Shown here: piece after piece, positions 1 through 64,000 of the stretch
Layout: each line of letters begins with the position of its first letter
Numbering within the stretch: the stretch's first letter is position 1
Origin: Deltaproteobacteria bacterium
Lineage (GTDB): Bacteria; Desulfobacterota; Binatia; Binatales; Binataceae
Reading direction: 5' to 3'
Length of the DNA stretch: 64,000 bases
NCBI GenBank assembly: GCA_021780755.1
Contig: JAJXYF010000022.1
Span: 1 to 64,000, forward strand
Made by a program: the position numbers and the translations under genes
Notes under the pieces: generated by a model
The model's database searches: none
What the model saw: only the letters and a program-made list of their open reading frames with translations
Told to the model about the DNA's origin: nothing

Positions 1-101
1 TCCGTCACTACAACCGCGCTCCCAAGCCCATCAAGTGGACCTATCGTGACCCTTCACACCGCATCAGCCTTAATACCAATTTCTCTGTTACAGGCCACTA
101 G
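1..101 (+). mobile_element. C-terminal end of IS630-family-like transposase (truncated by window edge)
   Basis: Frame 3 reads RHYNRAPKPIKWTYRDPSHRISLNTNFSVTGH* (stop 99-101); 'HYN..PKP..WTY' is typical of IS630-type transposase C-termini. Not in the ORF track because its start is outside the window. Confidence 0.7.
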
Positions 102-184
102 CGTTCACCGTCAACCCCAGTTGGAGGGTGCTGCGCGTCGCCCTCCAATCCGCAGCCGTATTGGACTGTCGTGTGAGGCCTTCT

Positions 185-637
185 ATGAATAAGAATGATT
201 CGGATAACCTTGGCCGCCAGCCTGACATGGATTCGTCTGGCCGTGAGGAGCGTGGAGGCAATTGGCGTCGCGTTTTGCTCGGCGGTGTCGCTATCGCGGC
301 GGTTGCCGGAGGGCTCTTCGCGATCTATTCAATCCACCACAGGGACTATTTGTCATCGCAGGCCAACAGCTTTGCGCGCACCTTTATCCGGAGCAGCCCG
401 GTAGTGCAGGAGCAGCTTGGAAAGGTTCAGCAGGTAGTCGAGAGCAAGGAACAGCACGAAACCGGCAAGGACGCCGGATGGTATCTGGTTTACAAGGTCA
501 CCGGTCGCCGCGCGGAGGGGGTGGTAGATCTGCGCCTTACGCCAAACGCCGAACTCTCCGGATTCAACGTACCGGTGCAATGGAACGTGCCCATGGCCGC
601 TCTCGACGTCAAGAACAAGACCGTGAATCTGCGCTGA
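185..637 (+). CDS. Single-TM membrane-anchored protein, possibly Coa1-like (cytochrome oxidase assembly)
   Basis: ATG at 185; N-terminal TM WRRVLLGGVAIAAVAGGLFAIYSI followed by a short globular domain with GWYLVYKVTGRRAEGVVDLRL. Confidence 0.5.
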   Translation: MNKNDSDNLGRQPDMDSSGREERGGNWRRVLLGGVAIAAVAGGLFAIYSIHHRDYLSSQANSFARTFIRSSPVVQEQLGKVQQVVESKEQHETGKDAGWYLVYKVTGRRAEGVVDLRLTPNAELSGFNVPVQWNVPMAALDVKNKTVNLR

Positions 638-905
638 CGGTGGCCAGTCAGCGGGCCGCGCTTCGCAATCGCCTCGGACGGCGGAGCGCGACCGGAGCGC
701 ACACTCCGTAGCCAAACCGACTGAGGGCGACGATCAGCCTCGGCCTCCGCCAGCCGAGATCCTGGCCGCGGCCCAAGATCAGGATGGTGGCCTGCCGCGT
801 GACCGGTTTTTCCGCGAGCGCGGAAATGCTAACTAGCCCATTCGGACTTTGTTTCGCGCCACGCCGCTGGTCGGCGGGTGCAGGAGGCCGCAGGAGTTTA
901 TCGGT

Positions 906-1688
906 ATGAGTTTGAGACTCGATGGAAAGAACGCACTGATCACCGGAGCGGCGAGTGGAATCGGACGCGCGTCGGCGATCCGCTTTGCCGAAGAGGGCGC
1001 CAATGTGGCGGTCGCCGATCGTAACCTGGCGGCGGCGGAAGAGACTGCGGCCGCGGTCCGCAAGCTCGGCCGCAAGGCCGTGGCGATCCAAGTCGATGTG
1101 AGCGACCCCGCGCAGGTCAACGCGATGCTTGAGAAGTGCGTCAAGGATCTCGGTGGTCTCGACGTGCTGCTCGCGGCGGCGGGCGTATCGCATGCGCGCT
1201 ATGGCGAAGGCGAGGTCAAACATCGGCTACTCCACGAGATTCCGTTCGAGGAGTGGCGCCGGCTGATGGCGATCAACCTCGACGGCTGCTTTCTGACCTG
1301 CCAGGCAGCCGCACGGCAGATGATCGCGCAGGGGCGCGGGGGCCGGATTATCGCGATCGCGTCGGGCGCCGCGAAGGTCCCGATCAAGGGTTCAGGCGAA
1401 TACGCGGTCAGCAAGGCGGGCGTGTGGATGTTGATGAAGAACATGGCGCTCGAACTCGGCCGCTACGACATCACGTGCAACGCGATCGGCCCGGGCGTGA
1501 TCGACACGCCGATGACCAAGGATCTGCAGGAGAGCAAGAACTTCGACCGGATGATGAAGCAGGCGCCGCTGAAGCGGATCGGCAAGCCGGTGGATGTCGC
1601 GAATACGGCGTTGTTCCTGGCGAGCGAGGAGGGCAGCTACTTCACCGGCTCGATCCTCCATCCGGACGGCGGCTTCGTGATGCAATAG
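906..1688 (+). CDS. SDR family oxidoreductase
   Basis: MSLRLDGKNALITGAASGIGRA (TGxxxGxG), YAVSKAG (YxxxK), C-terminal HPDGGFVMQ. Confidence 0.93.
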   Translation: MSLRLDGKNALITGAASGIGRASAIRFAEEGANVAVADRNLAAAEETAAAVRKLGRKAVAIQVDVSDPAQVNAMLEKCVKDLGGLDVLLAAAGVSHARYGEGEVKHRLLHEIPFEEWRRLMAINLDGCFLTCQAAARQMIAQGRGGRIIAIASGAAKVPIKGSGEYAVSKAGVWMLMKNMALELGRYDITCNAIGPGVIDTPMTKDLQESKNFDRMMKQAPLKRIGKPVDVANTALFLASEEGSYFTGSILHPDGGFVMQ

Positions 1689-1690
1689 CG

Positions 1691-2191
1691 ATGAAACTGG
1701 GACGTATAATTGCGGCGGGCGCGATGGCGGCGCTGATGGCCGCGGCCACGATTGCGCTGAATCCGGCGGCGCTGCGCGCGCAGGACGAAAGCGGCATGGG
1801 ATCGGACGGCGGCGAAGGCATGGGGATGAATCCGCCGATGCCGGGCGGCGACTCCTCGATGACGACGAACGATCCGTCGATGCCGCCGCCGATGGCGAAG
1901 ATCCATATTCGCCAGCAGATCACCGGGTCGATGCTGGCGGCGCCGCCGTACGGTCTGGCACCGATGAAGGTCGGCTTCTTCGTCCTCGCCGACGATCCCG
2001 AAGGCCTCGGGTTCCTCACCTACTCATGGAATTTCGGCGACGGCACGGTCTCGTCGCTGCCGCCGGAACTGTACATTTTCCATACCTACCAGAATCCCGG
2101 CAGCTACCTCTGTTCGCTGGTGGTCAAGACGGTGGACGGGCGCGAGCACACCTTCATGCAGGGTGTGGTGGTGAAGGCGGCGGGCGACTGA
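1691..2191 (+). CDS. Secreted PKD-domain protein
   Basis: Signal peptide MKLGRIIAAGAMAALMAAATIALNPAALRAQ; YSWNFGDGTVSSLPPELYIFHTYQNPGSYLCSLVV is a PKD motif; starts 2 nt after the SDR stop. Confidence 0.75.
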   Translation: MKLGRIIAAGAMAALMAAATIALNPAALRAQDESGMGSDGGEGMGMNPPMPGGDSSMTTNDPSMPPPMAKIHIRQQITGSMLAAPPYGLAPMKVGFFVLADDPEGLGFLTYSWNFGDGTVSSLPPELYIFHTYQNPGSYLCSLVVKTVDGREHTFMQGVVVKAAGD

Positions 2192-2262
2192 CACGGTCCG
2201 CATGGCGCAATCGTCAGCGAGTTACAAGTACGGCGACGAGTAGCCGCGTCGCGCGGGGGCCG

Positions 2263-2292
2263 CGCGAGATCCTTCATTTGATTCAGGATGAC
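2263..2292 (-). repeat. Dispersed GTCATCCTGA...GAAGGATCTCGCG repeat
   Basis: Reverse complement GTCATCCTGAATCAAATGAAGGATCTCGCG. Confidence 0.65.
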
Positions 2293-2349
2293 GGAAAGCG
2301 GGCGGTGCGTGAGCGTCGTGATATTGACGCGATCGTGTGAGCCGCGTGA

Positions 2350-3375
2350 TTACGCTCGATAGACCGCGACCGCCGGGTTTATCTGTTGGCGATACTCCGC
2401 GACCGAAATGATGCGCTGCGCGCGCGTGTCCCAGAGAATATATTTCAAGGCTCGGTGAATCTGAGATAACTTCACGCGGGTGACAGCGGAAAAGAGCTGC
2501 GGGTTTTCGTTGTGGCATCCAATCAGGCGATAGTCTGGAATTTTGGCGGATAGATGGTGAATGTGATGATAGGCGATATTGGCGGTGAACCAGTTTAACC
2601 AGCGCGGTAAAATCAGAAAGCTGGTGCCCTCAATCGCGCCGGTTTCGTAGTCCCAGCGTTTGCCGTCAGTCGCGTAGGAGTGCTCAAAATTGTGCTGTAC
2701 GGTGAACAAAATAATCCCCGCGCCGCCGGCCAGCGAAGCGCTGATTAAATAAATCGTGAAGAATGGGAGGATACCGAATGCCCGGCACATCAAGATCCAT
2801 ACGCTGAGCAGCACGATATTGTTCCAGGCCATGTGCCAATACTCCTGGCGCGATTTCCAATAGCGCGTTTGAAAAGTGGCGGCGTGCACCTTTGCCGACA
2901 AGGCTGGCTGCGCAACTTTCCCTTTCGCAATATGGCACAGGAGGGCGAAACTGCCTTTGAGCCAGGTAAAGCGCGGGTTAAAAATCACATATATGAGGCC
3001 GGCCAAAGGCGCGACCGCGATGCTGCATTTGCATCTATACATCCGCTGCTGCGCGGCGGTCATGGCGGCATATTCATCGACCGAGCGGGTGGTGTAGAGT
3101 CCGCGGTATTTTTCCCAATTACCGTTGTTGGCGTGATGAAAATTATGATGCTGCGACCACACGAACTGCGGCATCCCGGAGACCACGCCGAGGAGAAAAC
3201 CGCATGCGCGATTGAGCCATTGGGTGCGAAACAGGCTGCCGTGACCGCATTCGTGCATCAGGGCAAAGACGCGCAAAGTGAACAAGCTGATTAGCAATAC
3301 CGCAGGGGCAGTGAGCCAGTAAGAAACGCGGACACTAATCAGGGCGGCCCACCAAAGGAGCGCCAGGGAAGCCAA
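2350..3375 (-). CDS. Membrane fatty acid desaturase (start uncertain)
   Basis: Histidine boxes HECGHGSLF, HHNFHH, HHIHHL plus multiple TM segments. No ATG is seen in the upstream open frame; TTG used. Confidence 0.88.
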   Translation of the reverse strand: MASLALLWWAALISVRVSYWLTAPAVLLISLFTLRVFALMHECGHGSLFRTQWLNRACGFLLGVVSGMPQFVWSQHHNFHHANNGNWEKYRGLYTTRSVDEYAAMTAAQQRMYRCKCSIAVAPLAGLIYVIFNPRFTWLKGSFALLCHIAKGKVAQPALSAKVHAATFQTRYWKSRQEYWHMAWNNIVLLSVWILMCRAFGILPFFTIYLISASLAGGAGIILFTVQHNFEHSYATDGKRWDYETGAIEGTSFLILPRWLNWFTANIAYHHIHHLSAKIPDYRLIGCHNENPQLFSAVTRVKLSQIHRALKYILWDTRAQRIISVAEYRQQINPAVAVYRA

Positions 3376-4192
3376 CGTGATTAGAACTTGCGTTGAAGCC
3401 GTAAGATTATCGGCCTGGGCATGCCGACCAAGGATAGCTCCCTTCTGGTCCTTTATCTGGCGAATCGCGGAAACGATAGGGCACCTCGGCAGCGAGAGTG
3501 GATTGATCCCATCGTCACAGGCATTGAGGAGATGAGTATCGGCTCATCCACAATAGTCGCATTCGGCAGTCGAATGCGAGTGCCCGTGTGACGAAATCGA
3601 TAGGCGGCAAGCAAATGGGAATGATGCGCATATTTCAAGTATCACGCGAGGTTCGATCGGGTTCACATTTTTGAAAAAGGGGGTGTTCGTTTTGTAAAAA
3701 AAGTTTTTGCGGGGGCGTTTTTGGCGCAACAGGAATCCGGTTGTCATGAGGTTTCGTGCTTTAAGGCGCAGGACGGTGCGGGAGTGCTACGCAAGGGCCG
3801 CTTATATATGCACATTTGGTTAGAGGGTTTGACTAATGAGGTGGTCGAGGGCGAGGCGCAACAGGTGGGAGTCGTTTCGGTTTGCGTCATCAGGGGGGAT
3901 TATACTCCTTTTTGAAGATTAGTGCGTGGCGCGAAAGGAAGGCGCCGTGGCTAAAGCGATTGCCTTTACCCCGTGAAGCTCCCGGCGCAAAACGGAGCGC
4001 ACTTGATGGCCGCGGATCCGAGTACCCGCCGCCGCGAGAACCTCCGCGCCAGCTTCGCGATGCGCGATCCGGCGCGTGCGCGTTGAGCCGATTCCCCATC
4101 TACTTTTGGGCTCGTCGTGCATAGTAGGAGGCGCGCCATCCGCGCCGTCACCGCGTCGCAAGTGATAGGCAGGCAAACGGGCCAGTGCGTCC

Positions 4193-4303
4193 GCATCAAC
4201 CGCCGCCGATCTCATTCTGCTCAACCACGGCCTCGACGTCCTCCACGCGGCCATCATCGAGGGACGCAAGGCCTTCGCCAACGTCCTCAAGTACCTCCTG
4301 ATC
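4193..4303 (+). pseudogene. Remnant of Mg2+-translocating P-type ATPase (MgtA/MgtB-like)
   Basis: Frame from 4193 reads ASTAADLILLNHGLDVLHAAIIEGRKAFANVLKYLLI, matching the conserved MgtA segment AAD(I/L)ILL...VL...(V/I)IEGR..FAN.LKY; no flanking ATPase domains. Confidence 0.65.
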
Positions 4304-4417
4304 CCTTGGCGACATCAACGGCGACCGAGATGCCGACATCGGCGGATGACAGAAGAGGGACTGATCTTACCTGCGCTCGCGGAGCGAGCTTGCCCGCTCA
4401 TTGGACAAGTAGGGGGG

Positions 4418-5473
4418 TTAGGGGGATTCGGATTCGGCGGCGAGGAATTGGTCGAGGATGCGCAACATCATCGCGGGACCCGCGTCGTGGACGATACTGA
4501 GGCGGTTGCCGTCGGGCCGTTCCTTAACGTTGCGATGCTGCGCCTCGAGCATCGCCTTGTCCTCGAGAAAGGCCGCATCGACGCCCTCGCGCAACATATC
4601 GCTCAAGCCGGGTAAATCGGTGGCGACGCTGGAACCCCATGAGTAGTAATACTCGACATTGTCCTGGTCGACGGGCGTAACGGCCTGACACGAGTAGCTA
4701 TCGAGAATCAACTGGCCGTTGGAGGGACCTTCGGTGGCGGTGCCGGCGCTCCAGGCCTCGAAGTGGAGGATGAAATTGCAGGGCAGGGTGACGTCGACGT
4801 TCATGTGAATATCGAAGAGCATCGCGGGCGGGAAGAGATGCTGGGCGAAGGCGGGCGCCGGCGTACTGTACATCCAGAAGTCGCTATTGACGCCCCGTTC
4901 GAGGGGTGTGCGTTTGATTTTGGCGGTGACCCAGGCGGGGTTGCCGCCGAGCGTTTTGCGATGGATCCAGGTGAGATGGCTGAGATCCATCAGGTTGGCG
5001 ATTTCGAGGCGGTGGTTCGCCCGCACGGACATTTGCGAAGTCTTGATGTTCCAGTTTTTGTCGCTGGGGCCGATGGCGAAGGGGATGAGAGCGGGATCGG
5101 CCTTGGCGGGATCGCCCATCCAGACCCAGATCCAGTTATCGCGTTCGACGACCGGAAAGGTGCGGACGCGGGCCTGCGGCGGGATTTTTTCCTGGCCGGG
5201 GATTTCGATGCAGATGCCGTCGGGCCCGAACTTCATCCCGTGGTACATGCAGCGCAGCGCGTCGCCCTCTTTTTGGCCGAGATGAAGGGGGGCCTGGCGA
5301 TGGCAGCATCGGTCTTCCATCGCGACCACGGCGCCGTTGGGCTTGCGGTAGAGGACGAGGGGTTCGTTGGCGATGCGGCGGGCAAGGAGGGAGGTTTTGC
5401 CCTGGGTGAGATGGTAATCCCATCCGGCGCAGTACCAGCAATTTCTGACGAACATGTCGGAGCGGTGATTCAT
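4418..5473 (-). CDS. Rieske non-heme iron oxygenase, alpha subunit (vanillate demethylase/ring-hydroxylating type)
   Basis: Rieske motif CCHRQAPLHLG...CMYHGMKF and mononuclear iron motif NLMDLSHLTWIH. Confidence 0.93.
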   Translation of the reverse strand: MNHRSDMFVRNCWYCAGWDYHLTQGKTSLLARRIANEPLVLYRKPNGAVVAMEDRCCHRQAPLHLGQKEGDALRCMYHGMKFGPDGICIEIPGQEKIPPQARVRTFPVVERDNWIWVWMGDPAKADPALIPFAIGPSDKNWNIKTSQMSVRANHRLEIANLMDLSHLTWIHRKTLGGNPAWVTAKIKRTPLERGVNSDFWMYSTPAPAFAQHLFPPAMLFDIHMNVDVTLPCNFILHFEAWSAGTATEGPSNGQLILDSYSCQAVTPVDQDNVEYYYSWGSSVATDLPGLSDMLREGVDAAFLEDKAMLEAQHRNVKERPDGNRLSIVHDAGPAMMLRILDQFLAAESESP

Positions 5474-5515
5474 CGACTGACCTTGAGTAGATTCAGTTGT
5501 TCACGAACGCAAAAC

Positions 5516-6247
5516 CTAGAATTTTTCCTTGAAGGGGCGCACCTCGAGTTCCATCGTCCACGCGCTGCGGTCCTGATGGGCAACGTGCCAGTAGGTTTCG
5601 GCGATGGCGTCGGGCTTGAGGAAGTCGCCGTCGCTGAGGGTCGGCTTGCGGCCGCGCGCGCCGGGGATGTCGATGCTGCCGTCCACGTTGATCCAGGCGA
5701 CGTGGACGCCCTTGGGGCCGAGGTCGCGCGCGAGCGATTGCGCCAACCCGCGCATCGCGAACTTCGCCGGGCCGAACGCGATCGATTTGGGGCCCGCCTT
5801 GACGCCCGCCGTCGCGCCGGTGAAGAGGAGCGCGCCGCGTCCCCGCGCAACCATCGCGGGGACGACCTCTTTTGCGGCGACGAACGCGCCGAACGCGTTG
5901 ACGCGCCAGTTCTCCTCGTACTGCGCGGGAGTGATCTCGGTGACGGTGCCCCAGGTGCCGGTGCCGGCGTTATAGAGCAGGACTTCGGGCTCTCCGAGGT
6001 CGTCGCGAATGGTGCGGAAGGCGGCGGAAAGCTGCGCGAGATTGCCGACGTCGCATACCACCTCGACGATGGTGGCGCCGCCCTGGCGGATTTCGGCGGC
6101 GAGCGCTTTCAGATAATCGGCGCGGCGCGCGAGGATCGCGATCGCATAGGTGGCGGCGAAGCGGCGGGCAAGCGACGCGCCGAGGCCGGGGCCGACTCCG
6201 GTGATGACGGCGACCGGCTTATTTTGCGGATTGTGTTTTGTGGGCAT
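5516..6247 (-). CDS. SDR family oxidoreductase
   Basis: VAVITGVGPGLGASLARRFA Rossmann motif; same strand, just upstream of the Rieske gene. Confidence 0.88.
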   Translation of the reverse strand: MPTKHNPQNKPVAVITGVGPGLGASLARRFAATYAIAILARRADYLKALAAEIRQGGATIVEVVCDVGNLAQLSAAFRTIRDDLGEPEVLLYNAGTGTWGTVTEITPAQYEENWRVNAFGAFVAAKEVVPAMVARGRGALLFTGATAGVKAGPKSIAFGPAKFAMRGLAQSLARDLGPKGVHVAWINVDGSIDIPGARGRKPTLSDGDFLKPDAIAETYWHVAHQDRSAWTMELEVRPFKEKF

Positions 6248-6280
6248 CGGGGGAATCTCCTGCGGGCGGTCTTAAAGAGC

Positions 6281-6390
6281 AAAGGGAAGTTGGTTGAGGA
6301 ACGCAAGACCTTTAGTTTTTTCGGAAACTGAAACCTCACAAGGTTTCAGACTTCCCTTTCAATAAGACGCGGGCTGCACGCTCAGAAAAC
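6281..6390 (+). repeat. Intergenic two-module repeat, copy A
   Basis: AAAGGGAAGT (6281-6290) inverted to ACTTCCCTTT (6350-6359), enclosing TGAAACCTCACAAGGTTTCA; then GACGCGGGCTGCACGCTCAGAAAACCT. Confidence 0.8.
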
Positions 6391-6395
6391 CTTGG

Positions 6396-7052
6396 TCACT
6401 CAGGCGGGAGGAGGGTGACGGCGCCGGTGGCGAGATTGTAGCGAGCGGGAACGATTTTCAAATCGCCGTCGGCGACACGCGCGGCGAAGGCGGGTTCGTG
6501 GGCGAGGCGCGCGGCGGTGAGGATGGCATTTTCGCTGACGGCGTTGGAGACCGGATCACCAGGCTTGCCGTGCGTCTTGCCGACCGCCGGATAGATGTTC
6601 TTTAGCATTACGCTGTCGGTCGGCTTGGGATACTGGTCGACGGCGGCCTTGACCGCGCCACATTGGTCGTGGCCGAGCACGACGATGAGGCGGGTGCCGA
6701 GGTGGGCGACCGCGTATTCGATGCTTTCGAGGGCGAGTCGGTCGAAAGTATTGCCAGCATCGCGGACCACGAAGAGCGCGCCGACGCCCTGGTCGAAGAG
6801 AATTTCGGGGGGCACGCGCGAATCCGCGCAGGAGAGAATCACCGCGGCCGGATGTTGCGCGGCGGCGGACGGACGGGAGCCGGGGCGGGCCGCCTTATCG
6901 GTCGTATAGCGTGCGTTGCCGTCGAGCAATTGCTGGAGGGCGGTGGCCGGTGGAAGCCCCGGCGCGGCGGCGGCGCATCGGGCGACCGGCGCGAAGGCGA
7001 GTATCGCGAGGAATACGATTGGGGCGAGCGGGCGAGTGAGTTTTGTACGCAT
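6396..7052 (-). CDS. Beta-class carbonic anhydrase, exported
   Basis: MRTKLTRPLAPIVFLAILAFAPVARCAA signal peptide; zinc motifs LSCADSRVPPE and GHDQCGAV. Confidence 0.93.
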   Translation of the reverse strand: MRTKLTRPLAPIVFLAILAFAPVARCAAAAPGLPPATALQQLLDGNARYTTDKAARPGSRPSAAAQHPAAVILSCADSRVPPEILFDQGVGALFVVRDAGNTFDRLALESIEYAVAHLGTRLIVVLGHDQCGAVKAAVDQYPKPTDSVMLKNIYPAVGKTHGKPGDPVSNAVSENAILTAARLAHEPAFAARVADGDLKIVPARYNLATGAVTLLPPE

Positions 7053-7077
7053 AGCTGGTCTCGAAGGGACCGGGGGG

Positions 7078-7566
7078 TCAGCTCGATGCACCCATCCGGG
7101 TGAGCGCCTCCCGTGCCTTTTGGGTCGCCGCGGCGTCGGCGCCGGGTCCATTGGCGCTCGCCGCGAGCCGGTAATGTTGCAGGGCCTGGGGGCGGTCGCC
7201 GATCGTTTCGTAGGTATTGGCGAGATTCAATTGGGCCTGGGCGCTGGTCGGGCATGCGGTGACCGCGTCCTGGTAATAGCCGAGCGCTTTGATGGTGTCG
7301 CCCGCGGCCATCCGATCGCCGCCCTTGCGGGTCGCCGCGGCCATCACGGCCGGATCACAACCGCCGGGTGTCGGCGCGCTCGTGCTGTAGGAGGCGGACG
7401 CGTGCTGATTTTGCAGGGCGCTCACTTGCTGCTTGAGCTGGTCGAGTTGCGCCTGCTGATCCTGCAATTGCCGCTGGTTGGCGTCGATCGCGCCTTGGAG
7501 GCATCCGGTGAGTATGGCCGCCAGTATCGAAGCGGCAAAGGATACGGCGGCCCTGCGTTTGAACAT
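7078..7566 (-). CDS. TPR-repeat periplasmic protein/lipoprotein with N-terminal coiled coil
   Basis: Lipobox-like ILTGC, coiled coil NQRQLQDQQAQLDQLKQQVSALQNQ, then TPR-like repeats. Confidence 0.7.
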   Translation of the reverse strand: MFKRRAAVSFAASILAAILTGCLQGAIDANQRQLQDQQAQLDQLKQQVSALQNQHASASYSTSAPTPGGCDPAVMAAATRKGGDRMAAGDTIKALGYYQDAVTACPTSAQAQLNLANTYETIGDRPQALQHYRLAASANGPGADAAATQKAREALTRMGASS

Positions 7567-7640
7567 GACCGTAATTTAGAAGGAGAGGGGGTCGCGCAGT
7601 CAACTGGGGAGGGCGGGAAAGGGCGGAGGGTGAAGGATCG

Positions 7641-7779
7641 GGGAAGTGGTTGAGGAACAAGGAACTATAGTTTTAAGGCAACTGAAACCTCATGGAGGTT
7701 TCAGACTTCCCGTCTGTAAAGATGCGGGCTTCGCCCGGGGAGCACTACTTCATGGATTGATGCTCGCGATGCTCGAGGG
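7641..7779 (+). repeat. Intergenic two-module repeat, copy B
   Basis: GGGAAGT (7641) ... ACTTCCC (7705-7711) with inner ACTGAAACCTCATGGAGGTTTCAG; GATGCGGGCTTCGCCC; ATTGATGCTCGCGATGCTCGAGGG (7756-7779). Confidence 0.85.
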
Positions 7780-8033
7780 AGATGGCTATGCGGGAACGCG
7801 AGGGCGACCTTAGCGGGCCAGGCGCGGCAGTCTTGCATGGGCTCAATAAGATAGCAATTTCGAGTACTTAGGGTCGTCGCGAACGGATTGGGGAACCAAA
7901 TCCGCGCCATCCTTGTTTCATAACCGCTAGAGGAAGATTTGCCCGTTGGGCGGACCCGAGGTGACCGGCGCGAAGGGGGGGATTTCGCGGACGGTGCCGG
8001 GCGCGGCGGGCGCAAGGAACGAGGTTATCGGGG

Positions 8034-8483
8034 ATGAGCTCGAGATTTTGCGCCGTCTCAAGTGAACCGGCGATCGAGACCGGCAGCGGGCCGGACCTGA
8101 TTCTGCCGTGCCAATATTATGACGTCTCGGGGGGCCATCGGTTGACCGGCGAGCAGCGCCTGATGCTGGCGTTGCTGACCGACGCGATCAACGTCTATCA
8201 AAAGGGCGTGCTGTCCCATCTGACGCGAGCGCGGCGGCTGTATGTTGATGCGGAGCGCTGGATTCTGTCGGACAATAGCAGCGCCGAATGGCTCAGTTTC
8301 GATATGGTATGCGACGCGCTGGGGATCGAAAGCGCCCATCTGCGGCGGCGGATTATCGCATGGAAGCATGAGATCTCTCGGCGCCGGGAACATCATGCGC
8401 CCTCCTCGCATACGCATCTGCGGATTACCTCGCGGGCGAATCGGACGAGCGACTCGCGGGAGTCGGCGGCGCGCGCTATGTGA
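8034..8483 (+). CDS. Uncharacterised protein, paralogue of 33353..33841
   Basis: Shares D-ILP-Q, EQRLMLA-L-DAIN, W, SFD-VCDAL-I-SA-LR-R with the other copy. Confidence 0.75.
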   Translation: MSSRFCAVSSEPAIETGSGPDLILPCQYYDVSGGHRLTGEQRLMLALLTDAINVYQKGVLSHLTRARRLYVDAERWILSDNSSAEWLSFDMVCDALGIESAHLRRRIIAWKHEISRRREHHAPSSHTHLRITSRANRTSDSRESAARAM

Positions 8484-8540
8484 GGGATAGAAGGGGAGAG
8501 TTGTTGGGCAGACAAAGACCTCACCTGGGGGTGGGGCGGA

Positions 8541-9467
8541 TCAGCGGCGGGTGGCCCAATCGAACAGGCGCGCGCCGAGGGCGAGGACGGCGTCGGTGAG
8601 GCCGGGGAAGAGCGCGGCGATCTTTTCCATCAGGACGGCGCCGGGCGGAACGTCAACTTCCGCAAGGCCGAAGACGACGGCGGCGATGACGGCCCAGGTG
8701 ACCCATTGGGTGGGCATCGCGGGGATGGCGTCGGGCATCAGCTTGAAGGGGTCTTTGGACTGATCGGCGGAGTGTGTGCTGCCCGCCCCGTGGACCATCG
8801 GGGTATCGATAACCCCCGGCATCACGAGGGAAACTCGGATACCGGAGCCGAAGAGTTCGACGCGCAGGGCCTCGGTGAGGCCGACGACGGCAAATTTGGT
8901 GGCACAGTAAGCGCCCAGCGGGGGCATCCCGCGGCGTCCGGCGAGGGATGCGATGTTGACGATGCTGCCGGTGCCGGCGGAACGCATCGAGGGGAGCACG
9001 GCCTGCATGGTATGGAGCGTGCCCATCAGATTAACCGCCATCATGCGCTCGAGGTCCGCAGGGGACATGGTCTCGACGCGGTCGGGGATGGCGATGCCGG
9101 CGGAGTTGATGAGGATGTCGATGCGGCCGAAGTGGGCGACCGTGCGGTCGATGGCGTCGTGCACGTCGGCGCGGCGGGTAACGTCGGCGACCAGCGGAAA
9201 TGCGTCACCGCCGGCGGCGGTGATTTCGTCGGCAAGGGATTCGAGGAGGGACTTGCGACGGGCGATGAGGGCGACCTTCGCGCCCATCTTCGCGAAGGTC
9301 AGAGCGAGGTCGCGGCCGATGCCGCTGGAGGCGCCGGTGACGATGACGACGCGATCGCGGAAGTAGCCGCCGGGGGCGAAGCGGGAGGAGAGTAGTTCAG
9401 CAGCTTTCGGGGGCGCGGCGGCGGCACTTTTGTCAGCGTTGCGGGAACCGTTGCGCTTCGGCGGCAT
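8541..9467 (-). CDS. SDR family oxidoreductase
   Basis: RVVIVTGASSGIGRDLALTFA, NSAG, YCATKFA. Confidence 0.93.
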   Translation of the reverse strand: MPPKRNGSRNADKSAAAAPPKAAELLSSRFAPGGYFRDRVVIVTGASSGIGRDLALTFAKMGAKVALIARRKSLLESLADEITAAGGDAFPLVADVTRRADVHDAIDRTVAHFGRIDILINSAGIAIPDRVETMSPADLERMMAVNLMGTLHTMQAVLPSMRSAGTGSIVNIASLAGRRGMPPLGAYCATKFAVVGLTEALRVELFGSGIRVSLVMPGVIDTPMVHGAGSTHSADQSKDPFKLMPDAIPAMPTQWVTWAVIAAVVFGLAEVDVPPGAVLMEKIAALFPGLTDAVLALGARLFDWATRR

Positions 9468-9612
9468 CGACGTTCCTCCGGGGGAGCGGCATCGTTATGC
9501 ATTTGGCGGAGCAATCGACTCGCTGTCCGCACCCGCGTCAGGGTTGGCTTCGCTAACCTCACGACCTCTCCCTGGACAGGAGAGGTGTTCCGGAAATCCT
9601 CGGTGGGCGCGG

Positions 9613-10200
9613 CTAGGCGGAGACTTGGTCGCTCAGCCCTTCGAGGTCGTGGCTCATGATGAGGAGGTCGCGGGGGCGGCCATCGCGATCGACGACCCAA
9701 TCCTGAAGGAGGGCCTCGACCTGGAAGCCGAGCTTTTCGAAGGCGGCGCGAGCGCCGGCCTGGTCGGGGGTCATCATGGCGGCCATTTTTTTGAGACCGC
9801 GGAGCTGACCGAGGTGAAAGATTTGGGCGGCGAGCTGGCGACCGAGGCCGACGCCGCGATAGGTGGCGCCGACCTGCACGCGGATTTCGCCGACGCGCCG
9901 GGTCCAGTGGGCCTGGTCGGAGTGGACGCTGGCATAGCCGACGATTTCGCCGTTGGCCTCAGCGATGACGGTGGCGGTATCGCCACACTCGACGTTGCGG
10001 ATCCATTCGTCAACGCTGGCGGACTCGGTGATATCGGTGCGCAGGAAGAGCAAGTCGTCTTGCGGGAGGGCGCGGGCGAAGGCGAGGACATTATCTTTGT
10101 CGCGACGCTCCATCAGGCGCAGCATGATCCCGGCGCCGTTGGGCAGGGAGATTTCCCTGGGGAAGCCGTGAGCGCCGTTGGATTTGTTCGCCTTGGCCAT
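9613..10200 (-). CDS. GNAT-family N-acetyltransferase
   Basis: VQVGATYRGVGLGRQLAAQIF acetyl-CoA loop; start MAKANKSNG at 10200. Confidence 0.85.
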   Translation of the reverse strand: MAKANKSNGAHGFPREISLPNGAGIMLRLMERRDKDNVLAFARALPQDDLLFLRTDITESASVDEWIRNVECGDTATVIAEANGEIVGYASVHSDQAHWTRRVGEIRVQVGATYRGVGLGRQLAAQIFHLGQLRGLKKMAAMMTPDQAGARAAFEKLGFQVEALLQDWVVDRDGRPRDLLIMSHDLEGLSDQVSA

Positions 10201-10436
10201 GGGGTTCTCCGTGGTGGCGGCATGCACCGCGCGGTAGGCGTGATCGGCCACGTGCGCCGAGCCGCAGGCGAGCATAGCAAACTGCCGGGACATTTGTAGA
10301 GCAGCGCAAGGTGGCGAAGCGCAAGGTAGCCGTGGCAGTGCGGTGCGGCGCGAATAATGGCGCCAGTAATCGCGATTGACCGGGCGCGGCCAACCGGTGC
10401 ATCCTTGGCGCGGTACGCCGCACGGGGGACAGGACA

Positions 10437-11975
10437 ATGGCCACGCCGGGGTCCGCGCCAGCCAAACTTTCCCATCGCCTGACGAGTCAGGACGCCTCGT
10501 TCATCTACGGCGAATCGCATGCGGGGCCGCTGCATATTGGATCGCTGAACATCTTCGACGGGCATATCGATTACGACGAGCTGGTCGATTACATGGCGCA
10601 GCGAATGCATCTGTTGCCGCGCTATCGGCAGAAGCTGGTGTTCGTGCCTTTCAACCTGGCGCATGCGACGCTGGAGGACGATCCCGAGTTCGATCTGCAC
10701 AATCATGTCAAGTGTCACAGCCTGCCCGACGGCACCGATGACAAGGGGTTTGTGCGCGCGGCGATGGCGGCGTTTGAGCCGATGCTGGATCGCGGCAAGC
10801 CGGTATGGGAGCTGCATCTGTTCCAGGGTCTGGCGGGCGGGCGATCGGCGATCCTGTGGAAGATCCATCATTGCCTGGTGGACGGCGTATCGGGGATGGA
10901 GCTGTTGACGGTGGCGCTGGATTTTCGCGCGGAGGCGCCGCCGCCGGAGCCGCCGGATCAGGCGTGGCATCCGCCGCCGTTGCCGAGTCCGCTGCGGCGA
11001 TTTTCCAACGCGCTGATCGACCTGGTGCAGAACCGGCTGAACGACGCGCGCAAGGTGGCGGAGATGATCGAAGCGCCACGGACGGTGGTGGAGCAGGCGG
11101 CGACGCTGGCGGGATGCGCGGGCAAGATGGCGCGGATGATGGGGCGGCAAATCGTCGCGGCGCCGTGGAACGCCGGGCTGGTGACGCCGGCGCGATCGCT
11201 CGCCTGGTTGACGGTATCGTTCGGCGAGGTGCGCGCGATTCGCAATGCGCTCGGCGGTACGGTCAACGACCTGGTGCTGGCGATTCTGAGCGAGGCGGCG
11301 GCGCGCTACATGAAACATCATGAGGTGCGCACGAACCATGCGCCGCTGCGGATTGGCTGTCCGGTCAACGTGCGGCGCGGGGGCGAGAGCGGCGCGCTCG
11401 GGAACCGCGTCTCGATGATGTTTCCGGAGTTGCCGAGCGCGCCGATGGAGGTGGTTGCGCGGCTGGGAGCGGTGATGCGCGAGACCGAGCGGATCAAGGC
11501 GGGGAACGAACCGCAGGCGCTCGAGTTGATGCTCGCGGGGAGCGACCTGATCGCGCCAACAGTGATGGGTCTCGGCTCGGTAATCGGGACCAACGCGATC
11601 GATTTGGCCTCGCGGCTGGGCGGACTGGTGCCCGAGCTGACGCGGATGCTGACGCTGCCGCCGCCAGGAATCAATTTTATCGCGACCAATGTTCCGGGAG
11701 CGCAGGTGCCGCTGTATCTGGCGGGGCGCAAGATGATTGAGATGGTGGGGTTGGTGCCGCTCGGCGCGAACCTCGGCTACAACGTGGCGATCGTGAGTTA
11801 CAATCAGACGCTGGTATTTGGCATGATAGCGGAGCCGCGGCTGATGCCGGACGTTGACCTGATGCAGGCGTTCGCGACCGAGGTATTTATCGAGTTGATG
11901 GCGGAGGCCAGGGGCGCGGGCAGGTCGGCGGAAGGGGCGAACGCCAGGGGCGAGAAGGCGAGTCACGCCGCGTAG
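10437..11975 (+). CDS. Wax ester synthase/acyl-CoA:diacylglycerol acyltransferase (WS/DGAT)
   Basis: HHxxxDG catalytic motif KIHHCLVDGVSG; NDLVLAILSEAAARY; NVPGAQVPLYLAG. Confidence 0.95.
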   Translation: MATPGSAPAKLSHRLTSQDASFIYGESHAGPLHIGSLNIFDGHIDYDELVDYMAQRMHLLPRYRQKLVFVPFNLAHATLEDDPEFDLHNHVKCHSLPDGTDDKGFVRAAMAAFEPMLDRGKPVWELHLFQGLAGGRSAILWKIHHCLVDGVSGMELLTVALDFRAEAPPPEPPDQAWHPPPLPSPLRRFSNALIDLVQNRLNDARKVAEMIEAPRTVVEQAATLAGCAGKMARMMGRQIVAAPWNAGLVTPARSLAWLTVSFGEVRAIRNALGGTVNDLVLAILSEAAARYMKHHEVRTNHAPLRIGCPVNVRRGGESGALGNRVSMMFPELPSAPMEVVARLGAVMRETERIKAGNEPQALELMLAGSDLIAPTVMGLGSVIGTNAIDLASRLGGLVPELTRMLTLPPPGINFIATNVPGAQVPLYLAGRKMIEMVGLVPLGANLGYNVAIVSYNQTLVFGMIAEPRLMPDVDLMQAFATEVFIELMAEARGAGRSAEGANARGEKASHAA

Positions 11976-12000
11976 TTGGCGCGGGACGGAAGTGGGCAAC

Positions 12001-12091
12001 GAGCGGGCTGCGCCCTCAGAAAACCTCATGATAATTGACGCTCGCGATGCTCGGGTAGGTGGTCAAGCCTCGCGGGCTTCGCCCTGTAAAG
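12001..12091 (+). repeat. Module-2 repeat copy (GGGCTGCGCCC...ATTGACGCTCGCGATGCTCGGG)
   Basis: GAGCGGGCTGCGCCCTCAGAAAACCTCAT followed by ATTGACGCTCGCGATGCTCGGG (12034-12055) and another GCGGGCTTCGCCCTGTAAAGACC. Confidence 0.75.
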
Positions 12092-12154
12092 ACCTTTCGT
12101 CAGACCGATTAGCGAGAGATAGTCAGTCAACGTACCGCGACCGAGGAGTAGGAA

Positions 12155-12859
12155 ATGATCGATCTATATTTCTGGACCACGCCGAATGGCTATAAAGTAA
12201 CTATTCTGCTGGAAGAACTCGGCTGGAAATACAATGTAATCCCGGTGAATATCGGCAAGGGCGAACAGTTCAAGCCGGAGTTTCTGAAGATCAGCCCGAA
12301 TAACCGGATTCCCGCGATGGTCGATCACGAGGGGCCGGGCGAGCAGCCGATCGCGATCTTCGAGTCGGGCGCGATGCTGATGTATATCGCGGAAAAGGCG
12401 GGCTGGAAGTTCATGCCGCAGGACCTCCGGCGGCGCTACCAAGTAGTCGAGTGGCTAATGTTCCAGATGGCGAGCGTGGGCCCGATGCTCGGCCAGGCGC
12501 ATCACTTCAGGCGCTACGCACCGGAGAAGCTGCAATACGCGATCGATCGTTATACCAACGAGGCCGCGCGCATTTACGGCGTGATCGACAAGCGCCTGGG
12601 CGAGGCGCCGTACCTCGCGGGTGAGTATTCGATCGCGGACATGGCGACGTATCCGTGGCTGCGCCCGCACAACTGGCAGGGGCAGAAGCTGGAGGATTTT
12701 CCGAACTTGAAGAAGTGGTACGACGAGATCGAAGCGCGACCGGCGGTGCAGCGCGGCTGCGCCGTGATGAAGGAGCAATTGGAGAAGCAGCGGTCGGTGG
12801 CGCCGGATCCGAAGTCGTGGGAAATACTATTCGGCAAGCAGCAGTTCGAAAAGCGTTAG
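12155..12859 (+). CDS. Glutathione S-transferase (YfcG/YghU-like)
   Basis: MIDLYFWTTPNGYKVTILLEELG...NNRIPAMVDHEG...ESGAMLMYIAEK. Confidence 0.92.
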   Translation: MIDLYFWTTPNGYKVTILLEELGWKYNVIPVNIGKGEQFKPEFLKISPNNRIPAMVDHEGPGEQPIAIFESGAMLMYIAEKAGWKFMPQDLRRRYQVVEWLMFQMASVGPMLGQAHHFRRYAPEKLQYAIDRYTNEAARIYGVIDKRLGEAPYLAGEYSIADMATYPWLRPHNWQGQKLEDFPNLKKWYDEIEARPAVQRGCAVMKEQLEKQRSVAPDPKSWEILFGKQQFEKR

Positions 12860-12866
12860 TTTCAGT

Positions 12867-12888
12867 GATTGCCGTTCGCGATGCTCGG
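12867..12888 (+). repeat. Module-2 repeat copy, diverged
   Basis: ATTGCCGTTCGCGATGCTCGGG preceded by GTTTCAG. Confidence 0.6.
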
Positions 12889-12993
12889 GCAGGCGGCCGA
12901 GTCATGCGGGAGTTTCGCAACGAGGATTACGCGCGGAGGTTCGCGCGAGGACTTTAGCGTGCGCTCCGGGATGACGAACGGCCCGCGGAGGAG

Positions 12994-13926
12994 CTACTTG
13001 GGAGCGGTGGCGCGCGACGCGTCGAGCATTTTGAGCAGGGCGTTGACGGTCTGGGTGGCCGGGACCTTGATGCCGTGACGCTGCGCGGCGCGCACGACGG
13101 CGCCGCTGATGGCGTCGTACTCGAGGCGCTTGCCCTTCTCGAAGTCCTGCAGCGTGGAAGGCTTGATGGCGTCAACGTTGAGGTTCTTCAGCACCATCTG
13201 GAGATAGGGTTCGATGCGGACCGGGTCCATTTTGGCGCCCTCGGCGACTCCGACCGCGAGGGTTTCTTCCATCAGGGTGCGCACGAGCGCCAGACCGTCG
13301 GGGTCGCGAAACACCTGGCCGAGCGTCGAGCGCGACAACGTGCATACGGTATTGGTGCCGTTGTTGCCCATCAACTTGTACCATCGCAGGGTCTTCAGGT
13401 CGGTGGTGAGTTCGCCGAAGATGCCGGCGCGCTTGAAAATCTCGGCGAGGCGCAAGGCGCGCGGCGACTCAGCGCCGTCGAGTTCGCCGAATTCGATAAA
13501 GCCGAGCGCGGTATGCAACAGGACGCCGGGGGAGACGAGTTCGGCGCCCACGCGCGAATTCCCACCCATCACGGCCGCGCGCGGAAAGTGGCGGCACAGC
13601 AGGTCTTCGTTTTCGACCCCGTTCTGGATCGTCATGATGATGCCGTCGGGCGCCAGACAATCGGCGAGTTGCCGCGCGGAGGCCTCGGTGTCGTAGGATT
13701 TGACGGCGAAGAGCACGAGGTCGTAGGGCGCGAAATCGGCCGGGCGATCGGTGGCGGTGACGGCGAGATGGAAGTCACCCTTGTAGCTCTTGACCTGGAG
13801 GCCGCGCTCGCGCATCGCGCGCAGATTTTCGCCGCGCGCGCACAGCACCACGTCTTCGCCGGCCTGCAGTAAGCGCGCGCCGTAATAGGCGCCGACGGCG
13901 CCCGCACCCATCACGAGAATTTTCAT
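12994..13926 (-). CDS. panE: 2-dehydropantoate 2-reductase family (ApbA/PanE)
   Basis: MKILVMGAGAVGAYYGARL; FAVKSYDTE; QNGVENE; KLMGNN. Confidence 0.9.
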   Translation of the reverse strand: MKILVMGAGAVGAYYGARLLQAGEDVVLCARGENLRAMRERGLQVKSYKGDFHLAVTATDRPADFAPYDLVLFAVKSYDTEASARQLADCLAPDGIIMTIQNGVENEDLLCRHFPRAAVMGGNSRVGAELVSPGVLLHTALGFIEFGELDGAESPRALRLAEIFKRAGIFGELTTDLKTLRWYKLMGNNGTNTVCTLSRSTLGQVFRDPDGLALVRTLMEETLAVGVAEGAKMDPVRIEPYLQMVLKNLNVDAIKPSTLQDFEKGKRLEYDAISGAVVRAAQRHGIKVPATQTVNALLKMLDASRATAPK

Positions 13927-14060
13927 CGGGTTGCCCTTTTCCTACGTTCCAAGCCGGTGAACCGTCAATGAATGTTTGTCGTCCCGCCGTGGCGCAGAGT
14001 CAAGCGCGTGCGCGATGATTGCGACGGCACAAGATCGCGATCGACGGGTGCGCGGAGGAA

Positions 14061-14669
14061 TCATTGGTGGTTGCGTTCGAGCGCCTGATGCCAGGCTTGC
14101 GTGACCGCGGTGCGCAGGTCGTCGATGGTGCCGTCGTTAGTAATTACGAGAGCGGCGTGCTTGCGCCGTTCGTCGTCGGAGAGTTGCGCCTTGATGCGCG
14201 CCTCGGTTTGTTCGCGGGCGAGGCCGCGGTCGCGCTCGACGCGTTCGATGACGCGGTCCTTTGAAGTGACGACCAGCCAGACCTCGTTGAAGAGGGGGAG
14301 CCAGTTCGCCTCGATCAGAATGGCGGCCTCGATGACGATGGGTTGCCGTTCGCCGGCGGCGCGCATCGCGTCGATCAACTGGCGCATGCGGTCGAACATT
14401 TTCGGATGGACAATCGAGTTGAGGCGCTTGAGCGCGGCGGGATCGGCGAAGACGATGGGTCCGAGTTTTTTGCGGTCGATGGTGCGGTCGGCGGCGAGGA
14501 TGCCGTCGCCGAAGGCCGCGATCATGTCGTCGTAGGCGGGACCGCCGGGGGCGTAGATGGCGTGGCCGACCTGGTCGGCGTCGATAATCGGCGCGCCGAG
14601 ATCGGCGAGGATTTTAGTGACGGTGCTTTTGCCCGAACCGATGCCGCCGGTGAGACCAATTGTCAACAT
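14061..14669 (-). CDS. coaE: Dephospho-CoA kinase
   Basis: MLTIGLTGGIGSGKSTVTKILADLGAPIIDAD. Confidence 0.95.
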   Translation of the reverse strand: MLTIGLTGGIGSGKSTVTKILADLGAPIIDADQVGHAIYAPGGPAYDDMIAAFGDGILAADRTIDRKKLGPIVFADPAALKRLNSIVHPKMFDRMRQLIDAMRAAGERQPIVIEAAILIEANWLPLFNEVWLVVTSKDRVIERVERDRGLAREQTEARIKAQLSDDERRKHAALVITNDGTIDDLRTAVTQAWHQALERNHQ

Positions 14670-14852
14670 TTGTACAACTCCCAAAGCGATCGTCGAGTAG
14701 TCGCGGCGCCGGTGCGCAAAGGCGAAGCGCCAGCGGCGCCGGTGGCGACGCGAGATCGTAGAGGTAGCGGAAGCGGTCGCCGCGGGAAAGCGTTTGGCGA
14801 TTGGTCGCGCGGGTTTTCACGACCCGGCGGGTCGCCTAGTATGCGCATCGCT

Positions 14853-15710
14853 ATGTCGAATCATCCAGCTTCCGGCGAACCTCGGGACGGCGACGTAATC
14901 GTCAACGGTATCAGGCTGCATTATCTCGATTGGGGCGGGGCGGGAACGCCGATAGTGCTGCTCCACGCGACCGGATTTCTCGGGCCGATCTACGGGCCGA
15001 TCGCGCAGGCGCTGACGGCGATCGGCCACGTTTACAGTTTCGACCAGCGCGGCCATGGCGACAGCGAACGTCCGCGCAACGACATCTATGGCTGGGACAT
15101 CACGGCGAGCGATCTTGAAGGGTTCATCCTGGCGATGGGTTTCACGAAGGTGCGCGGCATCGGGCATTCGGCGGGTGCGACGGCGATTGGAGTGGTCGCG
15201 AGTGGACGGCCCGATTTGATTTCGCGTGGGATGCTGATCGAGCCGGTGATATTCGATCTTAAGGATCCGACGGTGCGGCGGCCGAGCGAGATGCATGCGC
15301 GGACGCTCAAGCGCAAGCGGACGTTCGACAACGTGGCGGCGATGTTCAGCAACTTCGAGCACAAGCCGCCGTACAACACCTGGCGCAAGGAGATTTTGCG
15401 CGACTACTGCGAGCGCGGGACGTACGTGGATGCGGCGGGCAAGCGCGCGCTGAAGTGTCATCCGGAGGTCGAGGCGGAAATCTACGCGACCTCGCGCGAC
15501 TTCGACGGGCTGGGCTACATCGAACGCTGCAACGCGCCGCTACTGGTGTTGTTTGGCGAGCGGACCGATGCGCCGGGACTGGCGCTGGCGCCGCGTGTTG
15601 CGGCGGAAAATCGGCGGGTGGTGATCGTGCCGGGCACCACGCACTTTATCCCGATGGAAGAGCCGGAACTGACGGCGCGGATGGCGGTCGAGTTTCTCGG
15701 CGGGGAGTAG
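14853..15710 (+). CDS. Alpha/beta hydrolase
   Basis: GTPIVLLHATGF, GHSAG nucleophile elbow, GTTHFIPME. Confidence 0.92.
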   Translation: MSNHPASGEPRDGDVIVNGIRLHYLDWGGAGTPIVLLHATGFLGPIYGPIAQALTAIGHVYSFDQRGHGDSERPRNDIYGWDITASDLEGFILAMGFTKVRGIGHSAGATAIGVVASGRPDLISRGMLIEPVIFDLKDPTVRRPSEMHARTLKRKRTFDNVAAMFSNFEHKPPYNTWRKEILRDYCERGTYVDAAGKRALKCHPEVEAEIYATSRDFDGLGYIERCNAPLLVLFGERTDAPGLALAPRVAAENRRVVIVPGTTHFIPMEEPELTARMAVEFLGGE

Positions 15711-15831
15711 CTACTAACTTAGCGCACTCGCAGACTCGTCAACTCGGCGCGCAAGCTCGCCTAGAGGCTGTGGATTTTCGCGAACGGGTCCCAGGTGGCG
15801 TCGCGTTGCCATGCGCTGGCTTGATGGCAGG

Positions 15832-16599
15832 TCATTCACTCCGGCGGTGCGAGTTATGTTGCATCAATTCGCGGGCCTCGTCGCTATAGACACCTGGCCG
15901 ATCGTAGAGGATCAGCGGCGGCTCGACGAGGGTCTCGCGGCCGCCGCCCTTGCGCGCTTCAACCAGGATCGTAGTGGCCCGAGCGTTGGTCTTTGGGTGC
16001 ACGAACCTGATGCGCTTGGGTTCGAGCGAATGCGCGGCGAGGCAGGCGAGCAGTTCCGCGCTGCGGGTGGCGTCGAAGACGAAGGCGGCCTTCGCGCCAT
16101 TGGCGCAGTAGCGTTTGGCGGCTGCGACGAACTGGGCGAGCGTCGCGGCGGCTTCTCCGCGCGCGACGCGACGGCCCGCATGGGGGCTTTCGCGGCCGGT
16201 GCGCAGAGCGCGATAGGGGGGATTGGCGACGACGACGTCGAAGGACGCGGGGGTAAGTCCGGCGATGCGGCGCGCGCGCAGATCGGCGTGGAGCACGCGC
16301 ATCGAGTCGAGCCGGTTGAGCACGGCGTTACGCTCGGCGAGGGCGGCGAGCGCGGGCTGGATTTCGAGCGCGACGACTTCGCGCGGGCGCGAGCGCGCGG
16401 CGATGAGGACGGCGATGACGCCGCATCCGGCGCCGAGATCGAGCACCCGATCGCGCACGCGGACGCGGGCGAAATCGGCGAGCATTAACGAATCTATCGA
16501 GAAACGGTAACCGTCGCGTGGCTGGACGAGGGTGAGTGCGCCGCCTAGGATCGTATCGATCGTTTCATTCGTAGCGGAAGTTTCAGTTACGGGGCGCAT
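15832..16599 (-). CDS. tRNA1(Val) adenine-N6 methyltransferase-like (TrmN6 family)
   Basis: VLDLGAGCGVIAVLIA and VVANPPYRA (NPPY). Confidence 0.88.
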   Translation of the reverse strand: MRPVTETSATNETIDTILGGALTLVQPRDGYRFSIDSLMLADFARVRVRDRVLDLGAGCGVIAVLIAARSRPREVVALEIQPALAALAERNAVLNRLDSMRVLHADLRARRIAGLTPASFDVVVANPPYRALRTGRESPHAGRRVARGEAAATLAQFVAAAKRYCANGAKAAFVFDATRSAELLACLAAHSLEPKRIRFVHPKTNARATTILVEARKGGGRETLVEPPLILYDRPGVYSDEARELMQHNSHRRSE

Positions 16600-16801
16600 G
16601 ACTCCAGCCGAAAAAGGGCATCGTTATTCCAAGGTCTTCCGCAAGGCCGGCAATCTCCTGTCCAAGGGCAAGATAGCGCGTGCGATCGAGGTGCTGAAGG
16701 AGGGCGAGGCGCTGGCGAAGGAGATGGGCGACGCGGGGATGGCGCGCCATTTTGCGGCGGAAGTCGCGCGCGCGCAAAAGGACGCGGAATCCGCCGACTG
16801 A
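16598..16801 (+). CDS. Small helical TPR-like protein
   Basis: MTPAEKGHRYSKVFRKAGNLLSKGKIARAIEVLKEGEALAKEMGDAGMARHFAAEVARAQKDAE; divergent from the adjacent methyltransferase. Confidence 0.6.
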   Translation: MTPAEKGHRYSKVFRKAGNLLSKGKIARAIEVLKEGEALAKEMGDAGMARHFAAEVARAQKDAESAD

Positions 16802-17015
16802 GTCGCCCCGCCGGCGGCCGCTTTCATTCCATTCGTTCGCTATCAGATGCGCATCGCATCGCGCGGAATCGTGCCGGAGTGCTTGACGGCGCGTAAATCG
16901 TACTTATGTTTTTTGCAGAGGCGATGCGAGGATCGCTACGGGGACTTGAGGGAGAGCGTGGTGCGCAAAGCCTGAAGCATGAAATTATACGGCGCGAGCC
17001 GGCAGGAGGAATAAG

Positions 17016-17432
17016 ATGGAATTGCGGTATGAAAACGGACTGGCGGGCGGCGGCTGGCTATTCGATCGGGTGAACGGAATGTTTCGCGAAATCGATCAGG
17101 CGGGACGTCAGATGGTGCCGGCGGCCGACGTGATCGAGAACAAGGATGGTTATCGGTTTTACTTCGAGATGCCGGGCCTGACGACTGAATCGATCAGCGT
17201 GCAGGTAGAAGACGGGCGGTTGCTGGTGGCGGCCGAGCGCCGGCGGCCCGAGTGGTCGAAGGAGACCGCGGTGCACGTAGCGGAACGCGGATACGGGCAG
17301 TTGCGGCGCGCGTTTCAACTGCCAAAGGACGCGAGCCATGAGAACATCCACGCGGCGTACAAGGACGGCGTGCTCGAGGTGAGAGTGGAGAAGCGTCCGG
17401 AGAGCAAGCCGGTCAAAATTCAGATCAACTAA
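17016..17432 (+). CDS. Hsp20/alpha-crystallin small heat shock protein
   Basis: PAADVIENKDGYRFYFEMPGL...RAFQLPKDASHENIHAAYKDGVLEVRVEK. Confidence 0.93.
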   Translation: MELRYENGLAGGGWLFDRVNGMFREIDQAGRQMVPAADVIENKDGYRFYFEMPGLTTESISVQVEDGRLLVAAERRRPEWSKETAVHVAERGYGQLRRAFQLPKDASHENIHAAYKDGVLEVRVEKRPESKPVKIQIN

Positions 17433-17585
17433 AGCAGCCAGCCGGGGGTCGCGGGATGAATCCGCGGCCTCCGGCGCATACGATGGGGATGCGCCACGGA
17501 CGGGCGCGCCGCGCAGCTCGCGATGGGGAGCCACGGTCGGAACTTTCGCCACGAATGCGAATCCGGAACAAGGCGGTAACACAAG

Positions 17586-18149
17586 ATGATCGTGGTCCTA
17601 ATCATACTGATCGGAATCGCGGTGTACCTGGTGAGCGTGTACAACTCGCTGGTGCGGGTGCGCAACGAGGTCGATAATTCGTGGCGGCAGATCGACGTTC
17701 AGCTCAAGCGGCGGCACGACCTGATACCGAACCTGGTCGAGGCGGTCAAAGGCTACATGCAGTTCGAGCGCGACACGCTGACGCAGGTGGTGGAGGCGCG
17801 CGGGCGGGCAATTGCGGCACCGGACCAGGCTTCGCGGGTGGCGGCGGAGAACCAGTTGACGGCGGGTCTGGGACGGCTGCTGGCGGTGATGGAAAATTAT
17901 CCGCAGCTCAAGTCGGATCAGAACGTGATGCAACTGCAGGAGCAGTTGACGACGACCGAGAACCAGATCGCGTTTTCGCGCCAGGCGTACAACGACGCGG
18001 TGCTCGGGCTGAACAATCGCATCCAGACTTTTCCGTCGAATATGATCGCGAACAATTTTGGCTTCAAGCCGGCCGAATACTTCAAGGCGGCCGCGGAAGA
18101 CCAGGCCCTGCCGAAGGTCGATCTGTCGCTCGGAGCGCCGCGCGCGTAG
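17586..18149 (+). CDS. lemA: LemA family protein
   Basis: VSVYNSLVRVRNEVDNSWRQIDVQLKRRHDLIPNLVEAVKGY; ARGR; FGFKPAEYF. Confidence 0.96.
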   Translation: MIVVLIILIGIAVYLVSVYNSLVRVRNEVDNSWRQIDVQLKRRHDLIPNLVEAVKGYMQFERDTLTQVVEARGRAIAAPDQASRVAAENQLTAGLGRLLAVMENYPQLKSDQNVMQLQEQLTTTENQIAFSRQAYNDAVLGLNNRIQTFPSNMIANNFGFKPAEYFKAAAEDQALPKVDLSLGAPRA

Positions 18150-18212
18150 GGCGAGGCAGCGCCGTTGCAGCGGACGGCGGCGGCATTCGCGCGCACGCAT
18201 CGAAGGCCTCGC

Positions 18213-19241
18213 ATGGCAGAGCCGCACGACAGCTTCTGGCAACTCGAGCACAAGAATCGGCGCGAGACGGCGCTGCTGGTGGTCGCGTTCATGGCGCTGT
18301 TCACAGCGCTCGGATGCGGGCTCGATTTCGTCTTCGGCAACCTGCGCGAGATTGATGGTCAGATCACCGGCGCACCGATATTGACGGTGGTCGCGCTGAT
18401 AATCGGATCGATCCAATCGATCGCGTCGTACTACGGAGGCGCGGCGCTGGTGCTCGCTTCGGTGCATGCGCGACCGCTGCTGGCGGAATCAACCAAAGAG
18501 CAGACGGTGCTCGACGTGATCGGCGAGATGGCGCTGGCGGCGCGGATGCCGGTGCCGCGGGCATACATAATCGACGATGAGGCGCCCAACGCGTTCGCGA
18601 CCGGGCGCGACCCCAAACATTCGGTAATCTGCGTGACGCGCGGACTGGTCGAGGAGATGGATCGCGAGGAGTTGCAGGGCGTGATCGGCCACGAGATGGC
18701 GCACGTTCGCGACTACGACATTCGCACCATGATGATGATCGCGGTGCTGGTCGGCGGGATCGCGATGCTGGCGGACTTCATGTACCGCTGGTCGTGGTTC
18801 GGCGGCTTCGGCGCGCGCGGCAGCGGCGATAACGATCGGTCCGATAGTGGCAACGCGGGCGCGCTGATCGCGATCGCGGTGTTTATATTGGCGGCGCTGG
18901 CGCCGATATTTTCGCAACTGCTGGCGATGGCGATATCACGTCAGCGCGAATACCTGGCGGACGCGGCATCGGTGGAATTCACGCGCAATCCGCAAGCGTT
19001 GCTGCGCGCGCTGGAGGAGATCGCGAAGACCGAATCGCCGCTCAAGAACGCCTCGCGCGGGGTGGCGCACCTGTTCATCGTGAACCCGTTGGAGGCGGCG
19101 GCCGGCGATGACGACGGCGAGGGCTTTTTCACGAATTTGCTCTCGACCCATCCGCCGATCGGCAAGCGAATCGCGCGATTGCGGGCGCTGGCCGGAGAGG
19201 GTGCGGCGAGCGCGTCCGCTCCGGGCAGCGGCATCGCGTAA
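18213..19241 (+). CDS. M48 family membrane metalloprotease (HtpX-like)
   Basis: GVIGHEMAHVRDYD (HExxH), PNAFATGRDP, LADAASVEFTRNP; next to lemA. Confidence 0.95.
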   Translation: MAEPHDSFWQLEHKNRRETALLVVAFMALFTALGCGLDFVFGNLREIDGQITGAPILTVVALIIGSIQSIASYYGGAALVLASVHARPLLAESTKEQTVLDVIGEMALAARMPVPRAYIIDDEAPNAFATGRDPKHSVICVTRGLVEEMDREELQGVIGHEMAHVRDYDIRTMMMIAVLVGGIAMLADFMYRWSWFGGFGARGSGDNDRSDSGNAGALIAIAVFILAALAPIFSQLLAMAISRQREYLADAASVEFTRNPQALLRALEEIAKTESPLKNASRGVAHLFIVNPLEAAAGDDDGEGFFTNLLSTHPPIGKRIARLRALAGEGAASASAPGSGIA

Positions 19242-19337
19242 CGCACGCGGTGCCGATCTCGTTGCGGCTTGACCAGCGCGGCGCGCCGGGCATCGGAGTT
19301 GAGCTCCGACGCCGCCGCGGCGCATGACTGCGGCTGA

Positions 19338-19829
19338 TTAGCGATTGCGGCTCTTGAGCGCGCGCTCCATCTCGCGCCGCGAAGTCTTGCTGGCGATGGC
19401 GGCGCGCTTGTCATAGAGATGCTTGCCCTTGGCGAGTCCGATTTCGACCTTGGCGCGACCCCGGAGAAAATAGATGCGCAAGGGCACCAGCGAGTAGCCC
19501 TTTTCGCGGACGCGGCCCCAGAAGCGATCGATCTCGCGCCGATGCATCAGGAGCTTGCGGCTGCGGGTTTCTTTGTGGCTGAACTGGCCCGCGGGCGCGT
19601 ACGCGCCGATGTGGACGCCTTGCAGAAACGCCTCGCCGTCCTTGATGCGCGCGTAGCTGTCGCGCAGGTTGGCCTTGTGGGCGCGCAGCGATTTGACCTC
19701 GGTGCCGGTCAGCGCGAGGCCGGCCTCCACTGTCTCTTCGATGAAGAAGTCGTGACGGGCCTTGCGATTTTCGACGACCAGATCGTAGCCGTCGGCGGCC
19801 TTGGGCGGTTTTTTCTTTTCCTGAGCCAT
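19338..19829 (-). CDS. smpB: SsrA-binding protein SmpB
   Basis: VVENRKARHDFFIEETVEAGLALTGTEVKSLRAHKANLRDSYARIKDGEAFL. Confidence 0.97.
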   Translation of the reverse strand: MAQEKKKPPKAADGYDLVVENRKARHDFFIEETVEAGLALTGTEVKSLRAHKANLRDSYARIKDGEAFLQGVHIGAYAPAGQFSHKETRSRKLLMHRREIDRFWGRVREKGYSLVPLRIYFLRGRAKVEIGLAKGKHLYDKRAAIASKTSRREMERALKSRNR

Positions 19830-19941
19830 CCACGATCGAGTTTATCGGTACGCGCGTCGTTCATATAGATAGGCGGCCGGCGACGGTGCTTGATGCGGAC
19901 GCCGCGAATGCGCGCTCGGGCAGTGAACCGCGCGATGGTGG

Positions 19942-21087
19942 CTACCACAAGCGCGACGACGCGATGCGCGCACCTTCGGCCATCGACTTGAGCTTGGCCC
20001 AGGCGATTGCGCCGTCCACGCGCGAGACGCCCGCGATGGTGCCGAAGCCGCAATCGGTGCCGGCGATAACGTTCTCGCGCCCGACCACTCCGGCGAGATG
20101 TTCGATGCGCTGCGCGACCAGTTCGGGATGCTCGACGAAGTTGGTGACGGAATCGATCACGCCCGGAATGAGCACCTTGCCGGCGGGCAGCTTGACGTCC
20201 TTGAACACGGCCCATTCGTGTTCGTGGCGCGGATTGGAGGCCTCGTAGGAGAGCCCCTGCGGGCGCGCCTTGAGCACGAGGTCGAGGATGTCGCGCAGGG
20301 CGACGTCGTGATGGTGCGGGCCTTCGTAGTTGCCCCAGCACAGATGCAGCCGCGAGCGATCGGGAGGGACGTCGGCGAGCGCGTGATTAAGCGCGGCGAT
20401 ATGCATTTCGATGGTCTTGCGAAACTCCGCGAGACTCAGATCCTTGAACTGGATATGGCGGCTCATCGCGAGGTCCGGACAGTCAACCTGCAGGACGTAG
20501 CCGGCCGCGATGATGGCGTCGTACTCGGTCTTCATGGCGTCGGCGATCGCGCGAATGTAGCGCTCGTGATTGTTGTAATAATTGTCGCTCAGAAAAAACG
20601 AGACGACGCCGGGCGAGGCCGAGCTGACGAAGGCTTCCTCGAACTTGACGCCGGTTAGAGCCGTGCGCAGATTGTCGGCGTCGATGCGCGGGGCGTCGCG
20701 ATCGCGATAAGTAATCGGGCCGGTACACGACGGCCGCTTGATTACGGTCACGCCGGTCTCGCGGCCGCCGCGCTTGCTGAAGCTGGGAAATTCGGCGAGG
20801 TCCGCGGCGCGCAGTCCCGCGCTTTTTTCACCCGCGAAGCCGGCCAGGCGATCTTTGACATAGGTGGCGTAAGACGGCTTGCTCATCTCGCCGTCGTTGA
20901 CGATATCGATGCCGGCCGCCGCCTGCATCCGGACCGTTTCAGCGACCGATAATTTGATCAGCGAGGCGAGTGCGGCGGCATCGTACGCATCGCCCGCTTC
21001 CTTGGCCCGCAGGAGCGCCATTAGATCGTCGGGTCGCGGCAGGCTGCCGGTATGGGTGGTCAGGATTCGCTGGCTGCTGCGTTTCAT
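19942..21087 (-). CDS. MetE-like (cobalamin-independent methionine synthase C-terminal domain family) protein
   Basis: TTHTGSLPRP...VNDGEMSKPSY...HLCWGNYEGPH...GTDCGFGTI metal-binding motifs. Confidence 0.88.
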   Translation of the reverse strand: MKRSSQRILTTHTGSLPRPDDLMALLRAKEAGDAYDAAALASLIKLSVAETVRMQAAAGIDIVNDGEMSKPSYATYVKDRLAGFAGEKSAGLRAADLAEFPSFSKRGGRETGVTVIKRPSCTGPITYRDRDAPRIDADNLRTALTGVKFEEAFVSSASPGVVSFFLSDNYYNNHERYIRAIADAMKTEYDAIIAAGYVLQVDCPDLAMSRHIQFKDLSLAEFRKTIEMHIAALNHALADVPPDRSRLHLCWGNYEGPHHHDVALRDILDLVLKARPQGLSYEASNPRHEHEWAVFKDVKLPAGKVLIPGVIDSVTNFVEHPELVAQRIEHLAGVVGRENVIAGTDCGFGTIAGVSRVDGAIAWAKLKSMAEGARIASSRLW

Positions 21088-21743
21088 CGAATTTCCTCCC
21101 TCGGCTTTGAATCACGCGGCCGCTGCGCCGCGCGCAGTCCCTTAATCCGGTTATAAAGCAGAAGTCCCACACCGATGGCGAGCAGAAGCGCGATCGCGGT
21201 GTCGGAGCGGTGGAAGTAGGGACCGAGTTGCTTCCAGTGTTCCCCGAGCTTCATCCCGGCATAGGCGAGAATGAGGCACCAGATATACGAGGCGATCAGC
21301 GTGTAGATGGTGAAGGGCAGCAGGCGCATCCGGGCGACGCCGGCGGGAAACGCGATAAAGGTGCGAACGACCGGCAGCAGCCGGCTGAAGAAGACCGCGG
21401 GCGCGCCCCAACGATCGAAGAAGCGATCGGCGACTTCGAGTTCGTGCGGCGCGATGAGGACCCAGCGCCCATAGCGCTCGAGGAACCAACGTCCGCCGCT
21501 GGCGCCGACGAAGTAGGCGACATAGGAGCCGAGCAGGCATCCGACGGCGCCCGCGATGGCGACCAGGTTGAGGCTCAACTGTCCGGTCGCCACGAGGTAG
21601 CCCGAGAACGGCATGATGACCTCGGAGGGCAGCGGGATGCATGCGCTTTCGATCGCCATCATGAGGACGATGCCGCCGTAGCCGAGGGTTGCGATGGAGG
21701 CGATGATGAAGGCGGAGATGCCGGTGAGAATTCTGTCAATCAT
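21084..21743 (-). CDS. DedA family membrane protein
   Basis: GGIVLMMAIESACIPLPSEVIMPFSGYL; FFSRLLPVVRTFIAFPAGVARM. Confidence 0.94.
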   Translation of the reverse strand: MIDRILTGISAFIIASIATLGYGGIVLMMAIESACIPLPSEVIMPFSGYLVATGQLSLNLVAIAGAVGCLLGSYVAYFVGASGGRWFLERYGRWVLIAPHELEVADRFFDRWGAPAVFFSRLLPVVRTFIAFPAGVARMRLLPFTIYTLIASYIWCLILAYAGMKLGEHWKQLGPYFHRSDTAIALLLAIGVGLLLYNRIKGLRAAQRPRDSKPREEIR

Positions 21744-22074
21744 GCGATGGCCGCGGAATCCTTTCGCGCCGGTAGCGCGCGACGTTACGCGCAAACTTGC
21801 CATGCGGGCGGAAAAGTTGCGAGACAGGACGATCGGGCACGCCCGACGGCGATAGTAATCGCGCGGAAATTCGCGCGCGATAAATTCAGGCGATTTCAAT
21901 GGCTTCGCGCCCGCGGTTTGCAGTACACTGCGCGCGATTGCTTCCCGAGCGGAAAATGTTTAAAGAATAACTAGACTGTATATATGTTGATCGCGATGAG
22001 GTGCCGCACGGCTCGCGGGCCCGCGGCGCGGTTGACGGCGACGCCCCGAGCGGGCGGCCAGACGAGGGAGACCA

Positions 22075-23406
22075 ATGGCAAAGAACACGCTGACGATCAC
22101 CGACAACCGCACCGGCAAACAATACGAGATACCGATCGAGGACGGCGGCGTAGTGCGCGCATCGCATTTTCGCGAGATCAGGACGGGCGCCGACGACTTC
22201 GGGCTGATGTCGTACGATCCGGCGTTTACGAATACCGCGTCGTGCCGCAGCCGGATCACGTTTATCGACGGCGACGCGGGAATCCTGCGCTACCGCGGAT
22301 ATCCGATCGAGGAACTCGCCGAGAAGAGCAACTACCTGGAAGTGGCCTACCTGATCGTCAAGGGCGAGCTGCCGGACCACAAGCACTACGCGGCGTGGGA
22401 AGACAACGTCCGCACCCACACGATGGTGCATGAGAATATCAAAAAGTTCATGGAGGGCTTTCGCTACGACGCGCATCCGATGGGGATGCTGGTGGGGACG
22501 ATCGGGGCGCTCTCGACATTTTATCCGGACGCCAACAATATCACGGACCTGGAGTCGCGGCGGCTGCAGACGCGGCGTCTGATCGGCAAGGTGCCGACGC
22601 TGGCGGCGTTCGCCTATCGGCATACGCGGGGACTGCCCTACGTCTATCCGGACAACGACCTCAGCTACACCGGGAACTTCCTGTCGATGCTGTTCCGGAT
22701 GGCGGAGCGCGACTACAAGCCGAATTCGACGCTGGAGCGGGCGCTCGACGTGCTGTTCATTTTGCACGCCGACCACGAGCAGAACTGTTCGACCAACGCG
22801 ATGCGATCGGTCGGCAGTTCGCAGGTCGATCCCTATTCGGCGGTGGCGGCGGCGACCGCGGCGCTCTACGGCCCGTTGCATGGCGGCGCGAACGAGGCGG
22901 TGATCCGGATGCTGATGGAGATCGGGTCGCCCAAGAACGTGCCGGCGTTTATCAAGCGTGTGAAGGCGGGCGAGGGGCGGCTGATGGGCTTTGGCCATCG
23001 GGTTTACAAGAACTACGATCCACGGGCGAAGATCGTGAAGCGGATCGCATACGAGGTGTTCGAGGTGACGGGGCGCAACCCGCTGATCGACATTTCGCTT
23101 GAGCTGGAGAAGATTGCCCTCGAGGACGATTACTTCGTTTCGCGCAAGCTGTACCCAAACGTGGACTTTTACACCGGCGTTACCTACCAGGCGATGGGCT
23201 TTCCGATGACGATGTTCCCGGTGCTTTTCGCGATTCCGCGGACCTCGGGATGGATGGCGCAATGGGCCGAGATGGTGCGCGATCCGGAGCAAAAGATCGC
23301 GCGTCCGCGCCAGATTTATATCGGCGAGAGCACGCGCGAATGGAAATCGATCGAACAGCGCCCGGCACCGACCACGCGTGAGGACGCGGTCAGCGATCAG
23401 ATTTGA
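22075..23406 (+). CDS. gltA: Citrate synthase
   Basis: GILRYRGYPIEELAE; HADHEQNCSTNAMRSVGSSQVDPYSAVAAATAALYGPLHGGANEAV; MGFGHRVYKNYDPRA. Confidence 0.97.
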   Translation: MAKNTLTITDNRTGKQYEIPIEDGGVVRASHFREIRTGADDFGLMSYDPAFTNTASCRSRITFIDGDAGILRYRGYPIEELAEKSNYLEVAYLIVKGELPDHKHYAAWEDNVRTHTMVHENIKKFMEGFRYDAHPMGMLVGTIGALSTFYPDANNITDLESRRLQTRRLIGKVPTLAAFAYRHTRGLPYVYPDNDLSYTGNFLSMLFRMAERDYKPNSTLERALDVLFILHADHEQNCSTNAMRSVGSSQVDPYSAVAAATAALYGPLHGGANEAVIRMLMEIGSPKNVPAFIKRVKAGEGRLMGFGHRVYKNYDPRAKIVKRIAYEVFEVTGRNPLIDISLELEKIALEDDYFVSRKLYPNVDFYTGVTYQAMGFPMTMFPVLFAIPRTSGWMAQWAEMVRDPEQKIARPRQIYIGESTREWKSIEQRPAPTTREDAVSDQI

Positions 23407-23490
23407 TCGCGCGTCGCCGGGGATTCCGCGAAGGGCGGATGAAGTGGTCAATCCGTGAGTGCATCCACCCGCTGCACACCCTGAGTCCTT

Positions 23491-24303
23491 TCATCCCCGG
23501 TCGGTGAAGCGGGGTTTGCGTTTTTCCACGAAAGCGCGGGCCCCTTCCGCGATGTAGCCGGCGCGCACGCATAGGGTCTGGTTGCGATCCTCCATGTAAA
23601 TCGCCTGTTCGAGGCTGCCGGCGTCGATGCTCGCGGCCAGGCATTCCTTGGTCAGGCGCAAGCCGAGCGGTGAAGTCTCGACCATCTCGTGGGCCAGGCG
23701 ACTGGCGGCCGCGTCGAGTTCGCCGTCGGCGACGACCTCCGACACGAGTCCGGTCGCAAGGGCACGGCTCGCGTTGATGAAGCGTCCGGTCAGCATCAGT
23801 TCGGACGCGATGGAGGCGCCGACGGCACGCGGCAGAAAATAGCTGACGCCCATGTCGCACGCGCTCAGACCGATCTTGATGAAGGCGGCATTGAAGCGCG
23901 CGGATTCGCCCGCGATGCGCACGTCGGCGGCCAGCGCCAGCGCGAAGCCCCCGCCGGACGCGGGGCCGCGGACGGCCGCGATAAACGGTTGCGGCAGTCG
24001 GCGAATCGCGACCACCAGGTCGCTCATCTTGCGCTGGATGTCGAAGACGCTCGCGGTACCAGCGGTCGTCACGTCCACGCCGCCGCCGCCGCTCTGCTCT
24101 TTCAGATCGAGGCCAGCACAAAACGCGCGGCCCGCTCCGCGGAGCACGACCACGCGCGTCGCTCGATCATGGTAAAGCGCGCGCAGATAGTCGTGCAGCT
24201 CATCAACGAGCACGGCATTGAGCGCGTTCAGCGCCTGCGGACGATTGAGTGTGAGCCACGCGATTTCACCGTCCCGAGTAATGTCCAATGCCTGATACGC
24301 CAT
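23491..24303 (-). CDS. Enoyl-CoA hydratase/isomerase family protein
   Basis: WLTLNRPQALNALN; AGRAFCAGLDLKEQ; AAVRGPASGGGFALALAADVRIA. Confidence 0.94.
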   Translation of the reverse strand: MAYQALDITRDGEIAWLTLNRPQALNALNAVLVDELHDYLRALYHDRATRVVVLRGAGRAFCAGLDLKEQSGGGGVDVTTAGTASVFDIQRKMSDLVVAIRRLPQPFIAAVRGPASGGGFALALAADVRIAGESARFNAAFIKIGLSACDMGVSYFLPRAVGASIASELMLTGRFINASRALATGLVSEVVADGELDAAASRLAHEMVETSPLGLRLTKECLAASIDAGSLEQAIYMEDRNQTLCVRAGYIAEGARAFVEKRKPRFTDRG

Positions 24304-24719
24304 CGCCCACCTCTCTACTGTTTGATAGTAATCTTCTACTGATTGCTTACAATCGCGGGCGTCCACGTGCTACCGCACGAATTCGCACGCGACTACATCG
24401 CTGTAATCGGGTGGTTTCCCGACCTGTTTGCAGACCATAACGAAACGATGACGCGCGCGCTAATGAATCACTCGCCGACCGGGTAAGCACTGCGAGAGAT
24501 GCTAAAAGCAGCCAATTTACAATATAGTTATCAAGAAACCGTCTCATATCACTCGTAGATTGATAAATTGCGCTCACGTCGTTCCTTGAAGCTGTGAGTC
24601 GTCCGATTGCACAGTCATCTGCGATTTCGAGTGTTTTTTCACCTGCTTATTTCTTGACTCCATCAGTTAGGCAGCCGACGCTGGAGCTATGATTGGAATA
24701 GCGACACGGTGATCTGAGC

Positions 24720-24974
24720 ATGGCTGAATTAAACGGCTCGCCCCAGACGAATGCCGCTCGGGATGATATCTTTACGATAAAGGAACTCTCCGAGCACCTG
24801 CGCGTCCATCCGACGACCATCTACCGCCTCCTGCGGCAGGGACGCCTCCCAGGATTTCGTGTCGGCAGTAATTGGCGCTTTAATCGCGCCGCGATCGAAC
24901 AATGGGAACGCACGCAGGTAGCCGGCTTCGAGCCGCCGGTGGCACGCGGCCGGCGCAAGCGCCACAACAACTAA
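24720..24974 (+). CDS. Helix-turn-helix (excisionase/MerR-type) DNA-binding protein
   Basis: FTIKELSEHLRVHPTTIYRLLRQGRLPGFRVGSNWRFNRAAIEQW. Confidence 0.92.
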   Translation: MAELNGSPQTNAARDDIFTIKELSEHLRVHPTTIYRLLRQGRLPGFRVGSNWRFNRAAIEQWERTQVAGFEPPVARGRRKRHNN

Positions 24975-25191
24975 TACGGACGACGGTTTGACGCGAAGGC
25001 TTCGCGTTCGGCCGGCGGCTACGCCAAATCGCCTCACGCATCCGGCATGACGGGCGCGCGTATCGATGTGAGCGACGGATCATGGTCAGCGCCAGCGCTC
25101 GCTGCCGCGCGATTTGTGCACGCATGTTTGACAATTGCGCGCTAATCCGAATACCTAACGGGCATCACCGAATGCGGAGTGTTGGGCCCAG

Positions 25192-26007
25192 ATGCCGACC
25201 AAGTACGCCGACGTGCGTGGCTACGCCACCTATTATTACTACGTGGGGAAGACCACGCTGCCTGACGTGGTGCCTGATTTCTCGCGCGGGCGAAAACTCA
25301 TTCTGATTCATGCGGCGGGCTCCAACGCTCACGCGTGGCATTACCAGTACGAGGCGCTGGGCGCGGCGCACAGCCCGATTGCGCCCGACCTGCCGGGACA
25401 TGGGCGCACGTCCGGCGTCGAGGCGCTGCCCTCGATCCAGGATTACGCCGACTTCGTGATCGCCTTTGCTGACGCGCTGAAGATCGATTCGGCGGTATTC
25501 GTCGGCCGCTCGATGGGCGGTGCGGTCGCGATGGACCTGGCGGTGCGCTATCCGAAGCGCGTGCAGGGACTGGTGCTGATGGCCACGGCGGCCAGGCTCA
25601 ACGTGCCCAAGGAGCGCATCGAGCAGTGGCGCGCAGTGACGATGGGGCGGGCCGGCCAACCGTTTACCAACGACGGCTACTCGCCGAAAACGATCGCCGA
25701 AAAGCGCGAAGTGATCCAGGAAGGGTGGGGCGAGCAAATCCGCACCGACCCACGCACGCGATGGGGCGATATGGTGGCGTGCGCGAATGTCGATCTGCGC
25801 AATCAACTGGGCGAGATTAACGCCCCGACGCTGGTGCTGGCGGGCGCCGACGACCAGGTGACGCCGCCGGCCGACGCCGAATTTGTTAAGAGCCGCATCA
25901 AGGGTGCGCGCCTCGAAGTGATCGCCGATGCCGCTCATAACCTGACCACCGAGCGGCCCGCCGAGGTCAACGCCGCGGTGGAAAAGTTTCTTGCCGAACT
26001 GAGATAG
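25192..26007 (+). CDS. Alpha/beta hydrolase
   Basis: KLILIHAAGSNAHAWHYQ; FVGRSMGGAVAMDLA; LVLAGADDQVTPP. Confidence 0.93.
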   Translation: MPTKYADVRGYATYYYYVGKTTLPDVVPDFSRGRKLILIHAAGSNAHAWHYQYEALGAAHSPIAPDLPGHGRTSGVEALPSIQDYADFVIAFADALKIDSAVFVGRSMGGAVAMDLAVRYPKRVQGLVLMATAARLNVPKERIEQWRAVTMGRAGQPFTNDGYSPKTIAEKREVIQEGWGEQIRTDPRTRWGDMVACANVDLRNQLGEINAPTLVLAGADDQVTPPADAEFVKSRIKGARLEVIADAAHNLTTERPAEVNAAVEKFLAELR

Positions 26008-26018
26008 GGAGCGCCCGC

Positions 26019-27179
26019 ATGAGTTTAAGCCGTAAATGCGCCGTCGTCGGCGCCTATGAGCATCCGACCCGCTTCGCCCCGGACAAGACCATGTATCAGA
26101 TCATGGCGGAGAGCATCCGGGGCGCGCTCGACGACTGCGGCCTGACGATCAAGGACGTCGATGGGCTGCTTACCGCCGGGATGGGTATGGGCGCGATGGC
26201 GATCGTAGGATTTTGCGACTATTTGAATCTGACGCCCAATTTTCTTGATTCGACCAATATCGGCGGGTCGTCCTTCGTTGCCCATACGGCGCATGCGGCG
26301 GCCGCGATCAACGCGGGCCTGTGCGAAGTCGCGGTGGTGGTGTACGGATCGACGGCGGCATCGTCGCGCTTCGCGATCGGCACGGGAGGCGGCGGCGGTG
26401 GCGGGGATCCGTGCGACCAGTACGAATTCCCGTTCGGACCGACGACCGTCGGCGCGTATGCAATGATCGCGCAGCGCCACATGCATGACTACGGCACTAC
26501 GCCGGAGCAACTCGCGGAAATCGCGGTGACGATGCGCCTGCACGCCTCGATGAATCCGGTGGCGAAGTATCGCGACCCGATCACGGTCGAGGACGTGCTC
26601 GCCTCGCGTGTCATCTCGTCGCCGCTGCATCTGCTGGACTGTTGCATCATCAGCGACGGCGGCGGCGCGTTGGTTATCACTTCGGCCGAACGCGCGCGGG
26701 ATTTGAAAAAGAAGCCCGCCTACATCCTGGGAGTGGGCGAGACCGTACGCCACGCCGCGCGCGGCCAGCGCGACTTCCTGGAGATTGCCGCGGCGCAATC
26801 CGGCCGCCTCGCGTTCGAGCGATCCGGCGTCGCGCACAAGGACATCGACATGGCGATGATCTACGACTCGTTCACGATCACCGTCTTGGCGACGCTCGAG
26901 AACCTGGGCTTCTGCAAGCGTGGCGAGGGCGGCGCGTTTGTCAGCGGCGGACGCTTGCGCTACGACGGCGACTTCCCGATCAACACGGACGGCGGCGGAC
27001 TTTCGTCGAACCATCCGGGGATGCGCGGGATGTTCCTGGTGATCGAGGCGGTCAAACAGTTGCGCGGCGAATGCGGTCCGCGCCAGGTCAAGGATTGTAA
27101 AATCGCGCTGGCGCATGGCACCGGCGGCGCGCTCGGCACCCGGCATTCGGGGGCGACCCTGATCCTGACCAATCAGTAA
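26019..27179 (+). CDS. Thiolase-fold protein, possible Ltp2-type retro-aldolase
   Basis: Thiolase/SCP2-type fold (YDSFTITVLATLE, HGTGGALGTRHSGATLIL). The nucleophile region reads TNIGGSSFVAHTAHAA without the usual Cys. Confidence 0.85.
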   Translation: MSLSRKCAVVGAYEHPTRFAPDKTMYQIMAESIRGALDDCGLTIKDVDGLLTAGMGMGAMAIVGFCDYLNLTPNFLDSTNIGGSSFVAHTAHAAAAINAGLCEVAVVVYGSTAASSRFAIGTGGGGGGGDPCDQYEFPFGPTTVGAYAMIAQRHMHDYGTTPEQLAEIAVTMRLHASMNPVAKYRDPITVEDVLASRVISSPLHLLDCCIISDGGGALVITSAERARDLKKKPAYILGVGETVRHAARGQRDFLEIAAAQSGRLAFERSGVAHKDIDMAMIYDSFTITVLATLENLGFCKRGEGGAFVSGGRLRYDGDFPINTDGGGLSSNHPGMRGMFLVIEAVKQLRGECGPRQVKDCKIALAHGTGGALGTRHSGATLILTNQ

Positions 27180-27226
27180 CTAACGAATTAGTGACTTGTC
27201 CCCAATTAGCGAGCGCGGAAAAAAAC

Positions 27227-27655
27227 ATGCCGCAGGATAAAAGCCCGAAAGCCTATCGCAAGCCGCTGCCCCATATCGACGAGGAGAGTCGTCCGTGGTG
27301 GGAGGCGGCGCAGCGCCACGAACTCTATATCCAGAAATGCCGCGACTGCGGCGACCTCCGGTTTCATCCGCGCGCGCTCTGCACCAGTTGCATGTCGGCG
27401 CGCACCGAATGGGTCCGCTGCAAAGGAACCGGGAAAATCTACACCTTCACCGTCACCAACCAGAACCAGGCCGGGGGCTTTCGCGACTCGCTGCCCTATA
27501 TAATGGCGTGGGTGGAAGTCGATGAAGGCCTGAAGATGCTCACCAACATTGTCGACTGCCCCCCGGAACAGGTTAAAATAGGCATGCCCGTCGAGGCCGT
27601 CTTCGACGACGTCACCCCCGAGGTGACGCTCGTGAAATTTCGCCCGGCGAGGTGA
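27227..27655 (+). CDS. DUF35/OB-fold zinc-ribbon protein
   Basis: YIQKCRDCGDLRFHPRALCTSCMSARTEWVRCKGTGKIYTFTV. Confidence 0.93.
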   Translation: MPQDKSPKAYRKPLPHIDEESRPWWEAAQRHELYIQKCRDCGDLRFHPRALCTSCMSARTEWVRCKGTGKIYTFTVTNQNQAGGFRDSLPYIMAWVEVDEGLKMLTNIVDCPPEQVKIGMPVEAVFDDVTPEVTLVKFRPAR

Positions 27656-27667
27656 GGTTCCTGCCGA

Positions 27668-28351
27668 GTGAGCACAACCCTTGACCTGCACAGCCATAGC
27701 GAGGCGTCCGAGGACAGCCGCGCGCCGTTGGAGGCCTACCTCAACTGGCTGAAGCTCAGAAGCACGGAGCGTCCGGTTGACGGTATCGTGCTGACCGAAC
27801 ATCGACAGTTCAATCAGAACGCGGACTACCGCGCGCTTGAGGACAAGTTCGGGATGCTGGTGCTGAAGGCCTCCGAGGTCGAGACCGACTACGGCCACGT
27901 GCTGGTCTTTGGGGTGACCGAAGAGATGACCCGGCGGTTCGATTTTGCCAACGTGCGTCTGCCGGCGCAGGAGGTAATCGACGAGATTGCGCGGATGGGC
28001 GGGGCCGCGATCCCGTGTCATCCGGGGCGTCCGAACGTCGGCCTCTGCGAACATTACACGAAGAAGCCGCCGCTCGAAAACGTGATCGCGGTGGAAGTGC
28101 TCAACGGCGGATCGCGCAAGGGCGAGGACGAACGCAGCGAGGCGCTGGTGCAACAATACGGCTATCGCGCGATCGGCGGATCGGACAGTCATCTGGTGAG
28201 CTTGATCGGACTTTGCGCGACGCGCTTTGACGCCGAAATCCGCACAACCGAAGACCTGGTGCGGGAGCTGCGCGGCGGCGCTTACGAACCGGTTGACTTC
28301 CGTCCGCGGCGCAAGCCGGTGCCGCAGGCGATCGCGGTTGAGGTGAAATAA
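27668..28351 (+). CDS. PHP-domain metal-dependent hydrolase (GTG start)
   Basis: TTLDLHSHSEASEDS; LTEHRQF; AIPCHPGRPN; AIGGSDSHLVSLIG. Confidence 0.88.
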   Translation: MSTTLDLHSHSEASEDSRAPLEAYLNWLKLRSTERPVDGIVLTEHRQFNQNADYRALEDKFGMLVLKASEVETDYGHVLVFGVTEEMTRRFDFANVRLPAQEVIDEIARMGGAAIPCHPGRPNVGLCEHYTKKPPLENVIAVEVLNGGSRKGEDERSEALVQQYGYRAIGGSDSHLVSLIGLCATRFDAEIRTTEDLVRELRGGAYEPVDFRPRRKPVPQAIAVEVK

Positions 28352-28352
28352 C

Positions 28353-28799
28353 ATGGCAGTCGATTACGACCCGGCGATCATCGGGCGCGTCTTTGAAACC
28401 ACCGACCCGCTGCCCGTTACGGCCGAGATGGTCAAGAATTTCTGCAGCGCGATCGGCGAGTCCAACCCGATCCATATCGATGCGGAGGCGGCCAAAAAAG
28501 GCCCGTATGGCGGGATAACCGCGCCACCGTCGTTCGCGGTGACGTTTCGTAACGGGCAGCATTTCTTCCAGCACGTGCCGCGCTACGGCAAGCAAGGCTT
28601 CGACGCCGGCAAGGACGTCGAATTCGTTGGGCCGATCCGGCCGGGCGACGCGATTTCGCTCAGTTCGCACGTCAAGGAGATCTACGAGAAGACCGGACGC
28701 ACCGGCTCGATGGTCTTCGTAATCGTGCGCAGCACATTGACCAACCAGAACGGCGAGGTCGTCGCCCATGTTGACCATAAATTCATGAACCGGACCTGA
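28353..28799 (+). CDS. MaoC-like (N-terminal domain type) dehydratase
   Basis: FCSAIGESNPIHIDAEAAKKGPYGGITAPPSFAVTF; near-overlapping with neighbours. Confidence 0.88.
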   Translation: MAVDYDPAIIGRVFETTDPLPVTAEMVKNFCSAIGESNPIHIDAEAAKKGPYGGITAPPSFAVTFRNGQHFFQHVPRYGKQGFDAGKDVEFVGPIRPGDAISLSSHVKEIYEKTGRTGSMVFVIVRSTLTNQNGEVVAHVDHKFMNRT

Positions 28800-28808
28800 G
28801 CGCGAGCC

Positions 28809-29240
28809 ATGGCAGAAAATAAAAGCGACCTGACCTTCGAAAGTGTAAAAATCGGCGATCCGCTTGGCCCGAGCGAATTTCATCTGAGCAAGGACCAGGT
28901 GCGCGCCTACGCCAGGACCACCGGTATGTGGGTGCCGCGGTTCACCGACGATGAGGCGGCGCGCAAGGAAGGGCTACCCGGCATGATCACGCCGGGCAAT
29001 ATGAGCCTCGCGATCCTGAGCAAACTGGTGACCGACTGGATTGGGGCGAGCGGCGCGCAACTGACGCGGATGGGCACGACCTATCGCCAGCCGGTGCTGC
29101 CCGATCATGCGATCACGCTACAAGGTTTCGTCACCGACAAGAACGAAAGCAATCATACGGCGGAGATGGATATCTGGCTCGAGAACGAGGACGGCGAGCG
29201 CCTCGTCATCGGCACGGCGACGGTGCATTTCCCACGCTAA
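28809..29240 (+). CDS. MaoC-like dehydratase
   Basis: SKDQVRAYARTTG...ARKEGLPGMITPGNMSLAILSKLVTDWIG...GTTYRQPVLPDHAITLQGFV. Confidence 0.88.
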   Translation: MAENKSDLTFESVKIGDPLGPSEFHLSKDQVRAYARTTGMWVPRFTDDEAARKEGLPGMITPGNMSLAILSKLVTDWIGASGAQLTRMGTTYRQPVLPDHAITLQGFVTDKNESNHTAEMDIWLENEDGERLVIGTATVHFPR

Positions 29241-29444
29241 GAGGGGCTGCCGAGCGCACGCAGAGCCGCCCCACGGCGAAGCACGGCCGTCGTTCGAGTA
29301 GGCCTCTTTGTTTCACAAGCGGGACCGAATCTATGGCTCGAACCCGCCCGGGCGCGCCGCGGCGTTTCGCGGAATCGGTTCGCTGCAGTGGCTTTTCCAA
29401 TAGGAGATAGCGCGCCACGGAGGGGATGTCGCCGTCACAGTCGC

Positions 29445-29705
29445 TTAGTCGTCGTCATCATCGCCGCCGCCGAAGCCTTCGCCGCCCCAGCCGCCACCCC
29501 AGCCTCGGTCCCAGCCGCCGCCCCAATTTCCGTCGTCGGACCGATATCCCCCATAACCCCAACCATTGTTGCCGTAGCCATTACCGCCATAATAGCCGTA
29601 ACCACCGTTATAGTAAGGATTGGATGGCCCAGCGAAGCAGGCCTGCATCGAGATCATCGCGAAGCCTGCTAGCGCGGCGAGCATCAGAAGATTTATTTTC
29701 CGCAT
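29445..29705 (-). CDS. Secreted Gly/Tyr/Trp-rich low-complexity protein with poly-Asp tail
   Basis: Signal peptide MRKINLLMLAALAGFAMISMQACFAG followed by YYNGGYGYYGGNGYGNNGWGYGGY...GGGDDDDD. Confidence 0.6.
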   Translation of the reverse strand: MRKINLLMLAALAGFAMISMQACFAGPSNPYYNGGYGYYGGNGYGNNGWGYGGYRSDDGNWGGGWDRGWGGGWGGEGFGGGDDDDD

Positions 29706-30030
29706 TGTCACATACACCTCACGTCTATAGGGACGTGCATCAAGGATGCCATGACTGGAATGCTTGATATGAAAGGATTTTCGCGATTGGAGGGTTTTTC
29801 AGTAATCCAAATGGTGCGCAGTTATTCCAAAAGTTCAGAGTATAACCGCGCAGCGGAGGGCTGACCGTATCAGCGAAATCATCGGCAATCCGAGCGGCGG
29901 GTAAGACCTCGATGGCCGCAGCCTTCACCGCGTCGGTAACCGCTCGCGACGAGACGGGCGGGCAGCCCGTATTCGGCGACGACCTGGGTGTCCAGCCGTC
30001 GCGCATGCAAACGCGATTCGATTGCTACAA

Positions 30031-30855
30031 TTATTTTTCCGGAGCGAGTAGAGACTCGGTAATGGTCTGGAGCGGGGGAAGCGATGCGGTTTTGAGTTCG
30101 GCGCGGGTGGTTCCGAGCATTTTGAGTGTCGGAAATAATGCGTGCTCGACAAAATTGCGTGCGCTGATCCCGGCGCCGGATTCGCGCAGGCGTTCCTGGT
30201 AGCGCGGGATCAGTCCCTCGCCGGGCATTTGAAAGCGCGCGACTACGAATGCGAGATCCGCGATGGTGCCGACGCGATCCGCTTCCAGTTCGATCCGCGC
30301 CATCGCGCGATAAAAGCCCGCATGGGCGGCCTCGTCGCGGCTGACGAAGGTGAAGATCGCTTCGAGCACCTTGTCGCCTTCGCGGATCGCCCGGTCTTTC
30401 TGGGCCTTGTAAGCGAGAAAGGTTGCCGCTTCCTGCAGTGCGCCATAGCAGGCCATCTGGCGGCGGGTAGTAAAGGGAAGCTTCCATTTGCTCGCAAAGA
30501 CGGCGTCTTCGAACTGCGCGAACTGGCTCGCCGAGCGCATCCCCGAGCGCGTCAGGTATTCACGAAAGACCAGGCCGTGCTTGGATTCCTCGTAGCTCCA
30601 GCAGGCCTGGAACCACGCAGCCCCGAAAATTTGGCGCGAGAGCTGGACGCCGCCGCCGGTGTAGTCCGGCAGATAGAATTCTTCGGCGCAGTAGGTCTCG
30701 ATACGGGTGGCCTTGAGTTCGCTGTTGAGGGCAGGGTCGAGCTTATTCCACGGTATGTCGTCAAAGATGTTCCAGCGGCGTTTGCGCTCCGCGACCTCGA
30801 AGAATTCGAGGTACGCCTGATACATCTTGTCGCGCGTCGCGGATGATTCATCCAT
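30031..30855 (-). CDS. Ferritin-like acyl-ACP desaturase family protein
   Basis: Di-iron motifs CWSYEESKHGLVFREYL and FVSRDEAAHAGFYRAM. Confidence 0.85.
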   Translation of the reverse strand: MDESSATRDKMYQAYLEFFEVAERKRRWNIFDDIPWNKLDPALNSELKATRIETYCAEEFYLPDYTGGGVQLSRQIFGAAWFQACWSYEESKHGLVFREYLTRSGMRSASQFAQFEDAVFASKWKLPFTTRRQMACYGALQEAATFLAYKAQKDRAIREGDKVLEAIFTFVSRDEAAHAGFYRAMARIELEADRVGTIADLAFVVARFQMPGEGLIPRYQERLRESGAGISARNFVEHALFPTLKMLGTTRAELKTASLPPLQTITESLLAPEK

Positions 30856-30963
30856 GCTGGAGGGACCTCAATTTGCGAACCGTGCTTGAGGAGGAATCAC
30901 GACCGGGGCGCACATGAGCGCCAACGGCCGTTGGGAGTGCGAGGAAAGATTCGCTACGCGGGT

Positions 30964-31269
30964 TCAGACGCGCAGCGTCCGTCGCAGAAGTTTCCGATCG
31001 TCGTCGTCCGTCGCACCCGGATGGCGCAGACAGCTTTCGTCGAGCCAGCGGTCGGTCACAGCGTCGTCGAGGGCCAGACCGGCGTCATTAACCGCCCAGG
31101 TTCGTCGCGTGGCCGGGGTCTGTGCGAACTTGCGCCCGCAGTTACGGCATGAAAAGCCCAGCCGCGCGCCGCCCGTGCCGGCGCTGTCGAGGGTTTTGAC
31201 CCTGAACTCATGGCTTTCCCACGGTGGACGCTCCGCGATTCTCGCCTGTGTGTCGCTCGAGTTATTCAA
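30964..31269 (-). CDS. Small putative zinc-binding protein coupled to the RRM gene
   Basis: Start codon overlaps the stop of the RRM gene (31266-31269); contains FSCRNCGRKFAQTP. Confidence 0.5.
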   Translation of the reverse strand: MNNSSDTQARIAERPPWESHEFRVKTLDSAGTGGARLGFSCRNCGRKFAQTPATRRTWAVNDAGLALDDAVTDRWLDESCLRHPGATDDDDRKLLRRTLRV

Positions 31270-31568
31270 TTACTTGCCGCCGGCGCCTTGCGCCGCGCCG
31301 AATGTTTTGCCCCATTTGCGACCGCCCCTCCGAGAGATCCTCGATCGATTTGGATTTTCTGACCGTTGAGCTCCGTGTTGTTGAGCAGGCTGATCGCCAT
31401 CACGGCGTCTTCGGCGTCGGCCATTTCGACAAAGCCGAAACCGCGGCAGACACCCGCCTTATCACTGACCGCGAGGGCTCCACGCACCTGACCGGCGCGC
31501 GCAAACAGAGCCACCAGATCGACACTCGTGACCGATCCAGCGAGATTGCCAACGTAAACTTTGGCCAT
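31266..31568 (-). CDS. RRM-type RNA-binding protein
   Basis: RNP2 KVYVGNL and RNP1 CRGFGFVEM. Confidence 0.94.
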   Translation of the reverse strand: MAKVYVGNLAGSVTSVDLVALFARAGQVRGALAVSDKAGVCRGFGFVEMADAEDAVMAISLLNNTELNGQKIQIDRGSLGGAVANGAKHSARRKAPAASN

Positions 31569-31845
31569 GCGCGCCTATCCTCTCCGTCCTCTTGAAGATG
31601 TGAACAACTCACCGTCGGAGGGGAATGAAACGGATGATGAAATCCGATGGTGAGTATGTTTATCTTATCGCGCGGTCGGGAGAATGTACAGGCGGTAGCG
31701 CTTAATCGGGCCTGGATGGGCTTATTTGGCGGGACTTTATAGAAAGCGCGAGCATCGGCTGGCGTTTTTCGGCCGGTTTGTATTCGTTGTGTGAGTGTAG
31801 GTCAGCGGTTGTGCCGATAAGTCCAAGGACGAGTGCGTTTACGTC

Positions 31846-32391
31846 CTAAAGCAGAGCACCGCGGAACGGCTCGTCGCGCGGCGGCGGAAACTGCAGCAGG
31901 TTGATTGCCCAGCGGCGCGCCTGCTTAAGGGCATCCTCGGCGCGACCGAACAAGCGCTCACGCTGCATCACGCTCCACACGTAAACATCCACCGAGGGCT
32001 CGTCGCTGAGCGTCACATCGATCATCCAGTCCTCGAGCTGCGGCCCGCAAATCAGCAACCGCATCAGACGGCCGTGGTCGAGCACGATTCCGCGTGCCTC
32101 GCGCGGGATGCGGAATTCCTCCTTGACCCGCTTGAGCATTCGGGGCGGACAATGTTCCTCGGTCATCGGCACGTAAGCCCAGTCACCCGGCGGCGGATTG
32201 GCTTCGCGGGCGATGCGCAGATTATTGTCGGTGAGGTCGTCCTTGGCGCGGTCCTGGTCGTAATCCTTGCCGACCGCGTAAAAGCTCATCGCGACCGGCA
32301 GCACCGGCATCTCGAGTTCCGATTTGGCCTGCTTGGGGCGCTTGACGTTGGTCTCGACCCACCATCGATTTTCGACATTCGGCTTGTTCAT
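31846..32391 (-). CDS. Hypothetical protein
   Basis: 181-aa ORF with plausible globular composition; no recognisable family. Confidence 0.6.
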   Translation of the reverse strand: MNKPNVENRWWVETNVKRPKQAKSELEMPVLPVAMSFYAVGKDYDQDRAKDDLTDNNLRIAREANPPPGDWAYVPMTEEHCPPRMLKRVKEEFRIPREARGIVLDHGRLMRLLICGPQLEDWMIDVTLSDEPSVDVYVWSVMQRERLFGRAEDALKQARRWAINLLQFPPPRDEPFRGALL

Positions 32392-32398
32392 TTTTCAG

Positions 32399-32420
32399 TT
32401 TGACGCTCGCGCTGCTCGAT
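32399..32420 (+). repeat. Module-2 repeat copy, diverged
   Basis: TTTGACGCTCGCGCTGCTCGAT preceded by TTTTTCAG. Confidence 0.5.
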
Positions 32421-32502
32421 CGTGCGATCATCGGTCGCATCCTCTATCATGCGCCAGTCGCTGACTTTTCCATCCCCTTTTATAGGACGAAGCCCGCATC
32501 AG

Positions 32503-33042
32503 CTATCCGCGAGCGCGCCGCGCGACGCGACCGCCGCTCCGTGTGACGCGCTGGGTGCCCCGCGCGATCGTTTTACGGCGGCGTCCACGCGTACTGGTGC
32601 GACTACGATTTGTGCCGGCACTTCGTAAGGCGGACTTCCGTGTGGCGCTCTTGGTTACGGGGCGGGCGCGCCGTGGCGTGCGGCGCAATCCACGCACCAT
32701 CCGGCAGGTGAAGGTCTCCGCCTTGGTCTCGGCGTCGGTCCAGAACAGGTAATGGGCCAGCTCGTGATAGACCATCTGCACCCACATGCGCTCGGATTTG
32801 TAGATGCGTCCGCGCTTCCAGTTTTCCGGATGGACGAGGTGGATACGGCCGTCCTCGAAGGTTTTGCCGGCCGTCTTGCCCCAATCGATATATTCGTACC
32901 ATTCGATTTGCGGCCGGCGCAGATGGTAATAGCGGCAAAAATCGGCGATCGCGCGGCGAAACGCGATCCGGCCGTGGCCGCGAAAGAAAACCACCAGGTT
33001 CTTGTCCATTTCGCGGCGTTGATCGATGGGTGGAAGGAGCAT
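32503..33042 (-). CDS. SprT/minigluzincin-like zinc metalloprotein with basic C-terminal tail
   Basis: VQMVYHELAHYLFW (HExxH) in a 180-aa protein ending in an Arg/Lys/Thr-rich tail. Confidence 0.65.
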   Translation of the reverse strand: MLLPPIDQRREMDKNLVVFFRGHGRIAFRRAIADFCRYYHLRRPQIEWYEYIDWGKTAGKTFEDGRIHLVHPENWKRGRIYKSERMWVQMVYHELAHYLFWTDAETKAETFTCRMVRGLRRTPRRARPVTKSATRKSALRSAGTNRSRTSTRGRRRKTIARGTQRVTRSGGRVARRARG

Positions 33043-33352
33043 TCGCACTTCAGCAGGCCTCCGGGGGTAGTGACCCGATGATGATAGGAAGCGATTGCTA
33101 ATGCAGTCAATCGAGGTGCGAAAAAGCGCTCGATTGACCACTCTAATCGTCGATCTTCGAGTCAATTAAAGTGCGTTGACCCGTTTTGTGGTGTATAGAA
33201 TATCGCAAACGCTAAAATTGTTGACTAAGCTGCTTCCCAAGTGATTGTGCTTGCGGATGCGGTGTGTAGGAAAGAAGCCACCTCAGCGCCCGACCGCTTA
33301 TGCAGGCGCTCGATGATCCAAATTTCGCGGGGCCGGTGCGAAGCGGACGCGA

Positions 33353-33841
33353 TCAGGAACCGACGGCAAGGCGGGCGTGGCGACGGCGCCGTACGCGATT
33401 CGCGGTCATGTGCTGAGCGCGACTCGATTCCTTGAGCCGCAGGCGGCCGGCGCCCAGGTGATCGGTCGCCCCGTGGCCCATCGCGAGGCTGGCGAGACGT
33501 TCGCGCAGCACTGCGGAATCGATGCTGAGGGCGTCGCACACGCTGTCAAAGGAAAACGGATAATTGGTGCCCTTGGTGATGACCCATTGGGCGGCTTCGG
33601 CGAAGGCACGGCGCTTGCGGGCGCTGCCCATCCGGTTCCATCCCTGGAGGATATTGATGGCGTCAACGAGGACCGCCAGCATCAAGCGTTGTTCGCTGCA
33701 CAGACCGCCACCACCCATCGCGCCGAAGAACTGACTCGGCAGGATTACGTCCGTCAGGCCCAGAGAATCCGATCCTTCAATCATCCGTTCCGCATGCTGC
33801 ATTGGCTTGCGCTCCTCTTTATTGGAGGACTGCTTGGGCAC
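33353..33841 (-). CDS. Uncharacterised protein, paralogue of 8034..8483
   Basis: LTDVILPSQFFGAMGGGGLCSEQRLMLAVLVDAINILQ...FSFDSVCDALSIDSAVLRERL. Confidence 0.75.
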   Translation of the reverse strand: MPKQSSNKEERKPMQHAERMIEGSDSLGLTDVILPSQFFGAMGGGGLCSEQRLMLAVLVDAINILQGWNRMGSARKRRAFAEAAQWVITKGTNYPFSFDSVCDALSIDSAVLRERLASLAMGHGATDHLGAGRLRLKESSRAQHMTANRVRRRRHARLAVGS

Positions 33842-34179
33842 CGGTCAGGCCGTCATCGTCCCCTTGCAGCCAATCCCCCCCGATTACGGTGTGCGGTCAC
33901 AATGTGTCATCTTAAGACATTTATAACAGTAGGTAAACATCAAAACAAGTGTGTAAACACTGAATTATAGGTAGTTTTTCGTTGTGCAATAATGTGACAA
34001 AACCGAGAACAGCAGGCATCATAGGGAACGTGAAGAGCGAAGATTGCGCAGCAAATTCGAGGCTAGAATCATCGAGAATCGAACAGGCAGAGGTCACGCG
34101 GCGGCGGTTTTTGAGGCCCCGTGATGGCCGCGAAGGGCGCTTCTGTTATAATTCGGACACGTTTGCGGAGGATTGCGAG

Positions 34180-34530
34180 ATGGCCGAATTATTTGCCCGG
34201 GACACAATCAAGAGCCTGCGCAAGCTGCGGTTGCTCAAGCCTGACCTGTTCAATAGCTTCATGGATTTCGACCAGGCGGTGTTCAAGGACGGAGCGTTGC
34301 CGGCCAAGACCAAGGAACTGATGGCGGTGACGGCGGCGCATGTCACGCAATGCGGCTGGTGTATCGAAGATCACGTAAAGCGGGCGAAGAAGCTGGGCTC
34401 AAGCGATGAAGAAATCGCGGAGGCTACGTTCGTGGCGATGGCGCTGCGGGCGGGCGGGGCGTTCGCGCATTCGTGCGTCGCGATGGCGGTGACGGAGCAG
34501 GTCAACGCGTCGGCGGAACGCAAAGGCTGA
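34180..34530 (+). CDS. Carboxymuconolactone decarboxylase/AhpD-like protein
   Basis: [43 protein letters not shown]; AhpD-type CxxC. Confidence 0.93.
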
Positions 34531-34564
34531 GCGGTGTGGCCGGCGGACTCGGCGATCGAAAAAG

Positions 34565-35719
34565 ATGATGGAGCAGATGGAACAATCCAAACGCAAGACC
34601 CGGCGGATTCGAATCGGTGGCGTGGAAGTGGGCGGGGACGCGCCGATCGTAGTGCAGTCGATGTGCGCGACGCGCACGATGGACGTTGATAAGACGGTCG
34701 CACAGGCCCATCAGTTGGCGCGGGCGGGCGCGGGAATTGTGCGGATCGCGCTGGACAACGAGAAAGAGGTACCGGCGCTGAAGGAGATTCGCGCGCAGAC
34801 GCCGGGAATCACGCTGTCGGTCGATCTGCAGGAGAACTATCGCATCGCGGGCAAGGTCGCGCCGCACGTTGACAAGATTCGCTACAACCCGGGCCATCTA
34901 CATCATATCGAGAAGGCCAGGACGATACCGCAGAAGGTCAAGGGGTTGGTCGAAATCGCGCGCGACAACGATATCGCGATCCGGATCGGGGTCAACTGCG
35001 GATCGGTCGCGCCGACGTTCCTCGAGAAATATCCGGGCGATCAGTTAAGCGCGATCGTGGAATCGGCCGCCTACCATTGCGAATTGATGGAGGAGTTCGG
35101 CTTCGAGCGCTTCGTGGTCTCGCTGAAGGATTCCGATCCGGCGAAAGTAATGGACGCGAACCGGCGGTTTACCGCGCGGCGACCCGACGTGCCGCTCCAT
35201 CTGGGCGTGACCGAGGCGGGGCTGCCCCCCGACGGGATCATCAAGACGCGGATCGCGTTCGAGAAACTGCTCGCGCAATCGATCGGCGACACGATCCGGG
35301 TGTCGCTCACCCTGCCCAACGATCGCAAGCACGAGGAAGTGACGGTCGGCCACGCGATTATCGAGGACGTGAAGGCGGGCCGCTTCATCTCGGTGCCGGA
35401 CTTCGGTACGGGGATGAATATCATCTCATGTCCGTCGTGCTCGCGCGTCGAGAACGAGAAGTTCGTCGAGTTGGCGCAGTATGTGAAAGAGGTTACCGGC
35501 TACGCCAAGCAATACAAGATCACGATCGCGGTGATGGGCTGCCGGGTGAACGGGCCGGGCGAGACCGACGACGCGGACCTGGGGCTGTGGTGCGGGCCGA
35601 CGACGGTGAATCTCAAGAAGAAGAACCGCAAGATCGGCAACTTCAAATACGACGAGGTGCTGCCGCGCCTGCGCGTCGAGGTCGATCGGCTGATCGCGGA
35701 ACGCACGGGCGCTAATTAG
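34565..35719 (+). CDS. ispG: (E)-4-hydroxy-3-methylbut-2-enyl-diphosphate synthase
   Basis: [52 protein letters not shown]. Confidence 0.97.
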
Positions 35720-35858
35720 GAAGTTGTTGAGGAGCGCAAAACTATTACTTTTACTGAAACCTCGCGAGGTTTCAGACTTCCCATTTGGTTAAGATGCGGG
35801 CTTCGCCCTGTTAAAACCTCATTAGGGATTTTATCGATTGACGCTCGCGATGCTCGGG
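35719..35858 (+). repeat. Intergenic two-module repeat, copy C (most complete)
   Basis: GGAAGTTGTTGAGGAGCGCAAAACTATTACTTTTACTGAAACCTCGCGAGGTTTCAGACTTCCC, GATGCGGGCTTCGCCCTGTTAAAACCTCAT, ATTGACGCTCGCGATGCTCGGG; between convergent genes. Confidence 0.85.
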
Positions 35859-35977
35859 CTGTCGGATATGTCGGTACATCCCTGTGCCAGAATGCGCCGA
35901 CAGTCAAATCCGAAACCGCGAAAGGAACTGATCAAGCGGGTCCACGATTCAGTCCTTGCCGCGGATCCGAATCGTGG

Positions 35978-36628
35978 CTAAATTTTTTGTTTGGTTTGGT
36001 GCCAGTCGGCGAGGAATTTCTCGAGTCCGGCGTCGGTCAGCGGATGCTGCAGGATCTGCTTGATGACGTTAGGCGGCAGGGTCGCGACGTGCGCTCCCGC
36101 CTCGGCGGCATGCAGCAGATGGAGCGGCGAGCGAATCGACGCGACCAGCACCTCGGCGGGAAAATCGTAGTTCTCCATGATACGCACGATCTGATCGATG
36201 ACCAGCAGTCCGTCGTGGCCGATATCGTCGAGCCGGCCGACGAACGGCGATAGAAACGCGGCGCCGCATTTGGCCGCCGCCAACGCCTGCAACGGGCTGA
36301 AAATCAGCGTGACGTTGACACGGATGCCGCGGCTCGAGAGCGCCTTGGTCGCCTTCAGGCCCTCGATCGTCATCGGGCATTTGACCACGATATTGCGATG
36401 CAGCGCGGCGAGCTTCTGGCCCTCCTCGAGCATCAGCGGCGCCTCGGTCGCGACCACTTCGGCACTGACCGGACCGTCGATTATCTCGCAGATTTCGCGC
36501 AGGACCTCGGCGTAGGGGCGGCCGCTTTTGGCGAGCAGGCTCGGGTTGGTGGTAACGCCGTCGGCGAGGCCGAGTTCGGCGATTTCCCGAATCTCGCTGA
36601 CGACCGCTGAATCGACAAAGAATTTCAT
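35978..36628 (-). CDS. Fructose-6-phosphate aldolase/transaldolase
   Basis: [63 protein letters not shown]. Confidence 0.95.
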
Positions 36629-37188
36629 CGCGAAGCTGCCTCCCGCCTGGGCGCGTGCGGCCGGAGCATATCGGCGCGCGCCAGGGTCACTCGCTGGGGC
36701 GATTTAAGGTTCGCCAGCAAGTCGGAAATTGATGCATTAAGTTTAGGATGGATCAGCGCGGGCGCCAGCTCGACCATCGGAGCGAGCACAAAGCGCCGTT
36801 CGTGGAGCCGCGGATGCGGCAGGGTGAGCGCCGGCGCATCGCGCAGCTCCTTGTTGAAAAAGAGCAGGTCGAGATCGATAACGCGGGGCTTGTAGCGGGT
36901 GCGCCCGGTGGGCTTGCGCCCGGGCACGCGCTTGCGGCCCATGGTGCGTTCGATCGCGAGCAAGCGGCGCATCAGGGCGTCGGCCGGAATTTCGGTTTCG
37001 ATTTCAATCACGCCGTTAAAAAATGGTCCCTTGAGATCGGGCGCACCGACCGGATCGGTTTCATAGACTGACGATTGGCGCAGGACGCGGGTCTCCGGCA
37101 GGCCGGCGATGCGCCCGATCGCCTCCCGGTAGTTGGCGGCTTTATCGCCCAGATTGGTTCCTATGCCGATGAAGGCCCGATTGGGCAT
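36625..37188 (-). CDS. folK: 2-amino-4-hydroxy-6-hydroxymethyldihydropteridine pyrophosphokinase
   Basis: [24 protein letters not shown]...ETDPVG...[15 protein letters not shown]...[21 protein letters not shown]. Confidence 0.96.
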
Positions 37189-37198
37189 TCCCCCGCCG

Positions 37199-38377
37199 TC
37201 ACAGGCGCAGCGCCTTGATTCGTTCCACCGCCTCACGCAGACGTTCGCTCGGCACGGTCAGTGAAAAGCGAACGTAACCCTCGCCACCCTTACCGAATCC
37301 AGAGCCCGGCGTAATCACCACGCCGGTCTCTTTCAGCACGCGTTCCGTAAACGACGCCGAGGTATAGCCGGGCGGCACCTGCGCCCATAGATAGAAGGTC
37401 GCGCGCGGCACATCGCAGGCCAGGCCGAGCGCGCGCAAACCCGCGACCATCAGATCGCGACGCTCCTTGTAGATGGCGCAGTATTTATGCAGGGTTTCCT
37501 CGCCGCCGGTCAGACCCGCGATGGCGGCTTCCTGGACCGCCTGGAAAACACCGGAATCGACGTTGGTCTTGACGGTCCCCAGCGCGCCGACCAGCGTGGC
37601 GTTACCGACCACGAAGCCCACGCGCCATCCGGTCATCGAGTAGGTTTTCGATAGTGAATGGAATTCGATTGCGCATTCGCGCGCGCCGTCGATTTCGAGC
37701 ACGCTCGGGGCGCGGTAGCCGTCGAAGGCTATCTCCGAGTAGGCGAAATCGTGCGCTAGAATAATATTATTCTTGAGACAGTAATCGACCGCGAGCTTGA
37801 GAAAGGCGGGTTCCGCGGTGGCCGCGGTTGGATTGTTCGGATAATTGAGCCACATGACCTTGGCGCGCCGCGCGATTTCAGCGGGAATCGCACCGAGGTC
37901 GGGCAGGAAGGCGTTCTCACGCCGCAGCGGCATGTAGTAAGGCTCACCGCCGTTAAAGACGCATCCAGAATAATACACCGGATAGCCGGGGCTGGGGATG
38001 AGCACGACGTCGCCGGGATCGACCACCGCAACCGGAAAGTTCGCGATTCCTTCCTTCGAGCCGATCAGCGCGCACGCCTCGCGATTGGCGTCGAGCGTGA
38101 CGTTGAAGCGGCGCTTGTACCAGCCGGTCGCGGCTTCGCGGAAGCGATCGAGTCCCTGGTAATCGGGATAGCGATGGTTGGCGGGCAAATCCGCGGTGCG
38201 CTTGAGTGCGTCCACGATATGTTGCGGCGTCGGCAGGTCGGGGTCGCCGATACCGAGGCTGATGACATCGACACCGGTCTGCGCGACTTCCCGCTTGAGG
38301 CGGTCGAGTTCGGCAAAGAGATAGGGAGGTAAGAGACTCAGCCGTGAGGCAACCTTAATCTGCACCTGTGGAAGCAA
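37199..38377 (-). CDS. dapL: LL-diaminopimelate aminotransferase
   Basis: LPPYLFAELDRLKREV...VISLGIGDPDLPTP...NYPNNPTAATA...SLSKTYSMTGWRVGFVVGN. Confidence 0.92.
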   Translation of the reverse strand: MLPQVQIKVASRLSLLPPYLFAELDRLKREVAQTGVDVISLGIGDPDLPTPQHIVDALKRTADLPANHRYPDYQGLDRFREAATGWYKRRFNVTLDANREACALIGSKEGIANFPVAVVDPGDVVLIPSPGYPVYYSGCVFNGGEPYYMPLRRENAFLPDLGAIPAEIARRAKVMWLNYPNNPTAATAEPAFLKLAVDYCLKNNIILAHDFAYSEIAFDGYRAPSVLEIDGARECAIEFHSLSKTYSMTGWRVGFVVGNATLVGALGTVKTNVDSGVFQAVQEAAIAGLTGGEETLHKYCAIYKERRDLMVAGLRALGLACDVPRATFYLWAQVPPGYTSASFTERVLKETGVVITPGSGFGKGGEGYVRFSLTVPSERLREAVERIKALRL

Positions 38378-38833
38378 TCTCCGATCCGTGGACTGCCAGA
38401 GTAATTAACACACTTTGGAGGGGGCCGAAACGGGGATGTCAGGCGGAAGCTGGGGATAGTTGCGCAACTATTAACATGGAGGGGTGGCGATGCAGCAGGG
38501 CTTATGCACAGGGGCGCCGGGCGGGGGCACTTGGTTTTTCCGGCGCGATCGGTATGCTGCAATCGCTGGGATTGTTTTAAGCCCTTTGACAGCCCACGTA
38601 ATTGCGCTGAGGTCATAACTTCTGCTTGCGGATTGGGTCGCGTGATGTTAGTAATTCTTTCGTTTGCCGCCGGTACAAGCGGCCCACTTTTGTGAATAAT
38701 CCGAACTACACACGTCTTTTGGTTGACCTCATGCAGCCATGCTTGGTAGTGATGCTCGCGCACCGATTTCAGCCTGAGCGCCGTGTTCTCGGGGCGGCGG
38801 TGGCCGGTCGTGGAATGAGCCAGATTTGAAGCG

Positions 38834-39346
38834 ATGAACCGCATACTAATCCCCGTCTCCGTGCTCCTGTTCGTGATCGGCCTTTATACGGTCGGCGTGT
38901 CCGAACGTCCGTGGGCGCCGCGGTCCGACGTCGAGCAACCGATTCCCTTCAGCCATCGTGTGCACGCGGGAATCAACAAGATTCCCTGCCAGTATTGCCA
39001 CGAATATGCGCGGCGGTCGGCGAATTCGGGTGTCCCGCCGGTCGAGCGTTGCGTCGGCTGCCATGGCAGTTCGCTGCTGGGCGGTATCGAGCCGGTAACG
39101 CGGCCGTGGACCGATGAGAAGCAGCCGCCGTTCGAGATTCGCTGGAACCGTGTTTACACGCTGCCGGATTTCGTGCGCTTCGTTCACAAGCCACATATCT
39201 GGGCTGGTGTGCAGTGCCAGGAATGTCACGGGCCGGTCGAAACCATGGATCGGGTCGTGCCGGTGCACGAGATCAACATGGGTTTCTGTGTGGATTGCCA
39301 TACCAAGCGCGGCGCCACCCAGGAATGTTTTGTCTGCCACCACTGA
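38834..39346 (+). CDS. actA: Alternative complex III pentaheme cytochrome c
   Basis: Five CxxCH motifs (CQYCH, CVGCH, CQECH, CVDCH, CFVCH); first gene of the ACIII cluster. Confidence 0.93.
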   Translation: MNRILIPVSVLLFVIGLYTVGVSERPWAPRSDVEQPIPFSHRVHAGINKIPCQYCHEYARRSANSGVPPVERCVGCHGSSLLGGIEPVTRPWTDEKQPPFEIRWNRVYTLPDFVRFVHKPHIWAGVQCQECHGPVETMDRVVPVHEINMGFCVDCHTKRGATQECFVCHH

Positions 39347-39360
39347 GTCGAGGAAACGAA

Positions 39361-42324
39361 ATGTCAGATGGGCTGTCCAGGCGGTCGTTCCTGAAATTAG
39401 CTGCCACGGCTTCTGCCGCGGCGGCGCTACCCGGTTGTGAACCGGCCGCCAGAAAGCTGATTCCCTATGTCGTGCCGGACGAGAACGTCATTCCGGGCGT
39501 TCCGACCTTTTATGCCACGACCTGCGCCGAGTGTTCCGCCGGATGTGGAATTGTGGCGCGCGTGATGGAAGGGCGAGTAATCAAGCTCGAGGGTAATCCG
39601 GTCGATCCGATTAGCCAGGGCGCGATCTGCGCTCGCGGTCAGGCGGCACTGCAGGGGCTCTACAATCCCGATCGGCTGGGCAAGCCGAATACGCGTGCGG
39701 CCGACGGCACGCTGACCGCGGCGTCTTGGGACGACGCGACCAAACTGCTCAACGACAAGCTTGCGGCGGCGGCGAAGGCGGGCAAGGATCGTGTCGCATT
39801 TATCGGAAATTCGCAGGGGCCGACGCTCGACAAAGTGACCCGGGCGTGGGCGCAAGCTTTCAATTCGAGCCGCGTGGGGTTCTGGGAGGCGTTTAGCGAA
39901 GAGCCGGCGCGGGCGGCGGCGGAGGCCTGCTTCGGGCGCCGCGACCTGCCGATCTACAAGCTCGATCAGGCCGAGACGATCATTTCGTTCGGCGCCGATT
40001 TCGTCGAGACGTGGGGCTCGCCGGTCGAATATGCTCGTCAGTTCGCGCAGTTTCGTGCGCCGAAGACCCGCAACGGCAACCTGAGTATCGGCAACGCCGC
40101 ATATGTTGGCCCGCGTCTGAATTCGACCGCCGCGAAATGTGACGAATGGGTCGCCGCGAATCCCGGCACTGAGGGCGCCGTCGCGATGGCGGTGCTCAAC
40201 GTCGTCGTGAACCAGGGTTGGGTGGCGTCAGGCGCGGGGGTTGACGCGGGCGCACTCAAGACGCTGGTCGCGGATTACGATCCGGAGAAAATCAACGCGC
40301 AGACCGGCGTTTCCGCTGATCAGATCAAGAAGATCGCGGGATGGTTCGGACAGGCCACCGGTGGTGCGGTCGCGCTGGCCGGCACCGCCGACCCGCAGGC
40401 CCATCTGGCGGCGCTCATTCTCAATGCGGTCACCGGCAACATCGGCAAGACCGTGGTCTTCCTCGGCGAGACGCCTGCGGAGGCGACCAGCCGGCCCGAA
40501 GAGATCAAGGCGACTATCGACGCGATGCGCGACGGCCAGATCGACGTGCTGGTGATCGCGGGTGGAAATCCGGCCTATTCGATGCCGCCGGGATACGCCT
40601 TCAAAGAAGCGTCCAAGCGCGTCGGCTACGTCATCTGGATGGGCGAGGTGCCGGACGAGAGCGCTGAACTCGCCAATCTGCTGATTCCGACTCATCATGC
40701 GCTTGAGAGCTGGCGCGATACGGCGCCGCGTCCCGGAATCTACGGGCTGGGGCAGCCGGTGATGCAGCCGGTCTATCCAAGTCGCGCGCTGCACGACATC
40801 CTCATTGCGTCGGCGCACGTGGGCGGCGGGGCCGCGGGACAAGCGATCGCGTACGAGAACGCGGCCGACGCGATCAACACCGCGTGGCAGGAACTACAGT
40901 CGAAGATTGGCGCGGACTCGACCCCGAAAAAGTTTTGGGACGACGCGCGCCGGCATGGCGGAGTCTTTCAGGACGCGAAGCCGGCCGCGGCGCCGAAATT
41001 GAACTCGGCGGCATTGCAGCCGACGGCCCAGCCGCCGGCGGCGCCGGCGGGCCTGACGTTGTGGGCATTTCCGCACATCTTTCTGTACGACGGACGTGGC
41101 GCGAACAAATCGTGGCTGCAGGAAATTCCCGAGCCGGTTACCCAGATCGTATGGGACACCTGGGCCGAGGTGCATCCCGACACCGCCGCGCAGCTTGGCC
41201 TCAAGCAGGACTACGAACAGACGCGGCTGTTTGCCGGCATTAATGTCATCGAGATTGCGACCCCAGGCGGTCCGATCGAGTTGACGGTGACGATTTCGCG
41301 GCTGGTCAAGCCGGGAGTGATCGCGGTGCCGTTCGGCCAGGGCCATACGTCGTATGGGCGCTATGCGAAGGGGATCGGGGTCAATCCGTTTTCGTTTCTG
41401 CCGGAAGGGACCCGCAGCGTTTCGGTAACGGCGCGCAAGACCGACAAGACCTACAAGCTGGTGACGCCGCTCGGCAACAGCGACATGCTGGGCCGCACGA
41501 TTATCGAGGCGATGAGCGTGAGCGACCTCGCCAAGGGTATCGAACCGGACTTCGGCGAAGAGAAAGTCGATCGGCCGTACGAGATGTATGAGCCGATCGT
41601 GTACAGCGGCCACAAGTGGGGCATGACGATCGACGTCAACTCCTGCACCGGGTGCAGTGCGTGTATCGCGGCGTGTTACGCAGAGAACAATATCCAGGTG
41701 GTCGGTAAGGACAATGTCGATCTCGGCCGCATCATGTCGTGGATTCGCGTCGAGCGCTACATCCAGCCCGCGGACAAGGCCGGCGACGGTCCGCTGATTC
41801 AAATTGCGCCGATGCTCTGCCAGCAGTGCGATCATGCGCCATGCGAGCCGGTCTGCCCGGTGTTCGCGTCGAGTCATACTCGCGAGGGCCTGAACGCGCA
41901 GATTTACAACCGCTGTATCGGTACGCGCTTTTGCGAAAATAATTGCCCTTACAAGGTGCGGCGCTTCAACTGGTATGCGCCCGAGTTCGTCGAGCCGCTC
42001 AATTACCAGTTGAATCCCGACGTGACCGTGCGCGGTGCCGGCGTAATGGAGAAATGCACCTTCTGCATCCAGCGCATCACGACCGCCGAAATCAACGCGC
42101 GCACCGAGGAGCGCAAGGTGCTCGACGGCGAAATCGTTACGGCGTGCGCGCAGGCGTGTCCGTCGCGCGCGATCAGCTTCGGCGATCTCAACGACCCGGA
42201 TAGCGCAATGCTCAAGCGGCGCAACGACAACAAAGGCCGCAGTTATACGATGCTCCCGGAGTTCAACGCCCTGCCCCAGGTGACATACCTGCGGGAGCTC
42301 TATCAGGAGAAGGGGAAGGCCTAA
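39361..42324 (+). CDS. actB: Alternative complex III molybdopterin-like/Fe-S fusion subunit
   Basis: Tat/lipoprotein leader LSRRSFLKLAATASAAAALPGC; MopB-like CAECSAGCGIV...CARGQAALQGLYNPDR; C-terminal ferredoxin clusters CTGCSACIAAC, CQQCDHAPCEPVCP, CIGTRFCENNCPYKVRRFNW. Confidence 0.95.
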   Translation: MSDGLSRRSFLKLAATASAAAALPGCEPAARKLIPYVVPDENVIPGVPTFYATTCAECSAGCGIVARVMEGRVIKLEGNPVDPISQGAICARGQAALQGLYNPDRLGKPNTRAADGTLTAASWDDATKLLNDKLAAAAKAGKDRVAFIGNSQGPTLDKVTRAWAQAFNSSRVGFWEAFSEEPARAAAEACFGRRDLPIYKLDQAETIISFGADFVETWGSPVEYARQFAQFRAPKTRNGNLSIGNAAYVGPRLNSTAAKCDEWVAANPGTEGAVAMAVLNVVVNQGWVASGAGVDAGALKTLVADYDPEKINAQTGVSADQIKKIAGWFGQATGGAVALAGTADPQAHLAALILNAVTGNIGKTVVFLGETPAEATSRPEEIKATIDAMRDGQIDVLVIAGGNPAYSMPPGYAFKEASKRVGYVIWMGEVPDESAELANLLIPTHHALESWRDTAPRPGIYGLGQPVMQPVYPSRALHDILIASAHVGGGAAGQAIAYENAADAINTAWQELQSKIGADSTPKKFWDDARRHGGVFQDAKPAAAPKLNSAALQPTAQPPAAPAGLTLWAFPHIFLYDGRGANKSWLQEIPEPVTQIVWDTWAEVHPDTAAQLGLKQDYEQTRLFAGINVIEIATPGGPIELTVTISRLVKPGVIAVPFGQGHTSYGRYAKGIGVNPFSFLPEGTRSVSVTARKTDKTYKLVTPLGNSDMLGRTIIEAMSVSDLAKGIEPDFGEEKVDRPYEMYEPIVYSGHKWGMTIDVNSCTGCSACIAACYAENNIQVVGKDNVDLGRIMSWIRVERYIQPADKAGDGPLIQIAPMLCQQCDHAPCEPVCPVFASSHTREGLNAQIYNRCIGTRFCENNCPYKVRRFNWYAPEFVEPLNYQLNPDVTVRGAGVMEKCTFCIQRITTAEINARTEERKVLDGEIVTACAQACPSRAISFGDLNDPDSAMLKRRNDNKGRSYTMLPEFNALPQVTYLRELYQEKGKA

Positions 42325-43692
42325 ATGGCAGCCGCCGTCGATCAAAGCAATCATCAACTGACCTACCTCGACGTCGACCGCACCGCCCAGCGGGTGATGG
42401 CGCCCGCGGGGCTGAAGTACTGGCTGTGGGTCGCATTTTGCGCCTTCCTGGTCGCGGTCGGTGGTGCATTCTGGACCCGTCAGATTTACGAAGGCTTGGG
42501 CGTTACGGGTTACGGCCAGCCGACCCTGTGGGCGGTCTATATTACCGACTTCGTTTTCTGGGTCGGTATCGCGCATTCGGGCACGCTAATTTCGGCCGTG
42601 CTCTTTTTGTTCCGTACGCGCTGGCGCACCGCGGTCTATCGATGTGCCGAAACGATGACGGTGTTCGCGGTACTGACCGCCGGCCTCTTTCCGATCGTCC
42701 ATCTGGGGCGCCCTTGGTTTTTCTACTGGCTATGTCCGTATCCGAATGAGCGCTATCTCCAGCCCGACTTTCGCTCACCTTTGACCTGGGACTTTTTCGC
42801 GATCAGCACCTACCTGACGACCAGCACGCTGTTCCTCTCGATGGGATTGATTCCCGATATCGCGAACCAGCGCGACATTTCGACCGGCTGGCGCAAGAAG
42901 TTCTACACCGTGCTCGCCTGCGGATGGCAGGGCACCGATCGGCAATGGCGTAACTTCTCGATGGCGTATCTACTGCTCGCCGGCTTCGCGACGCCGCTGG
43001 TGCTATCGGTCCATAGCGTCGTCTCCTGGGATTTCGCGACGATGCAGACGCCGGGCATGCACAGTACGATCTTCGCTCCCTACTTCGTCGCCGGAGCTAT
43101 TTTCTCAGGCTGCGCGATGGTGCTGACGTTGATCATCCCGATGCGCAAAATGCTGCACATCGAGGACCTGGTTACGATCTGGCATCTTGATAGTCTGGCC
43201 AAAGTGATTCTGCTGACCTCATTGGTCATTACTTACTCGTATTCAACTGAGACATTTTTGGTCTGGTACACGCAGGATCCAATCGAAATGATGACCTTTC
43301 ATCAGCGCTTCTTCGGGCTGCAGGGTTATCTGTTCGGGGGCATGGTGCTGTGTAACTGCCTGATCCCGCTGCTGCTGTTCTCGCCCAGCATTCGTACTAA
43401 TACAATCTGGCTATTCATCATCTCGATCTTCGTCAATATCGGAATGTGGCTCGAGCGCTTTGTGCTGATAGCGGGGTCGCTCTCGACCGCGACGATTCCG
43501 ACGCAGTGGAAATTCTATGTGCCGAAAATAACCGAGGTAATGATCACGATCGCGAGCTTCGGGTGGTTCCTGATGAATTTTTCGCTCTTCACGAAGTTTT
43601 TGCCGATCGTATCGATGACGGAATTGAAGGAAGGGGTTGGCTGGCTGCGCAAATCCGCGCGTAATACCTATCCCTATCGGAAGGCAGCATGA
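42325..43692 (+). CDS. actC: Alternative complex III NrfD-like integral membrane subunit
   Basis: NrfD-type multi-TM protein beginning immediately after the actB stop. Confidence 0.94.
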   Translation: MAAAVDQSNHQLTYLDVDRTAQRVMAPAGLKYWLWVAFCAFLVAVGGAFWTRQIYEGLGVTGYGQPTLWAVYITDFVFWVGIAHSGTLISAVLFLFRTRWRTAVYRCAETMTVFAVLTAGLFPIVHLGRPWFFYWLCPYPNERYLQPDFRSPLTWDFFAISTYLTTSTLFLSMGLIPDIANQRDISTGWRKKFYTVLACGWQGTDRQWRNFSMAYLLLAGFATPLVLSVHSVVSWDFATMQTPGMHSTIFAPYFVAGAIFSGCAMVLTLIIPMRKMLHIEDLVTIWHLDSLAKVILLTSLVITYSYSTETFLVWYTQDPIEMMTFHQRFFGLQGYLFGGMVLCNCLIPLLLFSPSIRTNTIWLFIISIFVNIGMWLERFVLIAGSLSTATIPTQWKFYVPKITEVMITIASFGWFLMNFSLFTKFLPIVSMTELKEGVGWLRKSARNTYPYRKAA

Positions 43693-44213
43693 GCGGCGAT
43701 ATTGAAGTGGTCGGAGTGTTCTCGTCCGACGTGGAATGTGCGCACGCGATCGAACAATTGCACCGCACGCCGATCCGCGGCTTTCATACCTTCGCGCCGT
43801 TTCCCAGTGAGCATATGGCGGAAGCGACCGACGAAGTGCGCGGATGGGGCCGCAGTCCGGTGCGCAAGTTCGTGCTCGCCGGCGGTATCACCGGAGCGAT
43901 CACCGCATTGGTGATGACGGTGGGCACCTCGTGGGAATGGAATATCAACACGGGCGGCCGTCCAATCGCGTCGATTACCCCATACATCGTCATCATTTTC
44001 GAAATGATGATTCTGTTTGGCGTGCTCGGCGCCGTCACCAGCTTCTTCGTCAAGAGCGGGTTGCCCTCGTTCGAATCGTCCACTGGCTACCGGACGCGTT
44101 TCGGTGCGGATCGTTTCGGGCTGGTGGTCAAGGTGGCCGAGAGCGATGGCGGGAAAATCGAGGCGCTGATGCGCGATGCGGGTGCGGAAGAAGTCGTGCG
44201 CGAGGCCGCGTGA
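43689..44213 (+). CDS. actD: Alternative complex III DUF3341 subunit
   Basis: VVGVFSSDVECAHAIEQLHRTPIRGFHTFAPFPSEHMAEA plus two TM segments; ATGA overlap with actC. Confidence 0.93.
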   Translation: MSGDIEVVGVFSSDVECAHAIEQLHRTPIRGFHTFAPFPSEHMAEATDEVRGWGRSPVRKFVLAGGITGAITALVMTVGTSWEWNINTGGRPIASITPYIVIIFEMMILFGVLGAVTSFFVKSGLPSFESSTGYRTRFGADRFGLVVKVAESDGGKIEALMRDAGAEEVVREAA

Positions 44214-44286
44214 TCGCGGCATCCCGCGGCGTGGCAAAGTTTTGTGCAGGGCTTCGAGCAAGGATCAAAGCAAGGTTTATAGATAG

Positions 44287-45522
44287 ATGAGCGCTAATCA
44301 ACCCGCATCGCTTGGAGCCGCCGCCATGCGGCCGATCCGCGAACCGGTTCAGCTTGAGTGGGGCCGTTTGACGACGATCGCGACGGTGCTAATCGTGGTC
44401 GGCGTGGTCGGCGTCGCCGCCGGACTCGCCCTCGGTCAGGCGCAGCGCGTGTGGCTGACGTGGCTGGTCGATCTGCTCTTTTTTATGGGCATCGCGCAGG
44501 GCGGGGTGGCTGTATCGGCCGGCTTTTACCTGACCCAGGGACGCTGGGCAGGCTCGACGCATTTTCGCCTGGCGGAAGCCTTCTGGCGATTCCTGCCACT
44601 GTCGCTGCTGTTGTTCCTGGGCGTGTGCGTTGGCGCCGACTATATATTTCCGTGGATCGCGCATCCCGTCGCTAACCCGGTCAAGGCGCAGTGGTTGAGC
44701 GCGCCATTCCTGCTCACCCGTGACTTCATCGCGATCGCTATCATGGTGCTCTTGAGTTGGCGGTTCGTCAGTATCTCACGCAGCGCCGAAGCCATCGCGT
44801 GGCATCATGAACCCGATACCATCGAGATGCCGCCGGTGCCTATACGGCGATGGGCGCCGCTCCTTGCGATTTGCTATTGCGTCGCCTACACGCTATTCGC
44901 CTACGACCTGATTTCATCGCTGGCGCCGCAATGGCATAGCACGCTCTTCGGATGGTGGTACTTCGCGACGGTCTTCTGGAGCGCCATCTGCGCGATGTCC
45001 TTTACCGCGATGCGGATGCGCGCGGCGCTGCCGATGGACAATATGTTCAACCGCGGCAAGGTGCGCCACGATCTCGGCAAAATGATTTTCGCCTTCTCGG
45101 TATTCTGGATGTACCTGACCTTCGCGCAATACATAGTCATCTGGTACGGCGACCTGCCGACTGAGACGTTCTTTATCGTCGGACGCTGTTGGCATCATCC
45201 GTGGATGTTCATGACCTGGATGGTTCCGGTGCTGCTGTGGGCGACGCCGTTCAGCGTGTTGATGGGCGTGCCCCCGAAGAAGACCCCGAAGATTCTCGGT
45301 ACGGTCGCTCTGCTCGGCCTGATCGGCGTGTGGGACCTCAACTACGTATTGATTGTACCTTCGCTGTCACCCGACAAGCTGCCGCTGGGATGGATCGAAT
45401 TGGCTATCACCGCAGGATTTCTCGGCGCGTTTATTTTCTGCGCGATTCCGGGACTGAAGCTATTGGCAGAGGTCGCGGTGTCCGACGCATTGGAGACGAG
45501 TGATGAAGCCGCGCACCATTAA
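44287..45522 (+). CDS. actF: Alternative complex III membrane subunit (ActF-like)
   Basis: Multi-TM protein with NrfD-like arrangement; position before coxB. Confidence 0.88.
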   Translation: MSANQPASLGAAAMRPIREPVQLEWGRLTTIATVLIVVGVVGVAAGLALGQAQRVWLTWLVDLLFFMGIAQGGVAVSAGFYLTQGRWAGSTHFRLAEAFWRFLPLSLLLFLGVCVGADYIFPWIAHPVANPVKAQWLSAPFLLTRDFIAIAIMVLLSWRFVSISRSAEAIAWHHEPDTIEMPPVPIRRWAPLLAICYCVAYTLFAYDLISSLAPQWHSTLFGWWYFATVFWSAICAMSFTAMRMRAALPMDNMFNRGKVRHDLGKMIFAFSVFWMYLTFAQYIVIWYGDLPTETFFIVGRCWHHPWMFMTWMVPVLLWATPFSVLMGVPPKKTPKILGTVALLGLIGVWDLNYVLIVPSLSPDKLPLGWIELAITAGFLGAFIFCAIPGLKLLAEVAVSDALETSDEAAHH

Positions 45523-46552
45523 GTTCAAGCGCGCCAGTCTCATGGCCGCCGTCATCGCGATGGCGACCGCTGCAGCAGGCTGCGCCTCGGGTGGCCCGTA
45601 TCCGCTTGACACGTTGTCGCCGAAGTCCGATTTGACGCGCTCGATCCTGAATCTCTTCAAGGAAGTGACTATCCTTGATTCGATCGTGCTGATCGTCGTT
45701 ATTGTCGCGATGATCGGCGCAATCTTTGTTTATTCGAGTCGCGAAGGCGATCCCGGCGAACCGTCGGCGATGCACTCCGACGTAACGCTCGAGATGCTGT
45801 GGACGGTGATTCCCGCGCTTATCCTGGTCGCAATCACGGTGCCCACCGTGCACACGATCATCCGCACGCAGCCCGACAAGTGGCCGGCCGAAACGCTCGA
45901 GGTCAAGGTCATCGCGCATCAATGGTGGTGGGAATTCGAGTACCCGTCGCTGGGGGTCGTGACCGCCGACGAAGTGCATATTCCGGCCGATCGTACTATC
46001 CACTTCGCGATGACTTCGAAGGACGTCATTCATAGTTTCTTCATGCCGTCGATCGGCGGCAAGCGTGACGTTGTTCCCGGCCAGGAAAACCAGATTACCC
46101 TGAAGGCGGATACCCCGGGCGAGTACTACGGGCAATGCACGGAGTTTTGCGGTACGTCGCATGCCAACATGCGGTTCCGCGTGTTCGTCGACACGCCGGC
46201 CGACTTTGACAAATGGGTAGCGCATCAGAATGAACCGCCGGTCAGGCCGACCGACGGCGCGGCGGCGGCTGGCGCCAAGATTTGGGCCGACGCGCCGTGC
46301 GCGATTTGCCATACCATCAAAGGTGTTTCGGGTTTTTCCAAGGATTACACCTACGGTTTTCGCGGCCCCGACCTGACCCATTTCGGCAGCCGCGGGACAA
46401 TGGCGGGTAGTATGTTGAAGAACACTCCCGAGAACGTCGCGCTGTGGATTAAGAATCCCGACGCCGTGAAACCGGGCGCCAATATGCCGACACTAGGATT
46501 AGACGGCGAAGATCTGAACGATCTCGTGGCGTACCTTGAGAGCCTGAAGTAG
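45500..46552 (+). CDS. coxB: Cytochrome c oxidase subunit II with fused cytochrome c domain (caa3 type)
   Basis: CuA motif CTEFCGTSHANM; HQWWWEFEYP; C-terminal heme motif CAICH and distal Met in NMPTLGLDGEDLNDLVAYLESLK. Confidence 0.97.
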   Translation: MMKPRTIKFKRASLMAAVIAMATAAAGCASGGPYPLDTLSPKSDLTRSILNLFKEVTILDSIVLIVVIVAMIGAIFVYSSREGDPGEPSAMHSDVTLEMLWTVIPALILVAITVPTVHTIIRTQPDKWPAETLEVKVIAHQWWWEFEYPSLGVVTADEVHIPADRTIHFAMTSKDVIHSFFMPSIGGKRDVVPGQENQITLKADTPGEYYGQCTEFCGTSHANMRFRVFVDTPADFDKWVAHQNEPPVRPTDGAAAAGAKIWADAPCAICHTIKGVSGFSKDYTYGFRGPDLTHFGSRGTMAGSMLKNTPENVALWIKNPDAVKPGANMPTLGLDGEDLNDLVAYLESLK

Positions 46553-46563
46553 GAAAATAGCCA

Positions 46564-49029
46564 ATGGCTGCGCAACCAAAAGCGTTACATCTGGAACAAG
46601 GCAATTACCTCGAAGGTGGTGGAATTTACGGCTGGCTCACCACCATCGATCACAAGCGTATTGCGGTGCTCTACGGAATCAGCGCGCTGGTTTTGATGGC
46701 GCTGGGCGGCACCGAGGCGATGCTCGTACGTGCGCAATTGATCGTGCCGGACAATCATTTCCTGACGGCGGACTTCTACAACCAGATGTTCACCATGCAC
46801 GGTCTGACGATGATTTTCCTCGTCGTTATGCCGCTCGAAACCGGATTCTTCGGCAACTTTCTGATTCCGCTGCAAATCGGGGCGCGCGACGTTGCCTTCC
46901 CGCGCCTCAACGCCTTGAGCTACTGGATCTTTCTGCTCGGCGCGATTGCGCTGAACTTCGGCTGGATTTGGGGCGGACTGCCGAACGGCGGATGGTTTGG
47001 CTATGCCAATTTGAGCTCGCGCGCCTACTCACCAGGCCTCAATATCGATTACTACGACGTCGGTCTGCTCATCCTCGGTATCTCGTCGGTAATGAGCGCG
47101 CTGAATTTCTTTGTCACGATCGTCAATATGCGGGCCCCCGGCATGACATTTATGCGTATGCCGATGTTCATCTGGGCGCTGCTGGTGACCGTGATATTGC
47201 TGCTGCTCGCTTTCCCGGCGCTGACCGTCGGCCTGATCTTCCTCTTCGCCGACCGCTACTTCGGATCGCATTTCTACGAGGTCATCGCGGGTGCGACACC
47301 GATACTATGGCAGCATCTCTTCTGGATCTTCGGCCATCCAGAAGTTTACATCATGGCGCTGCCCGCCTTCGGGATGATCTCCGAAGTCCTGCCGGTATTC
47401 TCGCGCAAGCCGCTGTTCGGCTATCCGATGATGGCCTATTCGATCATCTTGATCGCCTTTCTGTCCTACGGCGTGTGGGGCCATCATATGTTCGCGACCG
47501 GCATGGGCCCGGTGGCGGATTCGGCCTTCGCGATCACTTCGATGCTCATCGCGATACCCACCGGGGTCAAGGTCTTTTCCTGGATCGCGACGATCTGGGG
47601 CGGACGGCTGCGCTTCACTACCGCGATGCTGTTCGCGCTTGGCTTCATCCTCGAATTTACGATCGGCGGTTTGAGTGGAGTCATGCACGCGAGCGCTCCG
47701 ATCGATCTCGAGCAGACCGATTCCTACTTCATCATCGCGCACTTCCACTACGTACTCTTCGGCGGCGTGCTGATGGCGATTCTGTCGGCCTTCTATTTCT
47801 ACTTTCCCAAGATCTGCGGACGTTTCATGAACGAGTCCCTGGGCAAGTGGCACTTCTGGCTGACGACGATCTTCTTCAATTGTACTTTCTTCCCCATGCA
47901 CTTCCTCGGTGAATGGGGCATGCCGCGGCGCATCTACACCTACGCGCCGGACATGGGTTGGAGCTTCTGGAACGGTTTCGAAAGTATCAGCGCATTTTGT
48001 CTGGGCGCTTCTTTCCTGCTGTTCTTCGCCAACATCGCATGGAGCTGGTTTAACGGCGAACATGCGGGCGCCGATCCGTGGGATGCGCGAACGCTGGAAT
48101 GGTCAATACCGTCGCCGCCGCCGATTTATAATTTCGTCAAGGTTCCGACCGTGCATTCCCGCGATGCCTTCTGGGTCGAGAAGTACGGTGACGTCGAAGC
48201 GTCGGGTCTCGGCGAAAAGCGCGTGAACGTGGAGTTCCAGCCGCTCGCGAGTCCCGAAGAAGTCGCCAGCATCCACATGCCGCAGCCTTCGCTTTATCCG
48301 ATAATCATGGCGGGCGGTATCTTCCTCGCCGGTATCGGCATGCTGGTCGGATGGTTCCGGCTGGTCTTCATGGGACTCGGCTTGTTGGGGTTGTGCGCGA
48401 TTGCGATGTCTTTTGAGTATCGCGAGTGGGGCGAAGACAATCCGCATCAGGTGGGCGAGAGCTTCCTCAGTCTGGATAATCGCAAGCTCGGCATCTGGTC
48501 GTTCATCGGTTCAGAATGCGTATTCTTCGCGAGCCTGATTTCGACCTACATGGTTTACAAGTCGCGCAGCATCGGAGTGCCCGACGCGCAGATTCTCAAC
48601 ATTCCACTGACCTCCTTCAGCACCTTCATCCTGCTGATGTCGAGCTTGCTGATGGTGCTGGCGCTCGCTGGATTCCAGCGCAACGATCGGTTCTGGGGCA
48701 CCTTCTGGCTATTCGGCACCGCGGCCTTCGGTCTGATCTTTCTCGGCGGCCAGGTCTATGAGTTCGGCAGCTTCTACCACGAGGGCATGCTCTACAACTC
48801 GAACCTGTTCAGCCAGTGCTTCTATACCCTTGTCGGCTTCCACGGCTTTCACGTGTTCCTCGGCGTCGTTTGGCTGATAACGATGGCGATCGCCGGAATG
48901 AGGGGGAAAATCGGTTCGAGCCGCGCGCTATCGGTCGAGTTGTGCGGACTCTATTGGCATTTCGTGGACATCGTTTGGGTAGTCATCTTCACCCTGATCT
49001 ATTTAATGAGGACGATTAATCGGGCATGA
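46564..49029 (+). CDS. Fused cytochrome c oxidase subunits I and III
   Basis: Subunit I motifs MHGLTMIF, WQHLFWIFGHPEVYIMALPAFG, YGVWGHHMF, HFHYVLFGG. From about residue 635 subunit III begins: LGIWSFIGSECVFFASLI...GFHGFHVFLG...YWHFVDIVWVVIF. Confidence 0.97.
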   Translation: MAAQPKALHLEQGNYLEGGGIYGWLTTIDHKRIAVLYGISALVLMALGGTEAMLVRAQLIVPDNHFLTADFYNQMFTMHGLTMIFLVVMPLETGFFGNFLIPLQIGARDVAFPRLNALSYWIFLLGAIALNFGWIWGGLPNGGWFGYANLSSRAYSPGLNIDYYDVGLLILGISSVMSALNFFVTIVNMRAPGMTFMRMPMFIWALLVTVILLLLAFPALTVGLIFLFADRYFGSHFYEVIAGATPILWQHLFWIFGHPEVYIMALPAFGMISEVLPVFSRKPLFGYPMMAYSIILIAFLSYGVWGHHMFATGMGPVADSAFAITSMLIAIPTGVKVFSWIATIWGGRLRFTTAMLFALGFILEFTIGGLSGVMHASAPIDLEQTDSYFIIAHFHYVLFGGVLMAILSAFYFYFPKICGRFMNESLGKWHFWLTTIFFNCTFFPMHFLGEWGMPRRIYTYAPDMGWSFWNGFESISAFCLGASFLLFFANIAWSWFNGEHAGADPWDARTLEWSIPSPPPIYNFVKVPTVHSRDAFWVEKYGDVEASGLGEKRVNVEFQPLASPEEVASIHMPQPSLYPIIMAGGIFLAGIGMLVGWFRLVFMGLGLLGLCAIAMSFEYREWGEDNPHQVGESFLSLDNRKLGIWSFIGSECVFFASLISTYMVYKSRSIGVPDAQILNIPLTSFSTFILLMSSLLMVLALAGFQRNDRFWGTFWLFGTAAFGLIFLGGQVYEFGSFYHEGMLYNSNLFSQCFYTLVGFHGFHVFLGVVWLITMAIAGMRGKIGSSRALSVELCGLYWHFVDIVWVVIFTLIYLMRTINRA

Positions 49030-49370
49030 GCGATCACGCTGTCGAACACGGTCACGGCGCGCACGCGCACGCCATCGCGGAAGACCATCATCCCGGACCG
49101 GCGGTTTATCTGCTGGTCGCGGTTGTACTGATCGTGCTTACGGCAATGGAGATCGGCGTCTTCTATGCGCCGTTTCTTCAGGCCTGGCTGGTTCCGATGC
49201 TGATAATCCTTGCGATCCTGAAGTTTATTCTGGTCGCCGGATTTTATATGCACTTGAAATACGACAGCAGCGTCTTCACCACCCTGTTTGCGTTTCCACT
49301 ATTGCTCGCGATGATGATCTGCGGATCGCTGATGCTGCTGTTTCTCTATCTGGGACGCCATTCGGGATAG
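49026..49370 (+). CDS. Cytochrome c oxidase subunit IV
   Basis: Small His-rich N-terminus plus three TM segments; KFILVAGFYMHLKYDSSVF. Confidence 0.93.
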   Translation: MSDHAVEHGHGAHAHAIAEDHHPGPAVYLLVAVVLIVLTAMEIGVFYAPFLQAWLVPMLIILAILKFILVAGFYMHLKYDSSVFTTLFAFPLLLAMMICGSLMLLFLYLGRHSG

Positions 49371-49419
49371 ACAGACACTGGCGGTTGCCGAAGCGATCGG
49401 GGCCGCCGCGAGAAATAAG

Positions 49420-50232
49420 ATGTGGGAAGCTGAGCCGGAAGTAGTACTCTCGATCGCGCTCGTCGCGCTCACTTATGTCGCGGGGGCGCTGGTCTTGAAG
49501 CGGCGGCCAAACTCGCGCCGTCAGATCGCTTTCTGGTCGGCGATCGTCGTGCTGTTCCTCGCTCTGACTGGCCCGCTCGGCGCCTATGCTAGGGGCTTCA
49601 GCTTCTCCGCGTATATCTTTCAGCAGATGCTGCTGGTCTTCGTGGTGCCGCCGCTGATGCTGCTGGGATTGCCGGACTGGATGGTTCGGCCGGTGATGAT
49701 GAACCGCTTCGTCGAGCCGGTGGCGCGCCGCATTACGCGGCCACTCTTCGCGTTTCTAACCTTCTCCATGTTCTTCGCATTGCTGCACTACCCGGCGCTG
49801 TGCGATCAGGTTTGCCACGCGCGGTCATTTTTCGGCGGTATCCGTGTGGCGCTGGTGGCCGTCGGCTTGCTGCTCTGGTGGCCAATGCTAAGCCCGCTGC
49901 CCGAGTATCCGCGACTGTCCTATCCGATGCAGATTCTCTATTTGTTCCTCCTGATGATTCCGATGACCGCGGTGGCGGCGCCGATCACGATGGCCGAGAC
50001 GGTGCTTTATATGTACTACGCGATGGGGCAACATCCGTTTGGCCTGACGCCGATCGCGGACCAGGTGCTGGGCGGACTCATCATGTGGATCGGGCAGGGC
50101 GTTTACATCATGTTCGTCTTCAGCGGGATATTTTTCCGTTGGGCACAGCGCGAAGATACCGAGATACCGGCGATCAACCGGCCGCCCGCGCGGGTGCATG
50201 TGCTGCATCCGCAAGAACGCCCAGTCATCTGA
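49420..50232 (+). CDS. CtaG-like cytochrome c oxidase assembly factor (caa3_CtaG)
   Basis: Multi-TM protein: FSFSAYIFQQMLLVFVVPPLMLLGLPDW; GMGQHPFG-type MGQHPFGLTPIADQVLGGLIMW. Confidence 0.9.
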   Translation: MWEAEPEVVLSIALVALTYVAGALVLKRRPNSRRQIAFWSAIVVLFLALTGPLGAYARGFSFSAYIFQQMLLVFVVPPLMLLGLPDWMVRPVMMNRFVEPVARRITRPLFAFLTFSMFFALLHYPALCDQVCHARSFFGGIRVALVAVGLLLWWPMLSPLPEYPRLSYPMQILYLFLLMIPMTAVAAPITMAETVLYMYYAMGQHPFGLTPIADQVLGGLIMWIGQGVYIMFVFSGIFFRWAQREDTEIPAINRPPARVHVLHPQERPVI

Positions 50233-50285
50233 CACCAGCAACCGGATACTCAGAGCCTTCAGGCGCGGTGGGCCGCGCAATCCAC

Positions 50286-51560
50286 TTACACCTGGCCTTC
50301 GCGGTAGGCGAAGGTGAGCGTCCAAAGCGTAGCGCCTGAATAAAGCAGTCCACCCGCCGCTATAGCCACTGTAGCGATTACGCAGATCGCGACGTTGGCG
50401 ACGAACAATCCGGCGACCATCGTGGCCAGTCCGGAATTGTACGCGACGAAGACGGCTGATCGCGGCCGCGGCCTCGAGAGTTCAACGGCGCTCATCGCAC
50501 ACCAGCGGCGAAGGCTCCGCACCCGTACGACGAATGCGGGAAACAGATAATAGGAAACGCCGATGATGAAGTTACCCATCCAGCCGAGGATTCCGGCCAC
50601 TCCGTAGCTCGACGCGACGCGCGCGCCCAGTTCGCTTTGCGCCCCGTTGAATGCGAGTGTGATACCCAGTGTGATCGCCACCATCAGCCACGCAGTCCCC
50701 GCGATCGCATGACCCACGCTCCAATCGACAGGTTTGCGATGCGCCCAGAGCAGGCGGGCGATTGTGACTATGTAAGCAACCAGCGCGAGCGCAAGCACGA
50801 CGCTCCATAACGCCAGTCCCGGAAGGCGGGCGAGCAACGTGACGACCAGACCGATCACGCCGGCGGTAATCGCGTAGAGTTGCCACGCCGCACTCTTTGG
50901 AAGGGCGATTCGCGGCAGAGCCAGAGCCGGAACCATCCGGTAGGAGACGGCGCAGACGGTCAAGGTGACCCATCCGATCGCGGCCAGATGGGCGTGGGCC
51001 GCCAGGTTTGAAATCAGGCTGCCGCCCAGAAAACCATAGCTCTTGTCGAGCGCAAGTAAGAATCCGAGCGTCGCCGCTATCAAGAGGAAGCACAGCGCCA
51101 GGAACATTCCGGTTTCGGCTACGCCGCGCCCGACTCGCGGCCACAGTGGCGGAAAGATGTTTGCCGCGAACAACCCGACGCTTGCGATTACTACCAGCGC
51201 CGCCGACCAGATCCCCGACCACGATCCGAGTGCGAAGTGCGAGACCATCCCGCTCGCCCCTACGACGTAGAGCACCAGCTGCGGCATCAGCAGGCGCGGG
51301 TAGGGGAGGGTCGCATGCGTCAACGCGGGGACGTAACGATACATCACACCGATGATCGCGGCGGTGATCCATCCGAGCGCAAAGGTATGCACCAGCGCGA
51401 GCACGGAGGCCTGGTAGAAATATCCGGTGAGCGCACCGGCCTCCCATGGCGTGGCGGCAGCTCCGCACGCGAACGAAAGCGTCGCGATCACGAAATAATC
51501 GATTGAAATTCGCGCACCGCGGATTTCCCAGCGGGTGGCTGCGTCTGCGGATGCTGCCAT
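50286..51560 (-). CDS. Orphan heme-copper oxidase subunit I-like/NnrS-like membrane protein
   Basis: About 12 TM; LVHTFALGWITAAIIGVMYRYVP and AHAHLAAIGWVTLTVCAVSYRMVP resemble CcoN/NnrS-like His-bearing helices. Confidence 0.7.
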   Translation of the reverse strand: MAASADAATRWEIRGARISIDYFVIATLSFACGAAATPWEAGALTGYFYQASVLALVHTFALGWITAAIIGVMYRYVPALTHATLPYPRLLMPQLVLYVVGASGMVSHFALGSWSGIWSAALVVIASVGLFAANIFPPLWPRVGRGVAETGMFLALCFLLIAATLGFLLALDKSYGFLGGSLISNLAAHAHLAAIGWVTLTVCAVSYRMVPALALPRIALPKSAAWQLYAITAGVIGLVVTLLARLPGLALWSVVLALALVAYIVTIARLLWAHRKPVDWSVGHAIAGTAWLMVAITLGITLAFNGAQSELGARVASSYGVAGILGWMGNFIIGVSYYLFPAFVVRVRSLRRWCAMSAVELSRPRPRSAVFVAYNSGLATMVAGLFVANVAICVIATVAIAAGGLLYSGATLWTLTFAYREGQV

Positions 51561-51859
51561 GAGACGCGAACATTATTAGCAAGCGCGCGGACGAATTGGC
51601 AGGAGGCGGCGCAAGGTCATCGCATCGCGCCGATTTGCATTAGCCGTAACCCTCCAATTGTAATGCCTGAGCTAATGTATCGGGCTTGCTCGCACGACCG
51701 AATTGGCCTATTCGTGGATCAGTGGACGCTGCTTTTGAAGGCGCGTCAATCGGAGGGTAGCCGAAACCGAACATCCTGATTTCTCAGCCAAATCTCCAAG
51801 TATGGCCGACTAAACCGGTGGCGCGCCGTGCGCACGGAAAAGCCTTTGCGGAGGATCTA

Positions 51860-52876
51860 ATGCAGCATTCCAAGACACGATTAATCGTTGACGGTGCGGT
51901 GGCTGGGCTGATCGGAGGGGCGGTAATTGCGGTGTGGTTCTTCATCTTCGACGCAGCCCAGGGCGATCCCCTGAGAACGCCCGCGATCCTCGCCGGTGCG
52001 TTGCTTCACGGCGCGAGCCATCCGACGCTGACCGGCGCGGCCTGGGTAATGGTCGCCCAATACCTGGTCGCCCACTTCATCGCCTTCGCGATTATCGGCG
52101 CGGCCGCCGCGATGCTGATGGCATCAGCCGAGAAACATTCCGAACTCTTCGGCACGCTCTTTCTATTTACCATCGGCTTCGAAGTTTTCTTTATCGCCCT
52201 CGTCATGCTGCTCGGCCCCGCGGCGCAGGCGGCGGTTTCGTGGTGGAAGGGCATGATCGGTAATCTGATGGCCACGGCGGCGATACTCGCTTACTTCTTC
52301 TGGCGCCAGCCGGACCTCGCCTCGAACCTCCTCGGCCCCTGGATCGACGTCGCGCGCGAGGGCATCATCGTCGGCTTGATCGGCGGGGTAATTGTCGCCG
52401 CATGGTTCATGGTTTCCGACGCTCTCGCCAGCCATCCGTTCCGCACGCCCGCCCTGCTCGGCGCGATTATTTTCAACGGGATGAGTCAGCCGTCCAGCTT
52501 CGCGGTTACCGCGGATCTGGTGCTCGGCTACACCGCGCTTCATTTCTTTGCGTTCATCATGTTCGGCATCGCGGCGTCGATTACGATGTATGCCTCGGAG
52601 CGCGAGCCGCTGATCGCGCTCGGCGTAGTTGTCCTGTTCCTCTGGTTCGAACTGTGCTTCGCCGGCTTCCTGACCTTCCTCAACCAGACGGCGGTACAGC
52701 AACTCGGCTGGTGGAACATCGCGGGCGGCAACATCGTTGCGCTCGCCGCGATCATCGCGTGGTATGCGCATCGCCATCCACGGGTGGTGCCGCGTATCTT
52801 CGAGCGCTGGCAGGAGCTCAAGTCGGAAGGGTCATCGGCGAGTGCGCGCCCGCCCGAGCGTCCGCGTGCCGCGTAG
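51860..52876 (+). CDS. Multi-TM membrane protein with internal duplication
   Basis: ATG at 51860 with GGAGG upstream; halves VAGLIGGAVIAVWFFIFDAAQGDPLRTPAILAGALLHG and IVGLIGGVIVAAWFMVSDALASHPFRTPALLGAIIFNG. Confidence 0.85.
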   Translation: MQHSKTRLIVDGAVAGLIGGAVIAVWFFIFDAAQGDPLRTPAILAGALLHGASHPTLTGAAWVMVAQYLVAHFIAFAIIGAAAAMLMASAEKHSELFGTLFLFTIGFEVFFIALVMLLGPAAQAAVSWWKGMIGNLMATAAILAYFFWRQPDLASNLLGPWIDVAREGIIVGLIGGVIVAAWFMVSDALASHPFRTPALLGAIIFNGMSQPSSFAVTADLVLGYTALHFFAFIMFGIAASITMYASEREPLIALGVVVLFLWFELCFAGFLTFLNQTAVQQLGWWNIAGGNIVALAAIIAWYAHRHPRVVPRIFERWQELKSEGSSASARPPERPRAA

Positions 52877-52908
52877 CGATGGGCGTGTCGGCAACGGGCG
52901 CAGGACGA

Positions 52909-53706
52909 TCAGAGTCCGAGCACGTCGCGCATCGAGTAGAGTCCCGGCGGCCGTTGCTCCAGCCAGGCGGCCGCCCGCAGCGCGCCGCGCGCGAGCGATT
53001 CGCGGCTCTGCGCGCGATGGATCAGTTCCAGGCGCTCGCCCTGCCCGCCGAAAATTACCGTATGGTCGCCGACCGCGTCGCCCGCCCGCAGCGCCAGCAC
53101 CGCTATTTTGTCGTGCGGACGCGCCCCCGTGATACCCTCACGCCCATACACCGCGTTGGCTTGGTAATCGAGGTTGCGCGCCTCCGCGATCGTTTGTCCG
53201 AGCGCGATCGCCGTACCGCTCGGCGCATCGACCTTGGTGTTGTGATGGATCTCGATCACCTCGGCGTCGAAGTTGCCGAGGATTCGCGCCACTTCCGCAG
53301 TGATCTTCATCAGCACGTTGACGCCGATACTCATGTTCGGTGCTATAACGGTGCGGGTGCGCGAGGCGAGATTCTTGGCGCGCGCCTCCAGTTCGGGGGT
53401 GAAGCCGGTCGATCCGATCACGATCGCGGCGCCCTTGCCGGCGGCGATTTCGAGATGTCCCAGCGAAGCGGCGGCATTGGTAAAGTCGAGCGTAACGGTA
53501 TCAGGCCGCGCGATCGTCGCGTAATCGTCAACGATCCTGACACCCTGCGTTCCCACCCCCGCGACCTCGCCGGCATCCTTGCCGATTACCGGATTGCCCG
53601 GCGCTTCCAACGCCCCGGCAAGACGATGCGTCCCTTCGTTGACGATGATCGAGACCAACAACCGGCCCATCCGGCCGGCCGCGCCTGAGACGATCAGATT
53701 AGCCAT
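52909..53706 (-). CDS. dapB: 4-hydroxy-tetrahydrodipicolinate reductase
   Basis: NLIVSGAAGRMGRLL; IEIHHNTKVDAPSGTA; NMSIGVNVLMK. Confidence 0.96.
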   Translation of the reverse strand: MANLIVSGAAGRMGRLLVSIIVNEGTHRLAGALEAPGNPVIGKDAGEVAGVGTQGVRIVDDYATIARPDTVTLDFTNAAASLGHLEIAAGKGAAIVIGSTGFTPELEARAKNLASRTRTVIAPNMSIGVNVLMKITAEVARILGNFDAEVIEIHHNTKVDAPSGTAIALGQTIAEARNLDYQANAVYGREGITGARPHDKIAVLALRAGDAVGDHTVIFGGQGERLELIHRAQSRESLARGALRAAAWLEQRPPGLYSMRDVLGL

Positions 53707-53856
53707 GGGATCCCTCCACGACCATCAGCGGCGGTTGGCGATCGCGGCAAGACCGCGACTCCAGGCTGAACCCTATGCGAAGTGCGGATTCCCGACCGGT
53801 CCTGTACGGCCGCGAACTGTACCGTAAGCGGCCCGCTGGCAGGCCTGCGAATGAAC

Positions 53857-54117
53857 TTAAGCGCTCGCGCCTTCCGCCGGTGCCGCAGGTGCGGCGGGTG
53901 CCGCCGCTTCGGCCTTCTTGCCGTGCGCGGCGTTCCAATGTTCTTCGCACAGGCTCGCGCGAACACGCGGCTTGCGGCACTTTTCCTCGGTGCAGGTCTT
54001 GTAACGCGGCTTCGGCATTTCGCCGGCCTTCCAGAGGCGGTAATGTTTGCGGCAATAGCCCCTCGCAATTACTTCGTGATTGCAGTCGGTGGCCTTGCAG
54101 GTTCCTGTGTTCGGCAT
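53857..54117 (-). CDS. Small Cys/His-rich (vegetative-protein-like) protein with Ala/Pro tail
   Basis: CKATDCNHEVIARGYCRKHYRLWKAG...CTEEKCRKPRVRASLCEEHWNAAHG; two related CxxxxC...C..H units. Confidence 0.75.
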   Translation of the reverse strand: MPNTGTCKATDCNHEVIARGYCRKHYRLWKAGEMPKPRYKTCTEEKCRKPRVRASLCEEHWNAAHGKKAEAAAPAAPAAPAEGASA

Positions 54118-54141
54118 TAGTCCTTCTTCGATTCGTAGATT

Positions 54142-55170
54142 CTAAAATTCGGCCTTGAGCTGGCGGCTTAACAATTCCTCGACCATAGCCTTTGCCGGCG
54201 CAGCTTCATATAGCACGCGGCATACCGCCATGACGATCGGCATCTCGACCCTGAGGCGCGCCGCCAACTTGCTAATTGCGAGCGCGTTGGCGACCCCTTC
54301 GGCGACCGGGGCGCCGTCCACCAATTCCGGCGCCGCTTCGCCCCGCCCAATTCTAAACCCCAGCGCACGATTGCGCGAGAGGTCGCCGGTGCACGTCAGG
54401 ACCAGGTCGCCGAGGCCGGCGAGGCCGGCCATCGTTTCACCGCGTGCGCCGGCCGCCGCCGCTAGCCGCATCATCTCGGCCAGTCCGCGCGTGATCAGCG
54501 CCGCGCGCGCACTCGAGCCCAGATCGAGGCCGTCGCTGATACCCGCGGCGATCGCGATCACGTTCTTGACCGCGCCGCCGAGTTCGACCCCAACCACGTC
54601 GCTACTGCTATAGACCCGCAGCGGCCGCACGGCGAACAGCGCCTGGACGCGGGCGGCGATACCCTCATCATGCGCCGCGGCGACCAGCGCCGCCGGTTTG
54701 CCGCGCGCGACCTCCGCCGCAAACCCGGGCCCCGAGAGCGCCGCGACGCGGTCGGCCGCAGGCGCGGTCGCCGCAGTGCCGGCAACGCCCGCGTTTGCGA
54801 TTACTTCGCGGATCATCGCCGTCATCGTCAGCAGCGTGTCGGACTCGATTCCCTTGGTCACACTGACGATCATCGCGGTCGCCGGAATCGCCCGCGCGAT
54901 CGGCGCGATCGCGGCCCGCGCGAAGCGCGACGGCACCGCCATCACGATCGTGTCGGCGTCGCGCACGGCGGCGCTCCAGTCGTCGATGAGTTCGAGCGCG
55001 GTCGGCAGCTTGATCCCGGGCAGATAGTTCGCGTTTTCACCGCTCGCGCGCATTATTTCGAGATGAGATCGGCGGTGCACTCCCAGCGTCACCGTCGTGC
55101 CGCCACGCGCGATCGTCACCGCCAGCGCTGTGCCCCATGCCCCCGCACCCAGAATTGTCACCTTTTTCAA
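54142..55170 (-). CDS. gpsA: NAD(P)-dependent glycerol-3-phosphate dehydrogenase (likely TTG start)
   Basis: KKVTILGAGAWGTALAVTIARGG; SVTKGIE; GAVKNVIAIAAGISDGLDLG. Confidence 0.95.
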   Translation of the reverse strand: MKKVTILGAGAWGTALAVTIARGGTTVTLGVHRRSHLEIMRASGENANYLPGIKLPTALELIDDWSAAVRDADTIVMAVPSRFARAAIAPIARAIPATAMIVSVTKGIESDTLLTMTAMIREVIANAGVAGTAATAPAADRVAALSGPGFAAEVARGKPAALVAAAHDEGIAARVQALFAVRPLRVYSSSDVVGVELGGAVKNVIAIAAGISDGLDLGSSARAALITRGLAEMMRLAAAAGARGETMAGLAGLGDLVLTCTGDLSRNRALGFRIGRGEAAPELVDGAPVAEGVANALAISKLAARLRVEMPIVMAVCRVLYEAAPAKAMVEELLSRQLKAEF

Positions 55171-55171
55171 T

Positions 55172-55192
55172 GGTTGCCGCTCGCGATGCCCG
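55172..55192 (+). repeat. Module-2 repeat copy, diverged
   Basis: GGTTGCCGCTCGCGATGCCCG, abutting the gpsA start. Confidence 0.5.
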
Positions 55193-55321
55193 ATTCCATC
55201 ATCGTATTTCACCGATTCACGTTCGCGCGTTGCTCGATCGCCACTATCATCGCGCCTATATCGTGCACATCACCCCGCATCCTATATCGAGCATCTGTCG
55301 CGGAACGACCTTGTCATCTTC

Positions 55322-55948
55322 TCATGCGACCGCCTGAAAGACCCGATACAGCGGTGCGAGTTCACGCAACGCTTCGATCATCTCGCCGCGCTCAAGCCGC
55401 AGCGCTTCGTGCACGGTCCAGCCGAAGCCGAGGTCGATCCATCCGGTCTTTTTGCAAAGATTCTCCGAGAGATCGGCGAACAATTCCCGCGCGGCCGGCA
55501 CCGCAACCGGCATCCGCGCGAAGTCCCATTTCTCGTAGCGCGCTATTTTCGTGCCCGCGAACTCCATTACCAGTTGGCCGCTGAACGCCTTCAGCCGCCG
55601 CGCCATTTCGGGACGATCCTCGGCGTCGGCCTTGACCACCGCTCGCGCATGCAGTCCGGCGCCCGAGATGCAAAGGGCCAGGTAGCCGTAACGCTTGTAC
55701 CCGCGCGGCGAAGGCCCGAACGCGACCCACGTCTCGGGCGGCGGATTTACCGTGCGGCGCGCATGTTTGGCGACGTGCGGAAAAAATTCCAGGTTGAGCT
55801 GCTGCGATAACTCCGGCGCGAGTTCATTGCCCAGCCGGGTCAGTTTCGGCCGCACGTGCTCGTAGATTTTTTCCATGCGCGCGCCAAAACCCTGGATCCC
55901 GAAGACCTCGAAATCGATTGACCTGAATCCCAGCGTCCCCACCTTCAT
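55322..55948 (-). CDS. DUF1054 (YktB-like) family protein
   Basis: FRSIDFEVFGIQGFGARMEKIYEHVRPKLTRLG...FFPHVAKHARRTVNPPPETWVAFGPSPRGYKRYGYLALCIS. Confidence 0.9.
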   Translation of the reverse strand: MKVGTLGFRSIDFEVFGIQGFGARMEKIYEHVRPKLTRLGNELAPELSQQLNLEFFPHVAKHARRTVNPPPETWVAFGPSPRGYKRYGYLALCISGAGLHARAVVKADAEDRPEMARRLKAFSGQLVMEFAGTKIARYEKWDFARMPVAVPAARELFADLSENLCKKTGWIDLGFGWTVHEALRLERGEMIEALRELAPLYRVFQAVA

Positions 55949-55957
55949 TCCGTACCT

Positions 55958-55986
55958 GTCATCCTGAGCCTGCGAAGGATCTCGCG
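55958..55986 (+). repeat. Dispersed GTCATCCTGA...GAAGGATCTCGCG repeat
   Basis: Matches, in reverse orientation, the sequence at 2263-2292. Confidence 0.65.
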
Positions 55987-56080
55987 CCGTCCTCCGCGCG
56001 TCATGCGGCGTTGCACGACCTCGCCAGGATTTCGACGATCGAGCAACGCGAGCGCGATCCACCATCGGCATGGAATGCCG

Positions 56081-56102
56081 TGAAATCTCGATGAGGTTTC
56101 AG
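56081..56102 (+). repeat. Isolated module-1 inner hairpin, diverged
   Basis: TGAAATCTCGATGAGGTTTCAG. Confidence 0.55.
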
Positions 56103-56353
56103 TTTCCATGACCATAAATCTGGCTGACTCCCGTCCCGTCCGCAACGCCCCGCGCGTCACGCTGCGCTCCTCCAGCCGTGCCATCGAAATCGCTTCCATC
56201 AGCGCCTCCCGTAGCGTTTCCGATGATGGCCCCCGTCTTGCGCTTGATCAAAGTCGAAGCGGTTCGAGCGGCCCGAAAACCTCAATGAGCCCTTGTCCGA
56301 ACGCTTGCGGACGCCGATTTCGCAGGTCCCGTTACGCGTGAAAATTCTACTCA

Positions 56354-57940
56354 ATGCCGGGGAGAAATTCGTTTGTGAATGCCCATTTTCGCCACAGCGG
56401 TTCGCTCGCCATCAACGGCGCCCGAATCATATCGGCCATCTGTATTCTCGTGATATCGGCCACCATCACCTCCGCGCAGACCTTTGCTCCGACCGGCGGC
56501 ATGCAAGATGAGCGCGACGGGCATACTGAGACCCTGCTGCCCGATGGCAAGGTATTGGTCGCCGGCGGCGCCCTCAACGCCGCCTTCGGCGGCACCGCGG
56601 AACTGTACGATCCCGTCACCGGCACTTTCAGCCCCACCGGCAGCATGAATTTCGCCCGCTACAACCACACGGCGACCCTTCTGAAGAGCGGTAAAGTTCT
56701 GATGCAAGGCGGAACGATCGCATGCCTGCCGCCGCCGCCCGCCGAACTCTACGATCCGGCAACCCGAGTCTTTACCGAGACCGGCGGCTCTAACCTTAAG
56801 TGCGATACCTATTCCGCGACCGCCACCTTACTGACTAATGGAAACGTGCTGATCGTCGGCGGCGATACCCAGATCGGTCCTTCGGATGAGGCTGAACTTT
56901 ATGATCCATCGACCGGAAGCTTCACTGCCACCGGTTCGCTAACCATGGTCAACTCAACTACCTACTATGCCCCTTATCATCACACGGCGACCCTGCTCGG
57001 CAATGGCAAAGTGCTGATCGCCGGCGGTGACAATTGGTTTGATGGAACCGGCAACGCTTACGCGATCGCTGAGCTTTACGATCCCGCTACCGGCGCCTTC
57101 TCCGCTCCCATCGCGATGGTCGCCGCTCGTGCGGCGCATACGGCCACAATGCTGACCAACGGCAAGGTGCTGATGGCGGGCGGATATTTCGAAGGTTGTT
57201 GCGGGCTCGCCTATAGGGACCAGGGTGCGCAAGGCACGAGCGAACTGTTCGACCCTGCTACCGCGACCTTCACCGGCAGCAGTGCCCTCACCGACGCGCG
57301 CTATTTTCATACCGCTACCAGGTTGCTCAATGGACAGGTTCTATTCGCGGGCGGTGACGATCTCACAATTTCAGGTCTGGATATCGAAAGCGGAGGCCCC
57401 ATAGCATCCGGCGAATTGTATGACCCGGTTAGCGGTGCCTTCAGCCTGACCGGCAGCATGAGCACCGTTCGCTATCAGCATAGCGCGGTATTACTCAATA
57501 ACGGCTCGGTTCTGGTGGTTGGCGGCTCAGACCGCAACGCCAGCTATCTGGCCAGCGCCGAACTCTACACTCCCGCCTCGGATTCGCCCTCGCCCGGACC
57601 GGTGCGCGCGTCGCCCCAGACCATATCGTTTGGCCGGCACAAGCTCGGCACCGCCAGCGCCACCAGGCTGGCCACGATCATCAACCCCAAAGTGAACAAG
57701 GCGCCGCTCACCATCGGCAGGCTCTCGATGACCACGGGATCGATGACCGCTGGACAATTCCTGATCGACGCCGCCAGGACCACGTGCGTCAACGGCATGA
57801 GCCTCGCGCGCGGCAAGACTTGCCGCATCGGCGTCCAGTTCGCGCCCTCCGCGACCGGTCCGCAGACCGCCATGCTCGTCGTTAGCGATAACTCGAGCAA
57901 CGGCCCCCATCAGGTGCTGCTCAAGGGCTCGGGTAGGTGA
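56354..57940 (+). CDS. Secreted Kelch-repeat protein with C-terminal Ig-like (choice-of-anchor D type) domain
   Basis: Repeated H(T/S)ATLL.NGKVL..GG...AELYDP.TG.F units; C-terminal ISFGRHKLGTASATRLATIIN...QVLLKGSG. Confidence 0.88.
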   Translation: MPGRNSFVNAHFRHSGSLAINGARIISAICILVISATITSAQTFAPTGGMQDERDGHTETLLPDGKVLVAGGALNAAFGGTAELYDPVTGTFSPTGSMNFARYNHTATLLKSGKVLMQGGTIACLPPPPAELYDPATRVFTETGGSNLKCDTYSATATLLTNGNVLIVGGDTQIGPSDEAELYDPSTGSFTATGSLTMVNSTTYYAPYHHTATLLGNGKVLIAGGDNWFDGTGNAYAIAELYDPATGAFSAPIAMVAARAAHTATMLTNGKVLMAGGYFEGCCGLAYRDQGAQGTSELFDPATATFTGSSALTDARYFHTATRLLNGQVLFAGGDDLTISGLDIESGGPIASGELYDPVSGAFSLTGSMSTVRYQHSAVLLNNGSVLVVGGSDRNASYLASAELYTPASDSPSPGPVRASPQTISFGRHKLGTASATRLATIINPKVNKAPLTIGRLSMTTGSMTAGQFLIDAARTTCVNGMSLARGKTCRIGVQFAPSATGPQTAMLVVSDNSSNGPHQVLLKGSGR

Positions 57941-58003
57941 TCGGTAGTCCGCGGGAACGGCGCCGCTACAACGCGCCGGCGCTTTGCGCTACAAGAATCC
58001 ATC

Positions 58004-59197
58004 ATGGACTTGAGCGACACCCGCGAAGAGGCCGCCTTTCGTCTGAAGGCGCGCAAATGGCTCGAAGAGAATCTCCCGCAAGGCGTTGCCAACCGCGGCT
58101 TCGCGCTCGCGATCGACGAGCAGACCGTGCGCGTGCTTACCGAATGGCAGCGGCGGCTGTGGGAAGCGGGCTATCTCGGCCTCTCGTGGCCCAAAGAATA
58201 CGGCGGCCAGGGCGCCTCGATGATCGAGAGCGCGATTTTCAACGAAGAGATGGCCCGTGTGCGCGCGCCCGCGCCGCTCAACGAACTGGGCCTTTCGATG
58301 GGTGGGCCGACCATCCTCGAACACGGCACCGAGGAGCAGAAGCGCCGCTACCTGCCGAAGATACTCTCGTGCGAGGAGATCTGGTGCCAGGGCTTCTCCG
58401 AGCCGGTCTCCGGTTCCGATCTGGCCGGTCTCGGCACCCGCGCGACGCTCGACGGCGACCATTTCATCGTTAACGGGCAGAAGGTCTGGACCTCGCTCGG
58501 CCACCTGTCGGATTGGTGCATGCTGCTCGTCCGCACCGACGCCGACGCACCGAAACATCGCGGCATCTCCTACCTGCTGGTCGATATGCACAGTCCCGGC
58601 GTGACCGTCCGGCCGCTGCGCCAGATGACCGGCGAGGCTGAATTCAACGAAATGTTCTTTGACGACGTCCGCGTGCCCCGCGAGAATTTACTCGGGCCGC
58701 TCAACGGTGGGTGGGGCGTCGCGTTGACCACCCTGATGAACGAGCGCGCGACCCTCGCGCTCGCCACCGTGATGCGCTTTCGCAACGTCTTCGACGATCT
58801 CGCCGAACTCGGCCGGCAGGTCATTCGCGAAGGCACCTGCACGCTCGCCCCGCGTGTCATCCGCCAGACCCTCGCGCAGTTCTACGTCGAGGTCGAATCG
58901 ATGAAGTACCTGGCGTATCGCAACTTCTCGAAACTGACGCGCGGCGGCACGCCGGGGCCTGAGGGCTCCATCTCGAAGCTGCTGTGGAGCGAGCTCAATC
59001 AGCGCATGAACGAATTCGCGATGGTCCTGCAAGGACCGCGCGCCGCCCTCGCCGAGGGCTCCAATTACTCGGTTGACGACGGCCGCTGGCAATACGCTCT
59101 CCTGCGCTCGCGCGGCAATACGATCGAAGAGGGCACCTCCGAGATTCAGCGCAGCATCATCGCCGAGCGCCTGCTCCGCCTCCCCAAAGGCTACTAG
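58004..59197 (+). CDS. Acyl-CoA dehydrogenase family protein
   Basis: WCQGFSEPVSGSDLAGLGTRATLDGDHFIVNGQKVWTSLGHLSDWCMLLVRT; TSEIQRSIIAERLLRLPKG. Confidence 0.95.
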   Translation: MDLSDTREEAAFRLKARKWLEENLPQGVANRGFALAIDEQTVRVLTEWQRRLWEAGYLGLSWPKEYGGQGASMIESAIFNEEMARVRAPAPLNELGLSMGGPTILEHGTEEQKRRYLPKILSCEEIWCQGFSEPVSGSDLAGLGTRATLDGDHFIVNGQKVWTSLGHLSDWCMLLVRTDADAPKHRGISYLLVDMHSPGVTVRPLRQMTGEAEFNEMFFDDVRVPRENLLGPLNGGWGVALTTLMNERATLALATVMRFRNVFDDLAELGRQVIREGTCTLAPRVIRQTLAQFYVEVESMKYLAYRNFSKLTRGGTPGPEGSISKLLWSELNQRMNEFAMVLQGPRAALAEGSNYSVDDGRWQYALLRSRGNTIEEGTSEIQRSIIAERLLRLPKGY

Positions 59198-59205
59198 CTA
59201 TAGCC

Positions 59206-59280
59206 AGTTCAGTTGTTGAGGAGCGCGACCGACGTTTCAGACTTCCCTTTGGTAAAGTTGGGGGGCTGCGCCCCGTCAAA
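59206..59280 (+). repeat. Intergenic repeat, copy D (degenerate), adjacent to IS1595-type left end
   Basis: AGTTCAGTTGTTGAGGAGCGCGACCGACGTTTCAGACTTCCCTTTGGTAAAG...GGGCTGCGCCCCGTCAAA. Confidence 0.75.
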
Positions 59281-59351
59281 TTAGGGCAAGTATAGACTTG
59301 ATTAACCCCGCTCGTGCGGGATATTGTCGCGAAGTGCGGGAGGGCCGGTAA

Positions 59352-59960
59352 ATGGCCTCCCGAAAAACACAAGGGCGTTACGACGGAATCGTGAGACTTC
59401 ATCTAGTCTATTATGGTGCGGTTAAATCGAGCGGTAATAAGCCGCAGACTAAGAACAAGCACGAAATTCGACTGGCGCTCTCAAACCAAATCCAAAGCTT
59501 TTGCATACGGCATCTGCCCGATATTCAAATACCCGCAGGCGGGTTGCGAGTGAAGAATATCAATGGTCATCGGTTTATCGCCCTTGTGACGCGCTCTCTT
59601 CATGCGGTGTGTGATGTAAGCGGCGTGCTACTGAGCCCAGAACCGCCGAGCGGTCGAACAACAGAGCGCGGTGACGGCGATGGCAGGAGAAAAACGATCT
59701 TAGATGGGCTAACGGTGCCCACACCGAACGAATTGACCAGCGTGGTGCCATCCAAAGACCCGATCTATTGCCTGATGGAAGACGACTCTTTAGCCAAAAA
59801 CGTCTGCATCAAACCGGATCGTTTGCTCGCTGCTTTTGAGCCAGTACCAGACGGTGTTCCTGTTTGGCAACATAGGAAACATGATTCACTTTTAGTTATT
59901 GAAGTAGAAATCGGCGTGACGCAGATCACGCCTGAGAATATGGCTTTTCTGACCCGATGA
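59352..59960 (+). CDS. Passenger hypothetical protein
   Basis: 202-aa ORF inside the IS1595-type element, convergent to the transposase operon. Confidence 0.65.
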   Translation: MASRKTQGRYDGIVRLHLVYYGAVKSSGNKPQTKNKHEIRLALSNQIQSFCIRHLPDIQIPAGGLRVKNINGHRFIALVTRSLHAVCDVSGVLLSPEPPSGRTTERGDGDGRRKTILDGLTVPTPNELTSVVPSKDPIYCLMEDDSLAKNVCIKPDRLLAAFEPVPDGVPVWQHRKHDSLLVIEVEIGVTQITPENMAFLTR

Positions 59961-59983
59961 TTCCACGAGGGGGCCGTTTGGCT

Positions 59984-60370
59984 TCATTGAGCGAGCACAT
60001 GTCGTCTACCGTCATCATGCACGCACTTGGCCTTAGAGAGCAGATGAAGTTCCCTAGATGCCTCTTGGCTGCTGTCATTGAAGAATTTTACCGCCAAGCC
60101 AGTCATAGTTGCTTTGCAGCCGTGCTCATCCGAGAAGTCGTAGGCACCGCCGTCATAACCGCGCACAACGATAGCGGTCCATTGCCTGTCCGGTGCCGAC
60201 GTAAGAATGTTCTGCTCGCCCGTTATGTGGTCAGGACGGCTGAGCGGCGGCAGCAAAATCATCCAGCCTTTGGGACGATTCAAAAAATCCGAACTGCCCG
60301 CGTGCGCCCATGGCATCGCTATGAGGAAAAGCAGGCAACAAACGAATATCGATTTGTAGGTCGCGTTCAA
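59984..60370 (-). CDS. Passenger secreted hypothetical protein
   Basis: Signal peptide MNATYKSIFVCCLLFLIAMPWAHAG; ATGA overlap with the upstream ORF (60367-60370). Confidence 0.6.
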   Translation of the reverse strand: MNATYKSIFVCCLLFLIAMPWAHAGSSDFLNRPKGWMILLPPLSRPDHITGEQNILTSAPDRQWTAIVVRGYDGGAYDFSDEHGCKATMTGLAVKFFNDSSQEASRELHLLSKAKCVHDDGRRHVLAQ

Positions 60371-60603
60371 GGTTGCCGCTTGGCTTTTTTACGTTTTGCG
60401 AACTTGGCCATTCGCCGATCCACTTCCTGTTTGGGCGCGGATAGGATTCGCTTCATGATATTGTCGAACCGCTCAAACGGGGTTGCTCCACCCGGATCGT
60501 CACCAGGCGGAATAATCAGGGTAGATTGTTTAGGCCTACTCATTTGCTTTTCCGCCTTCCGCGTCCCTGACGAATTATGCGCCTGCTCGAACAGGCGCAT
60601 CAT
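60367..60603 (-). CDS. Small basic protein coupled to the transposase
   Basis: Overlaps the transposase 3' end by 29 nt; FERFDNIMKRILSAPKQEVDRRMAKFAKRKKAKRQP. Confidence 0.65.
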   Translation of the reverse strand: MMRLFEQAHNSSGTRKAEKQMSRPKQSTLIIPPGDDPGGATPFERFDNIMKRILSAPKQEVDRRMAKFAKRKKAKRQP

Positions 60604-61555
60604 CCATCTTGCCCGTCAACTCCTTATAGGTCAGGCGACGGCCCGCGATGGTGGACAGAATTTCCGCGAAGCGCCCCCCGTCTCCGTCATCGTTCTTGCG
60701 CTCGTTATACCGGAACGCTTGCTCGTCCAGATAGCGGAACAGATGGAAGGGTTCGACGCTGACGTAGGTTCCTTTCAGGCCGCGCTTGAGCAGCGACCAG
60801 AAATTCTCGATCCCATTCGTGTGCACATTGCCACAAACATACTCTTCGGCATGATTCACGAACTGGTGGACGTAATCCGCATCGAGGCCAGTATAGGACG
60901 CCAGCTCATCGGTGAACACTTCCGATCCCGCTTCGACGTTCGCGCGCACTTCCGCTTGCAGTGTGTGGCGCTTGCGATTGGCGACATGCTTCACGCGGAC
61001 CTTGCCAGTCTCGCGATCAAGCAAACCCATGACCAGTTCTTTCCCCGCGCCGCCAGTGCCAGTGATCTTCTCCGCTTTTTTGTTCTTGTGCATGAAGCGC
61101 GCGAGTCCACCGATGAAAGTCTCGTCGGCTTCAACCGGCCCGCTTCCACCGAATTTCGCGAACGTACCGCGCTGCATCGCAAACCGAATGCGATGGAGCA
61201 TGAACCATGCGGTTTTCTGACAGACTTTCAAATCTCGCGCGAGTTCGCACGAACTGATTCCGTTCTTGCAATTGCCGATCAACCAGACAGCGGGCAGCCA
61301 CTTAGTCAGAGACAGCGGCGAGTCCTCGAAGATGGTTCCGACCTTAACGCTGAACTGACGGCGGTCATGCTTCTGGCTGCACTTCCAGCGGCGCTGATTG
61401 GCGAGATAATGGACTTTATCGCTTCCGCAAATCGGGCACTTCACGATGCCGTCAGGCCAACGGCGAGAAACAATGTATGCGATGCAGCGATCCTCATCGG
61501 AGTAGTAGCGGATCGCATCTGCCAAGGTTTTTGGCGTGTATTCGTTCGCGTCCAT
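60575..61555 (-). CDS. IS1595-family transposase (ISXO2-like DDE domain)
   Basis: N-terminal zinc ribbon CPICGSDKVHYLANQRRWKCSQKHDRRQFSVKVGTIFEDSPL; GPVEADETFIGG; HTNGIENFWSLLKRGLKGTYVSVEPFHLFRYLDEQAFRYNER. Confidence 0.95.
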   Translation of the reverse strand: MDANEYTPKTLADAIRYYSDEDRCIAYIVSRRWPDGIVKCPICGSDKVHYLANQRRWKCSQKHDRRQFSVKVGTIFEDSPLSLTKWLPAVWLIGNCKNGISSCELARDLKVCQKTAWFMLHRIRFAMQRGTFAKFGGSGPVEADETFIGGLARFMHKNKKAEKITGTGGAGKELVMGLLDRETGKVRVKHVANRKRHTLQAEVRANVEAGSEVFTDELASYTGLDADYVHQFVNHAEEYVCGNVHTNGIENFWSLLKRGLKGTYVSVEPFHLFRYLDEQAFRYNERKNDDGDGGRFAEILSTIAGRRLTYKELTGKMDDAPVRAGA

Positions 61556-61852
61556 GTCCTTAATCTAGCGCAAGGACGCAGGTTAGTCAAGTCTATACTT
61601 GTCCAAATTAGGACACTACCCGCGACCTGCCGCGCGGCGGCACGCGGCGCGTGAGGTTCGCATCAAACAGTGAAAAAAATGCTAAACTGCTTTTTGTAGT
61701 ATTCGTCGATGCCGCCCGCATCGATTCGCGTGAATATTTTTTTACAAAATCAACAGACGGGACTCGCTCTTCGCCCACGCAGATTTCAAAAAGATTCTGC
61801 GAGCGGCAGGCGCGCGATACGGGAGTGCTGTGGCGAGACTAAGCAATCCGCC

Positions 61853-62052
61853 GATAGCGAAATCGAGTGGCCCTGAAAAGCAACTCAACACTGGTAGCCC
61901 GCTCAACGCGAGCATTACTCACCGAAAAGACTTCGCTCTGTTCAAAGGGCTGAAAATGGGCCATATTCGCACGCTGATCGCAAAATCGAGCAGTCCAAAA
62001 TCTGGTCAAGACTGTTGGGCTGCTCAGCGCGAACGTCAGTCAGCGAAAAAAG
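61853..62052 (+). repeat. Two imperfect direct repeats of about 77 nt
   Basis: 61853 GATAGCGAAATCGAGTGG...GCCCGCTCAACGCGAGCATTACTCACCGAAAAG and 61976 GATCGCAAAATCGAGCAG...GGCTGCTCAGCGCGAACGTCAGTCAGCGAAAAAAG. Confidence 0.55.
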
Positions 62053-62060
62053 TGAAACAA

Positions 62061-62099
62061 ATGGAGATCAAGGGTAAAAATGCGATCGTGACCGGCGGC
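62061..62099 (+). pseudogene. SDR dehydrogenase N-terminal stub
   Basis: ATG at 62061 encodes MEIKGKNAIVTGG, a canonical SDR start, after which SDR similarity ends. Confidence 0.6.
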
Positions 62100-62148
62100 G
62101 AGCGCGGCGCGTGCTATGACCAGCGCGAGGAACACAAGGAGTCTGACG

Positions 62149-63312
62149 ATGGCAGACATTCGGATTGAGGGAAACTGCGACCCGCGCTTCGTGCGCGTCA
62201 AAGCGGCGTTCGCGGAAAACTTCGAGCAGCGCAATGAGTATGGGGCCGCGGTGGCAGTGACGCTCGACGGTACGCTGGTGGTCGATTTGTGGGCGGGGTA
62301 CACAGACAAAGCACGTACCCAGCCGTGGAATCGCGACACGATCGCCAACGTCTTTTCGACCACCAAGGGGATGACGGCGATTTGTGCGCATCGATTGGTT
62401 GACCAGGGCAAACTCGACCTTGACGCGCCGGTGGTGCGCTACTGGCCGGAGTTCGCGCAGGCGGGCAAGGAAAAGATGCCGGTGCGAATGCTGCTGAATC
62501 ATCGGGCGGGGCTGCCGGCGATTCGGCGGAAGCTGAATGACGACGACATGTACAACTGGGACACGATGGCGTCGGCGCTGGCGGCGCAGGAGCCGTGGTG
62601 GGTGCCCGGAACGAAGCACGGCTACCATGCGCTGACGATCGGATTTCTGATTGGCGAAGTGATGCGGCGCATCACGGGCAAGAGCGTCGGCGCGTATTTT
62701 CGCGATGAAATCGCCCGGCCGCTCGGCCTCGATTGTCATATCGGACTAGAGGCGCGGGAGGACGGCCGTTGTGCGACGATGCTGGCATCGCCGCCACCGC
62801 CTCCGGGGCAGGTGAACCTGTTCGAATACGCCCAGCAGCATCCCGAGTCGGTGACCGGATATACCTTCGGCAATCCCGCGACCGCGATGAAGTTAAGCGC
62901 TGTGAATGCGCGCGCGTGGCGCGGCGCGGAGATCCCCGCGGCCAACGGTCACACCAGTGCGCGCGCGTTGTCGCGGCTCTATGGCGCGTTGGCGCGTGGC
63001 GGTGAGATCGACGGAGTGCGCGTTCTGAGCGGCGAGGGGATCGCGCGCTGCCATACCGAAGAGTCCTTCGGCCCGGATGAGGTGCTGCTGATCACGACGC
63101 GATTTACGACCGGCTTCATGCTGACCAAGCCCGACGATCCGTTTGGACCGAATCCGCATTCGTTCGGCCATCCGGGAGCGGGCGGATCGCTCGGGTACGC
63201 GGATCCCGATGCGAAGATCGGATTCGGCTACGTGATGAACAAGATGGGGCCGTACATCGTGGTCGATCCACGCGCGCGTGCATTGATGGACGCGGTGTAC
63301 GCGTCGCTGTAG
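62149..63312 (+). CDS. Serine hydrolase (beta-lactamase/EstB family)
   Basis: NVFSTTKGMTAICAHRLVDQGKLDLDAPVVRYWPEFAQAGKE (SxxK); LLNHRAGLPAI; FGHPGAGGSLGYADPDAKIGFGYVMN. Confidence 0.94.
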   Translation: MADIRIEGNCDPRFVRVKAAFAENFEQRNEYGAAVAVTLDGTLVVDLWAGYTDKARTQPWNRDTIANVFSTTKGMTAICAHRLVDQGKLDLDAPVVRYWPEFAQAGKEKMPVRMLLNHRAGLPAIRRKLNDDDMYNWDTMASALAAQEPWWVPGTKHGYHALTIGFLIGEVMRRITGKSVGAYFRDEIARPLGLDCHIGLEAREDGRCATMLASPPPPPGQVNLFEYAQQHPESVTGYTFGNPATAMKLSAVNARAWRGAEIPAANGHTSARALSRLYGALARGGEIDGVRVLSGEGIARCHTEESFGPDEVLLITTRFTTGFMLTKPDDPFGPNPHSFGHPGAGGSLGYADPDAKIGFGYVMNKMGPYIVVDPRARALMDAVYASL

Positions 63313-63499
63313 CAGTTCGCAGGCGCGGCAATATTTGCGCAGGCGGCTGAGATCGCGAATCGAACAACCGATTCCAACCAGCATCGCGACCGGCAGGAAC
63401 AAAGAATACGCCGCGGCTCTCGAAAGAGCCGCGGCGTGGTTAGTCCCCCCACGTTACCGCGACCGCATGCGCCGGTCGCGGCCGAGCTTTCAGCTACGG

Positions 63500-64000
63500 T
63501 TAATGAGCCGAGCTGCCGACCGCGGTGAAGGTCGTAGGCGCGTCAGACGTATTAACGTCAGAGTCGGTCTCGGTAAATGAACCCGTTCCCGCCTGGTCGG
63601 TGAAGCGCCCGGTGCCGCCGGTGATGGAGTAGCTACCGGTGAACGCGGAGCCGTAAACCAGGTTCGGCGCGGTGCCAGCCGGGACCAAGTCACAAAGGCT
63701 GCCCTGCAAATTAAAGGTGATCGTGTTGCTGTTCTGATCGGTCGCGGTGCCAACACCGCTGGCTCCGAAGCAATAGCCGCCGGTGCCATTGGGAGTTCCG
63801 TACAGGTTCAAGTCATTCGAAAAATCGATGCTGATTTCGGTCGTGATCGTGCCTGGGAGGGCCGAGATTCCCTTGAACGCGCCGGTGCCCGTTAAGCACG
63901 CGCAGTAATCGCCCGCCGGGCAATTCAGGTTCGGGTTGTTCGGATCCTGGCAACCGACGCCAGATCTCTCATCGGTCGCGGTGCCGTTGCCGAAACCATT
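63500..64000 (-). CDS. Partial secreted-like Gly/Thr/Asn-rich protein, open through the window edge
   Basis: Frame stays open from 63811 to 64000 (NGFGNGTATDERSGVGCQDPNNPNLNCPAGDYCACLTGTGAFKGISALPGTITTEISIDFSND...), so the tabulated start is not the real one. Confidence 0.7.
   Translation of the reverse strand, partial: NGFGNGTATDERSGVGCQDPNNPNLNCPAGDYCACLTGTGAFKGISALPGTITTEISIDFSNDLNLYGTPNGTGGYCFGASGVGTATDQNSNTITFNLQGSLCDLVPAGTAPNLVYGSAFTGSYSITGGTGRFTDQAGTGSFTETDSDVNTSDAPTTFTAVGSSAH

Follow-up and report, generated by a model that had tools for sequence, protein, structure and literature searches.

Among DUF35-dependent enzymes with a thiolase fold, the aldolases Ltp2 and Sal are already known to lack the nucleophilic Cys. 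Thiolase fold and DUF35 are also combined in BbsAB (benzoylsuccinyl-CoA thiolase), the archaeal thiolase/HMG-CoA synthase/DUF35 system and PhlACB, which are Cys-dependent enzymes, whereas the protein described here has Gly. CtSal-CtShy(DUF35), available as PDB 9myr, is a bile-acid side-chain aldolase with the catalytic residues Tyr302/Cys304; Cys304 of its YDC motif is essential and the C304S variant is dead. TcLtp2 works with Tyr294/Tyr344, and the zinc site is of the C4 type in TcChsH2-DUF35 and of the C3H1 type in CtShy (PMC12329534). MaoC hydratases, in turn, use a catalytic Asp/His dyad (PMC11321319). The window analysed here is a stretch of 64,000 nucleotides; it represents contig C23 of a Binatota MAG with a size of 3.9 Mb, with Candidatus Binataceae / Binatota as the nearest named relatives. 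What looks new in it, judged from the sequence, is a thiolase-fold clade with a Tyr/Ser/His site (THL) together with a PHP protein and a dyad-less MaoC pair. We consider it moderately probable that the product of the cassette is a lyase module of retro-aldolase-like type, dependent on DUF35 and built on a Cys-less thiolase fold, with PHP as its steadiest partner.

The cassette consists of six head-to-tail genes (Table 1) with intergenic gaps of 1 to 47 bp. The tight order ABH, THL, DUF35, PHP, MaoC1, MaoC2 given in the preliminary description was confirmed by intact ORFs and Pfam matches, and the identical order of all six genes is seen again in 21 related loci. Such conservation exceeds chance and marks the cassette as a genuine unit; the genes bordering it vary more than the cassette itself. 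For DUF35, the ATG at 27227 is preferred over the GTG at 27191, going by the homologues. The HTH_17 protein encoded 217 bp upstream of the operon is a possible regulator; it precedes the cassette in most Binataceae loci and, among the distant loci L056-L062, in L061 only. A scan for sigma-70 promoters and terminators gave a signal no higher than in shuffled sequence. Some neighbourhoods were conspicuous in their own right. An MMPL transporter and TPP-enzyme subunits follow the cassette in L113 (12809-16721) and L056 (15865-21034), the latter also with a class-V aminotransferase, a set that resembles 2-aminoethylphosphonate-type genes. In L118 (G202:C72, 3657-9842) a second, distinct THL-DUF35 pair lies immediately upstream, likewise in L059 and L062.

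Table 1. Genes of the cassette and the small gene preceding it, with their positions in the window.
Feature	Description	Position	Strand	Family match
HTH_17	HTH_17/excisionase-type small DNA-binding protein	24720..24974	+	Pfam HTH_17 5.4e-16
ABH	alpha/beta hydrolase, first cassette gene	25192..26007	+	Pfam Abhydrolase 4.1e-26
THL	Cys-less thiolase-fold protein	26019..27179	+	Pfam Thiolase_C_1 3.7e-54
DUF35	zinc ribbon and OB fold, free-standing	27227..27655	+	OB_ChsH2_C 2.2e-23, zf-ChsH2 2.2e-11
PHP	PHP-fold metallohydrolase	27668..28351	+	Pfam PHP_C 2.1e-12
MaoC1	hot-dog protein	28353..28799	+	Pfam FAS1_DH/MaoC 1.5e-28
MaoC2	hot-dog protein	28809..29240	+	Pfam MaoC 1.2e-12

Alignment with real thiolases places Gly83 of the THL motif TNIGGSSF (residues 79-86) at the position of the nucleophilic Cys. 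Gly is found there in all THL relatives examined, so the earlier observation that this Cys is missing holds, and THL does not carry the Cys in CxS/CATG of biosynthetic and degradative thiolases. Like the broader Ltp2/Sal type, it combines a Cys-less thiolase fold with the Tyr of YDxF/Y, here Y282-D283-S284-F285, of which Y282 is invariant in 27 aligned sequences; His332 is part of NHPG. The host genome contains 11 THL homologues, three with CATG/CASG and HDCF as in real SCP2-type thiolases and eight, among them that of the window, in which this Cys is missing and the motif reads YDxF/YExF. The YDxF/acid residues of the eight Cys-less paralogues (L089-L098 and the window) are S/H, C/H, C/Q, A/Y, A/H, G/R and H/Y, an apparent diversification of DUF35-linked lyases in one genome.

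In a maximum-likelihood tree, the comparison with Ltp2 and SCP2 thiolases suggested beforehand, THL groups with Ltp2/Sal, and the Cys-less proteins are split from the Cys-thiolases with a support of 100/100. Ltp2 (6ok1 and the copy from a Vibrio chsH-ltp2 operon), Sal (9myr and a Vibrio sal-shy copy) and the window family, which contains 4u4e, form three separate, well supported clades, the window clade (100/99) lying beside Sal. The AlphaFold2 model of THL (pLDDT 88) ranks the folds in the order 4u4e > Sal-Shy > Ltp2-ChsH2 > all Cys-thiolases. Its closest functionally characterised structures are Sal-Shy(DUF35) and Ltp2-ChsH2(DUF35); BbsAB, the archaeal system and PhlACB are farther away in sequence as well as in fold ranking. 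Sequence, phylogeny and modelled fold agree in indicating that THL is of the aldolase type rather than a thiolase, an assignment that appears well supported. Its direct family comprises NCBIfam PRK06158/PRK08142 and PDB 4u4e (a Sphaerobacter 'thiolase'), with about 50% identity and the GG/YDSF/HPG motifs. Plasmid relatives of this family adjoin a DUF35 gene too, but outside Binatia they are not accompanied by a PHP/MaoC1/MaoC2 block. We know of no assayed activity for this family or for any member of the YDSF clade.

In the alignment Tyr282 coincides with the base Tyr common to Ltp2 and Sal, Ser284 with Cys304 of Sal, and His332 with Tyr344 of Ltp2, Gln352 of Sal and the thiolase His. Similar to CtSal-CtShy, the nearest functionally characterised fold, the window offers a thiolase fold that lacks the Cys, a predicted DUF35 partner and the catalytic Tyr of YDxY/F. 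With Ltp2-ChsH2(DUF35) and ChsH1 (PDB 6ok1) it shares the fold, the predicted DUF35 dependence, the C4 zinc site, the Tyr at the base position and a linked MaoC pair. The combination Tyr282/Ser284/His332 is nevertheless unlike that of either enzyme. THL is not a Sal proper, which has Tyr302/Cys304 and Gln352 and belongs to the Sal clade, and not an Ltp2 proper, which has YDHF instead of YDSF, Tyr344 as the acid and a clade of its own. Since CtSal C304S is dead and the YDSF clade has Ser at this position, the THL site must work differently from that of Sal. Most likely, THL and DUF35 would assemble into an alpha-beta-beta-alpha complex like those of Sal-Shy and Ltp2-ChsH2. Through (retro-)aldol chemistry, such a complex would break or form a C-C bond beside a CoA thioester. 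Tyr282 may serve as the base that deprotonates a beta-hydroxyacyl-CoA, acetyl- or acyl-CoA would depart as the enolate, and this could be reprotonated by His332, whose position matches the acid Tyr344 of Ltp2 and the thiolase His.

The DUF35 zinc site, C38-x2-C41-x10-C52-x2-C55, follows the canonical C-x2-C-x10-C-x2-C pattern, and in the PDB the protein best matches two DUF35 chains, 9myr_B from Sal-Shy and 6ok1_B from Ltp2-ChsH2. All ten zf-ChsH2 (DUF35) matches in the host genome adjoin a THL gene, the eleventh THL being located at a contig end; this genome-wide 1:1 pairing strengthens the link between the two proteins. THL and DUF35 distance matrices are correlated with r=0.81 over 18 pairs (0/2000 permutations) and with r=0.63 for the ten pairs within the host genome (10/5000 permutations). 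Pairing and correlated distances point towards a THL-DUF35 complex, as support rather than proof. The free-standing DUF35, to which the preliminary description had drawn attention, is indeed a separate gene here, but this is usual in the family. As a novelty it was rejected, annotated-plasmid relatives likewise carrying a separate OB-fold gene.

The most constant partner of THL is PHP, which had been named only in passing before. Among 147 Binatia genomes, which are related to one another and hence not independent, PHP occurs in 83, THL in 79 and MaoC2 in 76; PHP is present in 79/79 THL genomes and 76/76 MaoC2 genomes. Given the relatedness of the genomes, the Fisher p-value obtained for this co-occurrence is not to be taken as a probability. 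In 71 of the 79 THL genomes PHP lies on the strand of THL and at most 2 kb downstream of it, and six of the remaining eight are contig splits. Outside Binatia, neither THL nor PHP was found in any genome of a 148-genome phylum sample at the threshold used. In L058, L059 and L062, ABH-THL-DUF35-PHP is present and the MaoC pair missing, while SAR202/Dehalococcoidia loci contain THL-DUF35 only. As the MaoC pair is located elsewhere than THL in family f6 and in G042/G205 of f9, PHP is the tighter partner. A literature search for the gene combination of the cassette returned no description.

The PHP model (pLDDT 88) has PsfC 7rty and TM0559 2anu as top PDB folds. Together with this fold, a complete set of putative metal ligands (H8, H10, D16, H45, E70, H77, H118, E143, D173, H175), invariant in 21 orthologues, identifies a PHP metallohydrolase. 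Fold and ligand pattern resemble those of CehA/McbA and of PHP phosphoesterases such as PsfC and TM0559; the window protein differs in being tied to THL-DUF35, and with 71.9 bits it falls short of the 80 bits required for CehA/McbA. A phage-family scan of it gave no match. ABH takes the same cassette position in 26 loci. Its triad in the window is formed by the Ser of GRSMGG, D221 and H249, the latter two conserved to at least 95%; some lineages have a degenerate Ser elbow, which reads GHGLGG in L058/L062. PHP and ABH are probably hydrolases of the THL pathway that would act on its substrate or product. Neither has a counterpart in the Ltp2 operon.

A MaoC hydratase, as proposed in the preliminary description, is not what the family sequences indicate. 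MaoC2 lacks the Asp/His dyad in 32/32 sequences and always has Phe at the His position (Met40/Phe45 in the window). In MaoC1 the His is kept in 2/33, the window being one of the two (GESNPIH, Glu36/His41), and nearly all orthologues have Tyr or Phe there; the exchange of His for Tyr resembles the non-catalytic ChsH2 domain (PMC11321319). MaoC1 resembles the N-halves of double-hot-dog hydratases and MaoC2 HadB or the C-halves, so that a heterodimer is likely. Hot-dog fold and N/C-half pairing are retained, whereas a dyad in at least one subunit, in the style of ChsH1-ChsH2, is not found at family level: ChsH1 keeps it and MaoC2 does not, and in the Sal system DUF35 forms one polypeptide with a MaoC domain that is active. 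By its residues the pair is not a standard hydratase at family level, another chemistry being possible. Most likely, MaoC1 and MaoC2 would pair as a pseudo-double-hot-dog heterodimer without the standard dyad, which would either bind acyl-CoA or run another reaction. If it does not hydrate, the cassette would not make its own beta-hydroxy substrate; this, like the operon's lack of genes for an acyl-CoA ligase or dehydrogenase, weighs against the lyase module. Detached MaoC1-MaoC2 pairs were seen in f9 near a flavocytochrome-c/KstD-like flavoprotein and an LPG-synthase-TM-like protein (L119 1300-5745, L116 7598-11993), in L119 also near an acyltransferase. Tentatively, the YDSF/NHPG clade of bacteria and haloarchaea may represent a third class of DUF35-dependent thiolase-fold aldolases with a Tyr/His pair, in Binatia as the core of a new pathway with an obligate PHP and a hydratase-dead MaoC heterodimer.

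Several other assignments were weighed against the lyase module. A complete module, in which MaoC1-MaoC2 hydrates an enoyl-CoA and THL-DUF35 cleaves the product by retro-aldol reaction, on a steroid or steroid-like side chain as in ChsH1-ChsH2-Ltp2, agrees in its component types, in the N-half/C-half likeness of the two MaoC proteins and in the ChsH2-like Tyr of MaoC1. Moreover, some other THL-DUF35 loci of the host genome are Ltp2-like or Sal-like, and the genome encodes two dioxygenases resembling BphC/HsaC. We regard this assignment as unlikely: the expected catalytic partner MaoC2 has neither Asp nor His, THL falls outside the Ltp2 and Sal clades, both host dioxygenases score far below the HsaC cut-off, and no steroid ring-degradation genes are present within the cassette. 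The BphC/HsaC-like extradiol dioxygenase, the one ring-degradation marker scored genome-wide, is absent from 40/83 cassette genomes, 29 of these being at least 90% complete. The steroid analogy offered earlier as a substrate clue was thereby not sustained, and a steroid link via HsaC/BphC was rejected, about half of the cassette genomes being without the dioxygenase. Of the earlier reading, the aldolase-type THL and its pairing with DUF35 stand, but the MaoC hydratase and the steroid clue do not. The main Binatota genome paper nowhere mentions steroid, thiolase or sterol (PMC8262859). Elsewhere in the host genome, L095 (G000:C38:9500-29000) encodes an Ltp2-like THL (YEHF, ECY; 259 bits to TcLtp2) with DUF35, next to an enoyl-CoA hydratase, two CoA-transferase-fold proteins, LLM oxidoreductases and an ETF pair; compared with the window, it is the better candidate for a cluster of ring or side-chain catabolism. 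L090 (G000:C15:1-12000) carries a Sal-like THL (YDCY, FGQPG) with free DUF35. In the window itself, a Rieske/VanA_C oxygenase at 4421-5473 (-) has 4beta-methylsterol monooxygenase as its sole NCBIfam match, at 92 bits vs a cut-off of 600.

A similarly improbable reading makes THL a thiolase of the degradative kind, or an acyltransferase, with another nucleophile, e.g. Ser84/Ser85. The NCBIfam names (acetyl-CoA acetyltransferase, one model above cut-off, or thiolase domain-containing) and the retained His332 and thiolase fold would suit such an enzyme; Gly83 is invariant, however, Ser84 varies to Ala/Gly within the clade, the aldolase-like YDSF replaces the thiolase HDxF, and phylogeny and fold ranking favour Ltp2/Sal. 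Quite unlikely, finally, is a biosynthetic module in which THL-DUF35 works in the forward aldol/Claisen direction, adding an acyl-CoA to an aldehyde or a ketone, and PHP and ABH finish a lipid or secondary metabolite. DUF35 does serve biosynthetic complexes too (PhlACB, thiolase/HMG-CoA synthase), the operon is free of acyl-CoA ligase and catabolic dehydrogenase genes, and the flavoprotein, LPG-synthase-like protein and acyltransferase near the detached MaoC pairs of two f9 genomes would be in line with it. Both characterised Cys-less relatives are degradative, however, and outside Binatota the plasmid THL-DUF35 orthologues (Roseovarius, Delftia, Variovorax, M. branderi, Halomarina) are found in catabolic clusters with acyl-CoA dehydrogenases, CoA ligases/transferases, enoyl-CoA hydratases and SDRs, neighbours that favour acyl-CoA catabolism.

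If the assignment as a lyase module is true, a large family filed as 'acetyl-CoA acetyltransferase' in NCBI would consist of C-C lyases, and the active site of the THL clade would differ from those of both known DUF35-dependent aldolases. The cassette would also provide a case of a MaoC pair that is retained while the standard hydratase residues are gone from both partners. For the Binatota, a yet-uncultured phylum, it would add a concrete, conserved and testable module.
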